From Clavelina lepadiformis (lineage: Eukaryota > Chordata > Ascidiacea > Aplousobranchia > Clavelinidae), in the NCBI RefSeq assembly GCF_947623445.1, contig NC_135243.1, forward strand, positions 22,390,479 to 22,454,478: a DNA stretch of 64,000 nucleotides, written 5' to 3'. The position numbers and the translations under genes were made by a program. Position 1 is the stretch's first letter. Each line of letters starts with the position of its first letter. This document shows positions 1 through 64,000 of the stretch, one piece after another. The notes under the pieces were generated by a model. It had not been told where the DNA came from. It did not search any database and was given only the letters and a program-made list of their open reading frames with translations.

Positions 1-1400
1 ATCTTTATCGCAAGCGATGTTTAAGATTTCTTTACTTTATGTCTAAAGCAAACAACATAGTCTGATAATATTTGTTGACAGCGCTTTTGTTTCTGACAAT
101 TAAAAATTAACCTTTTATGTATAACATTTGAAGAGGTTTCTTTCCTGCTTACTTGTGACCTCCAGCGTAAAAAATTAACAATTTATGTTAAATATTTTTG
201 GGTCTTTGTTACTTTTTTGTGGGTATAGGTTTCGTGGGTTTACCTTATGTCTGAAATAGTGACACGTAACTCATGAATTGTAAAATTGTCATCAAATTTT
301 GTAATGCTGGCATATCCACAATTGCAAGATTCTCAAGGAGCTGTATGACGTTATCCCGTAACGATAACATACCCTAAAAAATAAAATCAACAATAAAATC
401 AACTAAGTCAGTTTCGTTGGTAAAGTAATATCAATAAAAACGTAATTCACAGAAATGCAAATACCGATTTTACTGATTAGAACTTCTACCTCACGCAGTA
501 GTATAAAACGTTTTTCGGCCCAATGGTGAAGTGTTCAGGAGGTCTACCTCGTAAAGGAGCAACCAGGGTTCGGTACCCATTTGGGCAACAGTAGTATCAC
601 CCTTAAGCAACGATATAAACAACGCTTGCTCCTGTTCAGTTATTCTGATGAACAGTTCTAAATTCCGGCAGCACCATATAGAAAATAAGCAGGTGCGTCA
701 ATCGGACTTGGAGCATTAACTAGTTCAGTAACCGGGCTCGAATGGCGAGGAATCATTGCCGAATTTTGATGAAACGTGTGATAGCGTACCACAGTAATTT
801 CGATGAAGCAAATTCATAAATATCTTCCAGCAAAACTACTCAGAGGTAGACACAGTGTGGTAGACACGTGTGGTTTATGTAAGCAGGAGAATTGCATGCT
901 TGTAACGACAAAAGATTGGTTTTATGCCGTGCAAAGTGTTTCACTACATTGTCAAAGTAAAACGAATGGTATTATCTATAAATAGCTACAAATTGTGTAA
1001 AACAAGCAACGAAATGACTCCAGCTAAAATTTTTCTTGAATGCTGAAATGACTAATTTTTTTAAGAAATGGTGGCATCAAAATAAAACGAAATTCTGTAA
1101 TCATTGGTGTTTTTATTGCAGGGTCTTCTAAATGTAATACCCTTATACATGCAAATGGTCTTCATTGTCAACCAATACTACATCCTATGCTTGCTCAAGT
1201 AGTCTATTTATTGTAGAGATTCATTCTATAATTTAGCTAACTTCTGTATGCAGCAGACATCTAAGAATTCATCACCACTGCTTAGAAACATGGGATTTGA
1301 ATGCAGATAAAATTTATTAGAATGGAATCATTTCAAAACAAGAATAATTACACAATACGATTGAAATTCAAATGTTGATAATTGAGTTGAAGATGTTTCA
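1..1400. other. Gene-free flank with a possible tRNA-like SINE head
   Basis: No coding exon is supported here; open frames are short and show no recognisable domain. The only structured piece is a possible tRNA-like stretch at 518-586: a GCCCAAT start, a box-A-like TGGTGAAG, a box-B-like GGTTCGGTACCC and a TTGGGC end that can pair with the start. The stems are imperfect, so a decayed SINE head is more plausible than a working tRNA. Confidence 0.3.
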
Positions 1401-4400
1401 TTAATAATCTGTAAAATCCGATCCGACTTCTATAACATTCTAAAAAATTTATAAAAAAAATTTTTTGAATGATTAATTAAATACTATTTTTTATAGAAGT
1501 TATATAGTATTGCTATATTTTCCTTAAATAACAAAAATTAACACGGGTTAAATATACTATAGGATAAATGACGTATTGCTTGTAATTTTCGTATACTAAT
1601 TATGCTATTGTACATCCACCAACCGTTTTTGTTTTTACGGAAAGTCTGTACGGTTTAAATCGGTAGAGTTTTGGAAGAATTAGCCCAGATCCCGTAATAC
1701 CTGGAAAAGGTAAAAAGTGCTATGATATGTAAACTGTAAGAAGCTATGAATACGTGAAATGTAGATGCCAGATAGATGTATGATGCCACGACAAAGTTTT
1801 CGACAATACAGTAAAACCTGCGGGTGTGATACAATGACTGATTCGTTAATAATAGTACTTAATTACTTCTTAATAAGTAATTTAAACGATTCAACAGCAA
1901 TTTATCGACCGTGGTGTCGATAAATGATTGAGGGAATCCGCGCCTGTCAACACCGGTTGCAGTAAAGCGTGTGACGTCAGCTTTTATCCTATTGTCGTCA
2001 ATCTTTGGCTTCAATGAAGCGTTCACTCTCTATTGATACAAAAAAATAAAAACGATAACACGAAATCTTCTAGACTTATCTTTTTTGAAAGATATCCACT
2101 TATTTTTGTTTGGATGCAAATAACGTAATATAATTAATATAATTATAATAATAATGTAATAATGCTACGTTTTATAATGAATGCTCTTACCACTGTGAAA
2201 CGGAAAACTTGTTCTGTACTTCCATCAGGCTTCTCAACATTGACGTACAACGTAAACGTCCCAGTCACTGTGACGCCGCTTGACGTAATTTGTGCTTTGG
2301 GAGCTGATGATGCATCAAGTCCAAATTGCAACGGTCTAAAAAACATACAGGGTTGAGCAAGTCGATGAAAAGTGGTGTAAAAATATAATCACGGCCTTAA
2401 AATAAAATCACATAAAAATTATTCAAGCTACTTTAGGTTCTATTGTAGAAGAAGTTAAAATGTTCAGAATTAGTTAATAATTAGTTATAGTGCAGAAATC
2501 ATCGATCTTTTATCAAATTATTTCGTCATGACCGACATTAAAGCTTTCCAATTGTATTTGTTTGTTAAATGAAATTCTTGGCAAAATCAGTGTTTCTAAG
2601 GTGCTTTTGGAGACCGTAACAGTGTCTTAAATTTCTCCAACGGTCTCTTATAATTTACACTTCTGCAAATACCGCCAAAAATTAGCACTTATAGCTTTTT
2701 AAAATATAACGGCCTGTTAAAAATTTTCAGCCAAAATCAATTAGCTTACGCGCTTCCATATCTTTGAAGCGGTCGAATAAACCGAACTAGTTCTCGTGCT
2801 GTAATGGTTCTCCCAAATACGCTAGATAGTTTCATCTAAAAGAACAACCCGTTTACAGCTATAAATAAACGCAGGCTAAAGGCAAAAGAATTCTATTTAT
2901 AGGTTAAGTAATACGCTTCTATACAAAGTACCATGTTGAAGTTTTATGGTAACTGTTATAACATTTAAGTCTCTTCTTAATGCTAACACATGCAAGGTAA
3001 TAATTGGAGTCAATTTTGGTTTCAAATTTGTGTTTTATCAATGGGTACTATACTTTGTATATTTCGTACCTGTCTAGATGTTAGCTTGAGCTCCAATTGG
3101 TTGTTCTGGTAAACAGAATAGAGTAATGTGTTTAACATGTATTCGTCTACGGACAAATACACCATTTTAGTAGAAGATGGTAGGGATGGATTAATTTGGC
3201 GACGGAAGGGAAATCTAAAACAGTGGAGCCACAAATAAAACGCATACATTGGACACCTTTCATTTACTTTCCATACCTTTGTTTAGAGTTGTGCTCAATG
3301 CTGTAACACTGACCATTCAAAGTGGCAGTGATTCTGTTGTTGAGAATGCGAGGGCTTTGTTCAAGAGCAAGATTAATATTCGAACCCAAGGCAAGATATC
3401 GAGAAACTATAAAAGTAAATAAATTTAAATACGGCAACGTTACACTTTGAGAGTTTTGGTGCTTTGGTGCTTGCTACATGAAGCTGCTATAACGACTTAG
3501 CAGGCAGGAGATATTTAATAAATATTGTTTAGATCTCCAGTATTAATCTTGGAATTATTGTATTACCTGAATATTTTCCGGTGAGATCTTTGGCTCGGTT
3601 TCCTAATTCTTTAACCGCAGTTTTGCAGATCTAAAAGTGTGAAATAGTTTTTGAAAAAAATTTTTTAACGTTTGCCAAGGTAACGAGTTAATTTAAGTTA
3701 ACTTAAGTCAATGCGATAAAATTAAAACTTGCAAAGTATATAAGAATTTGCTTAAAAATATTTTTGATTGATATTCAGGGAAACTTGTGAGAATTACAAC
3801 ATAAAAACCGGTAACCACCGCTTTCTCTATTTCACGACGTATTCGTCCTTTAAAAAATCCAATGATCAAATTGTAGATTGCAGTCAGCAGAAAATTTTTT
3901 CCTTTCAACTTTACTTTGAAGTCTCCGATTGACGTCTTACATTTTCCGATCTCAAACTGCAATAAATTCAATTTCAGCCTTTTCTTATACACTATTTGTC
4001 TGTCTACGTTTAACTTCTGACTATATTTAACCGTAAATACATATATTAATTAATTTATGTTCTTGCTAATGATTTGCTATATTCAATAACTGCAGGTTTA
4101 TTCTTCTCTTTTTCAAGTTCGATATCTTGAGATATTCTAACGTCACTTCCTGTCACGGTGCCGGTTCCTGATGCTCGGACGGTTATACTGGAACAAAATA
4201 AGCAAGTTGAACACAAAGGAGACGAGAAGAATTTACTAAATGTTTCTAAACATTTTTTGTGATTGTAATAAACACAAAAACGAGTGATCTTACAAACCAA
4301 TCCTTTTCCATGCTTTCCAATTGGCAGTGATTCTGGCACTTGCCCGACTTACTGACACAGTGAAGTCATTTGGAAATTTTGCTGCATAATTTGTTCTTCC

Positions 4401-4976
4401 AAGGTTCAAAGATTGGATTTGGATTCTTCAGAAAATAATACAGTGTCAAAAAATTTATAATCATTTGTATAATCATTATAGTATATAGGCAGTATCACCT
4501 TTATCCACAATTGTTTTCATCTACACTTTAACCTATTTACAATGTTACCAAGTCTATTTTGCATGAATGCGATATTTAAACATTACTCTCGTTGTACTTG
4601 CTAATGGCATAATTTTTTTCGGAAAAGTCCTGGATTTTCAATTTTTCCAACTTTGGCTTCAAAAAGTCCAGAACTGCATTTTTCACTATGAAAAAGTCAG
4701 AAAATATGTAACTATGCCAACGTTGAAATTTGAAGTATTTTCGTAATATCATTTAATGAATCTTTTCCAAATTCATTTGCAAAACCTAATATAAAAACAT
4801 TTGAAAATAAAGGTGTAATAAAAACATAGAGTTGTTAAACTAAAATACTCACTGAAATCAAGACCTCTTGTGCTGACACCTATGCTTATGTAAGAAGACG
4901 TTTGATGAGGAAGGAGCAGCATCACCACAGAGAGGAAGAAGAATACACCAAGCTTCATTTTTGATTTGTCGTTCAC
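1401..4976 (-). CDS. BPI/LBP-like lipid-binding protein, gene 1 of 4 (13 exons)
   Basis: Secreted protein of the BPI/LBP/PLTP/CETP family, whose members bind lipopolysaccharide or lipids. Exons in coding order: 4976-4853, 4685-4598, 4425-4294, 4187-4091, 3956-3819, 3630-3567, 3406-3277, 3214-3070, 2835-2750, 2335-2191, 2029-1867, 1700-1624, 1439-1401. All borders fit GT-AG and the frame stays open, giving 469 residues from the ATG at 4958 or 475 from 4976; the inner ATG gives the tidier signal peptide. Family marks: an N-terminal hydrophobic leader then a STRGLDF stretch, exon 3 ending in NWKAWKRI, the disulphide cysteine pair in exons 5 (GKCKTS) and 6 (ICKTAV), LPSSTKMVYLSVDEYMLNTL in exon 8, and a short last exon coding NVIEVGSDFTDY. 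A TTATAAATA box lies about 60 bases before the first ATG. Role in antibacterial defence is inferred from family. Confidence 0.9.
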
Positions 4977-5804
4977 TTATTTTTTGCACATCAATGGTTT
5001 TCAAAATGCCCGGCTGCAAAGATAAGTGTTGGGTATTTATAAGGTTTGGATGGTTTCTTGTTGCGGGGTGCGATGAATCGTGACTTCCGAGCACATAAAT
5101 ATAAACTACGACGTATATTTAAACGTTCTACTGTTAGGCTTGTCTGCTGTATCTTATGCTGACGAGAAGTTTGTAATTGCGATAAACTTTTTTAATTTGT
5201 ATCATAGCATATTAATTGAGCGTTTGCTAATCTGCGTGGTAAATTAATCACGTTTTTGCTCCTCGTGTTTTTGCCTTGTGCTCTTGAATAGATGTAGAAA
5301 CCGCTAAAAAAAACTTTTGATCAGCAACTACCCTAAGCAACAACATCTAACATTATAAAAACGAAACCAATTTCTAATATCAGACTACATATTAGGTAAA
5401 TCGTGTTGATATGTAATTACTCTTTGCGCCGTGAAAGTGCAAGAATTTAGCAAAATAGCAATTCATAAATAGACTCTGCCAAAAGTTATCTTCTGTGAAA
5501 GCAATTTCCGATTTTTATATTTAACAATGCAACAGTAGATTTTTCATATTCATGTGCTTTCGTGGGATTGTGTCATAAGCCACAAAAATTTGTTTTATCT
5601 TGCGTGTGTTCATAACTCTGCAAGGCGGTTGGTACAAATTAACAATAAAGGCAAAGACGCTCTGTCGGTACCACAAAAACGAGGCAAATAAAAGCTCTTT
5701 CGTTGCAATACAAAGTATAAATTGCACCACGTTTGTATGCCAACACAGTGACGTAAGAAAACATAATTGTACAGTTATCACAAATATCTTAAAAATGATT
5801 GTCA
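4977..5804. other. Intergenic, 5' flank of BPI-like gene 1
   Basis: Upstream of the first BPI-like gene. A TATA-like TTATAAATA (minus strand) lies near 5036-5044 and a pyrimidine-rich stretch lies between it and the start codon. No coding exon or other RNA gene is seen in the rest. Confidence 0.4.
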
Positions 5805-6024
5805 TGAACCCCTTGGTGGAACCAAAGAGCCAACGAAGCAATGCGAGCAAAGAAGACGGCTTACAAAGCCTGGCTCCATAACAGGTCGTGGTCTACTTTG
5901 CGAGCTCGTTACACTGAGGTGCAAAAAGCTGCTGCGCAGACAGTGAAGTGGTCCAAGGAGAAAACTTATGGAAGGAATTTGGAAAATATGTGTGGCATGT
6001 GTCAAACAATATTTGGCTTTTCAT
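5805..6024 (+). mobile_element. LINE fragment (linker between endonuclease and reverse transcriptase)
   Basis: An open stretch starts with TPWWNQRANEAMRAKK and continues with YKAWLHNRS, RARYTEVQKAAA and KWSKEKTYG. This is the typical region between the endonuclease and reverse transcriptase domains of invertebrate non-LTR retrotransposon ORF2 proteins. Only about 70 residues remain and the frame ends in a stop at 6022-6024; no RT domain follows, so this is a truncated relic. It lies between BPI-like genes 1 and 2, in the opposite orientation. Confidence 0.65.
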
Positions 6025-6879
6025 AAAATATTTCCTCAGGTATTAGACACTTTTGTAGATTATATTTTAAACGATACGTGATTATGCATCCTGCATTACC
6101 GTGGCAGCATGAGTTTGTGGTATTTTCATATGTTTGTTATTGCCCACAAGAAGGTTGGCATTAATCCGGTGCAACACGACTTCAATCTTGCGACACAATT
6201 AATTCAATCTAGTAAACTATAGCTCGTTTGGTAACTTTGGTATTTGTAAAGAAACCAACTTTACCGTACTGTATTCTTTTTTTTATTTCTGCTAAACGTT
6301 TTCACCAACTTACCAGCTATTTTCGTATATTTACCAATATCTGTTTTTTTTTGCTTATTTCGCAAAATGCAAAGTTATCAAAACAGACATGACAATTGTC
6401 GTTTATGTACTTAGTTTTGTTTATGACTATACAAAGATCTCAAGACCGATATATGTCCATGTATAATAATATATTCTGTTTTTCGTATCACTATTAGCAA
6501 ATTACAATATATATAGTTTCGTGAAACGCAAACCACGTGTCGTAAGAATGAACAAATATGTACCATACATAAAATACCATACTTTTTTTTGTAAATAGTC
6601 AAGATAAAAACACGCATTATGACAAGATGTAGAATTAACTTGACGGCACAATATGACATTACACGTCCTAAAATTGTCTTTATAATCCTTACATTATTGA
6701 TTAGGTTTCGAAACGTTTGTTCACTTTAAAACAAGTAGAACAATCAAACGCAGTTTAAATAAAACAAAACTTTGATTGTAGCTAAAATTGATATTTAAAG
6801 AGAAATTAAGATAAATAGATTCAAGTTATCAATACGTTGGCATCTACACAACCATCTTCGTCTTATTATATTCTCTGGA
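6025..6879. other. Intergenic AT-rich DNA
   Basis: AT-rich sequence downstream of BPI-like gene 2. Several T-runs and short frames without recognisable domains; no gene supported. Confidence 0.4.
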
Positions 6880-9800
6880 TTAGACTGCGACGAAATCTGC
6901 TCCCACCTCGACCACATTCTAGAAAAAACAACACTACAGTTAAAAAATGGAATGAACTACATGCAGAATATCAGGTAGAATCTAAATTGAGCAGTTTGCA
7001 CTAAATGCTGGATAAAGATAATAAAAGTCATTCCGCTTGTCCGGTATATACCTGTTACCACAAGCTGATACGCGTATTATCGTGAATATACCGTATGTCT
7101 TAAAATCGGTTGGAATTTATAAAATTCGGAATATAGGAAACTTACGTCTCTAGTCACTAAAGTAAGATCTTTGGTTCCAAATCCATAAAGACTTGGAATA
7201 GAGAAGGTAATCGACGATATTTCTGAAACAATAAAACATCTTAATTAAGAGCAATAATCATAAACGCACACTTTTCTACTTAATATCCAATATTCATATT
7301 GCAAAATCCAACAAAATTACATACAGCTGCAAGACAAAGCACGTAAAGTGGGTAAAATTACATCATGTGTACTCATATCATATCATATCACATCATGTGT
7401 ACTTATATCATATCATATCACATCATGTGCACTTACTTTTCAGCACAAACTCAACCTTTTCCGTCAGGAAAGCGTCAATGATTTTGTTTAACACATCGAC
7501 TGGAATGACGTTGCTCTGAGAAGCGCGGACTTGGATAGTAGAAATGTGCGCCGACAGATCATTGTTTTCCACCATAACTTCTCCACCGAGGCTTACTCGC
7601 TGTGCAAAGACCGGCAGGTATATTTTCAAATCAAGAAATTTTAAAATTAAGTACATAAGCTTGTGATAATGCCATGACTTACAGCTCCGAGGTACGCAAG
7701 CGGTCTTGCTTGGATTTCGTCGACGCCAATTGCCAAAGATACCTCTGCTGTAACTGTTACTCCTGTCTCTTTGATGAATATTTTCGGAGCCTTTCGGGCG
7801 GATACGCTGATTTTCAAAGCTCTAAACAAGTTGTGTTATTTAGGCTTAGAAAATATTTATTCCGTGTTTCTGTTAGAAATCTTGAAACTCATCAAGTAAC
7901 CGACGTTCTGTCAAATGCTCAAAAGCATATCGCGGTATTTATTACATTTGATATACTCACTTAGTCCCATATCTACCAAATTGACGGTTGAATCTGGCTA
8001 ATTCAGTCGCCCTTAGAGCTCTTCCTAGGATCTTAAGAAGCTGAAAATAAATACGTTCGGATAAATTTGTGGTTATTTTTGCAAATTTACATCAAAGTCC
8101 AAATTAAAATTTTTCAATAAGTTTTGAAATAAACTATGCAGATTTATACAGGGAGTTTGTTCAAAAACTTCTTGTCACTCACATCTGACGCAGTAAATGT
8201 CTGGTCAAGAACCTTGTTCTGCCACAGAGAATAAATCATTGTGTTGAAGACAAATTGGTTGATGGACACTTCAGCCATTTTATTATCATCGTGAAGGACT
8301 GGGCTTTGAGGCAACGTGAATGGAAATCTGCACGACATAGCAATTTTATTAGATGATAATCATTGCATTTAAAATAAGTGGCATACTTTTCACATTGCGT
8401 GACGGTTAATGAATGGATGCCAATTTATTAATATGAGAATTCTCGCCTTAAAATTAAGGTTAAGTTGCTTTTCGTTTGCATATATATACGGCAGCTTACG
8501 TCTGGCCCGGGTTGCGGCTTTCGCTGTAGCATCTTCCATCCAATCCAATGATACCTTTGTTTCCATCCACACGAGGATCAGTGACCAATCCAATGTTGAT
8601 GTATGTTCCAAAGATCAAGAACTGAGTAGCTAAAATGAAAAAATAAACGTTCTTTGCTTTTTCTGGATTCCATTTTAACCAACGAAATATTTTTTCGTTT
8701 TCAAATGCTTACTGTCGTATAAGTCTGTAAGGTCTCCAGCTTTTGAATTGAGTTCATCTTTGGCTACATCACAAAGCTGTCGAAAGCAATAGAATTGTTC
8801 TTTATTTTTTGCTAAATCTATTTGCCAGTTCCGGATGCAATGTTAGAGCAGTGTCCAGTTAAGTAAATTCTTACCACGTCGGCAATTTTTCCCTTGAAAA
8901 GACCTTGGAAAAGGTCGATAACCACGTTCACAAGCGGTTCTAAGAAAAATTCTATTCCGCCCAAGTCGACACCTACGTCTATATCACCAATGGCAGCGTC
9001 ACAGCTTGAAATAGAAAACTGAAAAAATAATAAAAACCAAATTGGTTCTTTGCATATTTTCAAAGTTTTGTCTGGGAAGCCAGGTTTTGCAGTGAAGATA
9101 AAAAACTTCAACACTAATTAATTAATTAAACGAAGTAAATCACTGATTAGATCTATATGCAGTGTTGGAGCAATAACAAATAATTTTGGAATAATCAATC
9201 CAATCTTTGCAACCTAAGCTTTAACTGCCGTCGTAAATATGAAGTTAGAAGCAGTCACTGGAGATACACTGGTAAATTAATTAGTAATGCAAAAAGGAAA
9301 ACTTCAAGTTTTCTAAACTTCTTCAAAATCAACAAAAATGTCTTCATAATCGTTCAATCCACTTACTTTTGGTTTTCCTTGATCGTTTTTCTCGACTTTA
9401 ATCTTCATATTGAGGTTTAGATGATTAGCCGTTAAGGAGGCGGTAGTACCAAAATCGAACAATTTCGGCACGGGGATCCTAAAGAATGTATGTTTTAGGT
9501 GCTTATAATTGTGATTAAGTAAGCAGAAGTAAGCGGGTCTTCAATGAAAAAGTGTACAAATATGCAAACATTCAGATTTAAGTTGCTTTAGTAGGATAAC
9601 ATTTTTCCAGTTGTTAGGCAACTAATCAAGGCATGCTTTATTACTGTATGCTGGGATAAAATTCAAACCTACTTGAATATTCCGATATCTATTTCTTTTT
9701 CAAGATATACCCTAAAGTAGGCGCTTAGGGTTCCACGGGCGCCTGCAGCCGTTACCCCAAAGATGTCGGGTTCTTCCAGTAAAACCTGAGTTTCTCCTAA

Positions 9801-10421
9801 ATCCAAATTGTGCATTCTCATGCTACAGATAAAAGAAACGTGTTGTTACTTCAAAGTAAAAAGACATTTGTTTTATTATAATTATTATTATTGCAGCTGA
9901 GACCAAAATAAATTTACTTTAATTGAAGTTTCAGAGTTCTCTATCATCATGGCTCTGAACCATGACGTAAATATCCTTTACCAGGAAAAAAAAGTTGCAC
10001 CAGCAAAGCTATAAAGCCGTATATCGCATTGGAAGTAGCGGAAATTTTAACATCGGTAAAAAAATTTTACACTCCAATTAAGACATTTTCAAAACAAAAC
10101 GTACTTCCTGATCTCATATCCATCTCCATCAAGTCCACCGATGTTGACTTGATCAAGATAAGGTTTCACAAAAGCTAGGACGACTTCTTTCACTGAAGCA
10201 AGATTTAGTTCGGTTTAGAGACTTGTCTTGCATTTGAAACAAATAACTTACAGCAGTAAAAACAAACATAATAGAATTGAGAAAAACAAATGCTAATTTT
10301 TATCTCACTTACGGAAAGCGAGTCCTTTGTTGCTGACGGAAACTTGTATCCCAGGATTTGCCGAAGTAGACGAGACTGCAAGACAAATCAAAACAGCCAC
10401 CACTGATGCAGAGCACTTCAT
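6880..10421 (-). CDS. BPI/LBP-like lipid-binding protein, gene 2 of 4 (13 exons)
   Basis: Second tandem member of the BPI/LBP family. Exons: 10421-10313, 10192-10105, 9822-9673, 9478-9367, 9018-8875, 8776-8713, 8629-8500, 8327-8183, 8040-7961, 7821-7683, 7599-7437, 7222-7146, 6918-6880; joined they give 479 residues with no internal stop. The leader (MKCSASVVAVLICLAVSS) ends before NPGIQVSVSNKGLAF, the usual family start. The conserved cysteine pair is in exons 5 (ISSCDAAIG) and 6 (LCDVAKDEL); exon 7 carries DGRCYSE, exon 8 MAEVSINQFVFNTMIYSLWQ, and the last exon NVVEVGADFVAV. Exons 3 and 4 are longer than in genes 1 and 4, and exon 3 lacks the SGSWKAWKK motif, so this is the most divergent copy. 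Two TATA-like sequences lie near 10456-10464 and 10550-10558 upstream. Confidence 0.9.
7361..7436. repeat. 30-bp tandem repeat, about 2.5 copies, at a splice donor
   Basis: The unit starts CATCATGTGTACT and ends in ATATCATATCATATCA. Copies are 7361-7390, 7391-7420 and a partial 7421-7436. The array lies wholly in intron 11 of BPI-like gene 2 and abuts the donor of exon 11 (exon end 7437), so the partial third unit contains the splice donor itself. Confidence 0.85.
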
Positions 10422-13400
10422 TGAGGTAGCTTTATGCTTCACTTCAGGACAATGTACAGTATATAGATAAATTCTTTAAATTTTCACCACGTTATTCTAG
10501 CGAGTTCTGTTGGTATGGTTGGAGAATGAAATGTGTTTTAATAAAGCGAAAACTTTTATACACTAAACAGAGACATAAGTACTGGGGCGTTGCCTGCTGC
10601 AAGGAAACGCTTCAATAGAAAAAGCCTTTTTTTCTTAAATTCTCTCGGTGTTATTTTTGTACCAACCGTAAAAATTTGAAACAATTTTGCTAAACGGTCG
10701 ACACTCCAACTTATTACACCTTCTTGTCACGCAAGCCCTATAGAGGTTTAGCTTTTTTGGCAAAACTTTAATACCTTTGCATGTTTATAGGCTAAGCAAT
10801 TGCATTTCAGTTTAGCAGTTCTACATACAACAATTGCAACCACCAACTCACAATCGATTTCAGGTTAATTCTGTTAAATTTGTTTTGATGATTATCTGTA
10901 AGTGTTTCAGCTGCAATTTTACTAATGAACGTCCATAGATATGTTATTCTTTTAATACTTTATGTATGCACTTAATAAATTTACACATTAAACAAAAACG
11001 TAATCAGCTTGCTATATAGCTTTAAATTAAACGTCGTAGATAACATCAAAACAAATATAACAAACATAAAACGTAAAAATTTAATTGATTTTATTTTTCA
11101 CACAATGAAAAACATTGTTGAATGCATAAGCAAACACAAGTAGACCGAACGTGCAAAGTTTGCATTTTCTGTTGTTTACGCCAAATAAGGTTTTTCTATT
11201 GTTTAGGGGACACATTTCTGTTTGCGGCTGCAGTGTTTACCAAACAAAACACTCCGTAGAATAAGAAAACCATTAAAAAGGAATATTCAAAAAACGTTAA
11301 GTGAAATAATAGGAAATAAGTCAACCAACGAACTGTTTATGATAACTCGATGTACAAATACATCGTTTCTCTCTTTAGTTTGATAATTTTAGCATGATTA
11401 AATAAATTGATTCATGTATATAGGCTACTATTTTTTTTTCAACACATCGTCACACCTTAAATCGAGCCTTTCTGTAAGACTGAATTTAGTAAGTGATATG
11501 CATTATGTGAAACAATTATGGCTATCTGCTAAGTTATAAGTAATATATACGACATTAAAAGTATAACCAGAAATTTTATCTTCCATTTTATCATTAAATT
11601 TAAATCATTCACGTTAGGTAGTTTCTTAGGCAAAGGCTCTTTGTTTACTGTAAATCATAAAGCAAGCCTTGTCAAGTCATTATTTCCAGCGATTATAAAG
11701 CGATTACTTCCTGTATAGCACTCACATTTCCTATTCAACTCGTTTTTATCAGAGCAGTTACTGTATCGCATCCATCTTTACTCGAATGCTTGCTTTTCCG
11801 TCAGCAGATTGTAACTTTTATACTGAAGGATGTTTTTGTGAGATTCTAAAATTGACTCCGACAAAAGTCCTCTTTCGTCACTGATGATGTTTTGTCACAT
11901 TTCTCCCTTTTTTATTTTAAACTCTTATTAAGTTAAAAATACATTGATGTCAATATTTTTTGAACAAAACCGAAGTATGAATGTAACAAAAGGCAACGTC
12001 TCAATCGATTTCCTTCAAGTAAAAGTACCCCGTGGGAAATCCCAAAACATGGCCAGTCATTGTAACTTTGACCTTACGTCATAATAGCCGATGATTTCAG
12101 ATTGTTATTTTACAGAAATTTCTACGTCATGGAATGGTGGAAATTTTGTTGCATTTCGTCAGAATTAATTTGTTTGCTTCCTGTAAGAGCCATTGTAAGA
12201 GAGAATTTTATATAGATGTAGATTGGTTATTATTAATTAATAAAAGAAATTTATTTAAATTATGTGTTAGTGTAATGAGGTGATAACTGTTGTCCCTTTT
12301 TTGACAGGCAATAATTGAATGTTATTTTGCAATGCATTTCATGCTTTTAAAAGCATTGGGACAAGCTTTGTAAAAACGTTCAGGTAAAGAAACATGAAGT
12401 AAAGAAGCAAAAAAACACAACTAAAGTTTACTGAAAAGACTTGTTCTTTGAAAGCAAAACCACGCAAAAACCATATCAGAGGCATTTCGGTTCTACGGTA
12501 ACGTTTGTTAATCGTTTTCAGTTTTATGGTTTAGCGCAAAACTTATTTCGATTGATAGATGCATGGTCTATCTGCAGTTTGTTATAAGCAGCTCAGCGGA
12601 AGTTCCTTCGGTTGCCCTGGGGCTTAAACTGTCCGTCACATCACGTACTAGTGGTCTTAAACGATTATCGTGTGAAAGCTTGCTACAAATAAATCGTAGC
12701 TTGTTAAAGCGTAACAGCTTGATTGATAAGGAAACAAACTACAAATGATACCAGTGTGAAATGATAGAACTTTGTGAAAGAAAATTTTGGACTAAATTTT
12801 CCAGTTAGGTATAGTTAAACACTCTACGACGTTTTCATTAGTACGCCTTATTTATGCCTGATCACTTCTGTTATACGTCATACACCTCAACTATAAAAGA
12901 TTATACATTTATTAAGATCAAATCTAGAATTTATAAAATCAGCATCCTTTTCGGTTCCTCTTTGAGAGTAATTTGCTTGTTGTCGATGTGACGTAAAACA
13001 ATGTTTATTTGAGTAGTTTTTAGTCTCTATCTATGATAATGTTGTATGAGAAAAATATGTTTTGTTGAGCATGCGTTCTAAATCAATTTTCTGATGGAGG
13101 TATAAGGCTACCCTTTCCGTTCTTATTGCACACCCCAAGCATTTTAGCAGTCTTTATAAAGCTCACGGTTTCCGTTATTGGCAATTTTACAAAGTTACTA
13201 CAGCTAAATAATTTTCATCCATTCATCACGTGTCATCCAACTTAAAACTCTGACTGCGCACAACACTCCATGTTTATTTAAATACTTGCACAGAGACTGT
13301 GGATAGGAGTTTTATCGGTGTCTCCATCCCAGATTTTATCTTATGTTTCTGCCGAGATTTCCTTTTGTTCCATTTAGATGCACAAATTTGTTTCTTGGTA

Positions 13401-15593
13401 ATGAATAATGTTTAGGAAATAGGCAGGTAACAAGTTTTAAGTGTCCTCGTAAACCCATGATTGTGCGAGCTTGTAACATTTTAATTAGTGTTACATTTTA
13501 CATTTTAGTGTTACATCTTTCAAGGAAACAGAAAATATTTGTATTTCTTAAGAGCGCTTTTTTCAAAATCCATCGTATGAGAATTGCTATGAAAAATTCC
13601 TCCCATCTCTATCAGGCTAATTCTTTGAGAGCTCTTATTTGTTAATTTGTCGGATAAAAACACGGTACAGCTCCATTTGACCTTTGATGTTGGTTACGGT
13701 CAACGTTATGCCTTGAAATGAAAAGAGAAAGAGGCACAACGCAACAAAACAGAAAACAACCACTAAGTCGTGTAGGAGAAGCCTTAGGCTAAATAGCTAT
13801 AGTACTGTACGTTACCGTGTAGGTAACTTGAAAATGAGCCCAGCGACTTCATTGTTTGAAATATGTATGTGCGTTATGTGCAATGCCTACCCGGTATAGG
13901 GGTATTACAATGATTAATTAATTATCAAACTTTTTTAATTGCAACCCATTTATTACACAAACTTCATGTTCCTCTGTTTGCTATCGGTAGCTGTTTTATA
14001 CGTGTTTTTTTCCTTAAAAAATTTGTAAATATATCGTCTACTTTTTGATAGTGTATAAGGTGCGTCACAATATTTTGCTTATTTTTACTAAAAACCTTAC
14101 AGATTCTTTTGAAAGTTATATACTGCTCATTATATGGTGCAGTATGTTGTGTTTCCGAATCATTATTCTTGTTTTTCATGCCAGACAAATGGTTTCGTTT
14201 AACACATACTTGGCCATAGCGCTGAGTCATTAATTGAACAAAATGATATCTAATTCAATCTTTGTCAGCACCAAGTGGTCAGAAATTGTTGAATTGAGCA
14301 GTGCATTTACAATTACATAAATGTCTCATTATGCTTTTCAGCACATAGCGTTGTAACAGACGTTTAATGATCAGTTATTTGTCTTTGACATTAAAAGGCA
14401 TATGCAAACATAACACCGTTTTAGTTGTAATATGTTTCTATGGAGAAGACACATGGCTGGTGACGTCAAACCCTGGGTTTCGCAGAACAGTTGCAGCTTA
14501 CTTGTCGTCTGCTTGAGAACGTTAAATTTCCTTGCGCAGTCTTAATTTTGGTAAGTACATAAAAGTTAATGTTAATATAATAGGTTTAATTATGCAGCAG
14601 GCATGACTTAGAATAAATCATACGTAAATTTATTTGCAAAATTACCATATATCAATGAAAATACAATGGAAACTATTTAAATGAAATGGAACAAATTGCT
14701 TCTATGGCATATTATATAGTGCTACATTTTATTTCAATATATAATCATGTTGTAATTTTCATAAATCTCACTTTCAGTAGTGCGATTTACGCATAATAAA
14801 GCTAAGTTATGTGGCACAGTTTTAATACATATTTGTAAGTAAGTAATATGCGTTTTTTTTTTCATTTATCTATATCGCTTTGGCTCTTAAAGCAGCACAA
14901 ACGTCGCGAAAGCACAAGCGATTTTGGTAAATGCAGGAGCGTTTATTTGATGCACCAACGATGAAGAACGACTTTAAACAAAGCCTGTCACCCCGTAGCA
15001 CTTTAAAGCGCTGGCTCAAACAAAGCATAGTAAAACGCTGTATGGCAGGCTTTAAATAGCGGTTATACTCGTTCCACTTCCTTCATTTAACTGAACAACA
15101 ACAATTATCGTCAAACGCAAAACACCCAAGCTATTGTTTAACTGAATGAGTCATCCAGCAAAACAATCATCAGCCCGTAAATAGCATTGCGTCTATTCAA
15201 TCTGATTTGAGCAACGTTTGTATTAAAAGAGAAAGTAATGGTTTTTGCAAAAAATTTGTGTCTATTTACATTAACGTTTTAAGGAACTATATGTGAAATA
15301 ATTATTTAGGTTTTACGCAAGTCGAATAACCGTAATAATGCTAACCGTAAAGATTATTTAAAAATGCCGTATTATTTTTGCGTAACGAGTAGCTAAGACA
15401 TTTAAAAACACTATCCTCGACATTTCGAAGTAAAATAATTATGAAAATCAAATTTGACTGTAAATATGCATGTCAAAACAAATTTCAAGTAAACTTTACC
15501 TTGCAGTTCAAACATACGTTTAGTTCGATTACGTATGAAAGTGTTGCATAATGCAAGAAACATCTTTATCGGTGTTGCATGTTGGCTGTTGGA
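10422..15593. other. Five-kb gene-free spacer
   Basis: Longest gene-free stretch inside the immune-gene part. Open frames are short, AT-rich and without recognisable domains on either strand. TATA-like boxes of BPI-like gene 2 occupy the first 150 bases. A plus-strand GTAAGT donor-like site at about 14551-14556, after a less AT-rich 100 bases, could be a non-coding first exon but has no visible partner. No RNA gene or complete transposon seen. Confidence 0.4.
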
Positions 15594-16685
15594 TCACTTT
15601 ACTGTGACAGAAGCTGCCATGGTGACGTAGGGATTTTCGACACGAACATCTTCGGCAAATTGGTAGATGGCAGTCCCTTGCTCATTGGGACAGCTGTGAA
15701 CTGGATCAGAATTGAACGTTGACACAGTTGTTATACCGCTTGAACAACTTGCTGAGATTCCAAGTACTTCAGTGCAACAGTCTTGATTTTGATTTCTGGA
15801 TTCCCATCCTGCATCTTGATTTTTTGGTCCACTCTCCTCGACCAAACCAGCTGAACCCGAACGCAAGGAATTGACTTGCAGTGGAATTAGATTTGAAGAA
15901 GACGAACGTATCTTTTTCTTCCAGCAAATACCGACACCAATTACAAATAAGAGTACGAATAGTACAAGTGGTAGCCCAACAAATAAACCGACATGTAATG
16001 GATCTTTTATCTGCATTGACTGGGTGGAAATAAAGCTTCTTGCGGTTGTAAAACTTTGGCTAGATACTGGAACATCTTTTATCTTTATTGACTGGGTGGG
16101 AGTAAAACTAATTGCCGTTGTAAAATTTTGGCTGGATACCAGCACATCATTTGTTGTAGCAAATGCCGAAGTAGACTGCTCAGTGACGCTTCTATCCTCG
16201 TTATCACCAAAGCAAATGAATGTGCCGGCCTGCTCGCATGGAAAGCTAAACAATTCCGGCTTCGTCTTACGCTTTGCAGAATAAACCATAACTGAACGGC
16301 ACGCTGACGTGCCTGGGTTCTCTCTAATCGCCCCCAGCTCTTCGTGATAGATGGATCTATCAGTCCAAGAATAAAAATCCGAGTTTATCCGTGAGAGGCC
16401 GATGATATAAAATGAAGAGGAGCAACGAGAAGAATTTCGTGGAATATGAGCAACAACATCATCAAAACGTTCCCGACTGTCAAACACCGCCAAACTAGTA
16501 GCACTTTCTTGACACTTTTGCTTTGCAATTGCAAACTCAAGCGGATAGTCGTTATGAAAATAATATGTCCCGTTTAGCGTTTTATATCGCGTCAAACAGG
16601 AATCCATTTCCAAACATATGCTGCGTAACTTAAAAGCAGAAAGAAATGAAAAAGCAATAATTGAAAAATTACACAAAGACAACAT
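15594..16685 (-). CDS. C-type-lectin-like single-pass membrane receptor
   Basis: A single 363-residue open frame, apparently intronless. A hydrophobic leader (residues 1-23) is followed by a C-type-lectin-like domain at about 34-160. IIGL replaces the usual WIGL at 94-97, and cysteines stand at 58, 88, 129, 150 and 158. The EPN/QPD and WND sugar- and calcium-binding motifs are not visible, so classical calcium-dependent sugar binding is doubtful. A Ser/Thr-rich stalk contains two tandem 24-residue units (181-204 and 205-228). A transmembrane helix (about 231-255) is followed by KKK. The roughly 105-residue cytoplasmic tail ends with ENPYVTM, a YxxM sequence of the kind bound by PI3-kinase SH2 domains. 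It lies between BPI-like genes 2 and 3 on the same strand. The surface receptor role is inferred. Confidence 0.85.
   Translation of the reverse strand: MLSLCNFSIIAFSFLSAFKLRSICLEMDSCLTRYKTLNGTYYFHNDYPLEFAIAKQKCQESATSLAVFDSRERFDDVVAHIPRNSSRCSSSFYIIGLSRINSDFYSWTDRSIYHEELGAIRENPGTSACRSVMVYSAKRKTKPELFSFPCEQAGTFICFGDNEDRSVTEQSTSAFATTNDVLVSSQNFTTAISFTPTQSIKIKDVPVSSQSFTTARSFISTQSMQIKDPLHVGLFVGLPLVLFVLLFVIGVGICWKKKIRSSSSNLIPLQVNSLRSGSAGLVEESGPKNQDAGWESRNQNQDCCTEVLGISASCSSGITTVSTFNSDPVHSCPNEQGTAIYQFAEDVRVENPYVTMAASVTVK
16002..16145 (-). repeat. 72-bp tandem duplication in the receptor stalk
   Basis: Two adjacent 72-base units (16074-16145 and 16002-16073) encode VxVSSQxFTTAxSF followed by TQSxxIKD twice. 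The duplication is in frame and lengthens the stalk of the C-type-lectin-like receptor. The copies differ at several positions, so it is not brand new. Confidence 0.85.
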
Positions 16686-17598
16686 ATACTCGGTGTAGGT
16701 TTTTTCTCCCCTAATGAAAAACTAAGTACAGAAATATTTTCATCTAATTCTACAAACTTTTAATTTCATTGATTAAATGGAACCAAAGTACTTCTTATGT
16801 CTGTCATTCTGAATTTATTATTAAACTTATCTTAGCGTATATGCTACACTATAAAAATCTTGCTGCTTTTGATTTCGATGTATCAAGTGACGCGCTGGCT
16901 TGAAACACGGAAATTCTTATGAAGCAAAAGCAATTGTTTGAGAACAATGATGCGAAAGAACGTGCACTAGAAAAAGCTTCGTAAACAATCAGTTAAACTT
17001 ATTTATAGGATACAGTAACAGAATTGCACCCAGTTCTATTAACATGAAACTCAGGCAAGAGAATGATAACTAGTATTCTGATGCCTTAAAACCTCATTTC
17101 AAATTACAGTACATCATTTTAGATTAGAAGAACTTCAGTGACTGATCCACGGACATCATCGAATAAACTTGTTAAGAAATTTTTTATTACACACATTTCT
17201 AATCTGCTAAACACAGCCAAAATGCTTTATTATCTGGATGTATTAGATGTCTTGCCTTAGCGTCTTCGCTGTCCATACCATGTATTTGGTAGCAGAGGAA
17301 ATTTACATTGGCCATATTGAAATGACAAAGTTAAGCGCTGAAACTTTTAAATTCAGTACACTGTTTAGCGTCAAAAAATCAATGTATTTTTATAGCGGAA
17401 TAGCTTTCAAAGGCATTCTTCAGTAATTTTTCCATTAAAGCACGAAAATACTAATGTATAATGGTGATCTCGAAATGCTCGAGGTTAAACATACATGAGG
17501 AACAGGAAATAGCTATGAAACAAACCACAAACAAACAAAAATAAAAGTCTTTGTGTAGCCGAGTCCATTAACAGCAAGTCCAGGTTACGTCATTGACG
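16686..17598. other. Intergenic
   Basis: Between the lectin-like receptor start and the last exon of BPI-like gene 3. No coding frame or RNA gene recognised. Confidence 0.4.
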
Positions 17599-20500
17599 TT
17601 ATGCTTCTTTGAAATCTGAACCAATTTCAATGGCGTTCTGTAAACAAAATTGTATATAGACTTAGAAAAAGAAAACTATTTTATTGCGAAGATGATTGTT
17701 AGGAGTTGGTATAAATAATCATTACACATTATTACTCATATCTAAGTTAATTAGTAGTTAGTATGATTTAAATAAGCAACAAAATAAATGTTTTGTCAAT
17801 CTAAACATTTAAACTGTTGGTTCGCTTTATACCAGTCGATATAAGATGTATTTTGGCAGCATGGTATTTCACTACCACATGAAGAAACTAGAATAGCATT
17901 TTCGTAAATCCATATCCGGATAATGATTAGACGTCACTCACCAGATGCATGAACGGATTAACCGGATGCATACAACACAATGTGTGATGAACCCTGAACG
18001 TACTGGATCACGCTGACTATACAAACTTAAGAATACGTGCAATAGGAGGCAAAACGGTAGAAGTGCAATAATCACGTAAAAGGCGCATGTTACACGACAT
18101 TGTAAGTGCCATTGTGAGAAGGTGTGCGCGCATTTAACGCGTCTTACAGTTTGTAAAGTGCAAGTGCACGCACACCGTGATATCTTTAAAAGTCAGCCTT
18201 TGCCTACTACAGTTGGTCGTCATGCGTGTCCAAAATGAATTCTTTATCTGCTTTTAGATCAAAATAGCATAAACAACACTTTCACAATCAGAAACTTTAG
18301 AGTTAGTTCGTGAAATACGCCAAAATGCATTTTCAACATTATTGAAACATATAAATTTAATCAAGATTGTTCTTTCCTTTAAACTATGTAGTGTGTACGT
18401 TGCCAGCGTTGTTTTACTTTTTGTGTTATGATTTTGTGCTGGATACGAAGCATATTCAGGAAATACTATGGTGCAATCCGTAATGAGTGTTAGGGTGTTA
18501 TTTTATTTCTAGAATCTTACTGATTTAACGACGAGAGATAGGCCTGTTGCTTTGTAGCCAAAGTATTCCGGAATCAAGAAACCAGCTTCAACGATGCCTG
18601 TAAAAGAACAGGTTTTCATTAAGCTTATCGTACCTGAATAAATATTATGTTTTGTCCAACATGATGTATATAACAAAACTTCACCTTTCAAGACGGGGGT
18701 AATTTGTGTTGGCAGAAAGCCTTGAATGAGGGAATTGATTTGAGAAGTTGACAACGCTTCGATATCGCTGTCGGTAGCAACCACAGATAAGTCGGTGATT
18801 GACGCTTTGAGTTTTCCTCCGCTTACGTAAGGTTTACCTTCGATGCGCACGTTCTAGAAATTGCAAGCAATTTAACAACTGACCATGCTTCGTACAAGGT
18901 TTGGTAGAAACTTTAACAGCGTGTAAGTAAAATAAGACGTTACACAATAGCTATGTGTACACCTCCAGTAAACTACGACACCACTTTGACCTGGAGATTT
19001 ACTGATCAAAACCCCAATGTTTACCGTAGTGATGGTGACACCTCTGAGGGTTCTTGTTGGAAGTATAATGTTAACATCAAGTAGGAACACTGCTGTGATA
19101 ACAACACGGTTTGTATAGAAGTTGGCTTTCGGAGAGTCCTTTGCATGGATTGAAACTTGCTTGGGTCTAAGAGCATATTATCTGTATGAATGCTCTATTT
19201 TTATGCATTGATGTCGTTATAGCAACCTACCGATTGCGATAGGTCTGAAATATGGACGAAGCTCTTCCGATGCTTGGAGATGCAAATACCTTGTCAAGAC
19301 CTTGGCTGACCTATAGGGAAGATTAGAATAGAAATAAGGATGGACGGAACAGAAAAACATCATTGCAGCTTTTTGAATAACCGCAGTGTAAATGTAGGAT
19401 CTTTGGTTTTAAGTTTAAATCCCTACCTGTCTTAATCCCACGGATTTTGTGAAGCGATTATCTTGCCACATTGTGTAAAGCAAAGTGTTCATCACATACT
19501 CTCCGATTGAAATTCGAACCATCTGCGTGGTTGAGGTGAGAGAAGGCGTTAAAGGTGGAGAAAAAGGAAAACTGGGAATAAAATTACAAATGTGTTATAA
19601 TTATAAGACTCTCTCTAAATCATTCGTTTTTATTCAAGTCCATAACTTGTTGGTAGTTTTTAACTCAATTTTCTTTTTTTACCTTTGTTGTGGATTTTTA
19701 CTTCCGAAACAACGTCCTTTAGCTGCCATATAAATGTAACTGGTGGTGGCTGACGGGCTACTTGTTAAGCCAAGATTGATTTTCGAATTGAGAATGAAAG
19801 GAAAATTAACTGCAAGAAAATAGAAATAGAGTAGAAAAATATTTTCACCGAATTAAGGTTATTTGGTGAACTCACCATTAAAGTCGTTAGTGATGTCGCC
19901 GCTTTTATCTTTCAAGACTTTCACTGTCTGTTTACAAATCTGCAAAGCACAAGGGCGAATGTTGTTAACGCATGATTGCAAGCGATTGGATTAACTAGCA
20001 ATTTGTTCACTTACCGCTTTTTCAATTTCCTTCCGAATGCGATCTTCGAAGAAATTTACCACGATGTTATAAACCCAACTGAGAAATGCATTCTTTCCTT
20101 TAAGCTTAACCCTATCCTAACCAGGCTCGCGAGTTTACTAAAAAACTAGGTATGGCCGACCCCGCACACACATTTTCAATCGTTAATTACTAGAAAACTA
20201 TACGTCGTAAACTGATCGGATTTTTACAGGTTTGTAGAAAAATCATCTGGCTTCCTGTATACATCATAAATGTAAAACTAAAGAAAGTGAATTTAGTGTA
20301 AATTAAGTATTTCTAAAAGTGACACATTTCTAGAAATTCTTCTTGTTACGCCGCGCCCCCGCTGTGCGGAAAACCAGCTGACCGCGAGAAGAGAACGAAA
20401 GAGAATAGTTAGTCGAGTTAGTGGTGCGTAAATGAGTAATACGCTTCAATGCGGTGAGCAGAGCAAAGCAGAGGAAAATTATGAAAATATCGCAATATCT

Positions 20501-22510
20501 TAAAAATTACAAAATCCAACTTTATCAAACAAACATGGACAGATAGCTGAACATTTTTTAGGAAAAGTCACGAAATTTCAAGTTTCTACAGCAAACAATG
20601 CAACTGTACGCCACGTTTTGCTATGACAGTGTGCGGGAGAAGCCAAGCCTAGTTAGAATAGGGTTAACATCAAATCCGCGAACAGATACTTTGCAATCCC
20701 CTATTGTTGCCTGAAGAAATTCAAATATAAAACAAATTTGCTTTGCAATTCAAGAAATTATACAAACTCAACCTTTGCTTGAAAAAAAATTGAAAATGTG
20801 AACATGTTTTAAAAGCATTCTGCTAATGAAAAGTTTAACATGTTTTGAAATGCTCCAACTTTTTCGCAAGAAGGAACATTAACCAAGCTAGATGTATAAA
20901 GTTACCTTAAAAACAAAAAAAAACATGGCTTTGAAACGTGCCTTTATATACACATAATAATTCCAATGGTTGATAGATAGTTTACTATATTACGTAAGCA
21001 TTACGCGTAGCTAATCACCTTAGGCTTGCCACTGCTAGTCTTTCCGAGGCGAATTTCCTGGCTCAAGTCCACGTCGCTGGCTGACACTGAAGCTGTTCCT
21101 GAAGCTCTAATCGTAACGCTGTTGTGGAAAAAAGATAAGTTTTGAAAGACTCCAATTGTTGATAAAGTGAAGTGTAACTGTTTCTGATGCTTTTGTTACT
21201 TGACACATTTCATTCCTAAAAGTTGAAGTATTCTGATTTTATTTGAACGGCACTCACAATAATATCTTTTTCCAAGCTTTCCAACTACCGCTAACTTTGA
21301 CACTGGCGCCATCAATTGAAGCTTTAAATCTATTTGACGGTCTTGTTTCGACAGAGTTGCTTCCCAAACTGAACGAATCGATGTTCACGCTGCGCAGAAT
21401 GATATCGTAACTTGTTTTTAAGCAAGAAAACTACATAGTTAAAATATTTAGCTTAAGATTATTTTTGAGAGTGAAAAAGACAACTAATACAACGAACTTG
21501 GTGCACGTACTTTTTAATTTCGTAATTTGAGCCGGAAAAGTTTGGAATTTTCAGATTTTCAAGCTTAGGTCGCAGCCATTTCAATAACTGATCTTTGGCT
21601 GAAAAGAAAAACAAATGTATTTATAAAACAGTATTTTTTGAAATGTACAAAAGTATGTCAATGCTGTTAAATTGAAGTCGACTTTAAAGTTTACGTAATT
21701 AGTATCATACTGTATCTGTAACCTGTCGGTGAAGATTAAGTGTTGCGCTTCACAAATTTCAGCACATGTACTTATGTAAGCATGCACATGTATTATTATG
21801 TACCACTCGTGATCATGTCGCATTTTAATTAACGAAAATGTTCCTTGATGTTTACATTGTGGTCAAAATTAGCCCAAAGCAAATGAAAATTAAACCGATA
21901 ATAACGATAAAACGTGACCAAAGAAAGAGAATTCAATATCTTCAAGATAGAGAGATTAGTTTTTAGCTTTCAAAAACTTTTTTTTATATTATAAGTAATT
22001 GTAAGTATATGTTTTTCTAAGAACAGCTTGAAATGCGACATCAAAATCACCATAATATCACGGAATCCGCGTTTATATGCGAGCTGTTGCTGATTTCTAA
22101 TCAAGCCTAATTTAATTCCATTCACGTTAAGCGTTAAGTGAAACCATAACTGTTACAAAATCACAAAAATTTTAAAGTATGAAATTGATGACATGAATGC
22201 CAATGTAAATCACCAAAACGGGTTGATTTGCATTAACAAAGGCATTTAATAAGATGTTGTTTGCAGATGTTTTTAATGTCATTTGTCATGCAGATGTTTA
22301 ATCAGATGATGTTGTATAATATGGTACATATGCGAATTACCTAAATGTTGAACTAAAGTTGTGGTAATCAAATTTATGATAATCAAAAGTACACGTACCA
22401 AATCTCAGACCACGAGAATGGAGCCTACATTTCAATCCCGGGTTTTGCCCAATGCAGATAATGCAGAAAGATATGCACAGCAAAGCAGCTGATGCCGTCG
22501 CTATTTTCAT
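17599..22510 (-). CDS. BPI/LBP-like lipid-binding protein, gene 3 of 4, exon 5 interrupted by a MITE
   Basis: Third tandem BPI/LBP family gene. Exons: 22510-22399, 21598-21511, 21389-21258, 21118-21019, 20710-20015 (with a 558-base insertion), 19939-19876, 19809-19683, 19571-19427, 19310-19231, 19166-19025, 18853-18685, 18597-18521, 17637-17599. Without the insertion exon 5 is 138 bases, exactly as in genes 1 and 4, and the total is in frame for 470 residues. Signal peptide MKIATASAALLCISFCIICI; family motifs SGSWKAWKK (exon 3), cysteine pair GDCKVS (exon 5) and QICKQT (exon 6), KGRCFG (exon 7), last exon NAIEIGSDFKEA. The last intron is long (883 bases, against 106-227 in the others). Read through, the insertion puts a stop 17 codons after its edge; unless it is spliced out or absent from other alleles the protein is cut within its N-terminal half. 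All other exons are open. Confidence 0.85.
18121..18176. repeat. Imperfect hairpin in the long last intron of BPI-like gene 3
   Basis: GGTGTGCGCGC at 18121-18131 can pair, with mismatches, with GTGCACGCACACC at 18164-18176 around a loop of about 32 bases. The stretch is richer in GC than the rest of the intron. Possibly the end of a decayed foldback element; no clear target duplication was found. Confidence 0.35.
20110..20663. mobile_element. piggyBac-type MITE in a coding exon
   Basis: A 554-bp element flanked by TTAA on both sides (20106-20109 and 20664-20667). Its ends are inverted repeats: CCCTATCCTAACCAGGCT on the left, and CCCTATTCTAACTAGGCT reading inward from the right (16 of 18 match). 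TTAA duplication and ends starting with CCC are the marks of the piggyBac superfamily. No transposase is encoded, so it is non-autonomous. Removing the element and one TTAA restores the reading GFDVKLKG across the site, matching KVKLKGKN in gene 1, so the empty-site exon can be read directly. It has stops in the host-gene frame. Confidence 0.9.
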
Positions 22511-24531
22511 TTTGCTGCTTAACGTTTTAAGATTACAGTTTTACGGTAAACAGTTTTCTTCTTATTGCTATCATAAGCAAACTGCAGGAACCATTCAATT
22601 ATAGAAGTTTTTCTTCACACGCATGCATTTAACTCTTATGTTTTCGATATGACAGTTTTTAAAGCAAATAGTTTTGTGCGTTCAAGTGGTATCAAATGAA
22701 CATGTAATATTCATTTAATTAATTTAATTTAATATTTAATTGAATCTATCAATTGCACATATTAATACGTTTATGTCGACTCATAATTATAAGAAGTTAA
22801 TCTTTATATATCTATAGTGTAATATATGTAGAATACTCCTACAACTTTCTTCACACAGAGCAAAGTTGAATAACATATACCGACTTGACAATATATACTG
22901 TGCCTTGCGAAACTCTAATAAGTACCGGTACTTCAGTACTTTTTCCAGTTGAACGCGACAAGCTACTTTTTACAGAATAACTTGCTTTCAAATTTCATGC
23001 TGCAGGCGTAAAGTTTTTACACTTTCTTCATCGCTGCGAAATTAATTTTGTAATTTTTGTTGCCTTTTTTGGTGCAAAAATGCATTTCAAAGAGAATTAT
23101 ATTTAGTCAACAATTTTAGCTCAAGGAAATGAGCAAATCCTTTTAAATTACTTCCCATCTATCACCATACCAATCTTTTACAATTGTAATCATCCATATA
23201 TAACAAACTGTAGCACTATTTCCTTTTTCTGAAGCCGCACAAATCGTTATAAAAAACACGAGAAATAGAAAATATAAATTAATAAAAGCATTGCATTGTC
23301 ACGCTTGTGACCGTATATTGCAAATAATATTCCAGTTTACAAATTGCTACAAAAACAATTTTTCAATTAAATGTAACGAAACTTTTATTTCAACGTTTTT
23401 TCGAATCAGCCAAATTAAAACTAATATTTTATTATACTTTTTGTTTGTCCTCAATCTTCCAAACCATTAAATCAGCTTAATTGAGCCAAGTAATTTTATG
23501 ACGAGTTTGTCATAAAATTAGTCAATTTGTCAATTCGTTTGTCACAAATTTGTCTTAAAAACATGTTTATCAATAAAACTGTACTTAATTAAAAAACATT
23601 GAAACTGCACCCATAAACTGCACATAAACTGCATCCATGTAGTAGATAGGAGAGTGCGCGCGTGCTCGTTAGCATGTCATCGCGTGCTATATTTAGCAAA
23701 CAATAAATCAATTCTAGATTTCCGTTGGTCTAATCTTAGTGCTTTCAACTGCTTCATTGTCAACAAAGGTAACTTCTCGATTTAGCATTTTCAGCCTGCG
23801 TTTGTCACAACAGTTATGCTTATATGGCCACTTAATTGTGAATGCAACGATTTCATATATTTTTCCCCAGTCTGTCGAAGTCAAACGTCTATAAAGATTA
23901 GTTTGATTTTCGGCTATTGCAATTACATTATTCAGTACCCATGCGTCGACGTTGCAAATATAACGGATAAATCGATGAAAGCAGACACAAAAAAGATAAT
24001 GATGTGGTAATAACTTAGGTAATAAATCAGTGTATTCGTTCAGAAAATATCCCTTACATATTGGGTTAGTATTTAATCAATGTAACTAATTACGTATTGT
24101 AAGCTTCTAAGGGAATAGACCGTAAGAGAATGTAGTGATTTTGTTTTAGCGGCTCGATATTTTTCAAAATTCTGTGACGTAGGACAACGAATTTTGTGCT
24201 GTAAATTATTAACCATTGCTATTCTAATGCTGGAGACTTAAAGCTTCACTAAAAATGTGATTTATCTGATTTATCAAGAAACTATATTTATCATTTCTTG
24301 CACCAATTACAAATTTGTATTTTGGAAGCTGTGTTAACAACTGATAGTTTTGTGCGGAATTTTATTGTGTGATTAATGTGCTGATCATGAACTACAAATT
24401 GCAAAAGTATACAAAGAATTACATACTGAGATAGCTAAATACCAAAGCTAAAATTGCATTGTAAAATAACATTAACAATTGTTTTCAACACATACACGTC
24501 ATACAGTGATACACACACACAACATTTGAAA
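22511..24531. other. Intergenic AT-rich DNA
   Basis: Between BPI-like genes 4 and 3. A TATA-like CTATAATT (minus) lies about 90 bases before the gene 3 start. There are short local repeats around 23500-23560 (several TTTGTCA/TTTGTC words) and around 23600-23635 (CATAAACTGCA repeated). No coding exon recognised. Confidence 0.4.
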
Positions 24532-27500
24532 TCAGGTTCTTGTGAAGTCCGACCCAACTTCGATCATGTTCTAAAACCAGAAAAAAAAATCTTAAAAATA
24601 GGAAAAATCAAGTTTATATACAGTACAAGCATTCCCAAGTGTTAACGATTACTTCAGTCTAAGTCATTCAACTTACGTGCTTTGTTGCGATATTAACATT
24701 TGCAGGCTTGAAACCATAAACTGACGGAATCACGAGTCCAGCGGATGCGGCCTCTGCAAAATGAAGAATAATTTTGACAGAACCGTGTATAGAATTATGT
24801 TTTGTTACAGCCAAGTGGATAGCAGATGTATTAGAAAATGTATATGCCATATACTTTAACATATGTTTTACTTGATAGGACATCCGTAAACGGTTTGGAA
24901 ATGAAAGATTGTACAACTTTGTCAATGTAAACTTTCGGAAATCCGGTAGACGTTAGGACTTTTGACTTTAAGTAGTCGATACTAGCTGTAATGACACCGT
25001 TTTTGTAAGCAGGTCTTCCTCTGATTTCAAGGCTCTACAATAAAATAAGTTTCAGGAACAATGCCTAAACACAAATTGCAAGATATTTTATGGCTGTCGG
25101 TTTATTCAACCCATTTTCGATTAAAAACAGGACAATCGAACCTAAAAACTATTCAACCTACAGATGTTGGTTAGTTCCTAAATAAAAATTCTAGATTTAG
25201 TCGGTCTGGTTTGAATCGACCTTGGACTATATTTTGTGCATATGAAAGCACTTTTATCTTGTCAGACTTAATAAACAAGCATGCTTCCAAGAATACGTAT
25301 ATGTTTGCTATTTGTTTACTTCAAATACCTACCACTTTAAACGAAATGCCTTTGAGGCTTTTTCCTGTCGGTGTTTCCCCATTAACATAAATGTAAAAAT
25401 TTCCTTTCAACGAAACACCCCTTGTGGTAATGTCGGCCTTTGGGGCACCAGATGCACGAATTATGACTTGAAGCTTACTGAAAAAAGAGAAAACTTATTT
25501 GAATTTTAAACATTATAACTGCACACATCTCAATAAAACAACGGGTTTGTAAAAAGCCACTGGCACTGTAGTGACTCAACTTTCATTCTAGACCATTCAT
25601 TCTTGAGTCAAAGCTTTCATTTTAAACAAAAATACTGAAACTTAGTAAACGTCAAATTGCTTACTTGCTTCCGTATTTTAGGAATATCGGTACCAGTTTT
25701 GCTATGTCGTAAGCCTTTAACGATTTTCCAAGTGCGGATGTTAACTACAAAACACTCAACTTTAAATCGGCAATTAAGGTTGATATTACATATTACCATC
25801 CTAAATCGCACATAATTTCACTTAGCATCGGTTAGTATTAGTTACTTAGCATCATAGTTATAGCTATCAACTAGTAATGCTTCCACCTACCTTGGCGGAA
25901 TTGTAAGTTCTGTCAAAGTATTTATCTTGCCACATAGAATAGAACAAGGTGTTTAGGACGTATTCGTTCAATGACATGTACAACATTTTCTTTGAGGAAG
26001 GTAATGTAGAGCTCATTGGAGCGCTAAAAGGTATTCTAATAACAACAGTAAAGGTTAGCTGTAACATAATTAGTTCAATAACGGGAAATGTGCTAAACTA
26101 AAACTGACTGTTTGATGCATTACGTATTTATGTAACAAGCCAAACCAAAATAAAGCGTATTTTTTTTTAATTAAAGCAGTTTTGTAAAAATATTGTTCAT
26201 ATTGTCCGAAAGTATTTATTTTTAATTATTTATTAATTAATTTTTTATTATTTTATTATCATTTTTATTATTTTTTATTAATAATAACTTTATTTATTAA
26301 TTAATTATCAACTATATTTATTTTTAATATATTTATTTATTTATTTATGTGTTGACATTTTTATTTGTAGTTTTTCTGGAAGTTTCTCCATACATGATTT
26401 TTATACTGACCTCTGGAGTGGGTTATTCTTTTTGCTGTAGCAACGTCCACTAACGGCCACTTTCACAGACGAGGACCCGCTGGTTACAGGTGAACTGGTC
26501 AAACCAAGATTGATGTTTGTTCCGTAGGTCAAGTATCGACTGGCTATAAGTAAATATACTTTTAGATTAACGGTTCCTTCTTATTGTATTATTAGAAGTT
26601 GCAAACATTTACTGCATGTTAACAGCAGATCAACCTGCACCTGAGAATAACGGTAATGTTTGCTTACAACTATATTTTGGTTGCTGCTTTTGTATAAATA
26701 TAGTAAAGCGTTCGTAAACTTACTGGCGTATCCCGCAGTTATTGCAGCACTTTTCTTTTTCAACTCTTTTACAGCAATGGAACACAACTAAAACAGAAGC
26801 GGCAATCTCAACTGAACGCCGACATTTATTTTTGTATCTATTGAATGAATTAATAACATCTTTTATACATTTCAGATGTTGCGACACTCACAGCTGTTTC
26901 CACTTCTTTATGAATCTTCCCTTTCAATACGGCAACGACCAGCTTTGCTATCCAGGTTTGAATAAAATTTTTGCCTTTCAGACTGACCTTAAATTCGCCC
27001 ATCGATGAAGTGCACTTACCGATGTCAAACTGCAAATTTTATTCATTAAGCAAAGCACATAGACATCATATTAGACGTACGTTATCAGTTTGGTGACGCC
27101 TGTCTTATTCATTCTGTCAATAAATATCTTTGGCAACTAAAATGAGGTGAGCATGAAGTGAGCACTAAAATGAAGTGAGCAAAAAGTGAAAAAAGAGTTA
27201 AAAGAAAGAGCTTTGAATACAAAGTTCTTTCAAGCTTATGCACTTCTTTTGTTTATGTACTTCAGGATGTTTTTGTTTTCCCCAGAGTTGTAAGTCGGGC
27301 CGGGTGTTTAGGTTCCGGTTTACGTTTGAAAAATTTTAGGCCAGATTTGCGCTTAAATTTATACTTACACTTTGCCATTCATTTGCGACGTAGGTTCACT
27401 TGTTTATACGAATGTGCAAGCGCGCAGAGTGCTAAAAACCTCCCGCAGACAGCCAAAGAATAGCATCAAAAGATGACTTTTCAAACGATGAATTTAATTT

Positions 27501-28580
27501 CGGGCTTAATACAGGCTTCAAAAATTTTCGGGTTTGGGTTAAAAGCAAAAGGCCCGTTTACAACTCTGGTTTTCCGTGTAAACACCATCATGAAATTGTA
27601 CTAGTTAATATTTACAGAGTGAGATCTACTACTTACGGTTGGTCTCCCAACTTTATCCTTGCCGAGAATTATATCTTGGCTAATTTTAATCTTGCTTCCC
27701 GAGACACTTGCCGTTCCAGAAAATCGGAACGTACTGTGTGACGAAAAATTGTAAGCACAATGTATTTCAGTTTATTATCAATTATTAACCAAACCCTTCC
27801 AAAAAATTTCGCTACACGATACTACTATTAACCTAGTCACAACATGTCCTGAAGAGTTTACGACACTCAAAAGAAAGTAGTAAAATGCATTTAAAAGGAC
27901 TTGCAACGATATTGTAAACTACTGCATCAAAATAGGACTCACAATAATATTTTCTTCCAGGCTTTCCAGCTACCACTAAGAGAAGCACTTGCGTCTCCAA
28001 TTGATGCTGTCAAGACATTCGGAGTCCGGGTTTGAATAGAGGTTTTACCAAGATTCAAACTGTTGATTTTAACACTGCACAACAAAGGAAATATATACAA
28101 ACTATGTGAAAAATTTTGATGCAAAAGCTCTTCTAATGGATTAGCACTATATAAAGCAAGGGACTTAACACTGTAGATGTAATCTATGATTAATAAACAT
28201 AGGCTACTTGCACACAATAACAATAGCCATATTTGTAATTGAGATATTACTTGTACACTTCGTAGCCCTGTTTCTTTTCGTTTTTCTTGAATTCTGGTAC
28301 ACGCACGGCGGTCAGTTTCGGTTTTAGGAAATCGAGCAGCGTCTCTTTCACTACAACATACAGGTAATAAATGTTACTGCCTATACTGTGCAATTGCAAA
28401 AATTAAGTGTAGTTTGCACCAAACAGTTATGCAAGTTGGCGAATAAGGTGCTTACTGCATGTATAACTTACCAAACGTTAAACCTCTGCTATTAACCGTC
28501 AGTCGGATACCGGGATTCTCCCCATTGCAAGTCAAAGACAATGCAAAACAAAGCACGATTGAAATAAAACACAATTTCAT
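24532..28580 (-). CDS. BPI/LBP-like lipid-binding protein, gene 4 of 4 (13 exons)
   Basis: Fourth tandem BPI/LBP family gene. Exons: 28580-28472, 28350-28251, 28074-27943, 27733-27637, 27029-26892, 26787-26724, 26543-26411, 26035-25891, 25744-25665, 25477-25333, 25034-24872, 24753-24677, 24570-24532; joined, 473 residues with no stop. Signal peptide MKLCFISIVLCFALSL, then NPGIRLTVNSRGLTF as in vertebrate family members. SGSWKAWKK in exon 3, cysteine pair GKCTSS (exon 5) and LCSIAV (exon 6), SGRCYS in exon 7, KKMLYMSLNEYVLNTLFYS in exon 8, last exon NMIEVGSDFTRT. Exon 8 is 145 bases in all four genes, exon 6 is 64 and exon 12 is 77, so the copies arose by tandem duplication of one 13-exon gene. 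The exon 7 donor is GTCAGT, weaker than the rest. A hAT MITE lies in intron 4. Confidence 0.9.
26207..26350. repeat. AT-only low-complexity tract in an intron
   Basis: About 140 bases made almost only of A and T with repeated TTTATTA and TTATTTAT words, in intron 7 of BPI-like gene 4. Simple-sequence DNA. Confidence 0.8.
27283..27568. mobile_element. hAT-type MITE in intron 4 of BPI-like gene 4
   Basis: A 286-bp sequence with inverted ends: CAGAGTTGTAAGTCGGGCC on the left, and CAGAGTTGTAAACGGGCC reading inward from the right. It is flanked by near-identical 8-base sites, GTTTTCCC and GTTTTCCG. Ends starting with CAG and an 8-bp duplication indicate the hAT superfamily. No coding capacity. 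Confidence 0.75.
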
Positions 28581-31568
28581 GTTATTTGGAGTTTTTTTCC
28601 TATACAAAATTTAAAACTATGGACAATTTAGTGAAATTGCAGGAAAAAACCGTAGTGCGAAAAATCGGGATACATTTTGGAGTAAAGTATCTTTCAAACA
28701 TTTAAATTAATGACGATCCTTAAGTTATAGGATTTTCAAAATCATATGTAAGCATATTGCTTAAAATACGTTTGATAAAAGTTTACTAAAAGTAATCGGA
28801 TAAAAGTCGCAACTTATTTTATGTGCAAAATCATATCACAGTGAATCAATTTTCAATTTATTAATCTTTAAATACTCAATTATAATGAAAGCCTAAATGA
28901 TCCTCTCTAGTAATAAACCTGCAGTATAAGTTTTCCACAACTAAAGTACAGTATTTTGACACTGACTCCAGAGAATCTGGAGCTTTTTGTAAAACGTTTC
29001 TTGCATTTATAACCTTTTCATGAGCGAATGTTATAAAACCGGTAGTGTTACTGGTAACTAAGCAACGAAGAAGTCAAATAGATCAACTGTTTTGTTCTTT
29101 TTTTGAGATTTTCACCATAAAAATTAATAAGGTATACTTTAAATATCTTAATCCTGAGTTCTTTGAAATAAATATTTAGCTTTTTATAGGCCCTAAACAA
29201 CGGGTGTTGCTAAGACATACAAAGGTCGTAAATAGGACAAAAAACATTGCGAAATAACTACAGGAAAGTCACTTGGTATTGGTTAATACTATGAGAACTA
29301 AATCTAAGTCACATGAGACAAAGACATTTTTGAATAAAATTGTTACTAACACAACAAAAGGTATCTTAAAAATCTTTGAAGCAATCATCGGCTTTTTTAT
29401 CGTTTCGATTATAATAAATGAAAACGCCCTTTCTGTAAGTTTCGAAAAACTCGTTATCTACCTTCACTATAGCAAGATAATAAATTTTATGATATAATGG
29501 TTCGGATGTTGGGATAAGTATCCTAGCTGGTTTTCTTTCGTTTGCGTAAATGATTCATATACATGCAACAAACTACTGAGCTGAAACTTTCCAACACTTA
29601 AATATCGTTTAAGATTTTTTACAATTGTTTGTTTTCATTCGTAAAACCAAGTGAGCAATTAAACTTTCCAACTTCCGTAAATAAAAATTTCTATTGAATT
29701 TTTGCGATTAAGGAATTTATGGGAAGTAGTTATAATTTACTAGAAAGCAACTGTAAGAAATTGATATTTCATTTCTTTCCCGTAACCTTTCACAGAAGAA
29801 AAGAAATTCCGTAAAAGATTCCGATAACTTATTGTCATAATGGTGTTCTCAAAAAAACTACCTGTTGATCGAATGAACCTTTTTCAATAACTCATACAAC
29901 GTAACTTAAAAGTCATGCGTAATGTCACGTATTATGTTATATTATGTTACGTATTATATCATGCACAATGTTACGTAATGTTACGTATTAGTATGTCCTA
30001 AATTTTGTTGTTTGCTATACTAAGCAACACCAACGTATTACAAAACTGACTTTTTTATGACGAGATATACATACGAGTATATTAACCGTGGGAATATTTC
30101 GGCATTTTAAAGCATAAATCTTGGAGGAAATGTTACGTTTTCACTTAAACTGCACTAAAACTGATTCTTTAAAACGTTTTAATTTGATAAGGCCATATTA
30201 CCAATTCTTTAATAGTAATTTGTGTTTTGTTTGTTTGAACATGAAACTGTATTTTATGCAGTATACATAACAGTAATTATTTATATATGAATACTATCAC
30301 ATCCGTACACCTTTTACTTTTGTTACTGTAGCATTACTTACTATACCATTTATGATACAGATTGATTTTATGGATAAAAGATTAACCTGGAACTTGTCGC
30401 TAAGAAACGTTAATGGTTCGTGAAGTTTTCTGAAGAGAAATATATTTCAAAAATTTGTATGCAAGAAAGGAAAACAATTTTGACGTTTTCACCATCGTAA
30501 AGTATTTATGGCCCTTTTACGCTATAAAATCATTTTATACCAATTCATCCTGTTTAAGTAAATAGGCTCTGCTATAAAGCAAAATCTCCTCGCCATTTCT
30601 AGTTTCATTTCATTTCGATTTCAAAGCTTTATTGTTATCTATTTTAAGAGACTTTCGAGTAAAAACATTTGTTTCTTCGTTTGCTTATTTGTTTGATTGT
30701 CTCTTTCAGCGTCAAAAGCAGATAAGTATTTGTTATTTTCCAAGAAAATTGCTTGATTGGTGACGATACTTGACAATAAGGATAAAAAAATTGTTCAGTA
30801 TTAGCGTAATTACTAATCCGCTCGGTTGAACTCAAAATCAACTTATTTTGAAAAACAAACATGTCTCACGATCAAATTATGTCTATGATTCTTCTTCTTC
30901 GCTCTTTTGGTTTTTGTTTGTTTATTCTTTGATCTTTTACACAATGACTTGTGCTGTGTATGGACTGAAATGTGATAAAAGTACACTGATAATTTGATTG
31001 CATTTTCTTTGGTTAAGTGTTCAGTCATTGTGATTAAACAAAAAGGGTCATGGATGTCTGCTGTAACCTTATAACGTAGATAAGTAGCATTTCAACTACA
31101 GTCATGGTACATGGCTAACAATCAGTATGTGTCAGTGTGATTTGTGATTAATCTTAAATTTAAGTTTAGTTTATTACAGTCAAAAGGACATTTTAACTTG
31201 ATTTCATGAAGGAATATCTATTTCCTAAAATGTATGCTTGGTTAAAATGCCAGTGGCTATTTATATGAGGTGTTATGTATGAGGTGCAGTAAGAATCAAC
31301 AAGTTCCTCTTTAATTTTTAATCTGTTGGTTTATAAAACGAACTTATTTGCAAACCGCAATGACGCAGAAAAGAAATGATTAAGTTTACATTTTTATTTA
31401 GCTTTACACATACACGGACATTTAAATTAATAACAGTGAACAATTAGAAAGATGAGCATATATCAAAATTAGTGTGTAACTATGACGACTGTCCTCCGGT
31501 AAATTACAACGTTATAGTTAAAAATTAAACATTGACATTTGTTTTAAAATTTGCATTCGAATTTATTT
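28581..31568. other. Gene-free spacer, 3 kb
   Basis: AT-rich sequence between BPI-like gene 4 and the collagen-like gene. Near 29915-29995 the word TTACGTATTA and variants recur at least five times in 80 bases. A Lys/Ile-rich open frame at 29273-29497 has no recognisable domain and is probably chance. Confidence 0.4.
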
Positions 31569-32466
31569 TTAGCAGCTTTTAAACTGGTAAACTTCATTGC
31601 TACTCGTTCCGCCTTCGCCGTCGCTTCCACAGTTACTTTGTCTTCCGTACTTACGATATGTTGAAAGAATATTTGCAGAACTTGCACACCAACCACCATG
31701 CTATAACAAACACATCATTTGTTTGAATTAAATTTGCTCAAACGTTTGGAACATCTGGACATTAAATTATTTTGAAATGGCTTAATTTTATAAAATGGAC
31801 TTATTTATTATAGATATTTCTCGTGATCAATCAAACTTACCTGAAGAGCAAAGGCGGGATATCCTTTTTCTCGTGCAAGGCGAGCGCATTTTTCTAGGGC
31901 AAAGCTGCGTGTCCAGTAATTACCATCAAGCATAGACGAAGTGCCCTCAAGTGTTGGAATCGTGCGCAGGGCGCAGTTTTCGCTGTTTTGTCCACAATCT
32001 CGCCAACAGCCAAGGCGAATGTAACCGCAATCTATGAAAGAAAGCAAACATTTTTCGATTTGTTATAACCCATAGCAGATTTGGTGACACTAGAAGAAAC
32101 ACTCCCCAGTTACCCTTTGTTAATTTCGTCAGTCATATCGTTTGACCACTTTATCATTTTACCGATTTTGATCGCCGCAACTTTGTAAATTATATTACCT
32201 TTTCGCTGGGATTGAGCCTCGAGATCCGACAGTCTTTTCTGCAGTGTCTTGACCGCCTTCATCCAGTCACTGTCATCACCAGGCTCCCCCTTATTCCCTT
32301 TGGCCCCAGGAGCTCCATGAACCCCGGGAATACCTCGCTCACCTTGTGGTCCAGCAGGTCCCCTTTCTACCAGGTGGTTTCCTGAACATGTTAATGTGAC
32401 GTCATGTGAACTTCCAAATCCGATACCACTTATCAAAGTCAATGTCATAATATGCTTAAGAGTCAT
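31569..32466 (-). CDS. Secreted collagen-like protein with Cys-rich C-terminal domain
   Basis: Three exons (32466-32199, 32031-31841, 31700-31569) join in frame to 196 residues. The N-terminus is hydrophobic (MTLKHIMTLTLISGIGFG), a likely signal peptide. Ten G-x-y triplets follow (from GPAGPQGERGIPGVHGAPG), then a short heptad-like neck (KTLQKRLSDLEAQ) and a roughly 105-residue domain. Marks of that domain are GCWRD, a central LDGNYWTRSFALEKCA, GGWCASS, CGSDGEGG and NEVYQFKSC. This collagen-neck-head layout matches oligomeric pattern-recognition proteins such as collectins and ficolins. The head is neither a C-type lectin nor a fibrinogen domain, and I cannot assign it to a named family with confidence. 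Carbohydrate binding is inferred from layout only. Confidence 0.85.
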
Positions 32467-32880
32467 ATCGATTTTTAGCTTAAACGTCTATTTTAGAAAG
32501 AGTCCTTAAACAAAAATACCAAATCACCAGATCGCAATGAACATATTGATCTCAATCTTTGTTTTAAAGGTGTTAAAAGTGCGTTCGTCTTCTTATAGCG
32601 GAAAGCTCTACATAAATACGTAGTGTATTTTTTTATGTATTGCTTAACATAACAATTTTATTTGCATTGCATTTATTTTTTGTTTCAGGTTACAACAAGC
32701 GTATATGAGCCTTATAACAAAACTGATATTTTATGGTCTATGACTCAACTGGGTACTATGATTTAGTGCTTTAAATGAGTCAACTATAGTGTTTGTAAAT
32801 TATAATCAAACATTTGTTTCTAAGTTTTGCAACCCTATCTATAACTACTAACGTCTGTCCCATTTTGTGCACACCACGTA
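32467..32880. other. Upstream flank of the collagen-like gene
   Basis: No coding exon recognised. Ends at the TA target site of the pogo-like transposon. Confidence 0.4.
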
Positions 32881-35800
32881 GGGGAAAGTGGTGTAAATCG
32901 GACCCAGGCTGATTTGAGGATAATAGCGGTACGTGACGTCACAAACATCATGTGACATGGAAGACGTTAGCAAGAAAACGTGGCAGCAGTTGTGTTTGGT
33001 CTCGTTTCTTTTGTGGTCTAGTTACGAAAACGCAAGTAAACTATTAGGGGTGCTTGATCTTATTTTAGTTCATGCGTTATTTCGATATAATCGGAGGCTA
33101 GAGGCAGGTAGGAAAATAATTTAAACGTTTCGAGACAACTAAAACATTCGCAGATACTGTACCATGACAGTATTAGACTGTCAGTTTGAGATTTTAGTGA
33201 AGAGCCTGAAAGAAATTTCAGCTTATGTTTGTGTAAATTGGACCCCAATAAAACGTGTAATTTGGACCCACATTACAAATTACACGTGGAGGCAGATAAC
33301 ATTACCTGTTTTCTTAGGATATTAAACTGTCATTTTGTGATCCTTCTGATCTTGAACTTAGTACAAACATGACCACAAGAGCTGAGCGAAGGAGCAAAGG
33401 AGTGTATGGAAAGTGGGATGAAGAAGCGATGCGACATGCAATAGAGGCTGTAAGAGATGGCACAATGGGTACAAAAAAAGCAGCCAAACAGTTTGATATC
33501 CCCAAAACGACTCTTCTTAGAAGACTGAAAAAGAACAAGATTGCTCTTGGCAGCCGCAAGATGTTAGGAAGATCTACTGACCTCCAGGAAGAGATTGAAA
33601 ACCAATTGGCAAAGCATATTGAAGATATGGAAGCCAGGTTTTATGGCTTGACATTGATGGACCTTCAAAAGCTTGCATTCCAAATTGCAGAAGCAAATAA
33701 CATTTCTACTAGATTCAACAAAGAAAAGAAAATTGCTGGCTATGATTGGGTGAAAGGATTTCTGAAAAGGCATCCAGAAATATCTCTTCGATCCCCGGAG
33801 GCAACATCACTAGCGAGAGCATCCGGATTTAACAAACCACAGATAGCTAAGTTTTTTGAACTCATTCATGACATTTATGAAAAGAACAACTTAACTGCTG
33901 CCAGAATTTATAATATGGACGAATCTGGGATAAACGTTGTTCAGAAATTGTCAAAAGTTTTAGCTAAGAAGGGGAAACATCAAGTTGGCTCGATAACTAG
34001 TCAAGAGCGAGGACAAAATGTGACGGTTATTTGCTGCATGAGTGCAGCAGGAAATTTTGTCCCACCAGGCTTCATCTTTCCACGAGTGCGTATGAAGGAA
34101 GAGTTGAAGGATGGAGCTCCACCAGGAAGCATGTTCACTTGTCAAGTGAGTCATGTTTAATTGTCTGGCAATCCTACCAGGCAAAACCCATCTTTTCTAT
34201 GTTGATGCTATGTGTGCCGACATTGAATCTATGTAGGACTGTAAAAATGGTGGTTGTTACCACTGGGATGCTAAAGATGTCAAATTTTATAGCCTGCACT
34301 ATTTAGGTTTGCTAGTGTTCAACCAATTGGGCTATAAATTAATTAAACTATGCTCATACTGACAATTTTTTTATTCGTAAAAATTGGTTTTATTATCACT
34401 GTGCTTTGCTTTACAAAATGTTAGTCTCTCTATGCTCAATAGTTCGTAATAAATTTTGAACCTTTTTTCAGAAAAAGGGATGGATGAACAACAACATATT
34501 CTTGGAATAGATAAAACACTTCATCCAGCATGCAAAGCCTAGCCAAGAAGAGAGGGTCCTGCTGATCTTAGATGGACATAAAAGCCACACGCACAATATT
34601 GAAGCTTTAGAGTTGGCATCAAAAAGTGGTGTTATTATGCTTTCATTACCACCACACACCAGTCATCGGATGCAGCCATTAGATTTAACTTTTTTCAAAC
34701 CACTGAAGACCTATTATTATCAACAAATTGAGCAGTGGCTGCGTGCAAATCCTGGACGAGCAGTCTCTGCGTTTCAAATTTGTCGTTTGTTTGGTCTTGC
34801 ATACGGAAAAGCTGCAAATGTTAGCTGTGCGGTGAATGGATTTCGAAAGGCCGGAATTTATCCAGTTAATATGCTAGTCTTTAATGACAGTGATTTTGCT
34901 GCTGCTGATGTCACAGATCAACCCGATCCAGCTGAGAATTCAGATGATCTAATCGCCACCACAAGCTCAGCTCTAGTGGAAAATGCAAGCTCAACTGCAG
35001 TTAACACCACTCCTGCTTGCATCAACAAAACAGCTGAAATCAGCAATCTAGTTTCTGACATGCAAGCCAGCCCTGTAGGCCTACTCTCATCCATTTCTTA
35101 TTCTGAGAAAAAAAAAGTGTTGTAACTGTCACAGATATCAGCCCTCTACCAAAGCGAATCCGATTTATGAATCCTGGTACTAAACGGCGAAAATCTTCAC
35201 GTGCCACAATTTTGACAAGTTCTCCTCATAAAAACACTCTGAATAAAAGAGACAGTGATGTGACAAAAAGAGGCGGTGCACAAAATACTAAACAGAAGAG
35301 AGGAAGGAAAACAGAGAACAAACAAAATTCCATCTGCCTGGTGTTTGGAGATTCTGCAGATGAAGACTGGATTCAATGCAAAAACTGCAAGGAATGGGCC
35401 CATGAAGAATGTGCTGATATTAGTGATTCCAAGTATTATTACTGCGACAACTGTTCGTAAATGTGTGTTTCTGTTTTTGCATGGGTTGTTCTATTTTTGT
35501 GAGTTATCGATGGTTCCAGATTGCACAATCACACATTGTGTAAATTGGACCCCTCATTTGAAAAAATTAAAATTGACTATTTACCAGCAGTGTCATTGAA
35601 TTAGAAACTTATACAGTGAAGTTAGGTGCTATCCGAATAAAATTGAATATTGAGTTGTATGTTTTGGCCAAAAATGGAAGGGGTCCATTTTACCCAACAG
35701 TTGTGTAAATTGGACCCTTAGCATGAAAAAATTTAATTTGGTAGTGTACCTGCAGTTTAAATTATTTTAGCCCGATACTTCGTTAAGTTGTACCTTTCAT

Positions 35801-35899
35801 GTATGTGAATAAACAAGTGAAGTTTGGAAGAAATCGACCAAGGACTTTTGTTATTATCAAAGATTTTGCTTAAGGGGTCCAAATTACACGGGTTTCCCC
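32881..35899 (+). mobile_element. Nearly complete pogo/Tigger-like DNA transposon
   Basis: A 3,019-bp element flanked by TA (32879-32880 and 35900-35901). Its ends are imperfect inverted repeats: GGGGAAAGTGGTGTAAATCG on the left, and GGGGAAACCCGTGTAATTTG reading inward from the right. TA duplication and the transposase place it in the Tc1/mariner superfamily, pogo group. The motif GTGTAAATTGGACCC recurs inside near both ends: 33231, an inexact copy near 33255 with an inverted piece beside it, 35538 and 35703. This looks like a set of subterminal transposase-binding sites. It carries one transposase gene and lies at the border between the immune-gene part and the transposon-rich part. Confidence 0.85.
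33369..35460 (+). pseudogene. pogo/Tigger-like transposase with C-terminal PHD-like finger
   Basis: Cut-and-paste transposase. Order: psq-type helix-turn-helix (about residues 18-55, AAKQFDIPKTTLLRRL), CENP-B/Tc5-type second DNA-binding part (WVKGFLKRHPEISLR), then the DDE_1 catalytic core. Its acidic residues are in YNMDESG (about residue 183), LILDGHKSH and MQPLDLTFF, the last two about 37 residues apart. A GT-AG intron (34146-34471, phase 0) splits the core between MFTCQ and KKGWMNNN. The C-terminus is a zinc finger of PHD type (CxxF...WIQCKNCKEWAHEEC...YYCDNC), where one expected zinc ligand is Phe. Two lesions are seen: a TAG at 34508-34510 where Trp is expected, and a frame slip in a run of nine A at 35108-35116. 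It is otherwise open, so a young but probably inactive copy. Confidence 0.85.
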
Positions 35900-35901
35900 T
35901 A

Positions 35902-36812
35902 CGAAAATCATCCGAACGTTGCAATGAAAAGTGAGCATCTCTAACCGCTGTATCTTTCTATTAGAATGATGTGATAGATAACTTTTTGGTTTTAAAATCA
36001 TACGGTCTTGTGTAATTAAGCCCGTAGGAATTAATTGCTTAAACTTTGTTGCTAACGTTTTTCTTTTTTTCAGCTATGGAAAATGAGCCAATATCTATAT
36101 AAGGAAACAAGAGATCATTTGGATTTGAAGTTTTGTAAGATGCAGTGAAATGTGCCATTTTAGTTTCTCACAATATCAGCCGAATTCAAAGAAATTCTAT
36201 TTTACGGTTATTACAACTCATGTCTTGCGTATCTCATTATCACGCGTGTCTCAGTTAATAATGTAGTATTTGTTAAACAAAATATTGTTAAACAAATTTG
36301 TTAAATAAAACAATATTTGTTTTGGTTTAGGAAAGTGATTGATAATATATTTCTGCTAAAACTTTGGCAATCATGCATGCAACAAATGTCTAAATTCTGG
36401 TCTGGACGACATGAAATGACCCCAAATGCAACTAAACAAATGTAAAAGAGCCAACCAACTTATGAAAACTACTTGAATTCAACTAATATCATAGAAAACA
36501 ATCGGCACATTTTCCACGAATTGAAAATTAAGTTACATCGTTTAAACGTCACCTAAGATAGTCATCTCTGCCCAACTTGTGCTAAATAGTATAAGAATGT
36601 AACGTAAATGAAGTTGGTTTAACTTCGAACGCAAACAGGAGCCTCAAAACGTAGCAAATTGTTGACAGAAAAAGTATTTTGTATGTTTTGGCTTCAGATA
36701 GCAATTTGACCTCACTCAAACCGACGTTTTCGCTTAATCGTCCATCTAAATCAAATTCGACTTTAATGAATTACAAAAAATAGCTTTTCTGTCTGTAAGT
36801 GGCATATTGCAG
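35902..36812. other. Intergenic
   Basis: AT-rich sequence to the right of the pogo-like element. No domain or RNA recognised. Confidence 0.35.
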
Positions 36813-37372
36813 GAAGCTCAAACAATCCTTAACGAAAGTTCTTTCGAGGAACAGATCGATTTCGATGCTGATAGCGAGTCCTGCAACAATTATCACATGG
36901 ACTTTGGCAATTTATTGCTTGATTCCACCGGTGAGAGGTTGTTGGGTTTTTAATTAGAACTGCAGTATTTGTAGCATGCTATGACCTTGCTGTTGTTTCA
37001 GGTCGTTGAAGTATACCACAAAAATTTTCAGAAGAGCACTAAACCATACTGTTATGTACAAAGTTAGTGTAAAAGACATTTATAGGAAAACGACCAACAT
37101 TTTTAACCTGCCTTTAAACAGATTAACTGGCACATTGTGGATCTTGAATTTTGTTGACTAAATATTTTTAAAAACTGAATACTTCTGTTATTTTGTTTGC
37201 TTCTGTTTTCACAACGAAATATTTTAATGTAAAAATGCAGATATATTTATTTCATTTTGCAGACTATGATGTATTGCTCAGCTTTTGCAATTTATGCCAC
37301 AATCAAGGCCCATGTAAAGTTGACCAGCAAAATACAGATTTAACCATGATTGCATACAGTTTGGCAGTATAA
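36813..37372 (+). CDS. Possible 3' exons of an unknown small gene
   Basis: Two stretches behave like coding exons. 36813-36930 sits between AG and GTGAGA, is open, and is rich in acidic residues (EEQIDFDADSES). 37263-37372 follows a T-rich tract and AG, continues in the same frame after a phase-1 join, contains CNLCHNQGPC and ends in TAA. No upstream exon with an ATG was found and I recognise no family. It could be the end of a degenerate gene or chance. Confidence 0.3.
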
Positions 37373-38400
37373 GTTAGAAGCTAGTTTACAGTTTTACTGT
37401 GATCTTGACCAAATTCTGAACTATTGACTTTTAGCTTGATACTTCAACATGACCATGATAATCTCTATCGTCGGACTAAGGAAAGTCTTCACACGACTTA
37501 ATAAGTGTTTAGTGTAATATTTAAGTGTATATTGTTTATTTTTCAGATTGAATGCATGCACTTTTTGATGTCAATGGGTTCATCAGAATTGTGTACCATT
37601 GATAGAGCATTTGTCGCAGGATTTTTTTTGTAGCACCTGGAAAAAAGAATAAAGGAACTAATACAAATTTTTGTGTTTGAAGCGGAAGTGAAGGTAATCA
37701 AATTCAAGCAATACTCTATGTGAAGAAATGAAATCCATATCAAGTGTTGCGCTGCTCTCAGTTATATAATGTGTGTAATTTAACACATTAAGGTTGAGTG
37801 ATGATGAAAACAACTCTGTTAAAGTTTTTGGAATTGCGTATACACAATTTATATAGTCAATCTATACAGTAATAGTATACACGACCCGGTTTTCACTACT
37901 TCCGAACAAAGAGAATTAAAAATTTTGAATGGAAAACTCTCCGACTCCAAAAAACAATGGAAAATTGTGCTCTTCCCAGACAACACAGGTCAGCCCTTAA
38001 ATACGCAAGTCTTCACAAAACAGCGCCAAACTGTGGAACCGCTTAAACACAATCTTGTGCAAAGTACAAGGCAGAGGTCCAACATGTACAATTTAACACA
38101 TCAAGCTTGAGCTTGATGAAAACAACTCTGTTAAAGTTTTTAATCACATAATTTAAAAAGTTTTTTGAATTAGACTTTATTCAGACCCAGATTGGAAAGT
38201 TTGTTGTTCTTGGGTGAGAAATCCCCTGTTCAACAAGATGAAAGAATAGCAATCATACGCCCAATTAATTTAATTTCTCTCCTGCGTTCACATTCAAATA
38301 TGGAGTTAACACAACGCCTTTCAAATACAGTGAATTTGACTTTTTGTTGAATGGACGATGATAGTCACTTCTCTCCTGTCAGCTCAGTTTATCAGAAAAA
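37373..38400. repeat. Unassigned DNA with a short internal duplication
   Basis: A segment of about 50 bases occurs twice, near 37781-37833 and 38090-38142. Both contain TTAACACAT followed by GATGAAAACAACTCTGTTAA and GTTTTT. The 300 bases between hold no recognisable gene. Confidence 0.5.
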
Positions 38401-38413
38401 TTAATCATTGGCG

Positions 38414-38520
38414 CTCTTATGATATCCACTGTTCAAGCCTATCCCAAAACCGTCCATGGACACTTTTAATCATATCCACTATTTAAGCCTATCCTAAAAC
38501 AGTCCATGGATGCTTTCCTC
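38414..38520. repeat. Two tandem units of about 52 bases
   Basis: The unit reads ATATCCACTGTTCAAGCCTA then TCCCAAAACCGTCCATGGA. It occurs at about 38421-38470 and, with several changes, at about 38474-38515. A third GTCCATGGA follows near 38541. Confidence 0.65.
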
Positions 38521-38994
38521 AAAATCGTCCGTTTTTAAGTGTCCATGGACGATCCGCGGATTGCATCGTGTCCAGCTTTTACCCGGTGCCCATTTGTGAT
38601 GATGAAGACACGGTTGAAAGTGAGAATTCTGAAGATGACCAACCATCACGTGATGATGTTGTTACGGAACTTTGTTTCTCACGTATTGTGTGGTTACTTA
38701 CACTGGGGAACAATTGTTTTTCATTTTTTGTTGCATTACATTTTTCAACTGATCCTTGATAGCCTTTTGGCCCTGATTCCAAATCTGAAGTCGGTTTCTG
38801 TCTACATGCTCTGGTTTTTATGCAATTTAAAAATTCTGACTTTTATAAAAGCGAATTTGTGAATATCTATACCTATGTTAACGTAATTAACCTAATCTTG
38901 GTCTCGAAGTCACAAAAGCTCAACTAACTTTTGTCCCATTGAAGAAATTGAAGATGATGATCAGGGAGGGCACGAGGGCTACAATAACGATGGT

Positions 38995-39540
38995 TTCTGT
39001 TTTTGCAGCCCCTCAGCAGTTTAGCCAAGCGGAATTGAATGACTTGGCTCTTGATTTAGGATTCTCTAAGAAAGTCACAGAGATACTTCCTTCCAGGCTG
39101 AAGTAAAGTTCCAGGCAAAGTAGTTTGTTTACTGTCACGATATAGGCTACCTGGTATGATCAGGCAGTTAGGTGTTGCCGTACAATCCAACACAATGGAG
39201 GCTGTTTCTGGATAGATCTAAGCAAGGCCTACAATGTTAACCTTTATGATGGAGTTCCCATTGGTCACTCAGTGTTTTTGAGAGAAACTTATATGACATA
39301 AAAGAGGTCATTAACTTAGTGAAGATCACGAGCACAACTGGATCATTTGTGTAGACCTCAAAATGGTCAGCTATATCCTTGGCCAACAGAGAAGTTTCAC
39401 AAAGCATCCCTGCTATCTTTGAATGTGGGACAGTCGAGGGTGACGGAGACACTGCACCCAGAAAGAGTAGCCCATCCGTGAAACTTTGGAGGCAGGCATG
39501 CCAAACATGGTGTTTTCCACACTTAACATAAAACTGGGAT
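38995..39540 (+). pseudogene. Remnant of a multicopy invertebrate protein of unknown function
   Basis: Broken plus-strand frames read PQQFSQAELNDLALDLGFSK then SRLK, and later FWIDLSKAYN, GVPIGHSVFLRETY and, degraded, a Cys-containing stretch. From memory these words resemble a family of repeated hypothetical proteins of marine invertebrates (QAELNDLVRDL...SRLKEKNL; IGHSVxxKETYENI), probably part of a mobile element. Several stops and frame slips; no function can be given. Confidence 0.4.
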
Positions 39541-39745
39541 TGATAAAAGAAGCAGAGGACGTTTTTATCAAAAGTCTAGTGCGATAGACTACTTACTGCT
39601 GAAACTACCTTGGAACAAACTTGTGCAAGTCACCTGCACGGATGGATCGCCAAACCTGACGAGAAAAAAACGTTAGGTTTCTAAAAAGGCTTCAAGATAA
39701 GGTGAAAGAGCAAAACCCTGAGATGGATATAACTTTCTAATGTAA
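39541..39745 (+). mobile_element. hAT transposase fragment
   Basis: Frames read KLVQVTCTDGSPNLTRKK, then a shift to KRLQDKVKEQNPEMDI. This matches the catalytic TDG...LTGKNVG...RLQ segment of GTF2IRD2-like hAT transposases. It is cut at the right by the neighbouring pogo/Tigger fragment. Degraded. Confidence 0.55.
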
Positions 39746-40400
39746 ATCTCGGTCTTAATTGCAGTAAATGCCGCTAGTACAGTGCTTCCACCTTTTGTAT
39801 GGTTTCGCCTAATGGATCTGCTGTTTTTACCACTGACAGTGGTTGCATGACAAAAGAGGCTTTTATTTTATCTTTACCACCTGCAGCGGAAAGAGGTTCG
39901 GTCGTTTTGCTTTTAGACGGATTTATAAATTTATTCATGTTAAACCCACACCGATTGACAGAGTTGTTAAGGAAGCTTACAATAAAACCAGCGCACCCGA
40001 ATTGCCAATAAATTGTTTCGATGCCTGGGGGTTTTGGCCAGCATGTAAAAATGCAACCAGCTGCAATATTTGCCGCTTCCGTTGATTCAACTGGCACTTA
40101 GTCAAGTAAGAAAAGCTGTTAACGACCAAAATTGCTCTCCCAGTCATTCGCAGTGCAATGATCCTTGTGACTTAAGTTTGCCCAATGTTGATGTCTCATT
40201 TCCATTGATGTGGATAATTATTTCTTCTCCAGTATCCTCCAATCTCAACAGCTGGATGATCTTGATTTGTTTCTCAATGATAAAAATCAATCACTTCCAA
40301 TCGAATCATTTTTTTTTCTGGCTCCACCAACATCAATCAACAAAATCATATCCACCACTGACACCTTTATTGACTTGAGTTCCAAGCCTGTTTTCCCGTA
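39741..40400 (+). mobile_element. pogo/Tigger-like transposase fragment (second copy)
   Basis: Frames include ISVLIAVNAASTVLPPFV, a TDSGCMTKEAF stretch, SVVLLLDG (catalytic LDG) and a C-terminal part DNYFFSSILQSQQLDDLDLF. The nucleotide sequence is close to 51310-51900, with about 110 bases missing after LLLDG. It is a relative of that copy, with several frame breaks. Confidence 0.65.
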
Positions 40401-41324
40401 GCTGGCTCATCTCAATCGGCTGTTTGCTCCCCGGTGTCACAGACTTTGAGCAAGCTCCTGTGAGATCAAAAACTGTGATTGTGTTAGAAGCGATTGAAAG
40501 CACACTTTCAGCAGATAAAAAATCTCTAAAAAAAGAAATAAGATATATATACCAAAATCTGACCACAATGCAAATAATAAATCCGACATGTGTTAGAATA
40601 TGCTTGCTCTCATGTTGAATGACTTCATTACTTAACCGGATGGTTGGTCCCATTGTTAAAGCTTACTGTGGATAATACCTCATTTTCGAACATACAGCAA
40701 TCAAGCAAAAATTTGTTTTCCATTCAGCTGAGGAATATTTTTGCCAATCTGACAAACGACCCTGGTTGTTTTGACAACGTAGCGTGGGTGGACAACGTAG
40801 GGAAGCATCCATTATTACACAACAATCTTCATTCATACAAGTTTTACTTGTGTCACGTTGTTATCGTAGGTATAACAGACTTTGGCCACCTGGTCTTGAA
40901 TTAAGGCTGTTAAATCGTACTGAGCCGTTCCATATGAAAAAAAGATCATTGGAGTTTTAAGACAAAGTTATTACCGAATTGACAATCCAGGTGTAGGAGT
41001 TACATCGCACTGTTAAGGCAACATCGGCGCATGAATCGATAGCACGAGCGCCTGGACAAGTGAAACGCAAACAGCACTTACAGAACTGCTGTAGAGTTAG
41101 TCAGCGATGCAGCCTAGTAGCTCATTAGTCAGTACAATGGAATATAGTTTGTTTTTACTCTTGGTTTTTGTGCTAATTTTGTTTTTGCGAAACAACCGGG
41201 CACCACTGCAGCTTCTCCAGTCTGACAGACTGAGTCTGTTTTAATTTGCCTCAGCCCAAGTAGGCTACTGACCAGTCACTTGTTACATATGGTTATCAGT
41301 GCTACTAAAAAAAACTATTACAGA
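40401..41324. other. Unassigned repeat-rich DNA
   Basis: No open frame with a recognisable domain on either strand. It lies between a pogo/Tigger fragment and a hAT fragment and probably holds their decayed non-coding ends. Confidence 0.3.
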
Positions 41325-41600
41325 AGAACGCAGAAAATTTGATGACGAATGGATTAATTAATACTTATTCACTTCAGTAAATAACAAAGAAATATGCTTA
41401 ATCTGCCATAATTCAATAGCTCAACCCAAAGAGTACAATATTAAAAGACATTTTGAAAGAAATCATTATGAAAGTGGAATGTACACCATGGAGGAGAAAA
41501 GACAGCAGACAAGTTAACCAGAACATCTGAGACTGATTTTGCTAATACTGCTCTGAGCTTGAAGATAGCGAAGATTCTCAGATAACAGCAAAAGAATACT
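41325..41600 (+). mobile_element. hAT transposase N-terminal (BED-like finger) fragment
   Basis: Reads EERRKFDDEWIN, then ICLICHNSIAQPKEYNIKRH and FERNHYE. This is the C-x2-C...H-x(4-6)-H finger at the start of GTF2IRD2/ZBED-like hAT transposases, the same layout as the complete element at 53595-55844 (TCLICNQSVSVNKEFNIKRH). In-frame stops follow. Confidence 0.6.
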
Positions 41601-41679
41601 TGCTGGCGTTTGCTGAATGTAAGCGAGTAAACATAGGCATAAAACGGTCCTCTCTGCTGCTAGAAACTTTAGTCGGCCA

Positions 41680-41950
41680 CACCTTTTTCTGTCTTTGAAA
41701 ATGCCATTAGTTTGGTATTTGATGATTGCGTTCTGCCCAGCAATTTGCCGTACAGAAAACTTTCAACTGGTTAAGGTTATAATTTGAGCCCGTTTTTCCA
41801 CACTGAGAGATAGACGTTGGCCCGCAACTTACTGCGTTATTGATTGAAATTTTGTCACATGTGTGTTTGGGCATGTACATTAGGCTAACCTGTGCGTGTA
41901 TGTAGCCCAGTTGACTCCAGTTAATAATGTTTTTGCTTTTTATGGTTAAG
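41680..41950 (-). mobile_element. Tc1-like element, 5' fragment
   Basis: This stretch is clearly similar in nucleotides to 56877-57190, the upstream part of the Tc1-like copy there: shared words CCTTTTTCTGT, CAATTTGCCGTACAGAAAAC, TTTTTCCACACTGAGAGATAG and GTGCGTGTATGTAGCCCAG. No transposase core is present. Confidence 0.6.
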
Positions 41951-42394
41951 AGATTTGGAAACGTGTAATGAAATGGTTGTTTATCGTTCCTTATCCTGTA
42001 AGGGCGACCACTTCAATACAAAGTTTGTCTGTTGAACAGTTTATTGTCCTCGATGATAAATGAGCCTCAAGGTCGTTGTTTCGCCTTTCTTAATCTTAGA
42101 ATTAATTATTCACCTCGACAACTGTATATTCTGATTATATTGAAGCTTCTTTGAACGAATACATCAAGATAAAACATTGACACAGCAGCTGCAGCTGCAA
42201 ATATGTTGCAGTTATTAACTTAACACACGAATTGATCGAATGACTCACGTAATATAGGCATGCACAATTGTTATGTGACGTTTCATGAAAGCGGTTTCCG
42301 TAAACAACACAGTATAATATATTCCTATCGTCACAAACGTTTTGAATTTAGTTTCTATCTTGCCCGATTTTGTTTGATTTATCAGCAGAGCTGG

Positions 42395-43090
42395 GAATAA
42401 ATGTTACAGTATTCCTTCCTAGATGCATTTAGGATCAAACTAGTTTTCGTTGTTCTACTGTTAGATTTGCTGAAGAATTTTATAACAAAAATGTCATCTA
42501 AATACAATGTGATACTTCCGGAAATAACATCTTTTCAATAGCTGGAAAGTACTGTACGGAAGTTTTCCCGTGAGTGCAAAGACAATATTTGGAGTGATAG
42601 TGTGAAGCACTATTCTGTTAGCACCACATCTGCCTCAGAGGATGCGTGTTACTATTATGGTAACAATACATCGGCTTTAGTCACAAGTCTTGGTTTAACT
42701 GATCTCGTATTAAGTTGAATTTGATGGCAAGTTTCACGATGTTTATTTTTGTCACATCATTGAGTAAACGTCCGCGCTTAGATCATATTTTCTACATCTT
42801 GTAAAGATTTGTGGAGTCCATCTCCAAAATTCCCGTCGCGAATTCTCAGGTTATCCAACCATTATGTCGAGAAGTTTTTGTAGGACGTTTCCAACGAATC
42901 GAAGCGATTATGAGAACGGTGGCCGAACGATACCAAGGACATGTTTAGTTATTGGTCAACTAAGACACACGGAAGCAGACGAGACAAAAAAGCAACCATG
43001 TGTTTCATTACTACTAATCTTGACAACCCTGTGGAACGAATGGCGGGGGTTGGAGACACACCAGCTTGGATCAGGAGATTCGTTTCTGTT
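42395..43090. repeat. Direct repeat, left copy
   Basis: Homologous along most of its length to 43330-44100. Shared words include TTACAGTATTCCTTCCT, TGTTCTACTGTTA, AACAAAAATGTCATCTAAA, GCTATTCTGTTAGCACCACATCT-type stretches and ACAAGTCTTGGTT. Its first 40 bases also resemble 57265-57300. It ends in the recurring cassette described separately. Origin unknown; possibly the tail of a LINE. Confidence 0.7.
42949..43080. repeat. Recurring 110-130 bp cassette, copy 1
   Basis: Contains ACACACGGAAGCAGACGAGA, AAGCAACCATGTGTTTCATT, CTAATCTTGACAACCCTGTG and GGAGACAC-CCAGCTTGGATC-type words. Close copies are at 43984-44098 and 58379-58497, each beside different neighbours. Confidence 0.8.
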
Positions 43091-43329
43091 GAAGTGCAAA
43101 AGCAAGACAGACAAGAAGTTGGAGACTTCATGACACCTGTTGTCGTTATTTGCATTCTTTCCTGGTTTGATTTCGTCTAAAGTTGAGTAGCCTACTCTTA
43201 GATTTTTACAGTATTGTGAAGAAAGTGAGAAAGAAGTGTTCTTTTTGGTATATTTTTACTTGAATTAGTTGGCTAATGTTAACAAGAACTTTTTGGCTCA
43301 TTAAACTCGTTCTTTCAGCTAGTTATATG

Positions 43330-44100
43330 TGTATTACAGTATTCCTTCCTGGAGAATCAAAGTAATATGCGTTGTTCTACTGTTACATTTGTTGATTTAA
43401 TTTGATAACAAAAATGTCATCTAAACACGATGTGCTACGTCAGGAAATAACGCCTTCACAATAACTGGAAAGTACAAAAGTTTTCCCGTGCGTGCAGCAA
43501 TGACACATTGTTTGGAGTGATGGTGTGAAGCGCTATTCTGTTAGCACCACATCTCCCTTGATTAGAAAATGTATTTTTTTGGGGGAATTTCTAGCAACGT
43601 GAAATCGCCGCCCTTTGTCAGAGGAAGCGTGTTGACCATTATGGTAACAATACATCATCGGCTTTAATCACAAGTCTTGGTTCAACTGAGCTCGTATTAA
43701 ATTGAATTTCTTGGCCAGTTTTTAAGATGTCTATTTTTGACATCCCTCGTGAATTCCTTCTATGATGAACGCAGACTGATTCCAAACGCCATTGAAAAGT
43801 GGATTCGCGCTTTAATCATTTCTTCAACGTCTTTCAAGGAGTCTATCGCGAAATTCCCCGTCGCGAATTCTCATGCTCTCCAACTATTACGTCGCAAAAG
43901 TTTTTTAGGACGTTTCCGACGAATCGAAACAATTGTTTTTTGTGCGAACGACCGATATCAGGGTAAAGTCAAGGAAATGTTGCACACGGAAGCAGATAAG
44001 ACGATAAAGCAACCATGTGTTTCATAACGACTAATCTTGACAACCCTGTGGAACAAATGACGGGGATTGGAGACACTCCAGCTTGGATCAGGAGATTTTC
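43330..44100. repeat. Direct repeat, right copy
   Basis: Partner of 42395-43090. It is longer by about 80 bases around 43560-43620. A frame reads RRLIPNAIEKWIRALIISS then FKESIAKFP. This vaguely resembles the C-terminal RxIxxWNxLP...SFK block of jockey-like LINE proteins, but the match is too weak to rely on. Confidence 0.7.
43984..44098. repeat. Recurring cassette, copy 2
   Basis: Second copy of the cassette (CACACGGAAGCAGA, AAGCAACCATGTGTTTCAT, CTTGACAACCCTGTGGAACA). On the minus strand it directly follows a LINE C-terminal tail. Confidence 0.8.
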
Positions 44101-44375
44101 TAGCATCATCATCTTCCATTCGCCGGTTGTTGAGGCCTGGTCTTCATCCCGAAAAATCAGGGTCAACCTCTGTCGATGGCATCCTCGATCTTCAAACCTC
44201 TCCTCCATCATATCATCCTTCACCGTCTCTTCCCATGTTTTCTTTGGTCTTCCTCTTTTCACCTTTCCCTCAATCATCTTATGTTGTACTCTTCTCGTCA
44301 AGCTCTACTCATTCATTCGCTCAACGTGCCCCAACCATCTCGGACGATTCACGATTTTAGGAAATAGTTTTGCTT
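44100..44375 (-). mobile_element. LINE ORF2 C-terminal tail
   Basis: Minus-strand frame reads RWLGHVERMNE, a stop, then RVQHKMIEGKVKRGRPKKTW, EETVKDDMM and RDED. GRPKKTW after RWxGHVxR is the signature of the C-terminus of endonuclease-reverse-transcriptase LINEs (RTE/CR1-like groups). The RT domain itself is absent. Confidence 0.7.
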
Positions 44376-44379
44376 TAAA

Positions 44380-45531
44380 AGAGAGCTTGAAGAGCTTTTT
44401 CATCCCACTGAGCTCTTTTTGGTGGCATGATCACATTATTGCACAAAAAACAAATGCAATTAGCTTTCTTATGATAGATTTTGCTTAACAACTTTTGTCA
44501 AATTATGAAAATCAATTGTTTGAAATAAACTGCTAAACTACAGAGACATAGCTTTTAAACTTTGCATTCGATTGATTTATTGTGTAGTTATTCAGCGCAG
44601 CTGTCTCTGGTCTAACAAGTACCGCAAGTATATACCGGTAAGCCTACTAAAGTTAAAAGTAGGCCTACTTTAGGTTACGGGTAGTACCGGTATCACCCAA
44701 CTAACCCCTGCTTACAGATAACATTATTAGAAAAATCACATTTTAAGTTGTACAAACATTTAAAAAGATTCCAGTAGGCGCATCAAAGTAACTGCAACAA
44801 CTTGCCAACTGATCACTGGAACCACTCTTCAAGTCTGGAAATCAATTATCCAAGCATCTTGCATGGGCCTTATTAGGCGCATGTGGCATCCACGAAAAAA
44901 ATGTCACATTTTTATTATCAGAAAAATTTTAGCAAAGAAAAGTGCATTATCTTTTTCAATACCAAGTTGGTTGTTACATGAAAACTTCAGCCGGCTGACA
45001 ACAGTTCATTTAACCGGCCAAATTCTCACTTACTTTCACTGCAAATATCAAGTTTTTGTTGTGCTCTAGCGAATCGGTTGATCACGTGACAAGGATGAAA
45101 TCTGGTAAACCATCATGAATTCATATTAGTTTTTGCATAGGGATAAAATTTTTCATTTATTTGCACGGGTTTGCGAAATATGAGCAATGGACTTCATTAG
45201 GCACAGGTACATAACCAAGTTGGAAAATGATGCTCACCTGGTGCTTCAGCATTTTTGTGGATCTTCCACTAATATTAATTTATTTTATCAATTCATACAA
45301 TTGAACAGATATTTCTCTTTTAATTCAACGAAACTTAAAACATAAATCCTTTTCTAAAGTAGTATTTCGTTTTGTCAGTAAAATTAAATGTAAAACAAAT
45401 CGCAAATTGAAAAGTTTTTAATATAGAAATCAGTATTGCTAATAACAGGCATATTGTAAATCTACAGTAAAGGAAAATCTAGTCTGGTCAAAGTTTATTC
45501 ACATACGTATGTGATTCAGGTCAAAACATAA
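44380..45531. other. Unassigned DNA
   Basis: No recognisable coding domain. Around 44610-44700 are several palindromic words (ACCGGT twice, AGGCCTAC and GTAGGCCTA), suggesting the end of a foldback repeat. Confidence 0.3.
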
Positions 45532-45834
45532 ATGCATATAAGTAACCCAGTGATGTGTGAATATTTTGAGAGAGTGGAAGAAATTCGCAAGCAAGTCAAG
45601 CCAGACGGCGTGACAATTCGATTTTCTCCAAAGCCCGTGTTTAATGCAGAATCCTACCTGAAGTTTGTCATGAAAAGAGTACCAGGCACTAAAATCATTA
45701 ACAAACACTGCAGACTGTCGGATGAAGACGACCAAAAGGAATTCGATAAAATTATTTCGAACGTCATGTTGCATAAAAATGGAACACGTGTAATAAAACA
45801 AGAAACAGTTAAATTCTGTTGTGTTTGTGTGTAG
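45532..45834 (+). CDS. Hypothetical 100-residue open frame
   Basis: Starts MHISNPVMCEYFERVEEI, has a charged, soluble composition (KQVKPDGVTIRFSPKP; RLSDEDDQKEFDKIISN) and ends KFCCVCV. Residue use looks like real coding sequence rather than chance, unlike most frames nearby. I recognise no family. It could belong to one of the surrounding mobile elements. Confidence 0.35.
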   Translation: MHISNPVMCEYFERVEEIRKQVKPDGVTIRFSPKPVFNAESYLKFVMKRVPGTKIINKHCRLSDEDDQKEFDKIISNVMLHKNGTRVIKQETVKFCCVCV

Positions 45835-46347
45835 GCACTGGTGAGATAGTGCATTAGAAAACAAAAAACAAAGTAAAAACGATGCTTAAATGCGAGTGAT
45901 ATGTGAGTTGATTTCAGTGGAACATTCAGTTGCAATATGGATTCTGGGGAAAGAAAACGGTTGGTAAAATTTGCATGTTATTTTCCACACCAACCTTGTA
46001 CGAGGTCGATCGAAAAACGAACTCAGACCTTTCTAAATAACGCCAAAAGCTGGGTCGTGTACGAGATAAAGGTAAGCTTTTACGAGCTTGCGGAAGCAGG
46101 TTGACATGATTACGAATTGCAGCTTGGGTTTATGTAAATGACTTACATGGGAATGTGATGGTTATGTTTACGAATACGAAATTCCAAATACAGTTCTTCC
46201 TCGATTATCCGTACCTCGTTTAACCGGCATTCGATTGTCCGGCCGAGTGATCAATGACTTTGGGAGGTCGTTTTACTTCGCATGATTGCACTTGCAACTA
46301 TCATATGCGTGAGATTACTCTGGTTTTTATTTTTCAATTGACGTTGA

Positions 46348-46460
46348 ACCGCCGCCGTAGCTACTACCGATTGAATGGTTTAGTGAGGTCCTCCGATTGG
46401 ACCCGGAGCGGCTGGCAACGGCCGAACCGGTGTCCGAAAAGACGATCTAACTTGATCATT

Positions 46461-46518
<58 letters not shown>
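46348..46518 (+). rRNA. 18S rRNA 3'-end fragment (captured, degraded)
   Basis: Contains the near-invariant GCTACTACCGATTGAATGG, AGAGGAAGTAAAAGTCGTAA, GGTTTCCGTAGGTGAACCTG and the terminal CGGAAGGATCATTA. The upstream edge is altered (CCGCCGCCGTAGC instead of the usual CCGCCCGTCGC). Only about 170 of some 1,800 bases are present, so it cannot give a working 18S rRNA. Confidence 0.9.
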
Positions 46519-46747
46519 TCGAAACGAACGGAGGCTCCCGCTCGAGCTGCGGCGGCGTCGCCGGGAAACCGGCCGCCTCTCGCGCTTGTCGAGGTCAAGA
46601 CGCGCCCGTTGAGGCGCTCGACAAGGCACAAGTCTTTCACGGGCGTCGAGTACCCCCGCGGTTTCAAGTGACGGTCGTCAGATCGTCCGCTCGGCGCTCA
46701 CATTCAAACCTGTGACTGCTTCGTAGAAGCTGAGACGATAAACGATG
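46519..46747 (+). other. ITS1 (captured)
   Basis: GC-rich spacer between the 18S end and the 5.8S start, about 229 bases, in its normal place within the rDNA segment. Confidence 0.8.
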
Positions 46748-46905
46748 ATGGCTCTTGGCGGTGGATCACTCGGCTCGCGAGTCGATGAAGGACGCAGCTA
46801 GCTGCGTGAATTAGTGTGAATTACAGGACACATTGAGCATCGACGTTCTGAACGCGAATTACGGCCTCGGGTTAATCCCGGGACCACGCCCGCCTCAGGG
46901 TCGTC
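46748..46905 (+). rRNA. 5.8S rRNA copy with changes at conserved sites
   Basis: Full-length 5.8S, recognised from GCGGTGGATCACTCGGCTC, GTCGATGAAGGACGCAGC and CAGGACACATTGAGCATCGA. Several positions that are almost constant in animals differ: GAAGAACGCAGC reads GAAGGACGCAGC, AATTGCAGGACAC reads AATTACAGGACAC, and the TTCGAACGC block reads TTCTGAACGC. These fit a decaying copy rather than a working rRNA. Confidence 0.9.
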
Positions 46906-47123
46906 TGAAAAGCAATCCCGGCGCGCCCGTCGCCCGGGCGAATGCGGAGTCGGACGGAGACCTGTGTCTCCGCCGTCCCGTCGAAGTCAGCAAGGGTCCG
47001 GCACGCGATCGGAGAGCGCGGCGGCGGCGGATCGACCTCGAAGAGGTGTCCTCGTTTCGCCAAGTCGCCGCGATCGATCGCGAACGTCGTCGATCCTCGG
47101 CACGTGTGACGTCTCTTACATTT
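46906..47123 (+). other. ITS2 (captured)
   Basis: GC-rich spacer of about 218 bases between the 5.8S and 28S parts. Confidence 0.8.
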
Positions 47124-47145
47124 CGGCCTGAGGTCGAACGAGACT

Positions 47146-47192
<47 letters not shown>

Positions 47193-47385
47193 GAGGATTC
47201 CCTCAGTAACGGCGAGTGAAGCGGGATGAGCCCATCGCCGAATCCGGTCGCTTTTGGAGCGCTCCGGAATTGTGGCGTATAGAATTCGTCTTGCGCGCGT
47301 CGCGGATCGCCCGCGTCCTTCTGATCGAGGCTTCGTCCCATAGCGGGTGTCAGGCCCATGGCGGCGATTTGCGTGCGTGCTCGGT
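47124..47385 (+). rRNA. 28S rRNA 5'-end fragment (captured)
   Basis: Contains ACCCGCTGAATTTAAGCATA, TTACTAAGCGGAGGAAAAGA, AACTAACGAGGATTCCC and CAGTAACGGCGAGTGAAG, the standard 28S start. It ends abruptly at GTGCTCGGT, after which the right end of the Tigger-like element begins. About 260 of several thousand bases. Confidence 0.9.
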
Positions 47386-47586
47386 AAAAATACAAATTCA
47401 ATTATCCGTTTTTTTTGCTTATCCGGTCAGATTTTTGAAAATATTGACCCAACTTGACCGGATAATCGAGGAAGTACTGTATAGTGAAAGCTGTGTTTTG
47501 GACAGGTCAAAAGGGGAGATTATTGCGCAATCGTGGTGTTGTGTTTCTGAGGGGGAAGTATATATTACAATGTTTCACGTTTGAGA

Positions 47587-48600
47587 ATGGAAATGATCAT
47601 ATCGATGAACACAAAACGAAACGATATGCAATTTGAACCGGGAAGTAAAAGAAGAAAACTCGATATCGATGCTGCTACCATTCAAAAGGTGTTTGAAGAA
47701 AGGGTGGTGATGAAAAATGATTATCAACCGATGACATGCGTATCTCTCGGTGAAAGCGAGAAATGGCAGTTACTACGACGTGCCACGCCTCGAAGATGTG
47801 ATTCGTTTGATATTCAAGGATCGACCGTGCATCATGCCACTCATAAAGCCACGATCGGACTTCGTTTCGTTGGGTGTGATGTATTTCTCCGATCCCAAAG
47901 ACAAGCATCTTACAATAAAATATTGCAGTGAAGAATCGGCCCTCGACTCGGTACAAGATCCGTTCTACGTCAAGGTGAACCAGATCGATGAAGATTTGTA
48001 CGAGGAGACAATGAAGAAAAAGCGTGTGATTTGGAATCTTCTCATCCAGATAGGCTTTTTGTATATGGATCTTCCAAGCTCCATATGTTACGTTTTTATT
48101 ACGATTTTCTGAAGAAATACATAGATCCACAGAATATGGAGCTTATTTTATCAGATACTGATTCCTACTACTTGGCGCTGACCACTTGGAATTGGCGGTT
48201 CGGAAGGATAGACTTCGAGAGTTTTATTCCAACGTCCACCTGTGGCTCCCTTCTAAAGCGTGCGATGACCATCGTGAGGAGTTTATTCGGTCAGGTGTGC
48301 TCGGAGAAGCCTGGGACAATGATGACAAACAAACCCTGTTGTCGAAATCGTGAGATCTACGATCGTACAACCTTGGGTCTGTCAAAAGTGGAATTTCAAG
48401 GTGATGGATGCATCGCTTGCTGTAGCAAAACGTATTATACGTTTGGTACAAACGGTTGCAAGTTGGCTTGCAAGGGACTCAGTAAAAAACTGAACCATTT
48501 CACAAAACAGCGTTATATGAACGTTTTGCTTTCTCAAACTTGCTGTTCTGAGGAACTACACTGTCCTGGAAGAATACTGCAAGAGAGAATTCAGTGATAA
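47587..48600 (+). mobile_element. Broken family-B (protein-primed) DNA polymerase fossil, Polinton/adintovirus kind
   Basis: Fossil of a virus-like element. Recognisable pieces are the palm region around MLRFYYDFLKKYIDP and the metal-binding LSDTDSYYLAL (a form of the family-B YxDTDS motif). Downstream are the GLSKVEF, CCSKTYY and KGLSKK words typical of protein-primed polymerases of Polinton/Maverick and adintovirus-like elements. Only part of the polymerase is present and it is broken, with several breaks. No capsid, integrase or terminal repeats were recognised. It lies just right of the rDNA-bearing Tigger-like element. Family placement beyond protein-primed PolB is uncertain. Confidence 0.65.
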
Positions 48601-48604
48601 CAGA

Positions 48605-48795
48605 GATCCAGTGGCGAATTACTGTTACAAAAAGCTGATCGATTCAAAGTTCAAGTTTACTCTCACTGCTCCAGGAGATATTTTGGGCGAGCTGGCACAC
48701 CTTTGTCTTTCTTTTCAAAATCGCAACTTGACTGTAATGGAGGGGCACTGCTCTGCAAGAGCAAAGATTGAGAAGCTGCGTTTGAGAATGTAACC
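48605..48795 (+). mobile_element. Possible hAT-like fragment
   Basis: Open frame reads FTLTAPGDILGELAHLCLSF then QNRNLTVMEG and KIEKLR. This loosely resembles the LxxLCxLFQ...TIxxLR segment of some hAT transposases. Short and unsupported by any catalytic motif. Confidence 0.3.
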
Positions 48796-48842
48796 AAAAG
48801 AAAAATCAAGAAATAGCCTCCAGCTGGACTCATTGCTTCTTT

Positions 48843-49225
48843 TCAAAGGTGATTTAAATCATTTAGCACATGGATTTCTGGAATTGCATATATCAAAAAA
48901 TTGATCAAAATTACGTAAAAACCAGTTTCAGCCGAACTTTGGAACTGTTGTAGTTTCAATGTGTTGCTGCAGTACCCAAAGGCATCAGCAACACTTGCAC
49001 TTACTGCTTGAGCTGTTAAGTTAACCTTCATTTCTTGTTGTTTCCAGTTTATATAGGCCAACTTAAGTTTGTTTGCAAGGCGTAACCCTTCTTTTTGAAG
49101 TTTCTGCAGCTGAACCAAGCATTCCCATTTCACTTTCTACTCTTCAAAGTCTACAAGTATGCCACCTTCACCAAAGGTATTGGGTATAAGTTTAACCATA
49201 TGGCACACATCTGACAGTGGTGCAA
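48843..49225 (-). mobile_element. P-element/THAP9-like transposase fragment
   Basis: Minus-strand reading passes through SDVCHMVKLIPNTFGE, a break, then KWECLVQLQKLQKEGLRLAN, KLKLAYINWKQQEMKVNLTA and QAVSASVADAF. DxxHxxKLxRN, LQxxEGLxLxNKL and MKVxLAAQxxSxSVAxA are, in this order, the signature of P-element-type transposases (THAP9 in vertebrates). Only about 120 residues remain, with no THAP finger in view. It overlaps the edge of a piggyBac fragment, which suggests one element inserted beside or into the other. Confidence 0.7.
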
Positions 49226-50060
49226 TTTCTGCATCTCAAAGTTGCGCAGGTGAGGCGTTGTTTTACTGCAGTTGAGGCATTGGAGCTGGTGGAGCTAAAA
49301 GCTTCTTCTGCTGAACGTCTGCGAGATACCGTTAGTAAACTTTCAGCGAGCTCTTTTGCTATAATTTTTATGTATTCTCTGCGGCTGATATTGCTCTTGC
49401 ATACGTGTTTGTAGATGATCCAACTGTTAATGTGGGCCATATCAACCACGTTATAAAATACATGCATAGGCCACCGCCTGCTTCCTGATTTTATGGATCA
49501 AACCCTTGTTATTTGGTCGTAGACATCCACGCACACTTTTGTCATTATAAGACCTTGAGTCGGGTTTCTTGTTTGGATTTTCATTGGTGGGCACTTGAAC
49601 GTCTGTGTGTAGACTACTCAAAAGTAGCATATTTGTTGCTGTTTTGCATTGGTAGGAAGTGAGTGTAGTTGCCGCTTGGCCGTCATACCTAAAAGCTTCT
49701 ATTTCGTGCAAATCCCCTTTCTTCTTGCATTCTTCTGGGACTTCTCTCCTGTACTTGCGCAATGTTCCAACAAGGCTACACTTCTACTTTGCGAGTCGCA
49801 ATGCCAGATCAAGGAAGGTGAAAAAATTATCGCATGTGACATTGTAACCTGCCTGGAAAACCGGAGCCATTAGTTTCAATACAACATCAACTTATACACC
49901 CACAGTTGGGGTCCTTGTATCCTCTTTCCTTATGTAAGGAAAACCGTTGAATAAATATTTTTTTCCCATGATGTCCCCGATAAACTCTTCACAGGGAAGT
50001 TACACGTCCTCCTGTCACGCCACGAGCAACCACCAAGCCAAGATGTTGAGCCCAGATCGA
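49200..50060 (-). mobile_element. piggyBac transposase remnant
   Basis: Minus strand, in order: NGFPYIRKEDTRTPTVGV, APVFQAGYNVTCDNFFTFLD (the DNFFT block of piggyBac), KCSLVGT, RKYRREVPEE, FRYDGQAATTLTSYQCK, LLLSSLHTDVQVP, HVFYNVVDMAHINSWIIYK, KIIAKELAE and a Cys-rich end CATLRCRNC. This is the second half of a PGBD4-like piggyBac transposase. Stops at the TPTVGV and LALRLAK positions and frame shifts make it inactive. No TTAA ends were identified. Confidence 0.75.
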
Positions 50061-50469
50061 TTGAAGATTGAAGAATATTATGAGATTGTAAGCGGCCCTG
50101 AGTAGCAGGTGATAGGTTTAATCGGCGCTATTGCGGCCAGTAAAATTTTTTCTTAAATTACGGAAATAATTTACAACGAAAATAAAATTTTTCTAATTAA
50201 CCTCATTTAATATTCCTTAAGAACAACTTTACCAAATGTCAGGGCAAACTAAACTGCTGTTTCTCCAGCAAATGTTGCTCTTTTCATTATTTCTTCGCAC
50301 ACAATTAACTCATTTAACTGTATTCTTCTGTGTACGTACAAAATTTTAGACGTCTAAGGGTATTTTTTCAATGTTTTCTCTGTTTCGTCACAATTACAAA
50401 ACAACCTCCAAAACGTAGTCATTTTCGTTTATCAAATGCGTTCTTTGCACTCGATTATTTTCTTACTTT

Positions 50470-52372
50470 GTTGTAGCCTATTTGCGCAATATGCAGTTAG
50501 GCCTACCAAGTTGCAGCTCTTTCAGCGATTAAAAACGGCGAAATGTCTATTCGAAAAGCCTCAGTGACTTTCAGTATTCCAAAAAGCACATCAAGTGATC
50601 GCATCTCAGGTAACGTATCAGTCAATAGCTAGCAGCTTATGTAAAGATAACAATCAAAGTAGGCTACCTTACGTGTGCAATTGCAAACAAGCATAAATCA
50701 GAAAATACGTTTTATTTATTCAAAAGATCATATGCAATTGTCCACTAAACTTCATTTAGGAAAACGACCTCCAGGTATGCCTAAACGTGGGCTAAAAACT
50801 AAGCCTAATGCGGAAGAAGACTTAATTGCATTTTGATTTATATGGCCGCCAGAGGTCTTGGTCTATCAAACATTACAAAACACATTCATGCTACAAGTAA
50901 AAACAAACAGTTAATGTATAATGCAAGTTTCAGAAATGCTAATCAAATCACATTTTACGTTTTAAGGTTATACCAGCTGTAAAAAGCTTGTTGGATCTCA
51001 GTGGTCGAACTGTATATTGCTTTACAGACAATCTACCTAGTTATTCCAGGTGTGAAGGATATCTCAGTCGACATGCAGCACTTAAAATAAAATCTACAGA
51101 CAAGCTGGAAATGGCTAGAGCAATATCGTGTTCCGAAGCAAAGGTAAGACATTGGTTTTCCCAACACAAAGCAATGCTGGAAGAATACCACATCTCATCT
51201 ACAGACACGATTTTTAACTGTGACGAATCTAGATTCTCACTCCAGCCAAATTCCTCTAAAGTGTTGGTGGACAAACAATATCGAAACTGCTATCACTTAG
51301 CAAGTAATAACAAAACGCAAATCTCGGTCTTACAAGGATCTACTGTTTTTGCCACCGACAGTGCTTGGATGACAAAAGAGGCTTTTTATTTCATCTTTAT
51401 CACCTGCAGCGGAAAGAGGCTCTGTCGTTTTGCTTTTAGACCGCCATTCGTCTAATAAAGATTAATTATAAATCCAGTTTGCTTTGTTGGGACCAAAAAG
51501 TTGTACTATTTGCCCTTCAACCTAATACGTCACCTGTCATGCAACTGTTGGATAAATGCTTCTTCGGCCCTTTAAATCCAATTGGAAGATTGCATGCAAT
51601 AAATTTATTCATGTTAACCACACACCGATGGACAAGATTACGTTTGGCAGAGTTTTTAAGCAAACTTACGATAAAACCAGTGCACCCGAATTGGCCATAA
51701 AATGTTTTGATGCCTGCGGCTTGAGGCCAGTTGATGAAAATGCTGTTAATTATGCAACCACTTGCAATATTTGCTGCTTCTGTTCATTCAACTGGCACTT
51801 TGTCAAGTACGAATGCTGTTAACGACCAAGGTTGCACTCACAGTGCACAGATCCCGCAGCTATTAATGATCCTTGTGACTTAAGTTTTCCCAATGTTGAT
51901 GTCTCATTTCCATTGTGATGGAAGGTGATGAGGTTGATCAAGCTTGGCTTTGTGTGAAGAAAGGAGAGATAATATAACACAATACTGCCAGGAACAAAAA
52001 TGGCTCGTCGGGAGCTGTTTAAAGTTCCTTGCGTTCAAAAAATTTCAAAGTCAACCAACAAAACGCAAAAAAAAAGAAACTCCCTGTTAATTTATCGTCA
52101 GATGAAGCTTTGGAACAGATAGTGGTAAAGTCCAAGAAAAGGCAAAAAAGCATCTGCACACTTAGTAAAGAGAAATCTTCCAAAACTACAACAACAGCCA
52201 GATAAAAATACTTGCGAGAAATTTTTGCAAAAGTGGAAAAGAGGTCCGGTTAAACCGTCATGGGTAGCCTGTGATGGCTGTGGCTTCTGGTACCATACCA
52301 AATGCACCAACCTCAGTCTCGAGGTGAATGAAATTGAATACATGCAGTGGTATTGTGATATGTGTGTATGAA
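50470..52372 (+). mobile_element. pogo/Tigger-like transposase pseudogene with terminal PHD-like finger (third copy)
   Basis: Begins with a helix-turn-helix segment (IKNGEMSIRKASVTFSIPKS) that runs into a GT-AG intron (50610-50759, phase 1), then GKRPPGMPKRGLKTKPNAEE and an in-frame stop. Later come TIFNCDESRFSLQPNSSKV (first catalytic Asp), NNKTQISVLQGSTVF, a truncated LLLD region, a CFFGPL block and RVFKQTYDKTSAPELAIKCF. The C-terminus is a PHD-like finger: WVACDGCGFWYHTKC, YMQWYCDMCV, stop at 52370-52372. Several frame breaks. The fragment 39741-40400 is a close relative. Confidence 0.75.
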
Positions 52373-52383
52373 AATGGTGCTCT

Positions 52384-53211
52384 ATGCTACACCACTTAAG
52401 AGGGGCAGTTACAAAGCTATTAAAAGAAATTCTTTGTGGCTTTATTCAAGTAAAATTTGTACCACAAACTGACCCGTTCGAAATTAACTTACAACAAACT
52501 GACTGCAGAGTTTCAATCAAGCACATATATGTGAGAGTAGCAGCAACAGCTAACCTTGCTGAGTGCTTCAAATGAGATCCGGCTGGAGTGAGACAGGTAC
52601 GGTTACCTTGCCTCAATTTTATGATTGAACTGGCTGATCAAATTCGCAAAAGATTTAAAGAAGTCAAGAATGAATCTTTTCACTGCTTGGAGTGTTTGAT
52701 TCCAGACAATGCAATCAGATGCTTCCCACCTAATCTAACAATAGTATACAATTTTTTTAAGTTTCTGAAAGATGCTGCACACCTGGATTTAGTTGACCTG
52801 GAATGGAGGAAGCAGGCCAGTGTAGAACCATGTTCTGTCAAGAATGGTGTTAATGAAGAGGAATTTACAAAATCGTCTTTCTCAAAAATCAGTGGTTGGG
52901 GAATTAAAATACAAAAATCTGCGTAGTGTTGTTGCTTGCTTGTTGTCAATACCCTTTGCCAATGCCCCCGTTGAAAGACTATTCAGCACTTTAAAAGATA
53001 TAAAAACAGACCACAGAAATTGTATGAAGTGAGAAAGCTTGGTTGGATTGTTACATACACAACAATGAATGAAGTCCCTTGACATACCTGCTGACAAACT
53101 GTATGTGAAAGAGCATCCTGACTTTTTTAAAATGGTGAGAAATGTTAAAAGCAATGCCACTGATACTGAAGTATATCAACACATTGCTGCTCAAATGAGT
53201 AGCTGGACATA
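52384..53211 (+). mobile_element. hAT transposase C-terminal half
   Basis: Reads LHHLRGAVTKLLKEILCGFI, then CLNFMIELADQIRKRFKEV, and near the end VVACLLSIPFANAPVERLFS followed by TLKDIKTDHRN. The last is the hAT dimerisation block (P-x-NA-x-VERxFS). Ends with MSSWT and a stop. Interrupted by stops at about 52573 and 53032. Distinct in sequence from the complete hAT that follows. Confidence 0.7.
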
Positions 53212-53594
53212 ATGGACAATAGTAGGCCAGACCTACAGACTACACAATGCAGTTATTTAAAAAAATATGGGTATATCTACAGCTCGCTTTTAGCATGAAA
53301 ACAAGTTTAATTTGTTTGTCATTTGTATATATATATATATCTACCCCTACTAGCCATCTTTGAGGTAATGTGATAACATAATAGTGTAACGCGCTAATTA
53401 TGGTTTTCACTTGTGACAGCCTTGGAATCAACTGACTGACGAATAGAGTATTCTTGTGGCAGTGTAGACTTGTAACCAGTGGTATAGTTGTATATTATAT
53501 TGCTGTACTGGCATTGCGTAATCTAGTATGGTTAGGCTATCCAAGATGTAATGGGTGGTCATTTTATTCTGGCACAGTAGGGTAGCCTGTATGG

Positions 53595-55844
53595 CAGGGG
53601 TCGGCAACCTTTTGCTAGTCACGGGCCAAATGTCGAGTGTACAACTCTTTGGCGGGCCGGAATTTTCATTAATACTATAATTCACACTCACTTGAGTATA
53701 TTACACTGCATTGCTGCAATCTCAATCATACCAATCACAAAAAGAACAAAATTTATGTATTCACACTTCAACAACACAGCATTAATGTGACACTTGATGC
53801 TGCTTGCTTTGTGAAAGTTTTTCAACATCTGGTGACAAGTCAGATGAAGCAAGAACCAGAACATTTTCTAAATGGGCGTCGGAAATTCGGGATCTTAGCT
53901 TGCTCTTCGTGAATTTCATTGTCGAAAACATTTCTTCACATGTGTACGTGCTACCAAACATCGATGCCATTTCTTTTGCATTGTTGGTCAATCTAGGATA
54001 AACACCACTTTCAAGAAGGTACTTTTTGTAAAAGTCAAGCAGCGATATGCCCTTTGTATGAAATTTTGCCTTCAATTCGTCACTGCATTGCATTTCAATG
54101 AGGTCCATTTGAAATTTTTCGGGAATGGTATTGGCGTCCACATCAAACGGAGTACTGAATAGCCTGAATTTATTTTGTAGAGAACGAATGTCGGCAAAGC
54201 GTGAGGGAAATTCAGTAATTAAATTTCGTATCACAGTGACAAATGTAGTGTTGCTACTAGGTTTGCTTTCCTCCAGTATAGGAAAGTGAACATAATTTTC
54301 TTTGTCCAGTTGACATTCCCAGAGTCGCAGTTTTGTTTCAAATGCGAGTATGTGCCTCCACATCTCATGTATCAGTTGTTTTTTCCCCTGAAGTTGCAAA
54401 TTCAATTTGTTCAGATGTGGCAAGATTAGATACCCATTCTAGATTACGAAATTCTGTGGCGTTAATGCTTTTATTTTCAAGGAACGTTGCTATTTCATTT
54501 CTCAGCTCATACACTCGTGCAAGCATAGCTCCTCGACTTAGCCAGCGAACTTCGCAGAAATACAGGGCATCACCATATTGATTCTCTGCTTCTGGTAACA
54601 TCTGGCGAAACTGTCGGTGATTCCGTTTGTGAGACAAAATCATATTCACAGCTTTCACCACTGTGTCCATAACACTCTTCAAGTTTGTTGTCTTGGCGCA
54701 CAACGCCTCCTGGGGAATTAAACAGTGTACCTTTGAGATTTTGTCATTGCGTCCGAGATCTTCCAAGTGTTTTTGAAGCAGAGCAACGGCACCTTTATTT
54801 TTACCGACACCAATTTTGACAGATCGAGGTTCAAACTGTTTGTGCACTGCAACAGTGCCTTCAGAATATCTGCTCCTGTTGTAGTGCCCTTCATAGGAAC
54901 TAACTCAACGAAATCTTCAAAAATATCAAAATTTGAGCTGACTCCACGAACGAATACCGCAAGCTGAGCTGTGTCCGTTGTATCAGTGCTCTCGTCAATA
55001 GCAATTGAAAAGTATTGCAAATTTTTTAGACAATCTTGTTGGCGAGTTTTTACATCCTGTGACATTTCTTCGATTCGTCGGGTGACAGTTCTTGCAGAAA
55101 GGCTAACATCGGAGAATAATTTTTTTTTCTCCGGGCATATGACTTCGACAACGGCCATCAAACAGTCTTTCACGTAATCACCATCAGTGAAAGGTTTCAT
55201 GTTTTTTGCAATTACTTTGGCGACCTCATAGCTTGCCTGAGTGTTTTTTCTGATTCAGTGTTTTGCTTTTGAAATATACTTTACTGATTTTCTAAGCAGA
55301 GTTTAAGACGGTTAATTTTGTCTTTTCTCGTTTGGCCTCTGTACTCCGAAAACTTCGAACGCTTTGTGTCACAATGACGCTTAATATTAAATTCCTTGTT
55401 TACAGAAACAGACTGATTGCAAATTAAGCACGTGGGTTTACCAAAGTGTAGTATGGAAAAGTACTTTTCCGTCCATTCTTCATTAAAACCTCGGCACTCA
55501 TCATCAACCTTTCGACGTTTCGCTAACATCCTAAATTATAACAAACTTTAGGTTAAAGCTCGTGTGCGTCTCTCTTTGTATCTATAACGACTAGTCTAGT
55601 CTACTCTACAGACAATCTCGTACTTATTACGAGATACTAGTCTACCGCCTTCTCACCAGATTTATGGCGTAACAATAGACTAGTACGACGTACTTATGGC
55701 GTAACAACCACAATTTTTTCAAACACTGCTAACACTGCAGTTTGAAACTCAATAAGACACGGCGGGCCGTATTCTTGTGATAACTAATCAATATGTCTCG
55801 GGCCGGACGATTTCGCATGGCGGGCCGTAGGTTGCCGACCCCTG
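53595..55844 (-). mobile_element. Complete hAT transposon with perfect 8-bp target duplication
   Basis: A 2,250-bp element. It begins CAGGGGTCGGCAACCT and ends AGGTTGCCGACCCCTG, a perfect 16-bp inverted repeat. It is flanked by CTGTATGG on both sides (53587-53594 and 55845-55852). GC-rich subterminal words GGGCCGG/CGGGCCG recur near both ends. The 8-bp duplication and CAGGGG ends are diagnostic of hAT. It carries one degraded transposase gene on the minus strand. The perfect target duplication implies a fairly recent insertion. Confidence 0.93.
53782..55529 (-). pseudogene. GTF2IRD2-like hAT transposase, frameshifted
   Basis: N-terminal BED-like finger (MLAKRRKVDDECRGFNEEWT; CLICNQSVSVNKEFNIKRH), then KPFTDGDYVKDCLM, FSIAIDESTDTTDTAQLAVF (first catalytic region), VPMKGTTTG, a KNKGAVALLQKHLE segment, HCLIPQEALCAK, EVRWLSRG and the C-terminal dimerisation block (FGSTYTCEEMFSTMKFTKSK). 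The order matches GTF2IRD2/FAM200-type hAT proteins. Frame breaks lie near 55280, 55240, 54820 and 54400, and the expected TDGAP catalytic segment after LSKLVSVK is missing. The copy cannot make an active enzyme and must have been moved in trans or broken after insertion. Confidence 0.85.
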
Positions 55845-56094
55845 CTGTATGGGCTAATGAAAGCGCTTCAATTCTGCTACAGAGTAAAGTAAAGGTCCGC
55901 GGGTTGAATCGTCCGATCACCGATTTCTACAGGTCAGTTGCCGACATTCCAGTTTCACTTGAGGGAAATTATGAAGAAGATGGATTCTTTTAATCACACT
56001 CTTTTTTTAAAAGCAATGAAGTTTCAGTCACTTTAGGTGCAGCAGTGCTGGATCACTCACCCGATCATGAATTGGAAATTCCGGCTTATGCGGA

Positions 56095-57190
56095 TTATCC
56101 GGGAGAGAATTGAAAAAAAAGTATACAATTGTTAATGTATTGTGTGACCGCCCTTCGACGCGGCATGCTGTCAATCAGTTTGCAGCAATTATCTGAAGAA
56201 ATTTCTCTCACCCAAACTTCTTTTATTGCTGTTTGAAGTGCATCAAGGCTTGAGGGATGCTTTTCTGAAACTTCAATCTTCAAAGTTTTTTATCGGATTC
56301 AAATCCGGACTGTTTCCGGGCCACTCCAACCTTTGGATATTTCTTTGCTCCAAGAATTTCTTTACCACCTTGCTTCGATGACAGGGAGCAAAATCTTGCA
56401 GTTGTGGACTCTCATAACAACTTAACATATTTTTCACCATTCATGGTGGTTCAAGATCCAGCTAGACCCATGTAGGACATTGCTCCCCAAATCATTTGGC
56501 TGGGGAGGGGGTGTTTCACAGTTGGTGTAGTGTACTTTTCTTCGTAGCCTGCTCCAAACCCGGAACAGAGATCTGCGGTACAGTACACTCGTCTGAAAAA
56601 AGCACCTTTCCCACATTTGTATATCGCAGCTAGCATATCTCTTTGCTGAGTCCACATGTTTCTTCTCCAACGCCTGAGCCAAGCGTCGTTTTCGGGTTGG
56701 CCTGCACGATTGGAGACCTAATTCCAAAGACGACTTACGTCAAATCGTTTTGGTACTGACCACTGTGCCAGTTTCCATCAGCTTAGCCTGAAGTTTTTTT
56801 TAGGAACTTATTGGAAAGCGATTAACCATCTTACGCGTAACACGGTCTTTTCTACTGATAAACCCTTGGTAAGCCGGACCTTTTTCTGTATTTGAAAATG
56901 CCCTCATTTCGGTATTTCATTATGCACAGCTGGTTTGCTAAACTTCATCTTCTTCGCAATTTGCCGTACAGAAAACTTTCAACTGCTTAAGGTTATTATT
57001 TGAGGCCGTTTTTCCACACTGAGAGATAGCCTTTGGCCCATTAAACTCGTTCTTGCAAGCAACGTATTACTTTATTGATTGCACTTTTGTCACATGTATG
57101 GTTGGGCATGTACAGTAGGCCTACTTGTGCGTGTATGTAGCCCAGGTTGACTCAAGTTAAAGTTTTGCTTTTTACGCTTAAGACTTTTGC
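56095..57190 (-). mobile_element. Tc1-like transposase remnant
   Basis: Minus strand, from the N-terminal side: a KGYLSVWKNGLK-like segment, NMWTQQRDMLAAIYKCGKGA, FFRRVYCTADLCSGFG, TPTVKHPLPSQMIWGAMSYM (the Tc1 VMVWG block), then near the end HPSSLDALQTAIKEVW and LIDSMPRRRAVTQ (the Tc1 C-terminal signature). Stops and frame shifts throughout, and the middle part with the second Asp is deleted. A related 5' piece is at 41680-41950. Confidence 0.75.
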
Positions 57191-57289
57191 CAACGTTTTG
57201 AGGGTTATTTAGTTTGTATCTTGCCTGATTTTGTTTCATTTTTCAGCTGAGCTGGTTATAAATGCATTACAGTATTTCTTCCTGGATGC

Positions 57290-58385
57290 TTCCTTCCGAT
57301 AACAAGGGAATGCTGAGTTATTGGTCATCTTCGTCGTTTGAGCGTTTCTTCTTTCCACTTCCAGACTAGATTTCCGGGCATGAGGTCATCAGCCATGTGA
57401 TTGTGTCTTCGTCCAATCTTTTCAGACCACGCACACCATGTGGGGGCCGATGGATTGGGCAGTCATTGATGACGTGGTGTGCTCTGTTGCACCACACCGT
57501 CGGTGTCGGCTATGAAGTCACAGAGACTGGAGGTGTTGTTTTGCCACTCAGTGCTCCACATGTGGTTCGTCCAGTGCGCCGCACTTAGTCCAAGGTCTTC
57601 TGCGCTACTGAGTAGCTGTTGTGCGGCTAGCACAAAGGGGTGTCTTGATTTCAGTCGCTGCTTTCCAGTTGGTGGTCGCTGGAGTGTGGTATGGAGAAGG
57701 TGTTCAGTGTCCAAAGCGCGGCGAGCGAGAGAAATCATGGCTCCTTTGCGGCGTAGCTCAGCAGGTTGGATGCCTGCAAGGATTGGTAAATAGTCTGTTG
57801 GAGTGGGACAGAGGCAACCAGTCACAATACGCAGCGCGTCGTTTATGGCGGGTATGAGAGCTACGACACCACACTGGTGCGCAGTGCTCGGCGGTGGAGT
57901 GGACAAGTGCCAGGGTGGCCATGCGAAGGGTTTTTGCGCCGGCCCCCCAGCCGCCTTAGGAGTGCGACGCGAGCAGATAGTTTATTGCACAGTGACTCCA
58001 AGTGTCGACGATACGTGAGTGCCCTGTCCAAGGTCACGCCGAGGTAGGCTCGGCGCTGTAGGGCAGGTGTTCCCCATTTATACTGATGCTTATCTCACGC
58101 TGTGCTTCCTTGTTGTTAAGGTGGAAGGCCGCCGACACTGTCTTTACCTTGCTGAGCTGCAGCTTCCATTTCTGGAGATATGCAGTGAGTGTTTGCATGT
58201 CTTGGCTAAGATACCTCTCCAACGGCTGCCAGTCTCCGGCAGAATGCAGGAGTGCCAGGTCATCTGCATAGGCATATTTCCTGGAGGTGGTGGTGGGCAG
58301 GTCGTAAGTGTATATGTTGAACAGGAGGGGAGCCAAGACGGAGCCCTGTGGGACGCCGTTTCTGAGTCGGCGTAGTCTGATTGGT
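57290..58385 (-). mobile_element. Non-LTR retrotransposon (jockey/CR1-like), 3' half of ORF2
   Basis: Minus strand: RLRRLRNGVPQGSVLAPLLF (RT motif), YAYADDLALL (the catalytic YADD box), TAYLQKWKLQLSKVKTVSAA. After frame breaks come the thumb and tail region, LCPTPTDYLPILAGIQPAEL, and a final segment HHVINDCPIHRPPHG of the tail-type Cys/His region. Everything upstream of the RT fingers is missing, and the 5' edge abuts copy 3 of the recurring cassette. Several frame breaks. The group is judged from overall motif spacing, so jockey or CR1 cannot be separated here. Confidence 0.8.
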
Positions 58386-58497
58386 GAGCTAAGACACACG
58401 GAAGCAGACGAGACAATAAAGCAACCATGTGTTTCATTACTACTAATCTTGACAACCCTGTGGAACGTATGGCGGGGATTGGAGACACTCCAGCTTA
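58379..58497. repeat. Recurring cassette, copy 3
   Basis: Nearly identical to copy 1, starting ATTGGTGAGCTAAGACACAC and ending at CCAGCTTA. It joins the truncated LINE on the left and Tc1-like DNA on the right. Confidence 0.8.
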
Positions 58498-58524
58498 TGT
58501 AATAAACATTTATATTGTATTTCG

Positions 58525-59280
58525 CATCAAAATTTTTAATATTTGGTGTGGCCTCCTTTCGCTTCGATGACGGCCCTGATTCTTATGGGCATGCTTTCGA
58601 TTAAATTTTTGCAACGGTGTCCAAAAGTTTTCCATAGGGTTAAGATCGGGACTGTTCCCACTGCAGAAGAGTAATTTTCTTAAACCTAAAAACATTTGTT
58701 ACTATATTTGAACGATAGCATGGGGCTACATCTTGCATAAAAATGGTGCACATGTGCAGTTGTAGCTTCTCCTTCATTGAGTGGTTATTGGTTGTAGAAA
58801 AGAGTCCGGCTGTACCTTTGTTCGAAATGGCTCCCTATGTCATCACAATCGGTGAATTTTTCTTCATTTTCCTGAAGGTAGACGGACATTTGTTTTCTTT
58901 GCATCAAACTGTTGGACACTTGATTCGTGCAAAAGAACTTTTCTTTGCATATATTTGATTTGTTTGGTGTTGTATGCCGAGCCAACAGTTTTTCATACTC
59001 CAAATCGCTCGTTATGCATCTCTTTTTTGTTGCGAGGCGATGCCATTTTGACATACCGTATCAAATTGCCGTTCTTTCCTAAACAGTCCCTGAGATTCTA
59101 TGTTCTTTTTGTCAAACCATGCGCATACGCCGCAGTTGTAGCTAGGTCCCTTCTGTGCATAAGGGATCCTAATCGAAGTCGATTTGGTTTCACCAAATAC
59201 AGCGTGGTGGTGGTATGGGCCAACGAAGGTTACGTGGGAGTGGAATTTAAAGTGTTGTTTACAGCAGCTCAATCACAAAC
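58525..59280 (-). mobile_element. Second Tc1-like transposase remnant
   Basis: Minus strand: SSVQQFDAKKTNVRLP, IVMT-x-GAISNKGTAGLFS (VMxWG block), HMCTIFMQDVAPCYRSNIVTN (second catalytic Asp), SGNSPDLNPMENFWT (third catalytic block) and KNLIESMPIRIRAVIEAKGG then HTKY and a stop, the Tc1 C-terminus. Pieces are in different frames. A different Tc1 lineage from the 56095-57190 copy. Confidence 0.75.
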
Positions 59281-61546
59281 TGACCATGGCAAGTTTTCCT
59301 CGTTGAGATTTAAAACAAGAACGGAATTTCATATAAGAGTAAAACAGGTTAAATAATTTCCTTTAGAACTCGGATAAATTTCTTTCGTTAAATTGTTGTT
59401 AGTTGCTAACCAGTTTATGATACTTTTCTCATTCTAATCAGGATGGTAACCCTCTGGGTGCAGGAAGCTTTTCCTACTCCCGGTTGTATGTTGTTTGTAA
59501 CTACCTATTCCATCCAATAATACGCATTGAAAAGTTACATCCACACTGACTATACACCAGCCGTCACCTACATTGTTTGCACGTTGTGAAACTTACCTCC
59601 ACCCGCGTCATAACGAAAAAGAAACGTGACATGTTTGCGCAAAAAATATGTGTAAAAACTTAATTGTTTACTACAAATACTTCGAGGTAAGCTCCGAAAC
59701 AACATTTAAACGTTTGCACTGGATCGAAAATCGAACTTTGTAACAAGTCATCACAAAAACGCAAATAACGTATGTCCGCAGTTGTGCTCTTGCACAATTG
59801 ATATTGTTTGATATTTAGCTGGTGCCATGGTGTTGCTAGAATATTTCATTAACTTGGAAAAATTGAAACTTTAGTGATTTTACTCACCCATTGGTTTGTC
59901 CAGGTTCGTGTTATAACGGACAATCTTTTCATTGTTACATTAATAACTAAGATAATTCGATCGATGTGCGATTAATGCACAGTAATATAAACCATGTTTC
60001 ATTGCATCGTCTCTAGCGTTTTTCTTTAACGCAATCGTCATTTCCTTCTTTGAAGAAATCCTTGATTAAACCGGAAATAATTCATGGCATTGTTCCTCAC
60101 AAGATAATTCCTTATTAAGCTAATTGGTTGCACAGTATGGCGTGATTTCAGGGTTACTAGGGTTCGACAGAATACATTTTTAACGATCTAATGCGAAGGA
60201 GCAATTTTGTAAAAACACCTTCAGCTTGCACAGTTACAATCACAAACTTTCACTGTTAAAGTTCCAATCGTTAGATCTCATATTTGCACAACTGTAATAC
60301 AAATACACAAAAATACTTTGAGCTTTCAAGGTTACATTCACATACTTTCACAGTCACAGTTACAATCAGCTACTTTAGATGTCATACACGCACAACTTAT
60401 TTCAATGTGAAACAATTACCAACTTGTTATACGTTACGTAGCGAAACGTTAAATAGAGTCGCAACCAAGTCATCAATCTCGAGTCTCAAATCCAGTCTAA
60501 TCTTTCAAAAGAAAAGACGCGACGAGTCATTTGGTAAGTAAGACTCTAGTCAAGTCATCTGATATTTAAACCAAACTAAATGGAAAGCAAAAGCAAAAAT
60601 ACCGTTTCTGTCAACAGACGAGGTTTGGAATTTTTTTAATTTCATTCTTTTCCCATTTTAAATTACATTTTAACGTTTATCGAGGAAAAAATGTTACAAA
60701 ATGCAGAAACCTAATGGACAAGAACTGTCTCGAGTCAAGTCATAAACGCAATTTTATAAAATGAGACCCGAGTCGAGTCAAGTTTTGCAAAAAATGACTT
60801 TTAAGCTCATTTCAGTTACCTCCAAATAACAATCCCGGTTTTCCCGTTAAATAAAATAAAATCATGAAATTCAATCATAAAATTCCTGGTTCCCAGTTTT
60901 AGATTTATGCTGTCAATCCTTTATGCTGGCAAGATTGAATGTCATGTAGATAAGCTTCATGCCCATATAAGGGATAACGGGAACGATTTTGCAACAAACA
61001 AAATTGTGCCCGGATATTTGGCCGCTTATGTTTGTTTTAAAAAACATATTTTGTTTTTGATAGAAGCCAAATTGAATCATTTCGACTGGTTTTCGAATAG
61101 TCAAGTTTTGCATCAACAACATGTCATGTCACTTTATTGCATTTGTTACTTTACTGGAGCGGCAATTTGCTAACAACTAGATGGCGGTAAACCATTTAAT
61201 TACGTAGCGCGACTGGACCTCCTTTGAAAATGGTGCACATCTATACCATAACCGGTTAAGCTGATTAATTGTGAGCGATTATACAGTACAGTATGTTGCT
61301 GAATGTCCATGCAGTGTACAAGCACTACATAATATACTGCGTATTATATTTAGAACATTTAACGTGATCCTAGAATGTAGCATTTATTATCTTAATCGCA
61401 TTGTTTCATCACAGACTCGTATTTCCGTAAATTGCCATGCTTTGTTTGTTTCTTTGTGATGCATCCTGCCATATGAGCCACATTTTATGCCGCGTAACAT
61501 CTTTTATCACTTTAGTTGTATAACGAGGGAACCTGGCGTCTGTAAA
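59281..61546. other. Gene-free spacer with GAGTC-rich stretch
   Basis: No coding domain recognised. At 60230-60400 related words (AGTTACAATCA, TTCACA, CTTTCAC) recur in a degenerate array. At about 60455-60800 AGTC/GAGTCAAGTC words occur many times on the plus strand (for example CTCGAGTCAAGTCATAAACG), probably an old short repeat. Confidence 0.4.
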
Positions 61547-64000
61547 ATGTTTGTCGGTTTCATATTTCTTTTACTTGTTGTAGTGCTGGGAGCTGGAGTA
61601 GATGCGCAGTGTTCATCAGTATCAGATTTTAATGTGGTTTCCAATTTTGGAAGTGTATCATTGCCAAGCGGCTGCCCTGTGAGTAATGCCACTATTAATC
61701 GGGACATAAATGGAACGACGGTCGTTTTTATTGGGAAACAACGAGACACAACCGTTTCTCCTGGATTCCGATGCTTGGTGATTTAAGTAGAAATTGAGAT
61801 TCAATGATTAATCATCTCTTCTAAAGACGTAAAGTACAGTTTTTATTGTGAGCGCAACCGAAAGACAGTTGTTACTTTACGGGAGACCCATTATTACGTT
61901 TGTATACAGACTGATTTTATTTCGTCATGATTTATGTATTTAGTTTTACGAAGGAAGCTCTACGTCCGGCACGTTTCTGGGGACAATTGCAGAATCATTG
62001 CCGGGTTGGGTTGAATTACCGCAAAATCTAACTGAAGGATTCATCCACTGTGTTGGCGAAGCAACATCGGCTTCTCTGATCCAAATTACAGGTGATTGGT
62101 GATAGTTCGTAGTTTTTATTGATGCCGGAAACATCAAGCATAAATATTGACAGCACCATACTTTAATCTTTTTGTTTTTATCGACGTTTCAAATCGATCA
62201 ATCGATCGATAGAAAGGCCCATATTTAAGGTACACCCTCAAGCCGTATAGTTTTGTTAGGACTTTTCGTCAACAGCGACCAACACCATCTATTCAGGACA
62301 CAAAGTTTAAATTTTCTACGTCAAATGTCATTTAAGCTTGCTGCTGTTTCCATTTCCTCATTCTTCATTGAACTTGAAGTTTGCACTCATATTAGTTCGC
62401 CCGGGTTCTATAGGTCGATTCAATCCACTTACGACCACACCAAAAATGAATAAACCCAGGTAGACTCAACCAAGGTCTGTCAGTTGAACAGTCCCTGCGC
62501 TAAAAATTCCTGAGTTTAATTAATCGTTGGTTGAACTGACCCGATCACCTTCTTATGCTCTGGCTTTTGTGTCATCGCCATACAGTAGTATGTTATGTTT
62601 GCTTGAAGACTGTGATAAATATTTAACGTTATTGGTTCGTTTCACGAGTTGACGCAAGCTCGGAAATCAGAAATACCCAACAGTAGTTGTATGAGGAAAA
62701 CCGAGCAACATTAATCCACGAATTTAAAGCTTAGTTCTTGTGATATTTTCTCATTTTGCTCCAATCTTGGTGTATATTTTCTCATGAATTGTTTTGAGTT
62801 TAAGTTTCAAATAGAATAATTTTCGGCAGTTTTTTTACTGTTTTCAATTTGATTTGGGATGTTTGAAAGACGGAATCGCTGAATTATCTGTTGCGCTAAA
62901 CATTTGAGATATAGATAAGATATAAATACTCATCCAATAATAAAACCTAGGTTATTGTAAAGCTTAAAAATGTTTTTTTATCTTTTTCCAAGTGCCAACA
63001 TCAAACGTAACATCGGTACATGTTGTGGACAAATCTCTGATAAAGGTAGAATCACTAAATTTTCCTGCCAATTATCCAAACGATTACATCCAGGAGACGG
63101 TGATAGAGAGCCGCCAATCAACCTCATATACCGTTACCTTCAATTCTACATTTGGACTTGGCCCTTTCCTTCCTCTTTTTGTGAGTACAACGAATGAAAT
63201 TGTTATAAAGTAAATTTAGGGACTTTGTAATTTACGTGGTTTATCTCATCTGATATTGGCGCAGATAACATCGGATGAAGGGACAGGATTTGTGTATATT
63301 AACACAATTGCTGCTCCTGATCCATTTGAAATCACCGGAAAAGAAATAAAAATACAATTTGTTTCAGACGCTTTCACCCCGGAAGCAGGATTTCAAATAA
63401 CATTTGAAAAAAGTAGGCATTTGTTGTTGAGATTTTTTCACTTTAACAAACTCACAAAATCTTTTTTGAATTTTTATTTCCAGAACAGCTTACTTGCAGC
63501 GACCAGGGTCAAGTTAAAATCAGGTGATTAAAAGTTAAAGCTTCATTAAAATTAATTCGACTAATAATTATTAATGATTATCTTCTATAGCTTTGGTCAT
63601 ACCGCTTGAAGCCCTTGTAAGATTAGTTTGACCGACATACTGTGCTATTGGTGTTTTTAGGTTATTAAACCAAACTGTGTACGATTTATGCGGAAATGAA
63701 GACGGTTACGTCATAATCAGCTCAACTCCTGTCGACGATGTGAACTTAGTTGACCCCGAGTGTAAAGCAAACGCAAATGATCCAAATTTCAACCTTGGTT
63801 TGTCCAATTGCTCGTTATTGGAGGTATTTTCCATCTCATTAAAAAATTAAGGCAAAACGAATTATTTTATCGGATGTTTGTTTCAGGCAGATTACGATAC
63901 TGTCAACTAAACATTTTTTGTGACGTACCACTTAGATCACAGACGACGTTCTCAAAGCGCACTTTCTTCTTCGATGTCTTCCTAAATTGAATGAGTCTGA
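61547..64000 (+). CDS. Secreted CUB-domain protein with ZP-like region (5' part, runs off the window)
   Basis: Exons: 61547-61777, 61944-62091, 62993-63180, 63265-63412, 63484-63523, 63661-63823 and a partial one from 63936. All borders are GT-AG with compatible phases and an open frame of about 328 residues so far. The start at 61547 gives a clean signal peptide (MFVGFIFLLLVVVLGAGVDA); an upstream in-frame ATG at 61487 is less likely. The exon 3-4 part is CUB-like: SLNFPANYPNDY, then FEITGKEIKIQFVSDAFTPE and AGFQITFEK. The next exons (LTCSDQGQVKI; CGNEDGYVIISSTPV; DPECKANA; LSNCSLLE) look like the start of a zona-pellucida module. CUB-ZP proteins are secreted or membrane-bound; role unknown here. 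The last exon is the least certain, because a nearer AG would give an early stop. Confidence 0.75.

Follow-up and report, generated by a model that had tools for sequence, protein, structure and literature searches.

DNA transposons that have captured gene fragments between their terminal inverted repeats (TIRs) are known, among them the Pack-TIR and Pack-MULE elements, which carry host gene fragments and are best known in plants. Transposons that reside in ribosomal DNA (rDNA) are known as well, and Pokey and the R2-type elements insert into it. SINE28 and SINE3 are rRNA-derived retroposons copied via RNA, and transposition is a long-proposed route of rDNA movement. Here we describe an 18S-ITS1-5.8S-ITS2-28S block that travels in a DNA transposon of the light-bulb sea squirt Clavelina lepadiformis. 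The same genome also contains its sister copies, one unoccupied site and the likely partner transposase. The unit that travels holds part of the rDNA and is not a working unit.

The element resembles Pack-TIR and Pack-MULE elements in being a non-autonomous TIR element with contiguous host DNA and many copies; it differs in its cargo (18S-ITS1-5.8S-ITS2-28S), its tunicate host and its Tigger-type ends. A host fragment lies between TIRs, and the 26 copies have junctions and founder differences in common. The link between transposon and rDNA is also found in Pokey and R2-type elements, but here the rDNA sits inside the transposon and outside the array. In SINE28 and SINE3, too, a mobile element disperses rRNA sequence, whereas the spacers and part-genes of the present element are moved as DNA and with a TA duplication. 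Compared with Tigger/pogo transposons (Tc1/mariner superfamily) and their MITEs, the TA target, the 23-bp TIR and the domains of the partner transposase are alike, but where those have a transposase gene, the interior here consists of host rDNA and a piggyBac-type piece. Among the titles and abstract openings listed in topical searches of an open-access library, none describes a Tigger or other DNA transposon carrying the whole ITS region.

Structure of the element

The window, i.e., the whole stretch of DNA analysed, is 64 kb long (C4:22390479-22454478), and positions of the element are given below as window positions. It belongs to the Darwin Tree of Life assembly kaClaLepa1.1, a 117-fold HiFi assembly with nine chromosomal scaffolds according to the genome report (PMC10884593). 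The genome sequence that we searched has 95 contigs and 209,060,895 bases, compared with 102 scaffolds and 210,089,204 bases in the report (PMC10884593), and C1 is 5,500 bases shorter than the longest published scaffold, so the searched and published versions differ somewhat in extent.

The whole element occupies 46189..47481 on the plus strand, including the TA at each end. The left TIR (46189..46211, plus strand) and the right TIR (47459..47481, minus strand) are 23 bp long with the TA. The left end reads TACAGTTCTTCCTCGATTATCCG and the reverse complement of the right end reads TACAGTACTTCCTCGATTATCCG; they differ at 1 of 23 bases and have the TA outermost on both, which bears out the first-pass annotation of a TA-flanked element with ends one base apart. 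The window was scanned for inverted pairs of 20-mers lying no more than 3 kb apart with at most one mismatch, using a common 9-base seed at either 20-mer end. The ends of the element were the sole such locus in the 64 kb; a chance inverted repeat is ruled out, there being no second pair of this kind.

From left to right on the plus strand, the element consists of an 80-bp Tigger left end (46189..46268), a 73-bp piece in common with a piggyBac-type transposon (46269..46341, with homology from 46271), a 6-bp filler, CGTTGA, adjoining the left edge of the rDNA (46342..46347), 1,036 bp of rDNA (46348-47383) and a 98-bp Tigger right end (47384..47481). Rfam matches on the plus strand follow the order 18S 3' end, complete 5.8S and LSU start. 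The rDNA comprises the last ~171 nt of the 18S rRNA gene (46348..46518; RF01960, boundary placed by comparison with the host 18S), ITS1 between 18S and 5.8S (46519..46749), the complete 5.8S gene (46750..46903; RF00002), ITS2 (46904..47123) and the first ~260 nt of 28S (47124..47383; RF02543 from model position 1, the end being set by the right-arm homology that starts at 47384). About 1 kb of contiguous rDNA, from the last 170 bases of 18S to the first 260 of 28S, had been read from the letters, and the Rfam boundaries agree with this. The same reading treated 46191-46347 as one non-ribosomal arm, but it is not a single arm, being composed of Tigger sequence, the piggyBac-type piece and the filler. 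At the left junction, the arm terminates in CAATTGA, followed by CGTTGA and then 18S, and at the right junction TAAAAATAC directly follows 28S. The 18S gene also contains CGTTGA, 23 bases upstream of the part that was captured, and we guess that the filler may have been copied from that site.

Elsewhere in the window are a remnant of another pogo-type transposase (33318-35125), with HTH_psq and HTH_Tnp_Tc5 in one frame and DDE_1 in the next, a hAT dimerisation domain (53782-54438, minus strand) and a reverse transcriptase fragment (58034-58582, minus strand). A 375-aa frame at 15594-16721 (minus strand) has a weak C-type lectin match slightly below the Pfam cut-off.

Copies and an empty site

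A search with the whole element returned 47 matches among the best 40 of 196 candidates scored, and 20 of these matches, the near-full copies, span at least 1,289 of the 1,293 bases at 97-100% identity. A 71-base query across the right junction gave 26 candidates; all were scored and every one is a copy of the element, four matching only the first 34 bases of the query and one only the last 46 because of deletions there. Both ends are present in 24 of the 26 copies. A mobile unit was expected to show both arms and identical rDNA junctions at a number of loci, and this is what is found. The ITS2 search (25 of 25 candidates scored) revealed 24 element copies and one further place, C7:2650311-2650542. 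The ITS1 search (29 of 29 scored) revealed 25 element copies, the C7 copy and three 37-bp partial matches in another repeat. Among the 25 matches listed for 5.8S, 24 are element-borne (best 40 of 7,045 first-look candidates).

The copies are spread over C1 (6), C2 (3), C3 (6), C4 (3), C5 (2), C6 (2), C7 (3) and C9 (1), i.e., eight of the nine large scaffolds; none was found on C8 in the right-junction search, in which all 26 candidates were scored. Some copies are altered internally. In element coordinates, L030 and L031 lack 988-1119, L033 lacks 224-561, and L034 and L035 lack 434-1003 together with the final 78 bp of the right end; L029 is interrupted by an insertion. With the duplicated pair L034/L035 taken as one, the unit occupies 25 different sites.

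The flanks of the 26 copies, up to 900 bases, were compared all-against-all; for L030, L031, L033, L034 and L035 the compared stretches start further out than the true ends. L034 and L035 are the sole pair alike on both flanks (99.7%) and are a segmental duplication. One host repeat is common to the flanks of L020 and L028, and five more short pairs match at 70-81%. Intact copies bear TA at both ends. The host repeat beside L020 is the unoccupied counterpart of the L028 site, reading flank, single TA, flank, with 96% identity over 386 bases and 91% over 513; the last 60 bases ahead of the TA contain three substitutions, and the 60 bases that follow it are free of them. Because this site, the one empty site found, has a single TA, the rDNA-bearing unit was inserted whole with TA duplication. 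A mobile rDNA-bearing transposon had been raised as a possibility in the first-pass annotation, and the 26 copies, their mostly different flanks and the empty site with its single TA establish it. L018 and L015 (C1:17625235 and C1:17652790) lie 27 kb apart and are sisters in the tree (89/86), but their flanks differ, which suggests a local hop.

Tigger relatives and a likely transposase

The arms also occur without rDNA, on transposase-bearing Tigger elements and on shortened relatives (L062-L069, 366 to 1,383 bp). Three long elements, L059, L060 and L061, measure 2,450-2,455 bp and have perfect 23-bp TIRs; such a perfect TIR is found in 12 of the 15 rDNA-free relatives measured. L060 has a single 552-aa frame with CENP-B_N (PF04218), HTH_Tnp_Tc5 (PF03221) and DDE_1 (PF03184), all over the Pfam cut-off, and L071 has a 546-aa frame. 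At E <= 0.001, L060 matches a single solved chain, the CENP-B DNA-binding domain (1hlv). The window element is 96% identical to L060 over the left 80 bp and 100% over the right 98 bp, the latter being identical in L059 as well. L059 differs by ~1% from L060 and L061, so the long Tigger copies are roughly similar in age.

The TIRs are thus common to the rDNA-bearing unit and to transposase-bearing elements, the target TA is duplicated, and the partner has a CENP-B-like HTH and DDE_1. We class the element, on sequence grounds, as a non-autonomous Tigger/pogo-type transposon, with the label Tigger taken from the domains, the TIR and the CENP-B match. The long Tigger elements are likely to be the source of the transposase for the rDNA unit.

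The piggyBac-type piece and other interiors

Bases 81-153 of the element are missing from L060. Among the best 40 of 71 candidates, they were found at 99-100% identity in 29 places, which comprise the 26 copies plus three Tigger elements that lack rDNA (L056, L057 and L058), and at 86-93% in at least 11 further places elsewhere. Four of the eleven were checked and align to L056/L057 over 254-312 bp at 79-89%. One of these four, L082, continues into L083, whose 329-aa frame matches DDE_Tnp_1_7 (E 4.5e-51), the Pfam domain of the piggyBac transposase. L080 contains two shorter DDE_Tnp_1_7 matches, one over the cut-off and one slightly under it. Since L056-L058 hold the piece without rDNA and the piece matches a piggyBac-type repeat, comparison shows that the Tigger lineage gained the piggyBac-type piece first and the rDNA later.

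Fourteen family members were compared with L060. Seven (L059, L061, L062, L063, L066, L067 and L069) match it throughout save for deletions, the limits of which are uncertain by up to a few bases at the joins. The remaining seven are L056-L058, which form the lineage with the piggyBac-type piece, and four elements with another interior: L068 (640 bp) and L064 (129 bp) hold one kind, and L065 (353 bp) and L073 (367 bp) hold another. Because other members hold other foreign interiors, the interior appears to have been replaced more than once in the Tigger family. The L065 piece (946-1298) is a high-copy repeat (best 40 of 500 candidates scored) and may therefore represent a nested insertion and not a capture. 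The L068 piece (605-1244), in which no Pfam family scored over the cut-off, occurs again at C6:13021395-13022034 with the same 234-bp spacing from the Tigger right end, and at 76-95% in further places.

The rDNA cargo

The reference for the cargo was the sole ITS1-5.8S-ITS2 copy found outside the element, on C7 (L032, C7:2641811-2651810), which may not represent the main array. In this copy (L032, L076), the end of ITS2 runs straight into later 28S, the first part of which is missing, and it adjoins a 5,000-N run. The family consensus over 172-947 differs from the C7 rDNA by 9 substitutions in 776 bases and one 3-bp deletion. The 5.8S of the consensus is the same as that of the C7 copy, and the window copy has 2 changes in it.

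In the alignment with C7, which covers 24 copies (L034 and L035 being left out), 18 copies retain all the differences from C7. The exceptions are L016 and L031, with the C7 state at one site each, L022, with a third base at one site, L021 and L027, with a deletion, and L033, which lacks part of the region. As 18 of 24 copies keep every difference, a single capture probably founded the rDNA-bearing family. The same observation gives no sign that the host array has converted the copies. The A at 237, which is among the differences, recurs in the 18S of two copies of a dispersed repeat (L037 and L038) and may thus be a long-standing rDNA variant and not a change within the element; C54 and C70 have G, like C7. 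C7 agrees with the consensus at the substitutions that mark L022/L028/L029, L030/L031 and L015/L018 and at positions 635 and 673, as expected if these changes arose within the family. The tree gives good support to the groups L022/L028/L029 and L030/L031 but not to 14 of its 23 inner branches, and its bootstrap had yet to settle.

The 21 full copies diverge from one another by 1.57% on average (range 0.31-2.83%, 210 pairs). In these 21 copies, substitution events per site number 69/584 in the rRNA gene parts and 59/452 in the spacers (p = 0.57); pooled variability is highest in the 28S part (1.39%) and lowest in the 18S part (0.39%). We therefore reject the idea that the copies are functional rRNA genes, because the gene parts do not change more slowly than the spacers. 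The rDNA cargo behaves as an unconstrained passenger.

A second dispersed repeat (L036, L037 and L038; C3:10160872, C6:17128308 and C1:3055295) carries a large 18S piece and the first ~37 bp of ITS1, followed by ~0.8-1 kb of common non-rDNA sequence at ~98% identity. Three frames beside this repeat on C3 had no Pfam family over the cut-off.

Origin of the rDNA-bearing unit

We consider it highly probable that a Tigger/pogo-type element had its transposase gene replaced by host rDNA and spread from one capture. A Tigger lineage acquired the piggyBac-type piece behind its left end, and the interior of one member was later replaced by the 1,036 bp of rDNA, which reach from the last part of 18S into the first part of 28S. 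The likely route is repair of an excision gap, in which the repair strand would have switched to an rDNA template and then been joined, with little homology, to the opposite Tigger end. Template switching during gap repair is a model known from other transposons. The unit has since moved into TA sites and forms subfamilies of descending copies; transposase from other Tigger copies would recognise the common ends and drive this movement. The presence of the spacers ITS1 and ITS2 in the cargo fits copying at the DNA level, although it is no proof of it.

Insertion of an rDNA fragment into a pre-existing short Tigger MITE, which then went on jumping, had been offered beside capture as an explanation. 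The existence of shortened relatives makes a MITE target conceivable, and such an insertion would give a similar-looking product. However, none of the scored candidates (40 of 131 and 40 of 71, a sample that a rare MITE could escape) is an rDNA-free element in which the 153-bp left arm directly meets the 98-bp right arm; the only rDNA-free loci with the 153-bp left arm (97-98%) among them are three elements of 1.8-1.9 kb, all with transposase sequence, and no duplication of arm sequence flanks the rDNA. We thus favour capture by the pogo/Tigger element and regard insertion into a MITE as improbable.

Misjoining of reads from the high-copy rDNA array into Tigger copies would also place rDNA between Tigger ends, and rDNA is assembled poorly here: two contigs end within 18S, and the C7 rDNA adjoins N runs. 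Against such an artefact, which we hold to be very improbable indeed, stand 26 loci with common junctions and mostly different flanks in a 117-fold HiFi assembly, the depth being that given in the genome report (PMC10884593). Private and subfamily mutations lie inside the rDNA, and the C7 differences are fully kept in 18 of 24 copies. A lack of other loci with these arms had been named as grounds for abandoning the mobile unit, but the arms are common to many loci. Just as little credence can be given to many independent captures by a capture-prone family. Foreign interiors do occur in the family, namely the piggyBac-type piece, the 640-bp piece of L068 and C6:13021395 (partly also in L064) and the high-copy repeat of L065 and L073. 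The left breakpoint, the filler and the C7 differences, however, are common to the copies (24 of 26 aligned), and so is the right junction unless deleted. A single capture followed by transposition thus remains the preferred origin.

Consequences

The dispersed rDNA cassettes might serve as homologous landing sites into which working units recombine, founding new nucleolar loci. We regard this as a long shot; if it were true, transposon capture would be an initial step by which rDNA arrays move from one chromosome to another.

The first-pass annotation had also warned that such a transposon would mislead ITS barcoding, and this is plausible. The cassette consensus contains exact sites for the common primers ITS5 and ITS1 and has two mismatches to ITS4. 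Most of the main rDNA array is missing from the assembly, so the element-borne shares of the ITS2 and 5.8S matches say nothing about copy numbers in the animal. Since 24 of 25 ITS2 places and 24 of the 25 listed 5.8S matches are element-borne and the ITS5 and ITS1 sites are exact, ITS barcodes or rRNA annotation drawn from this genome can pick up pseudogenes.
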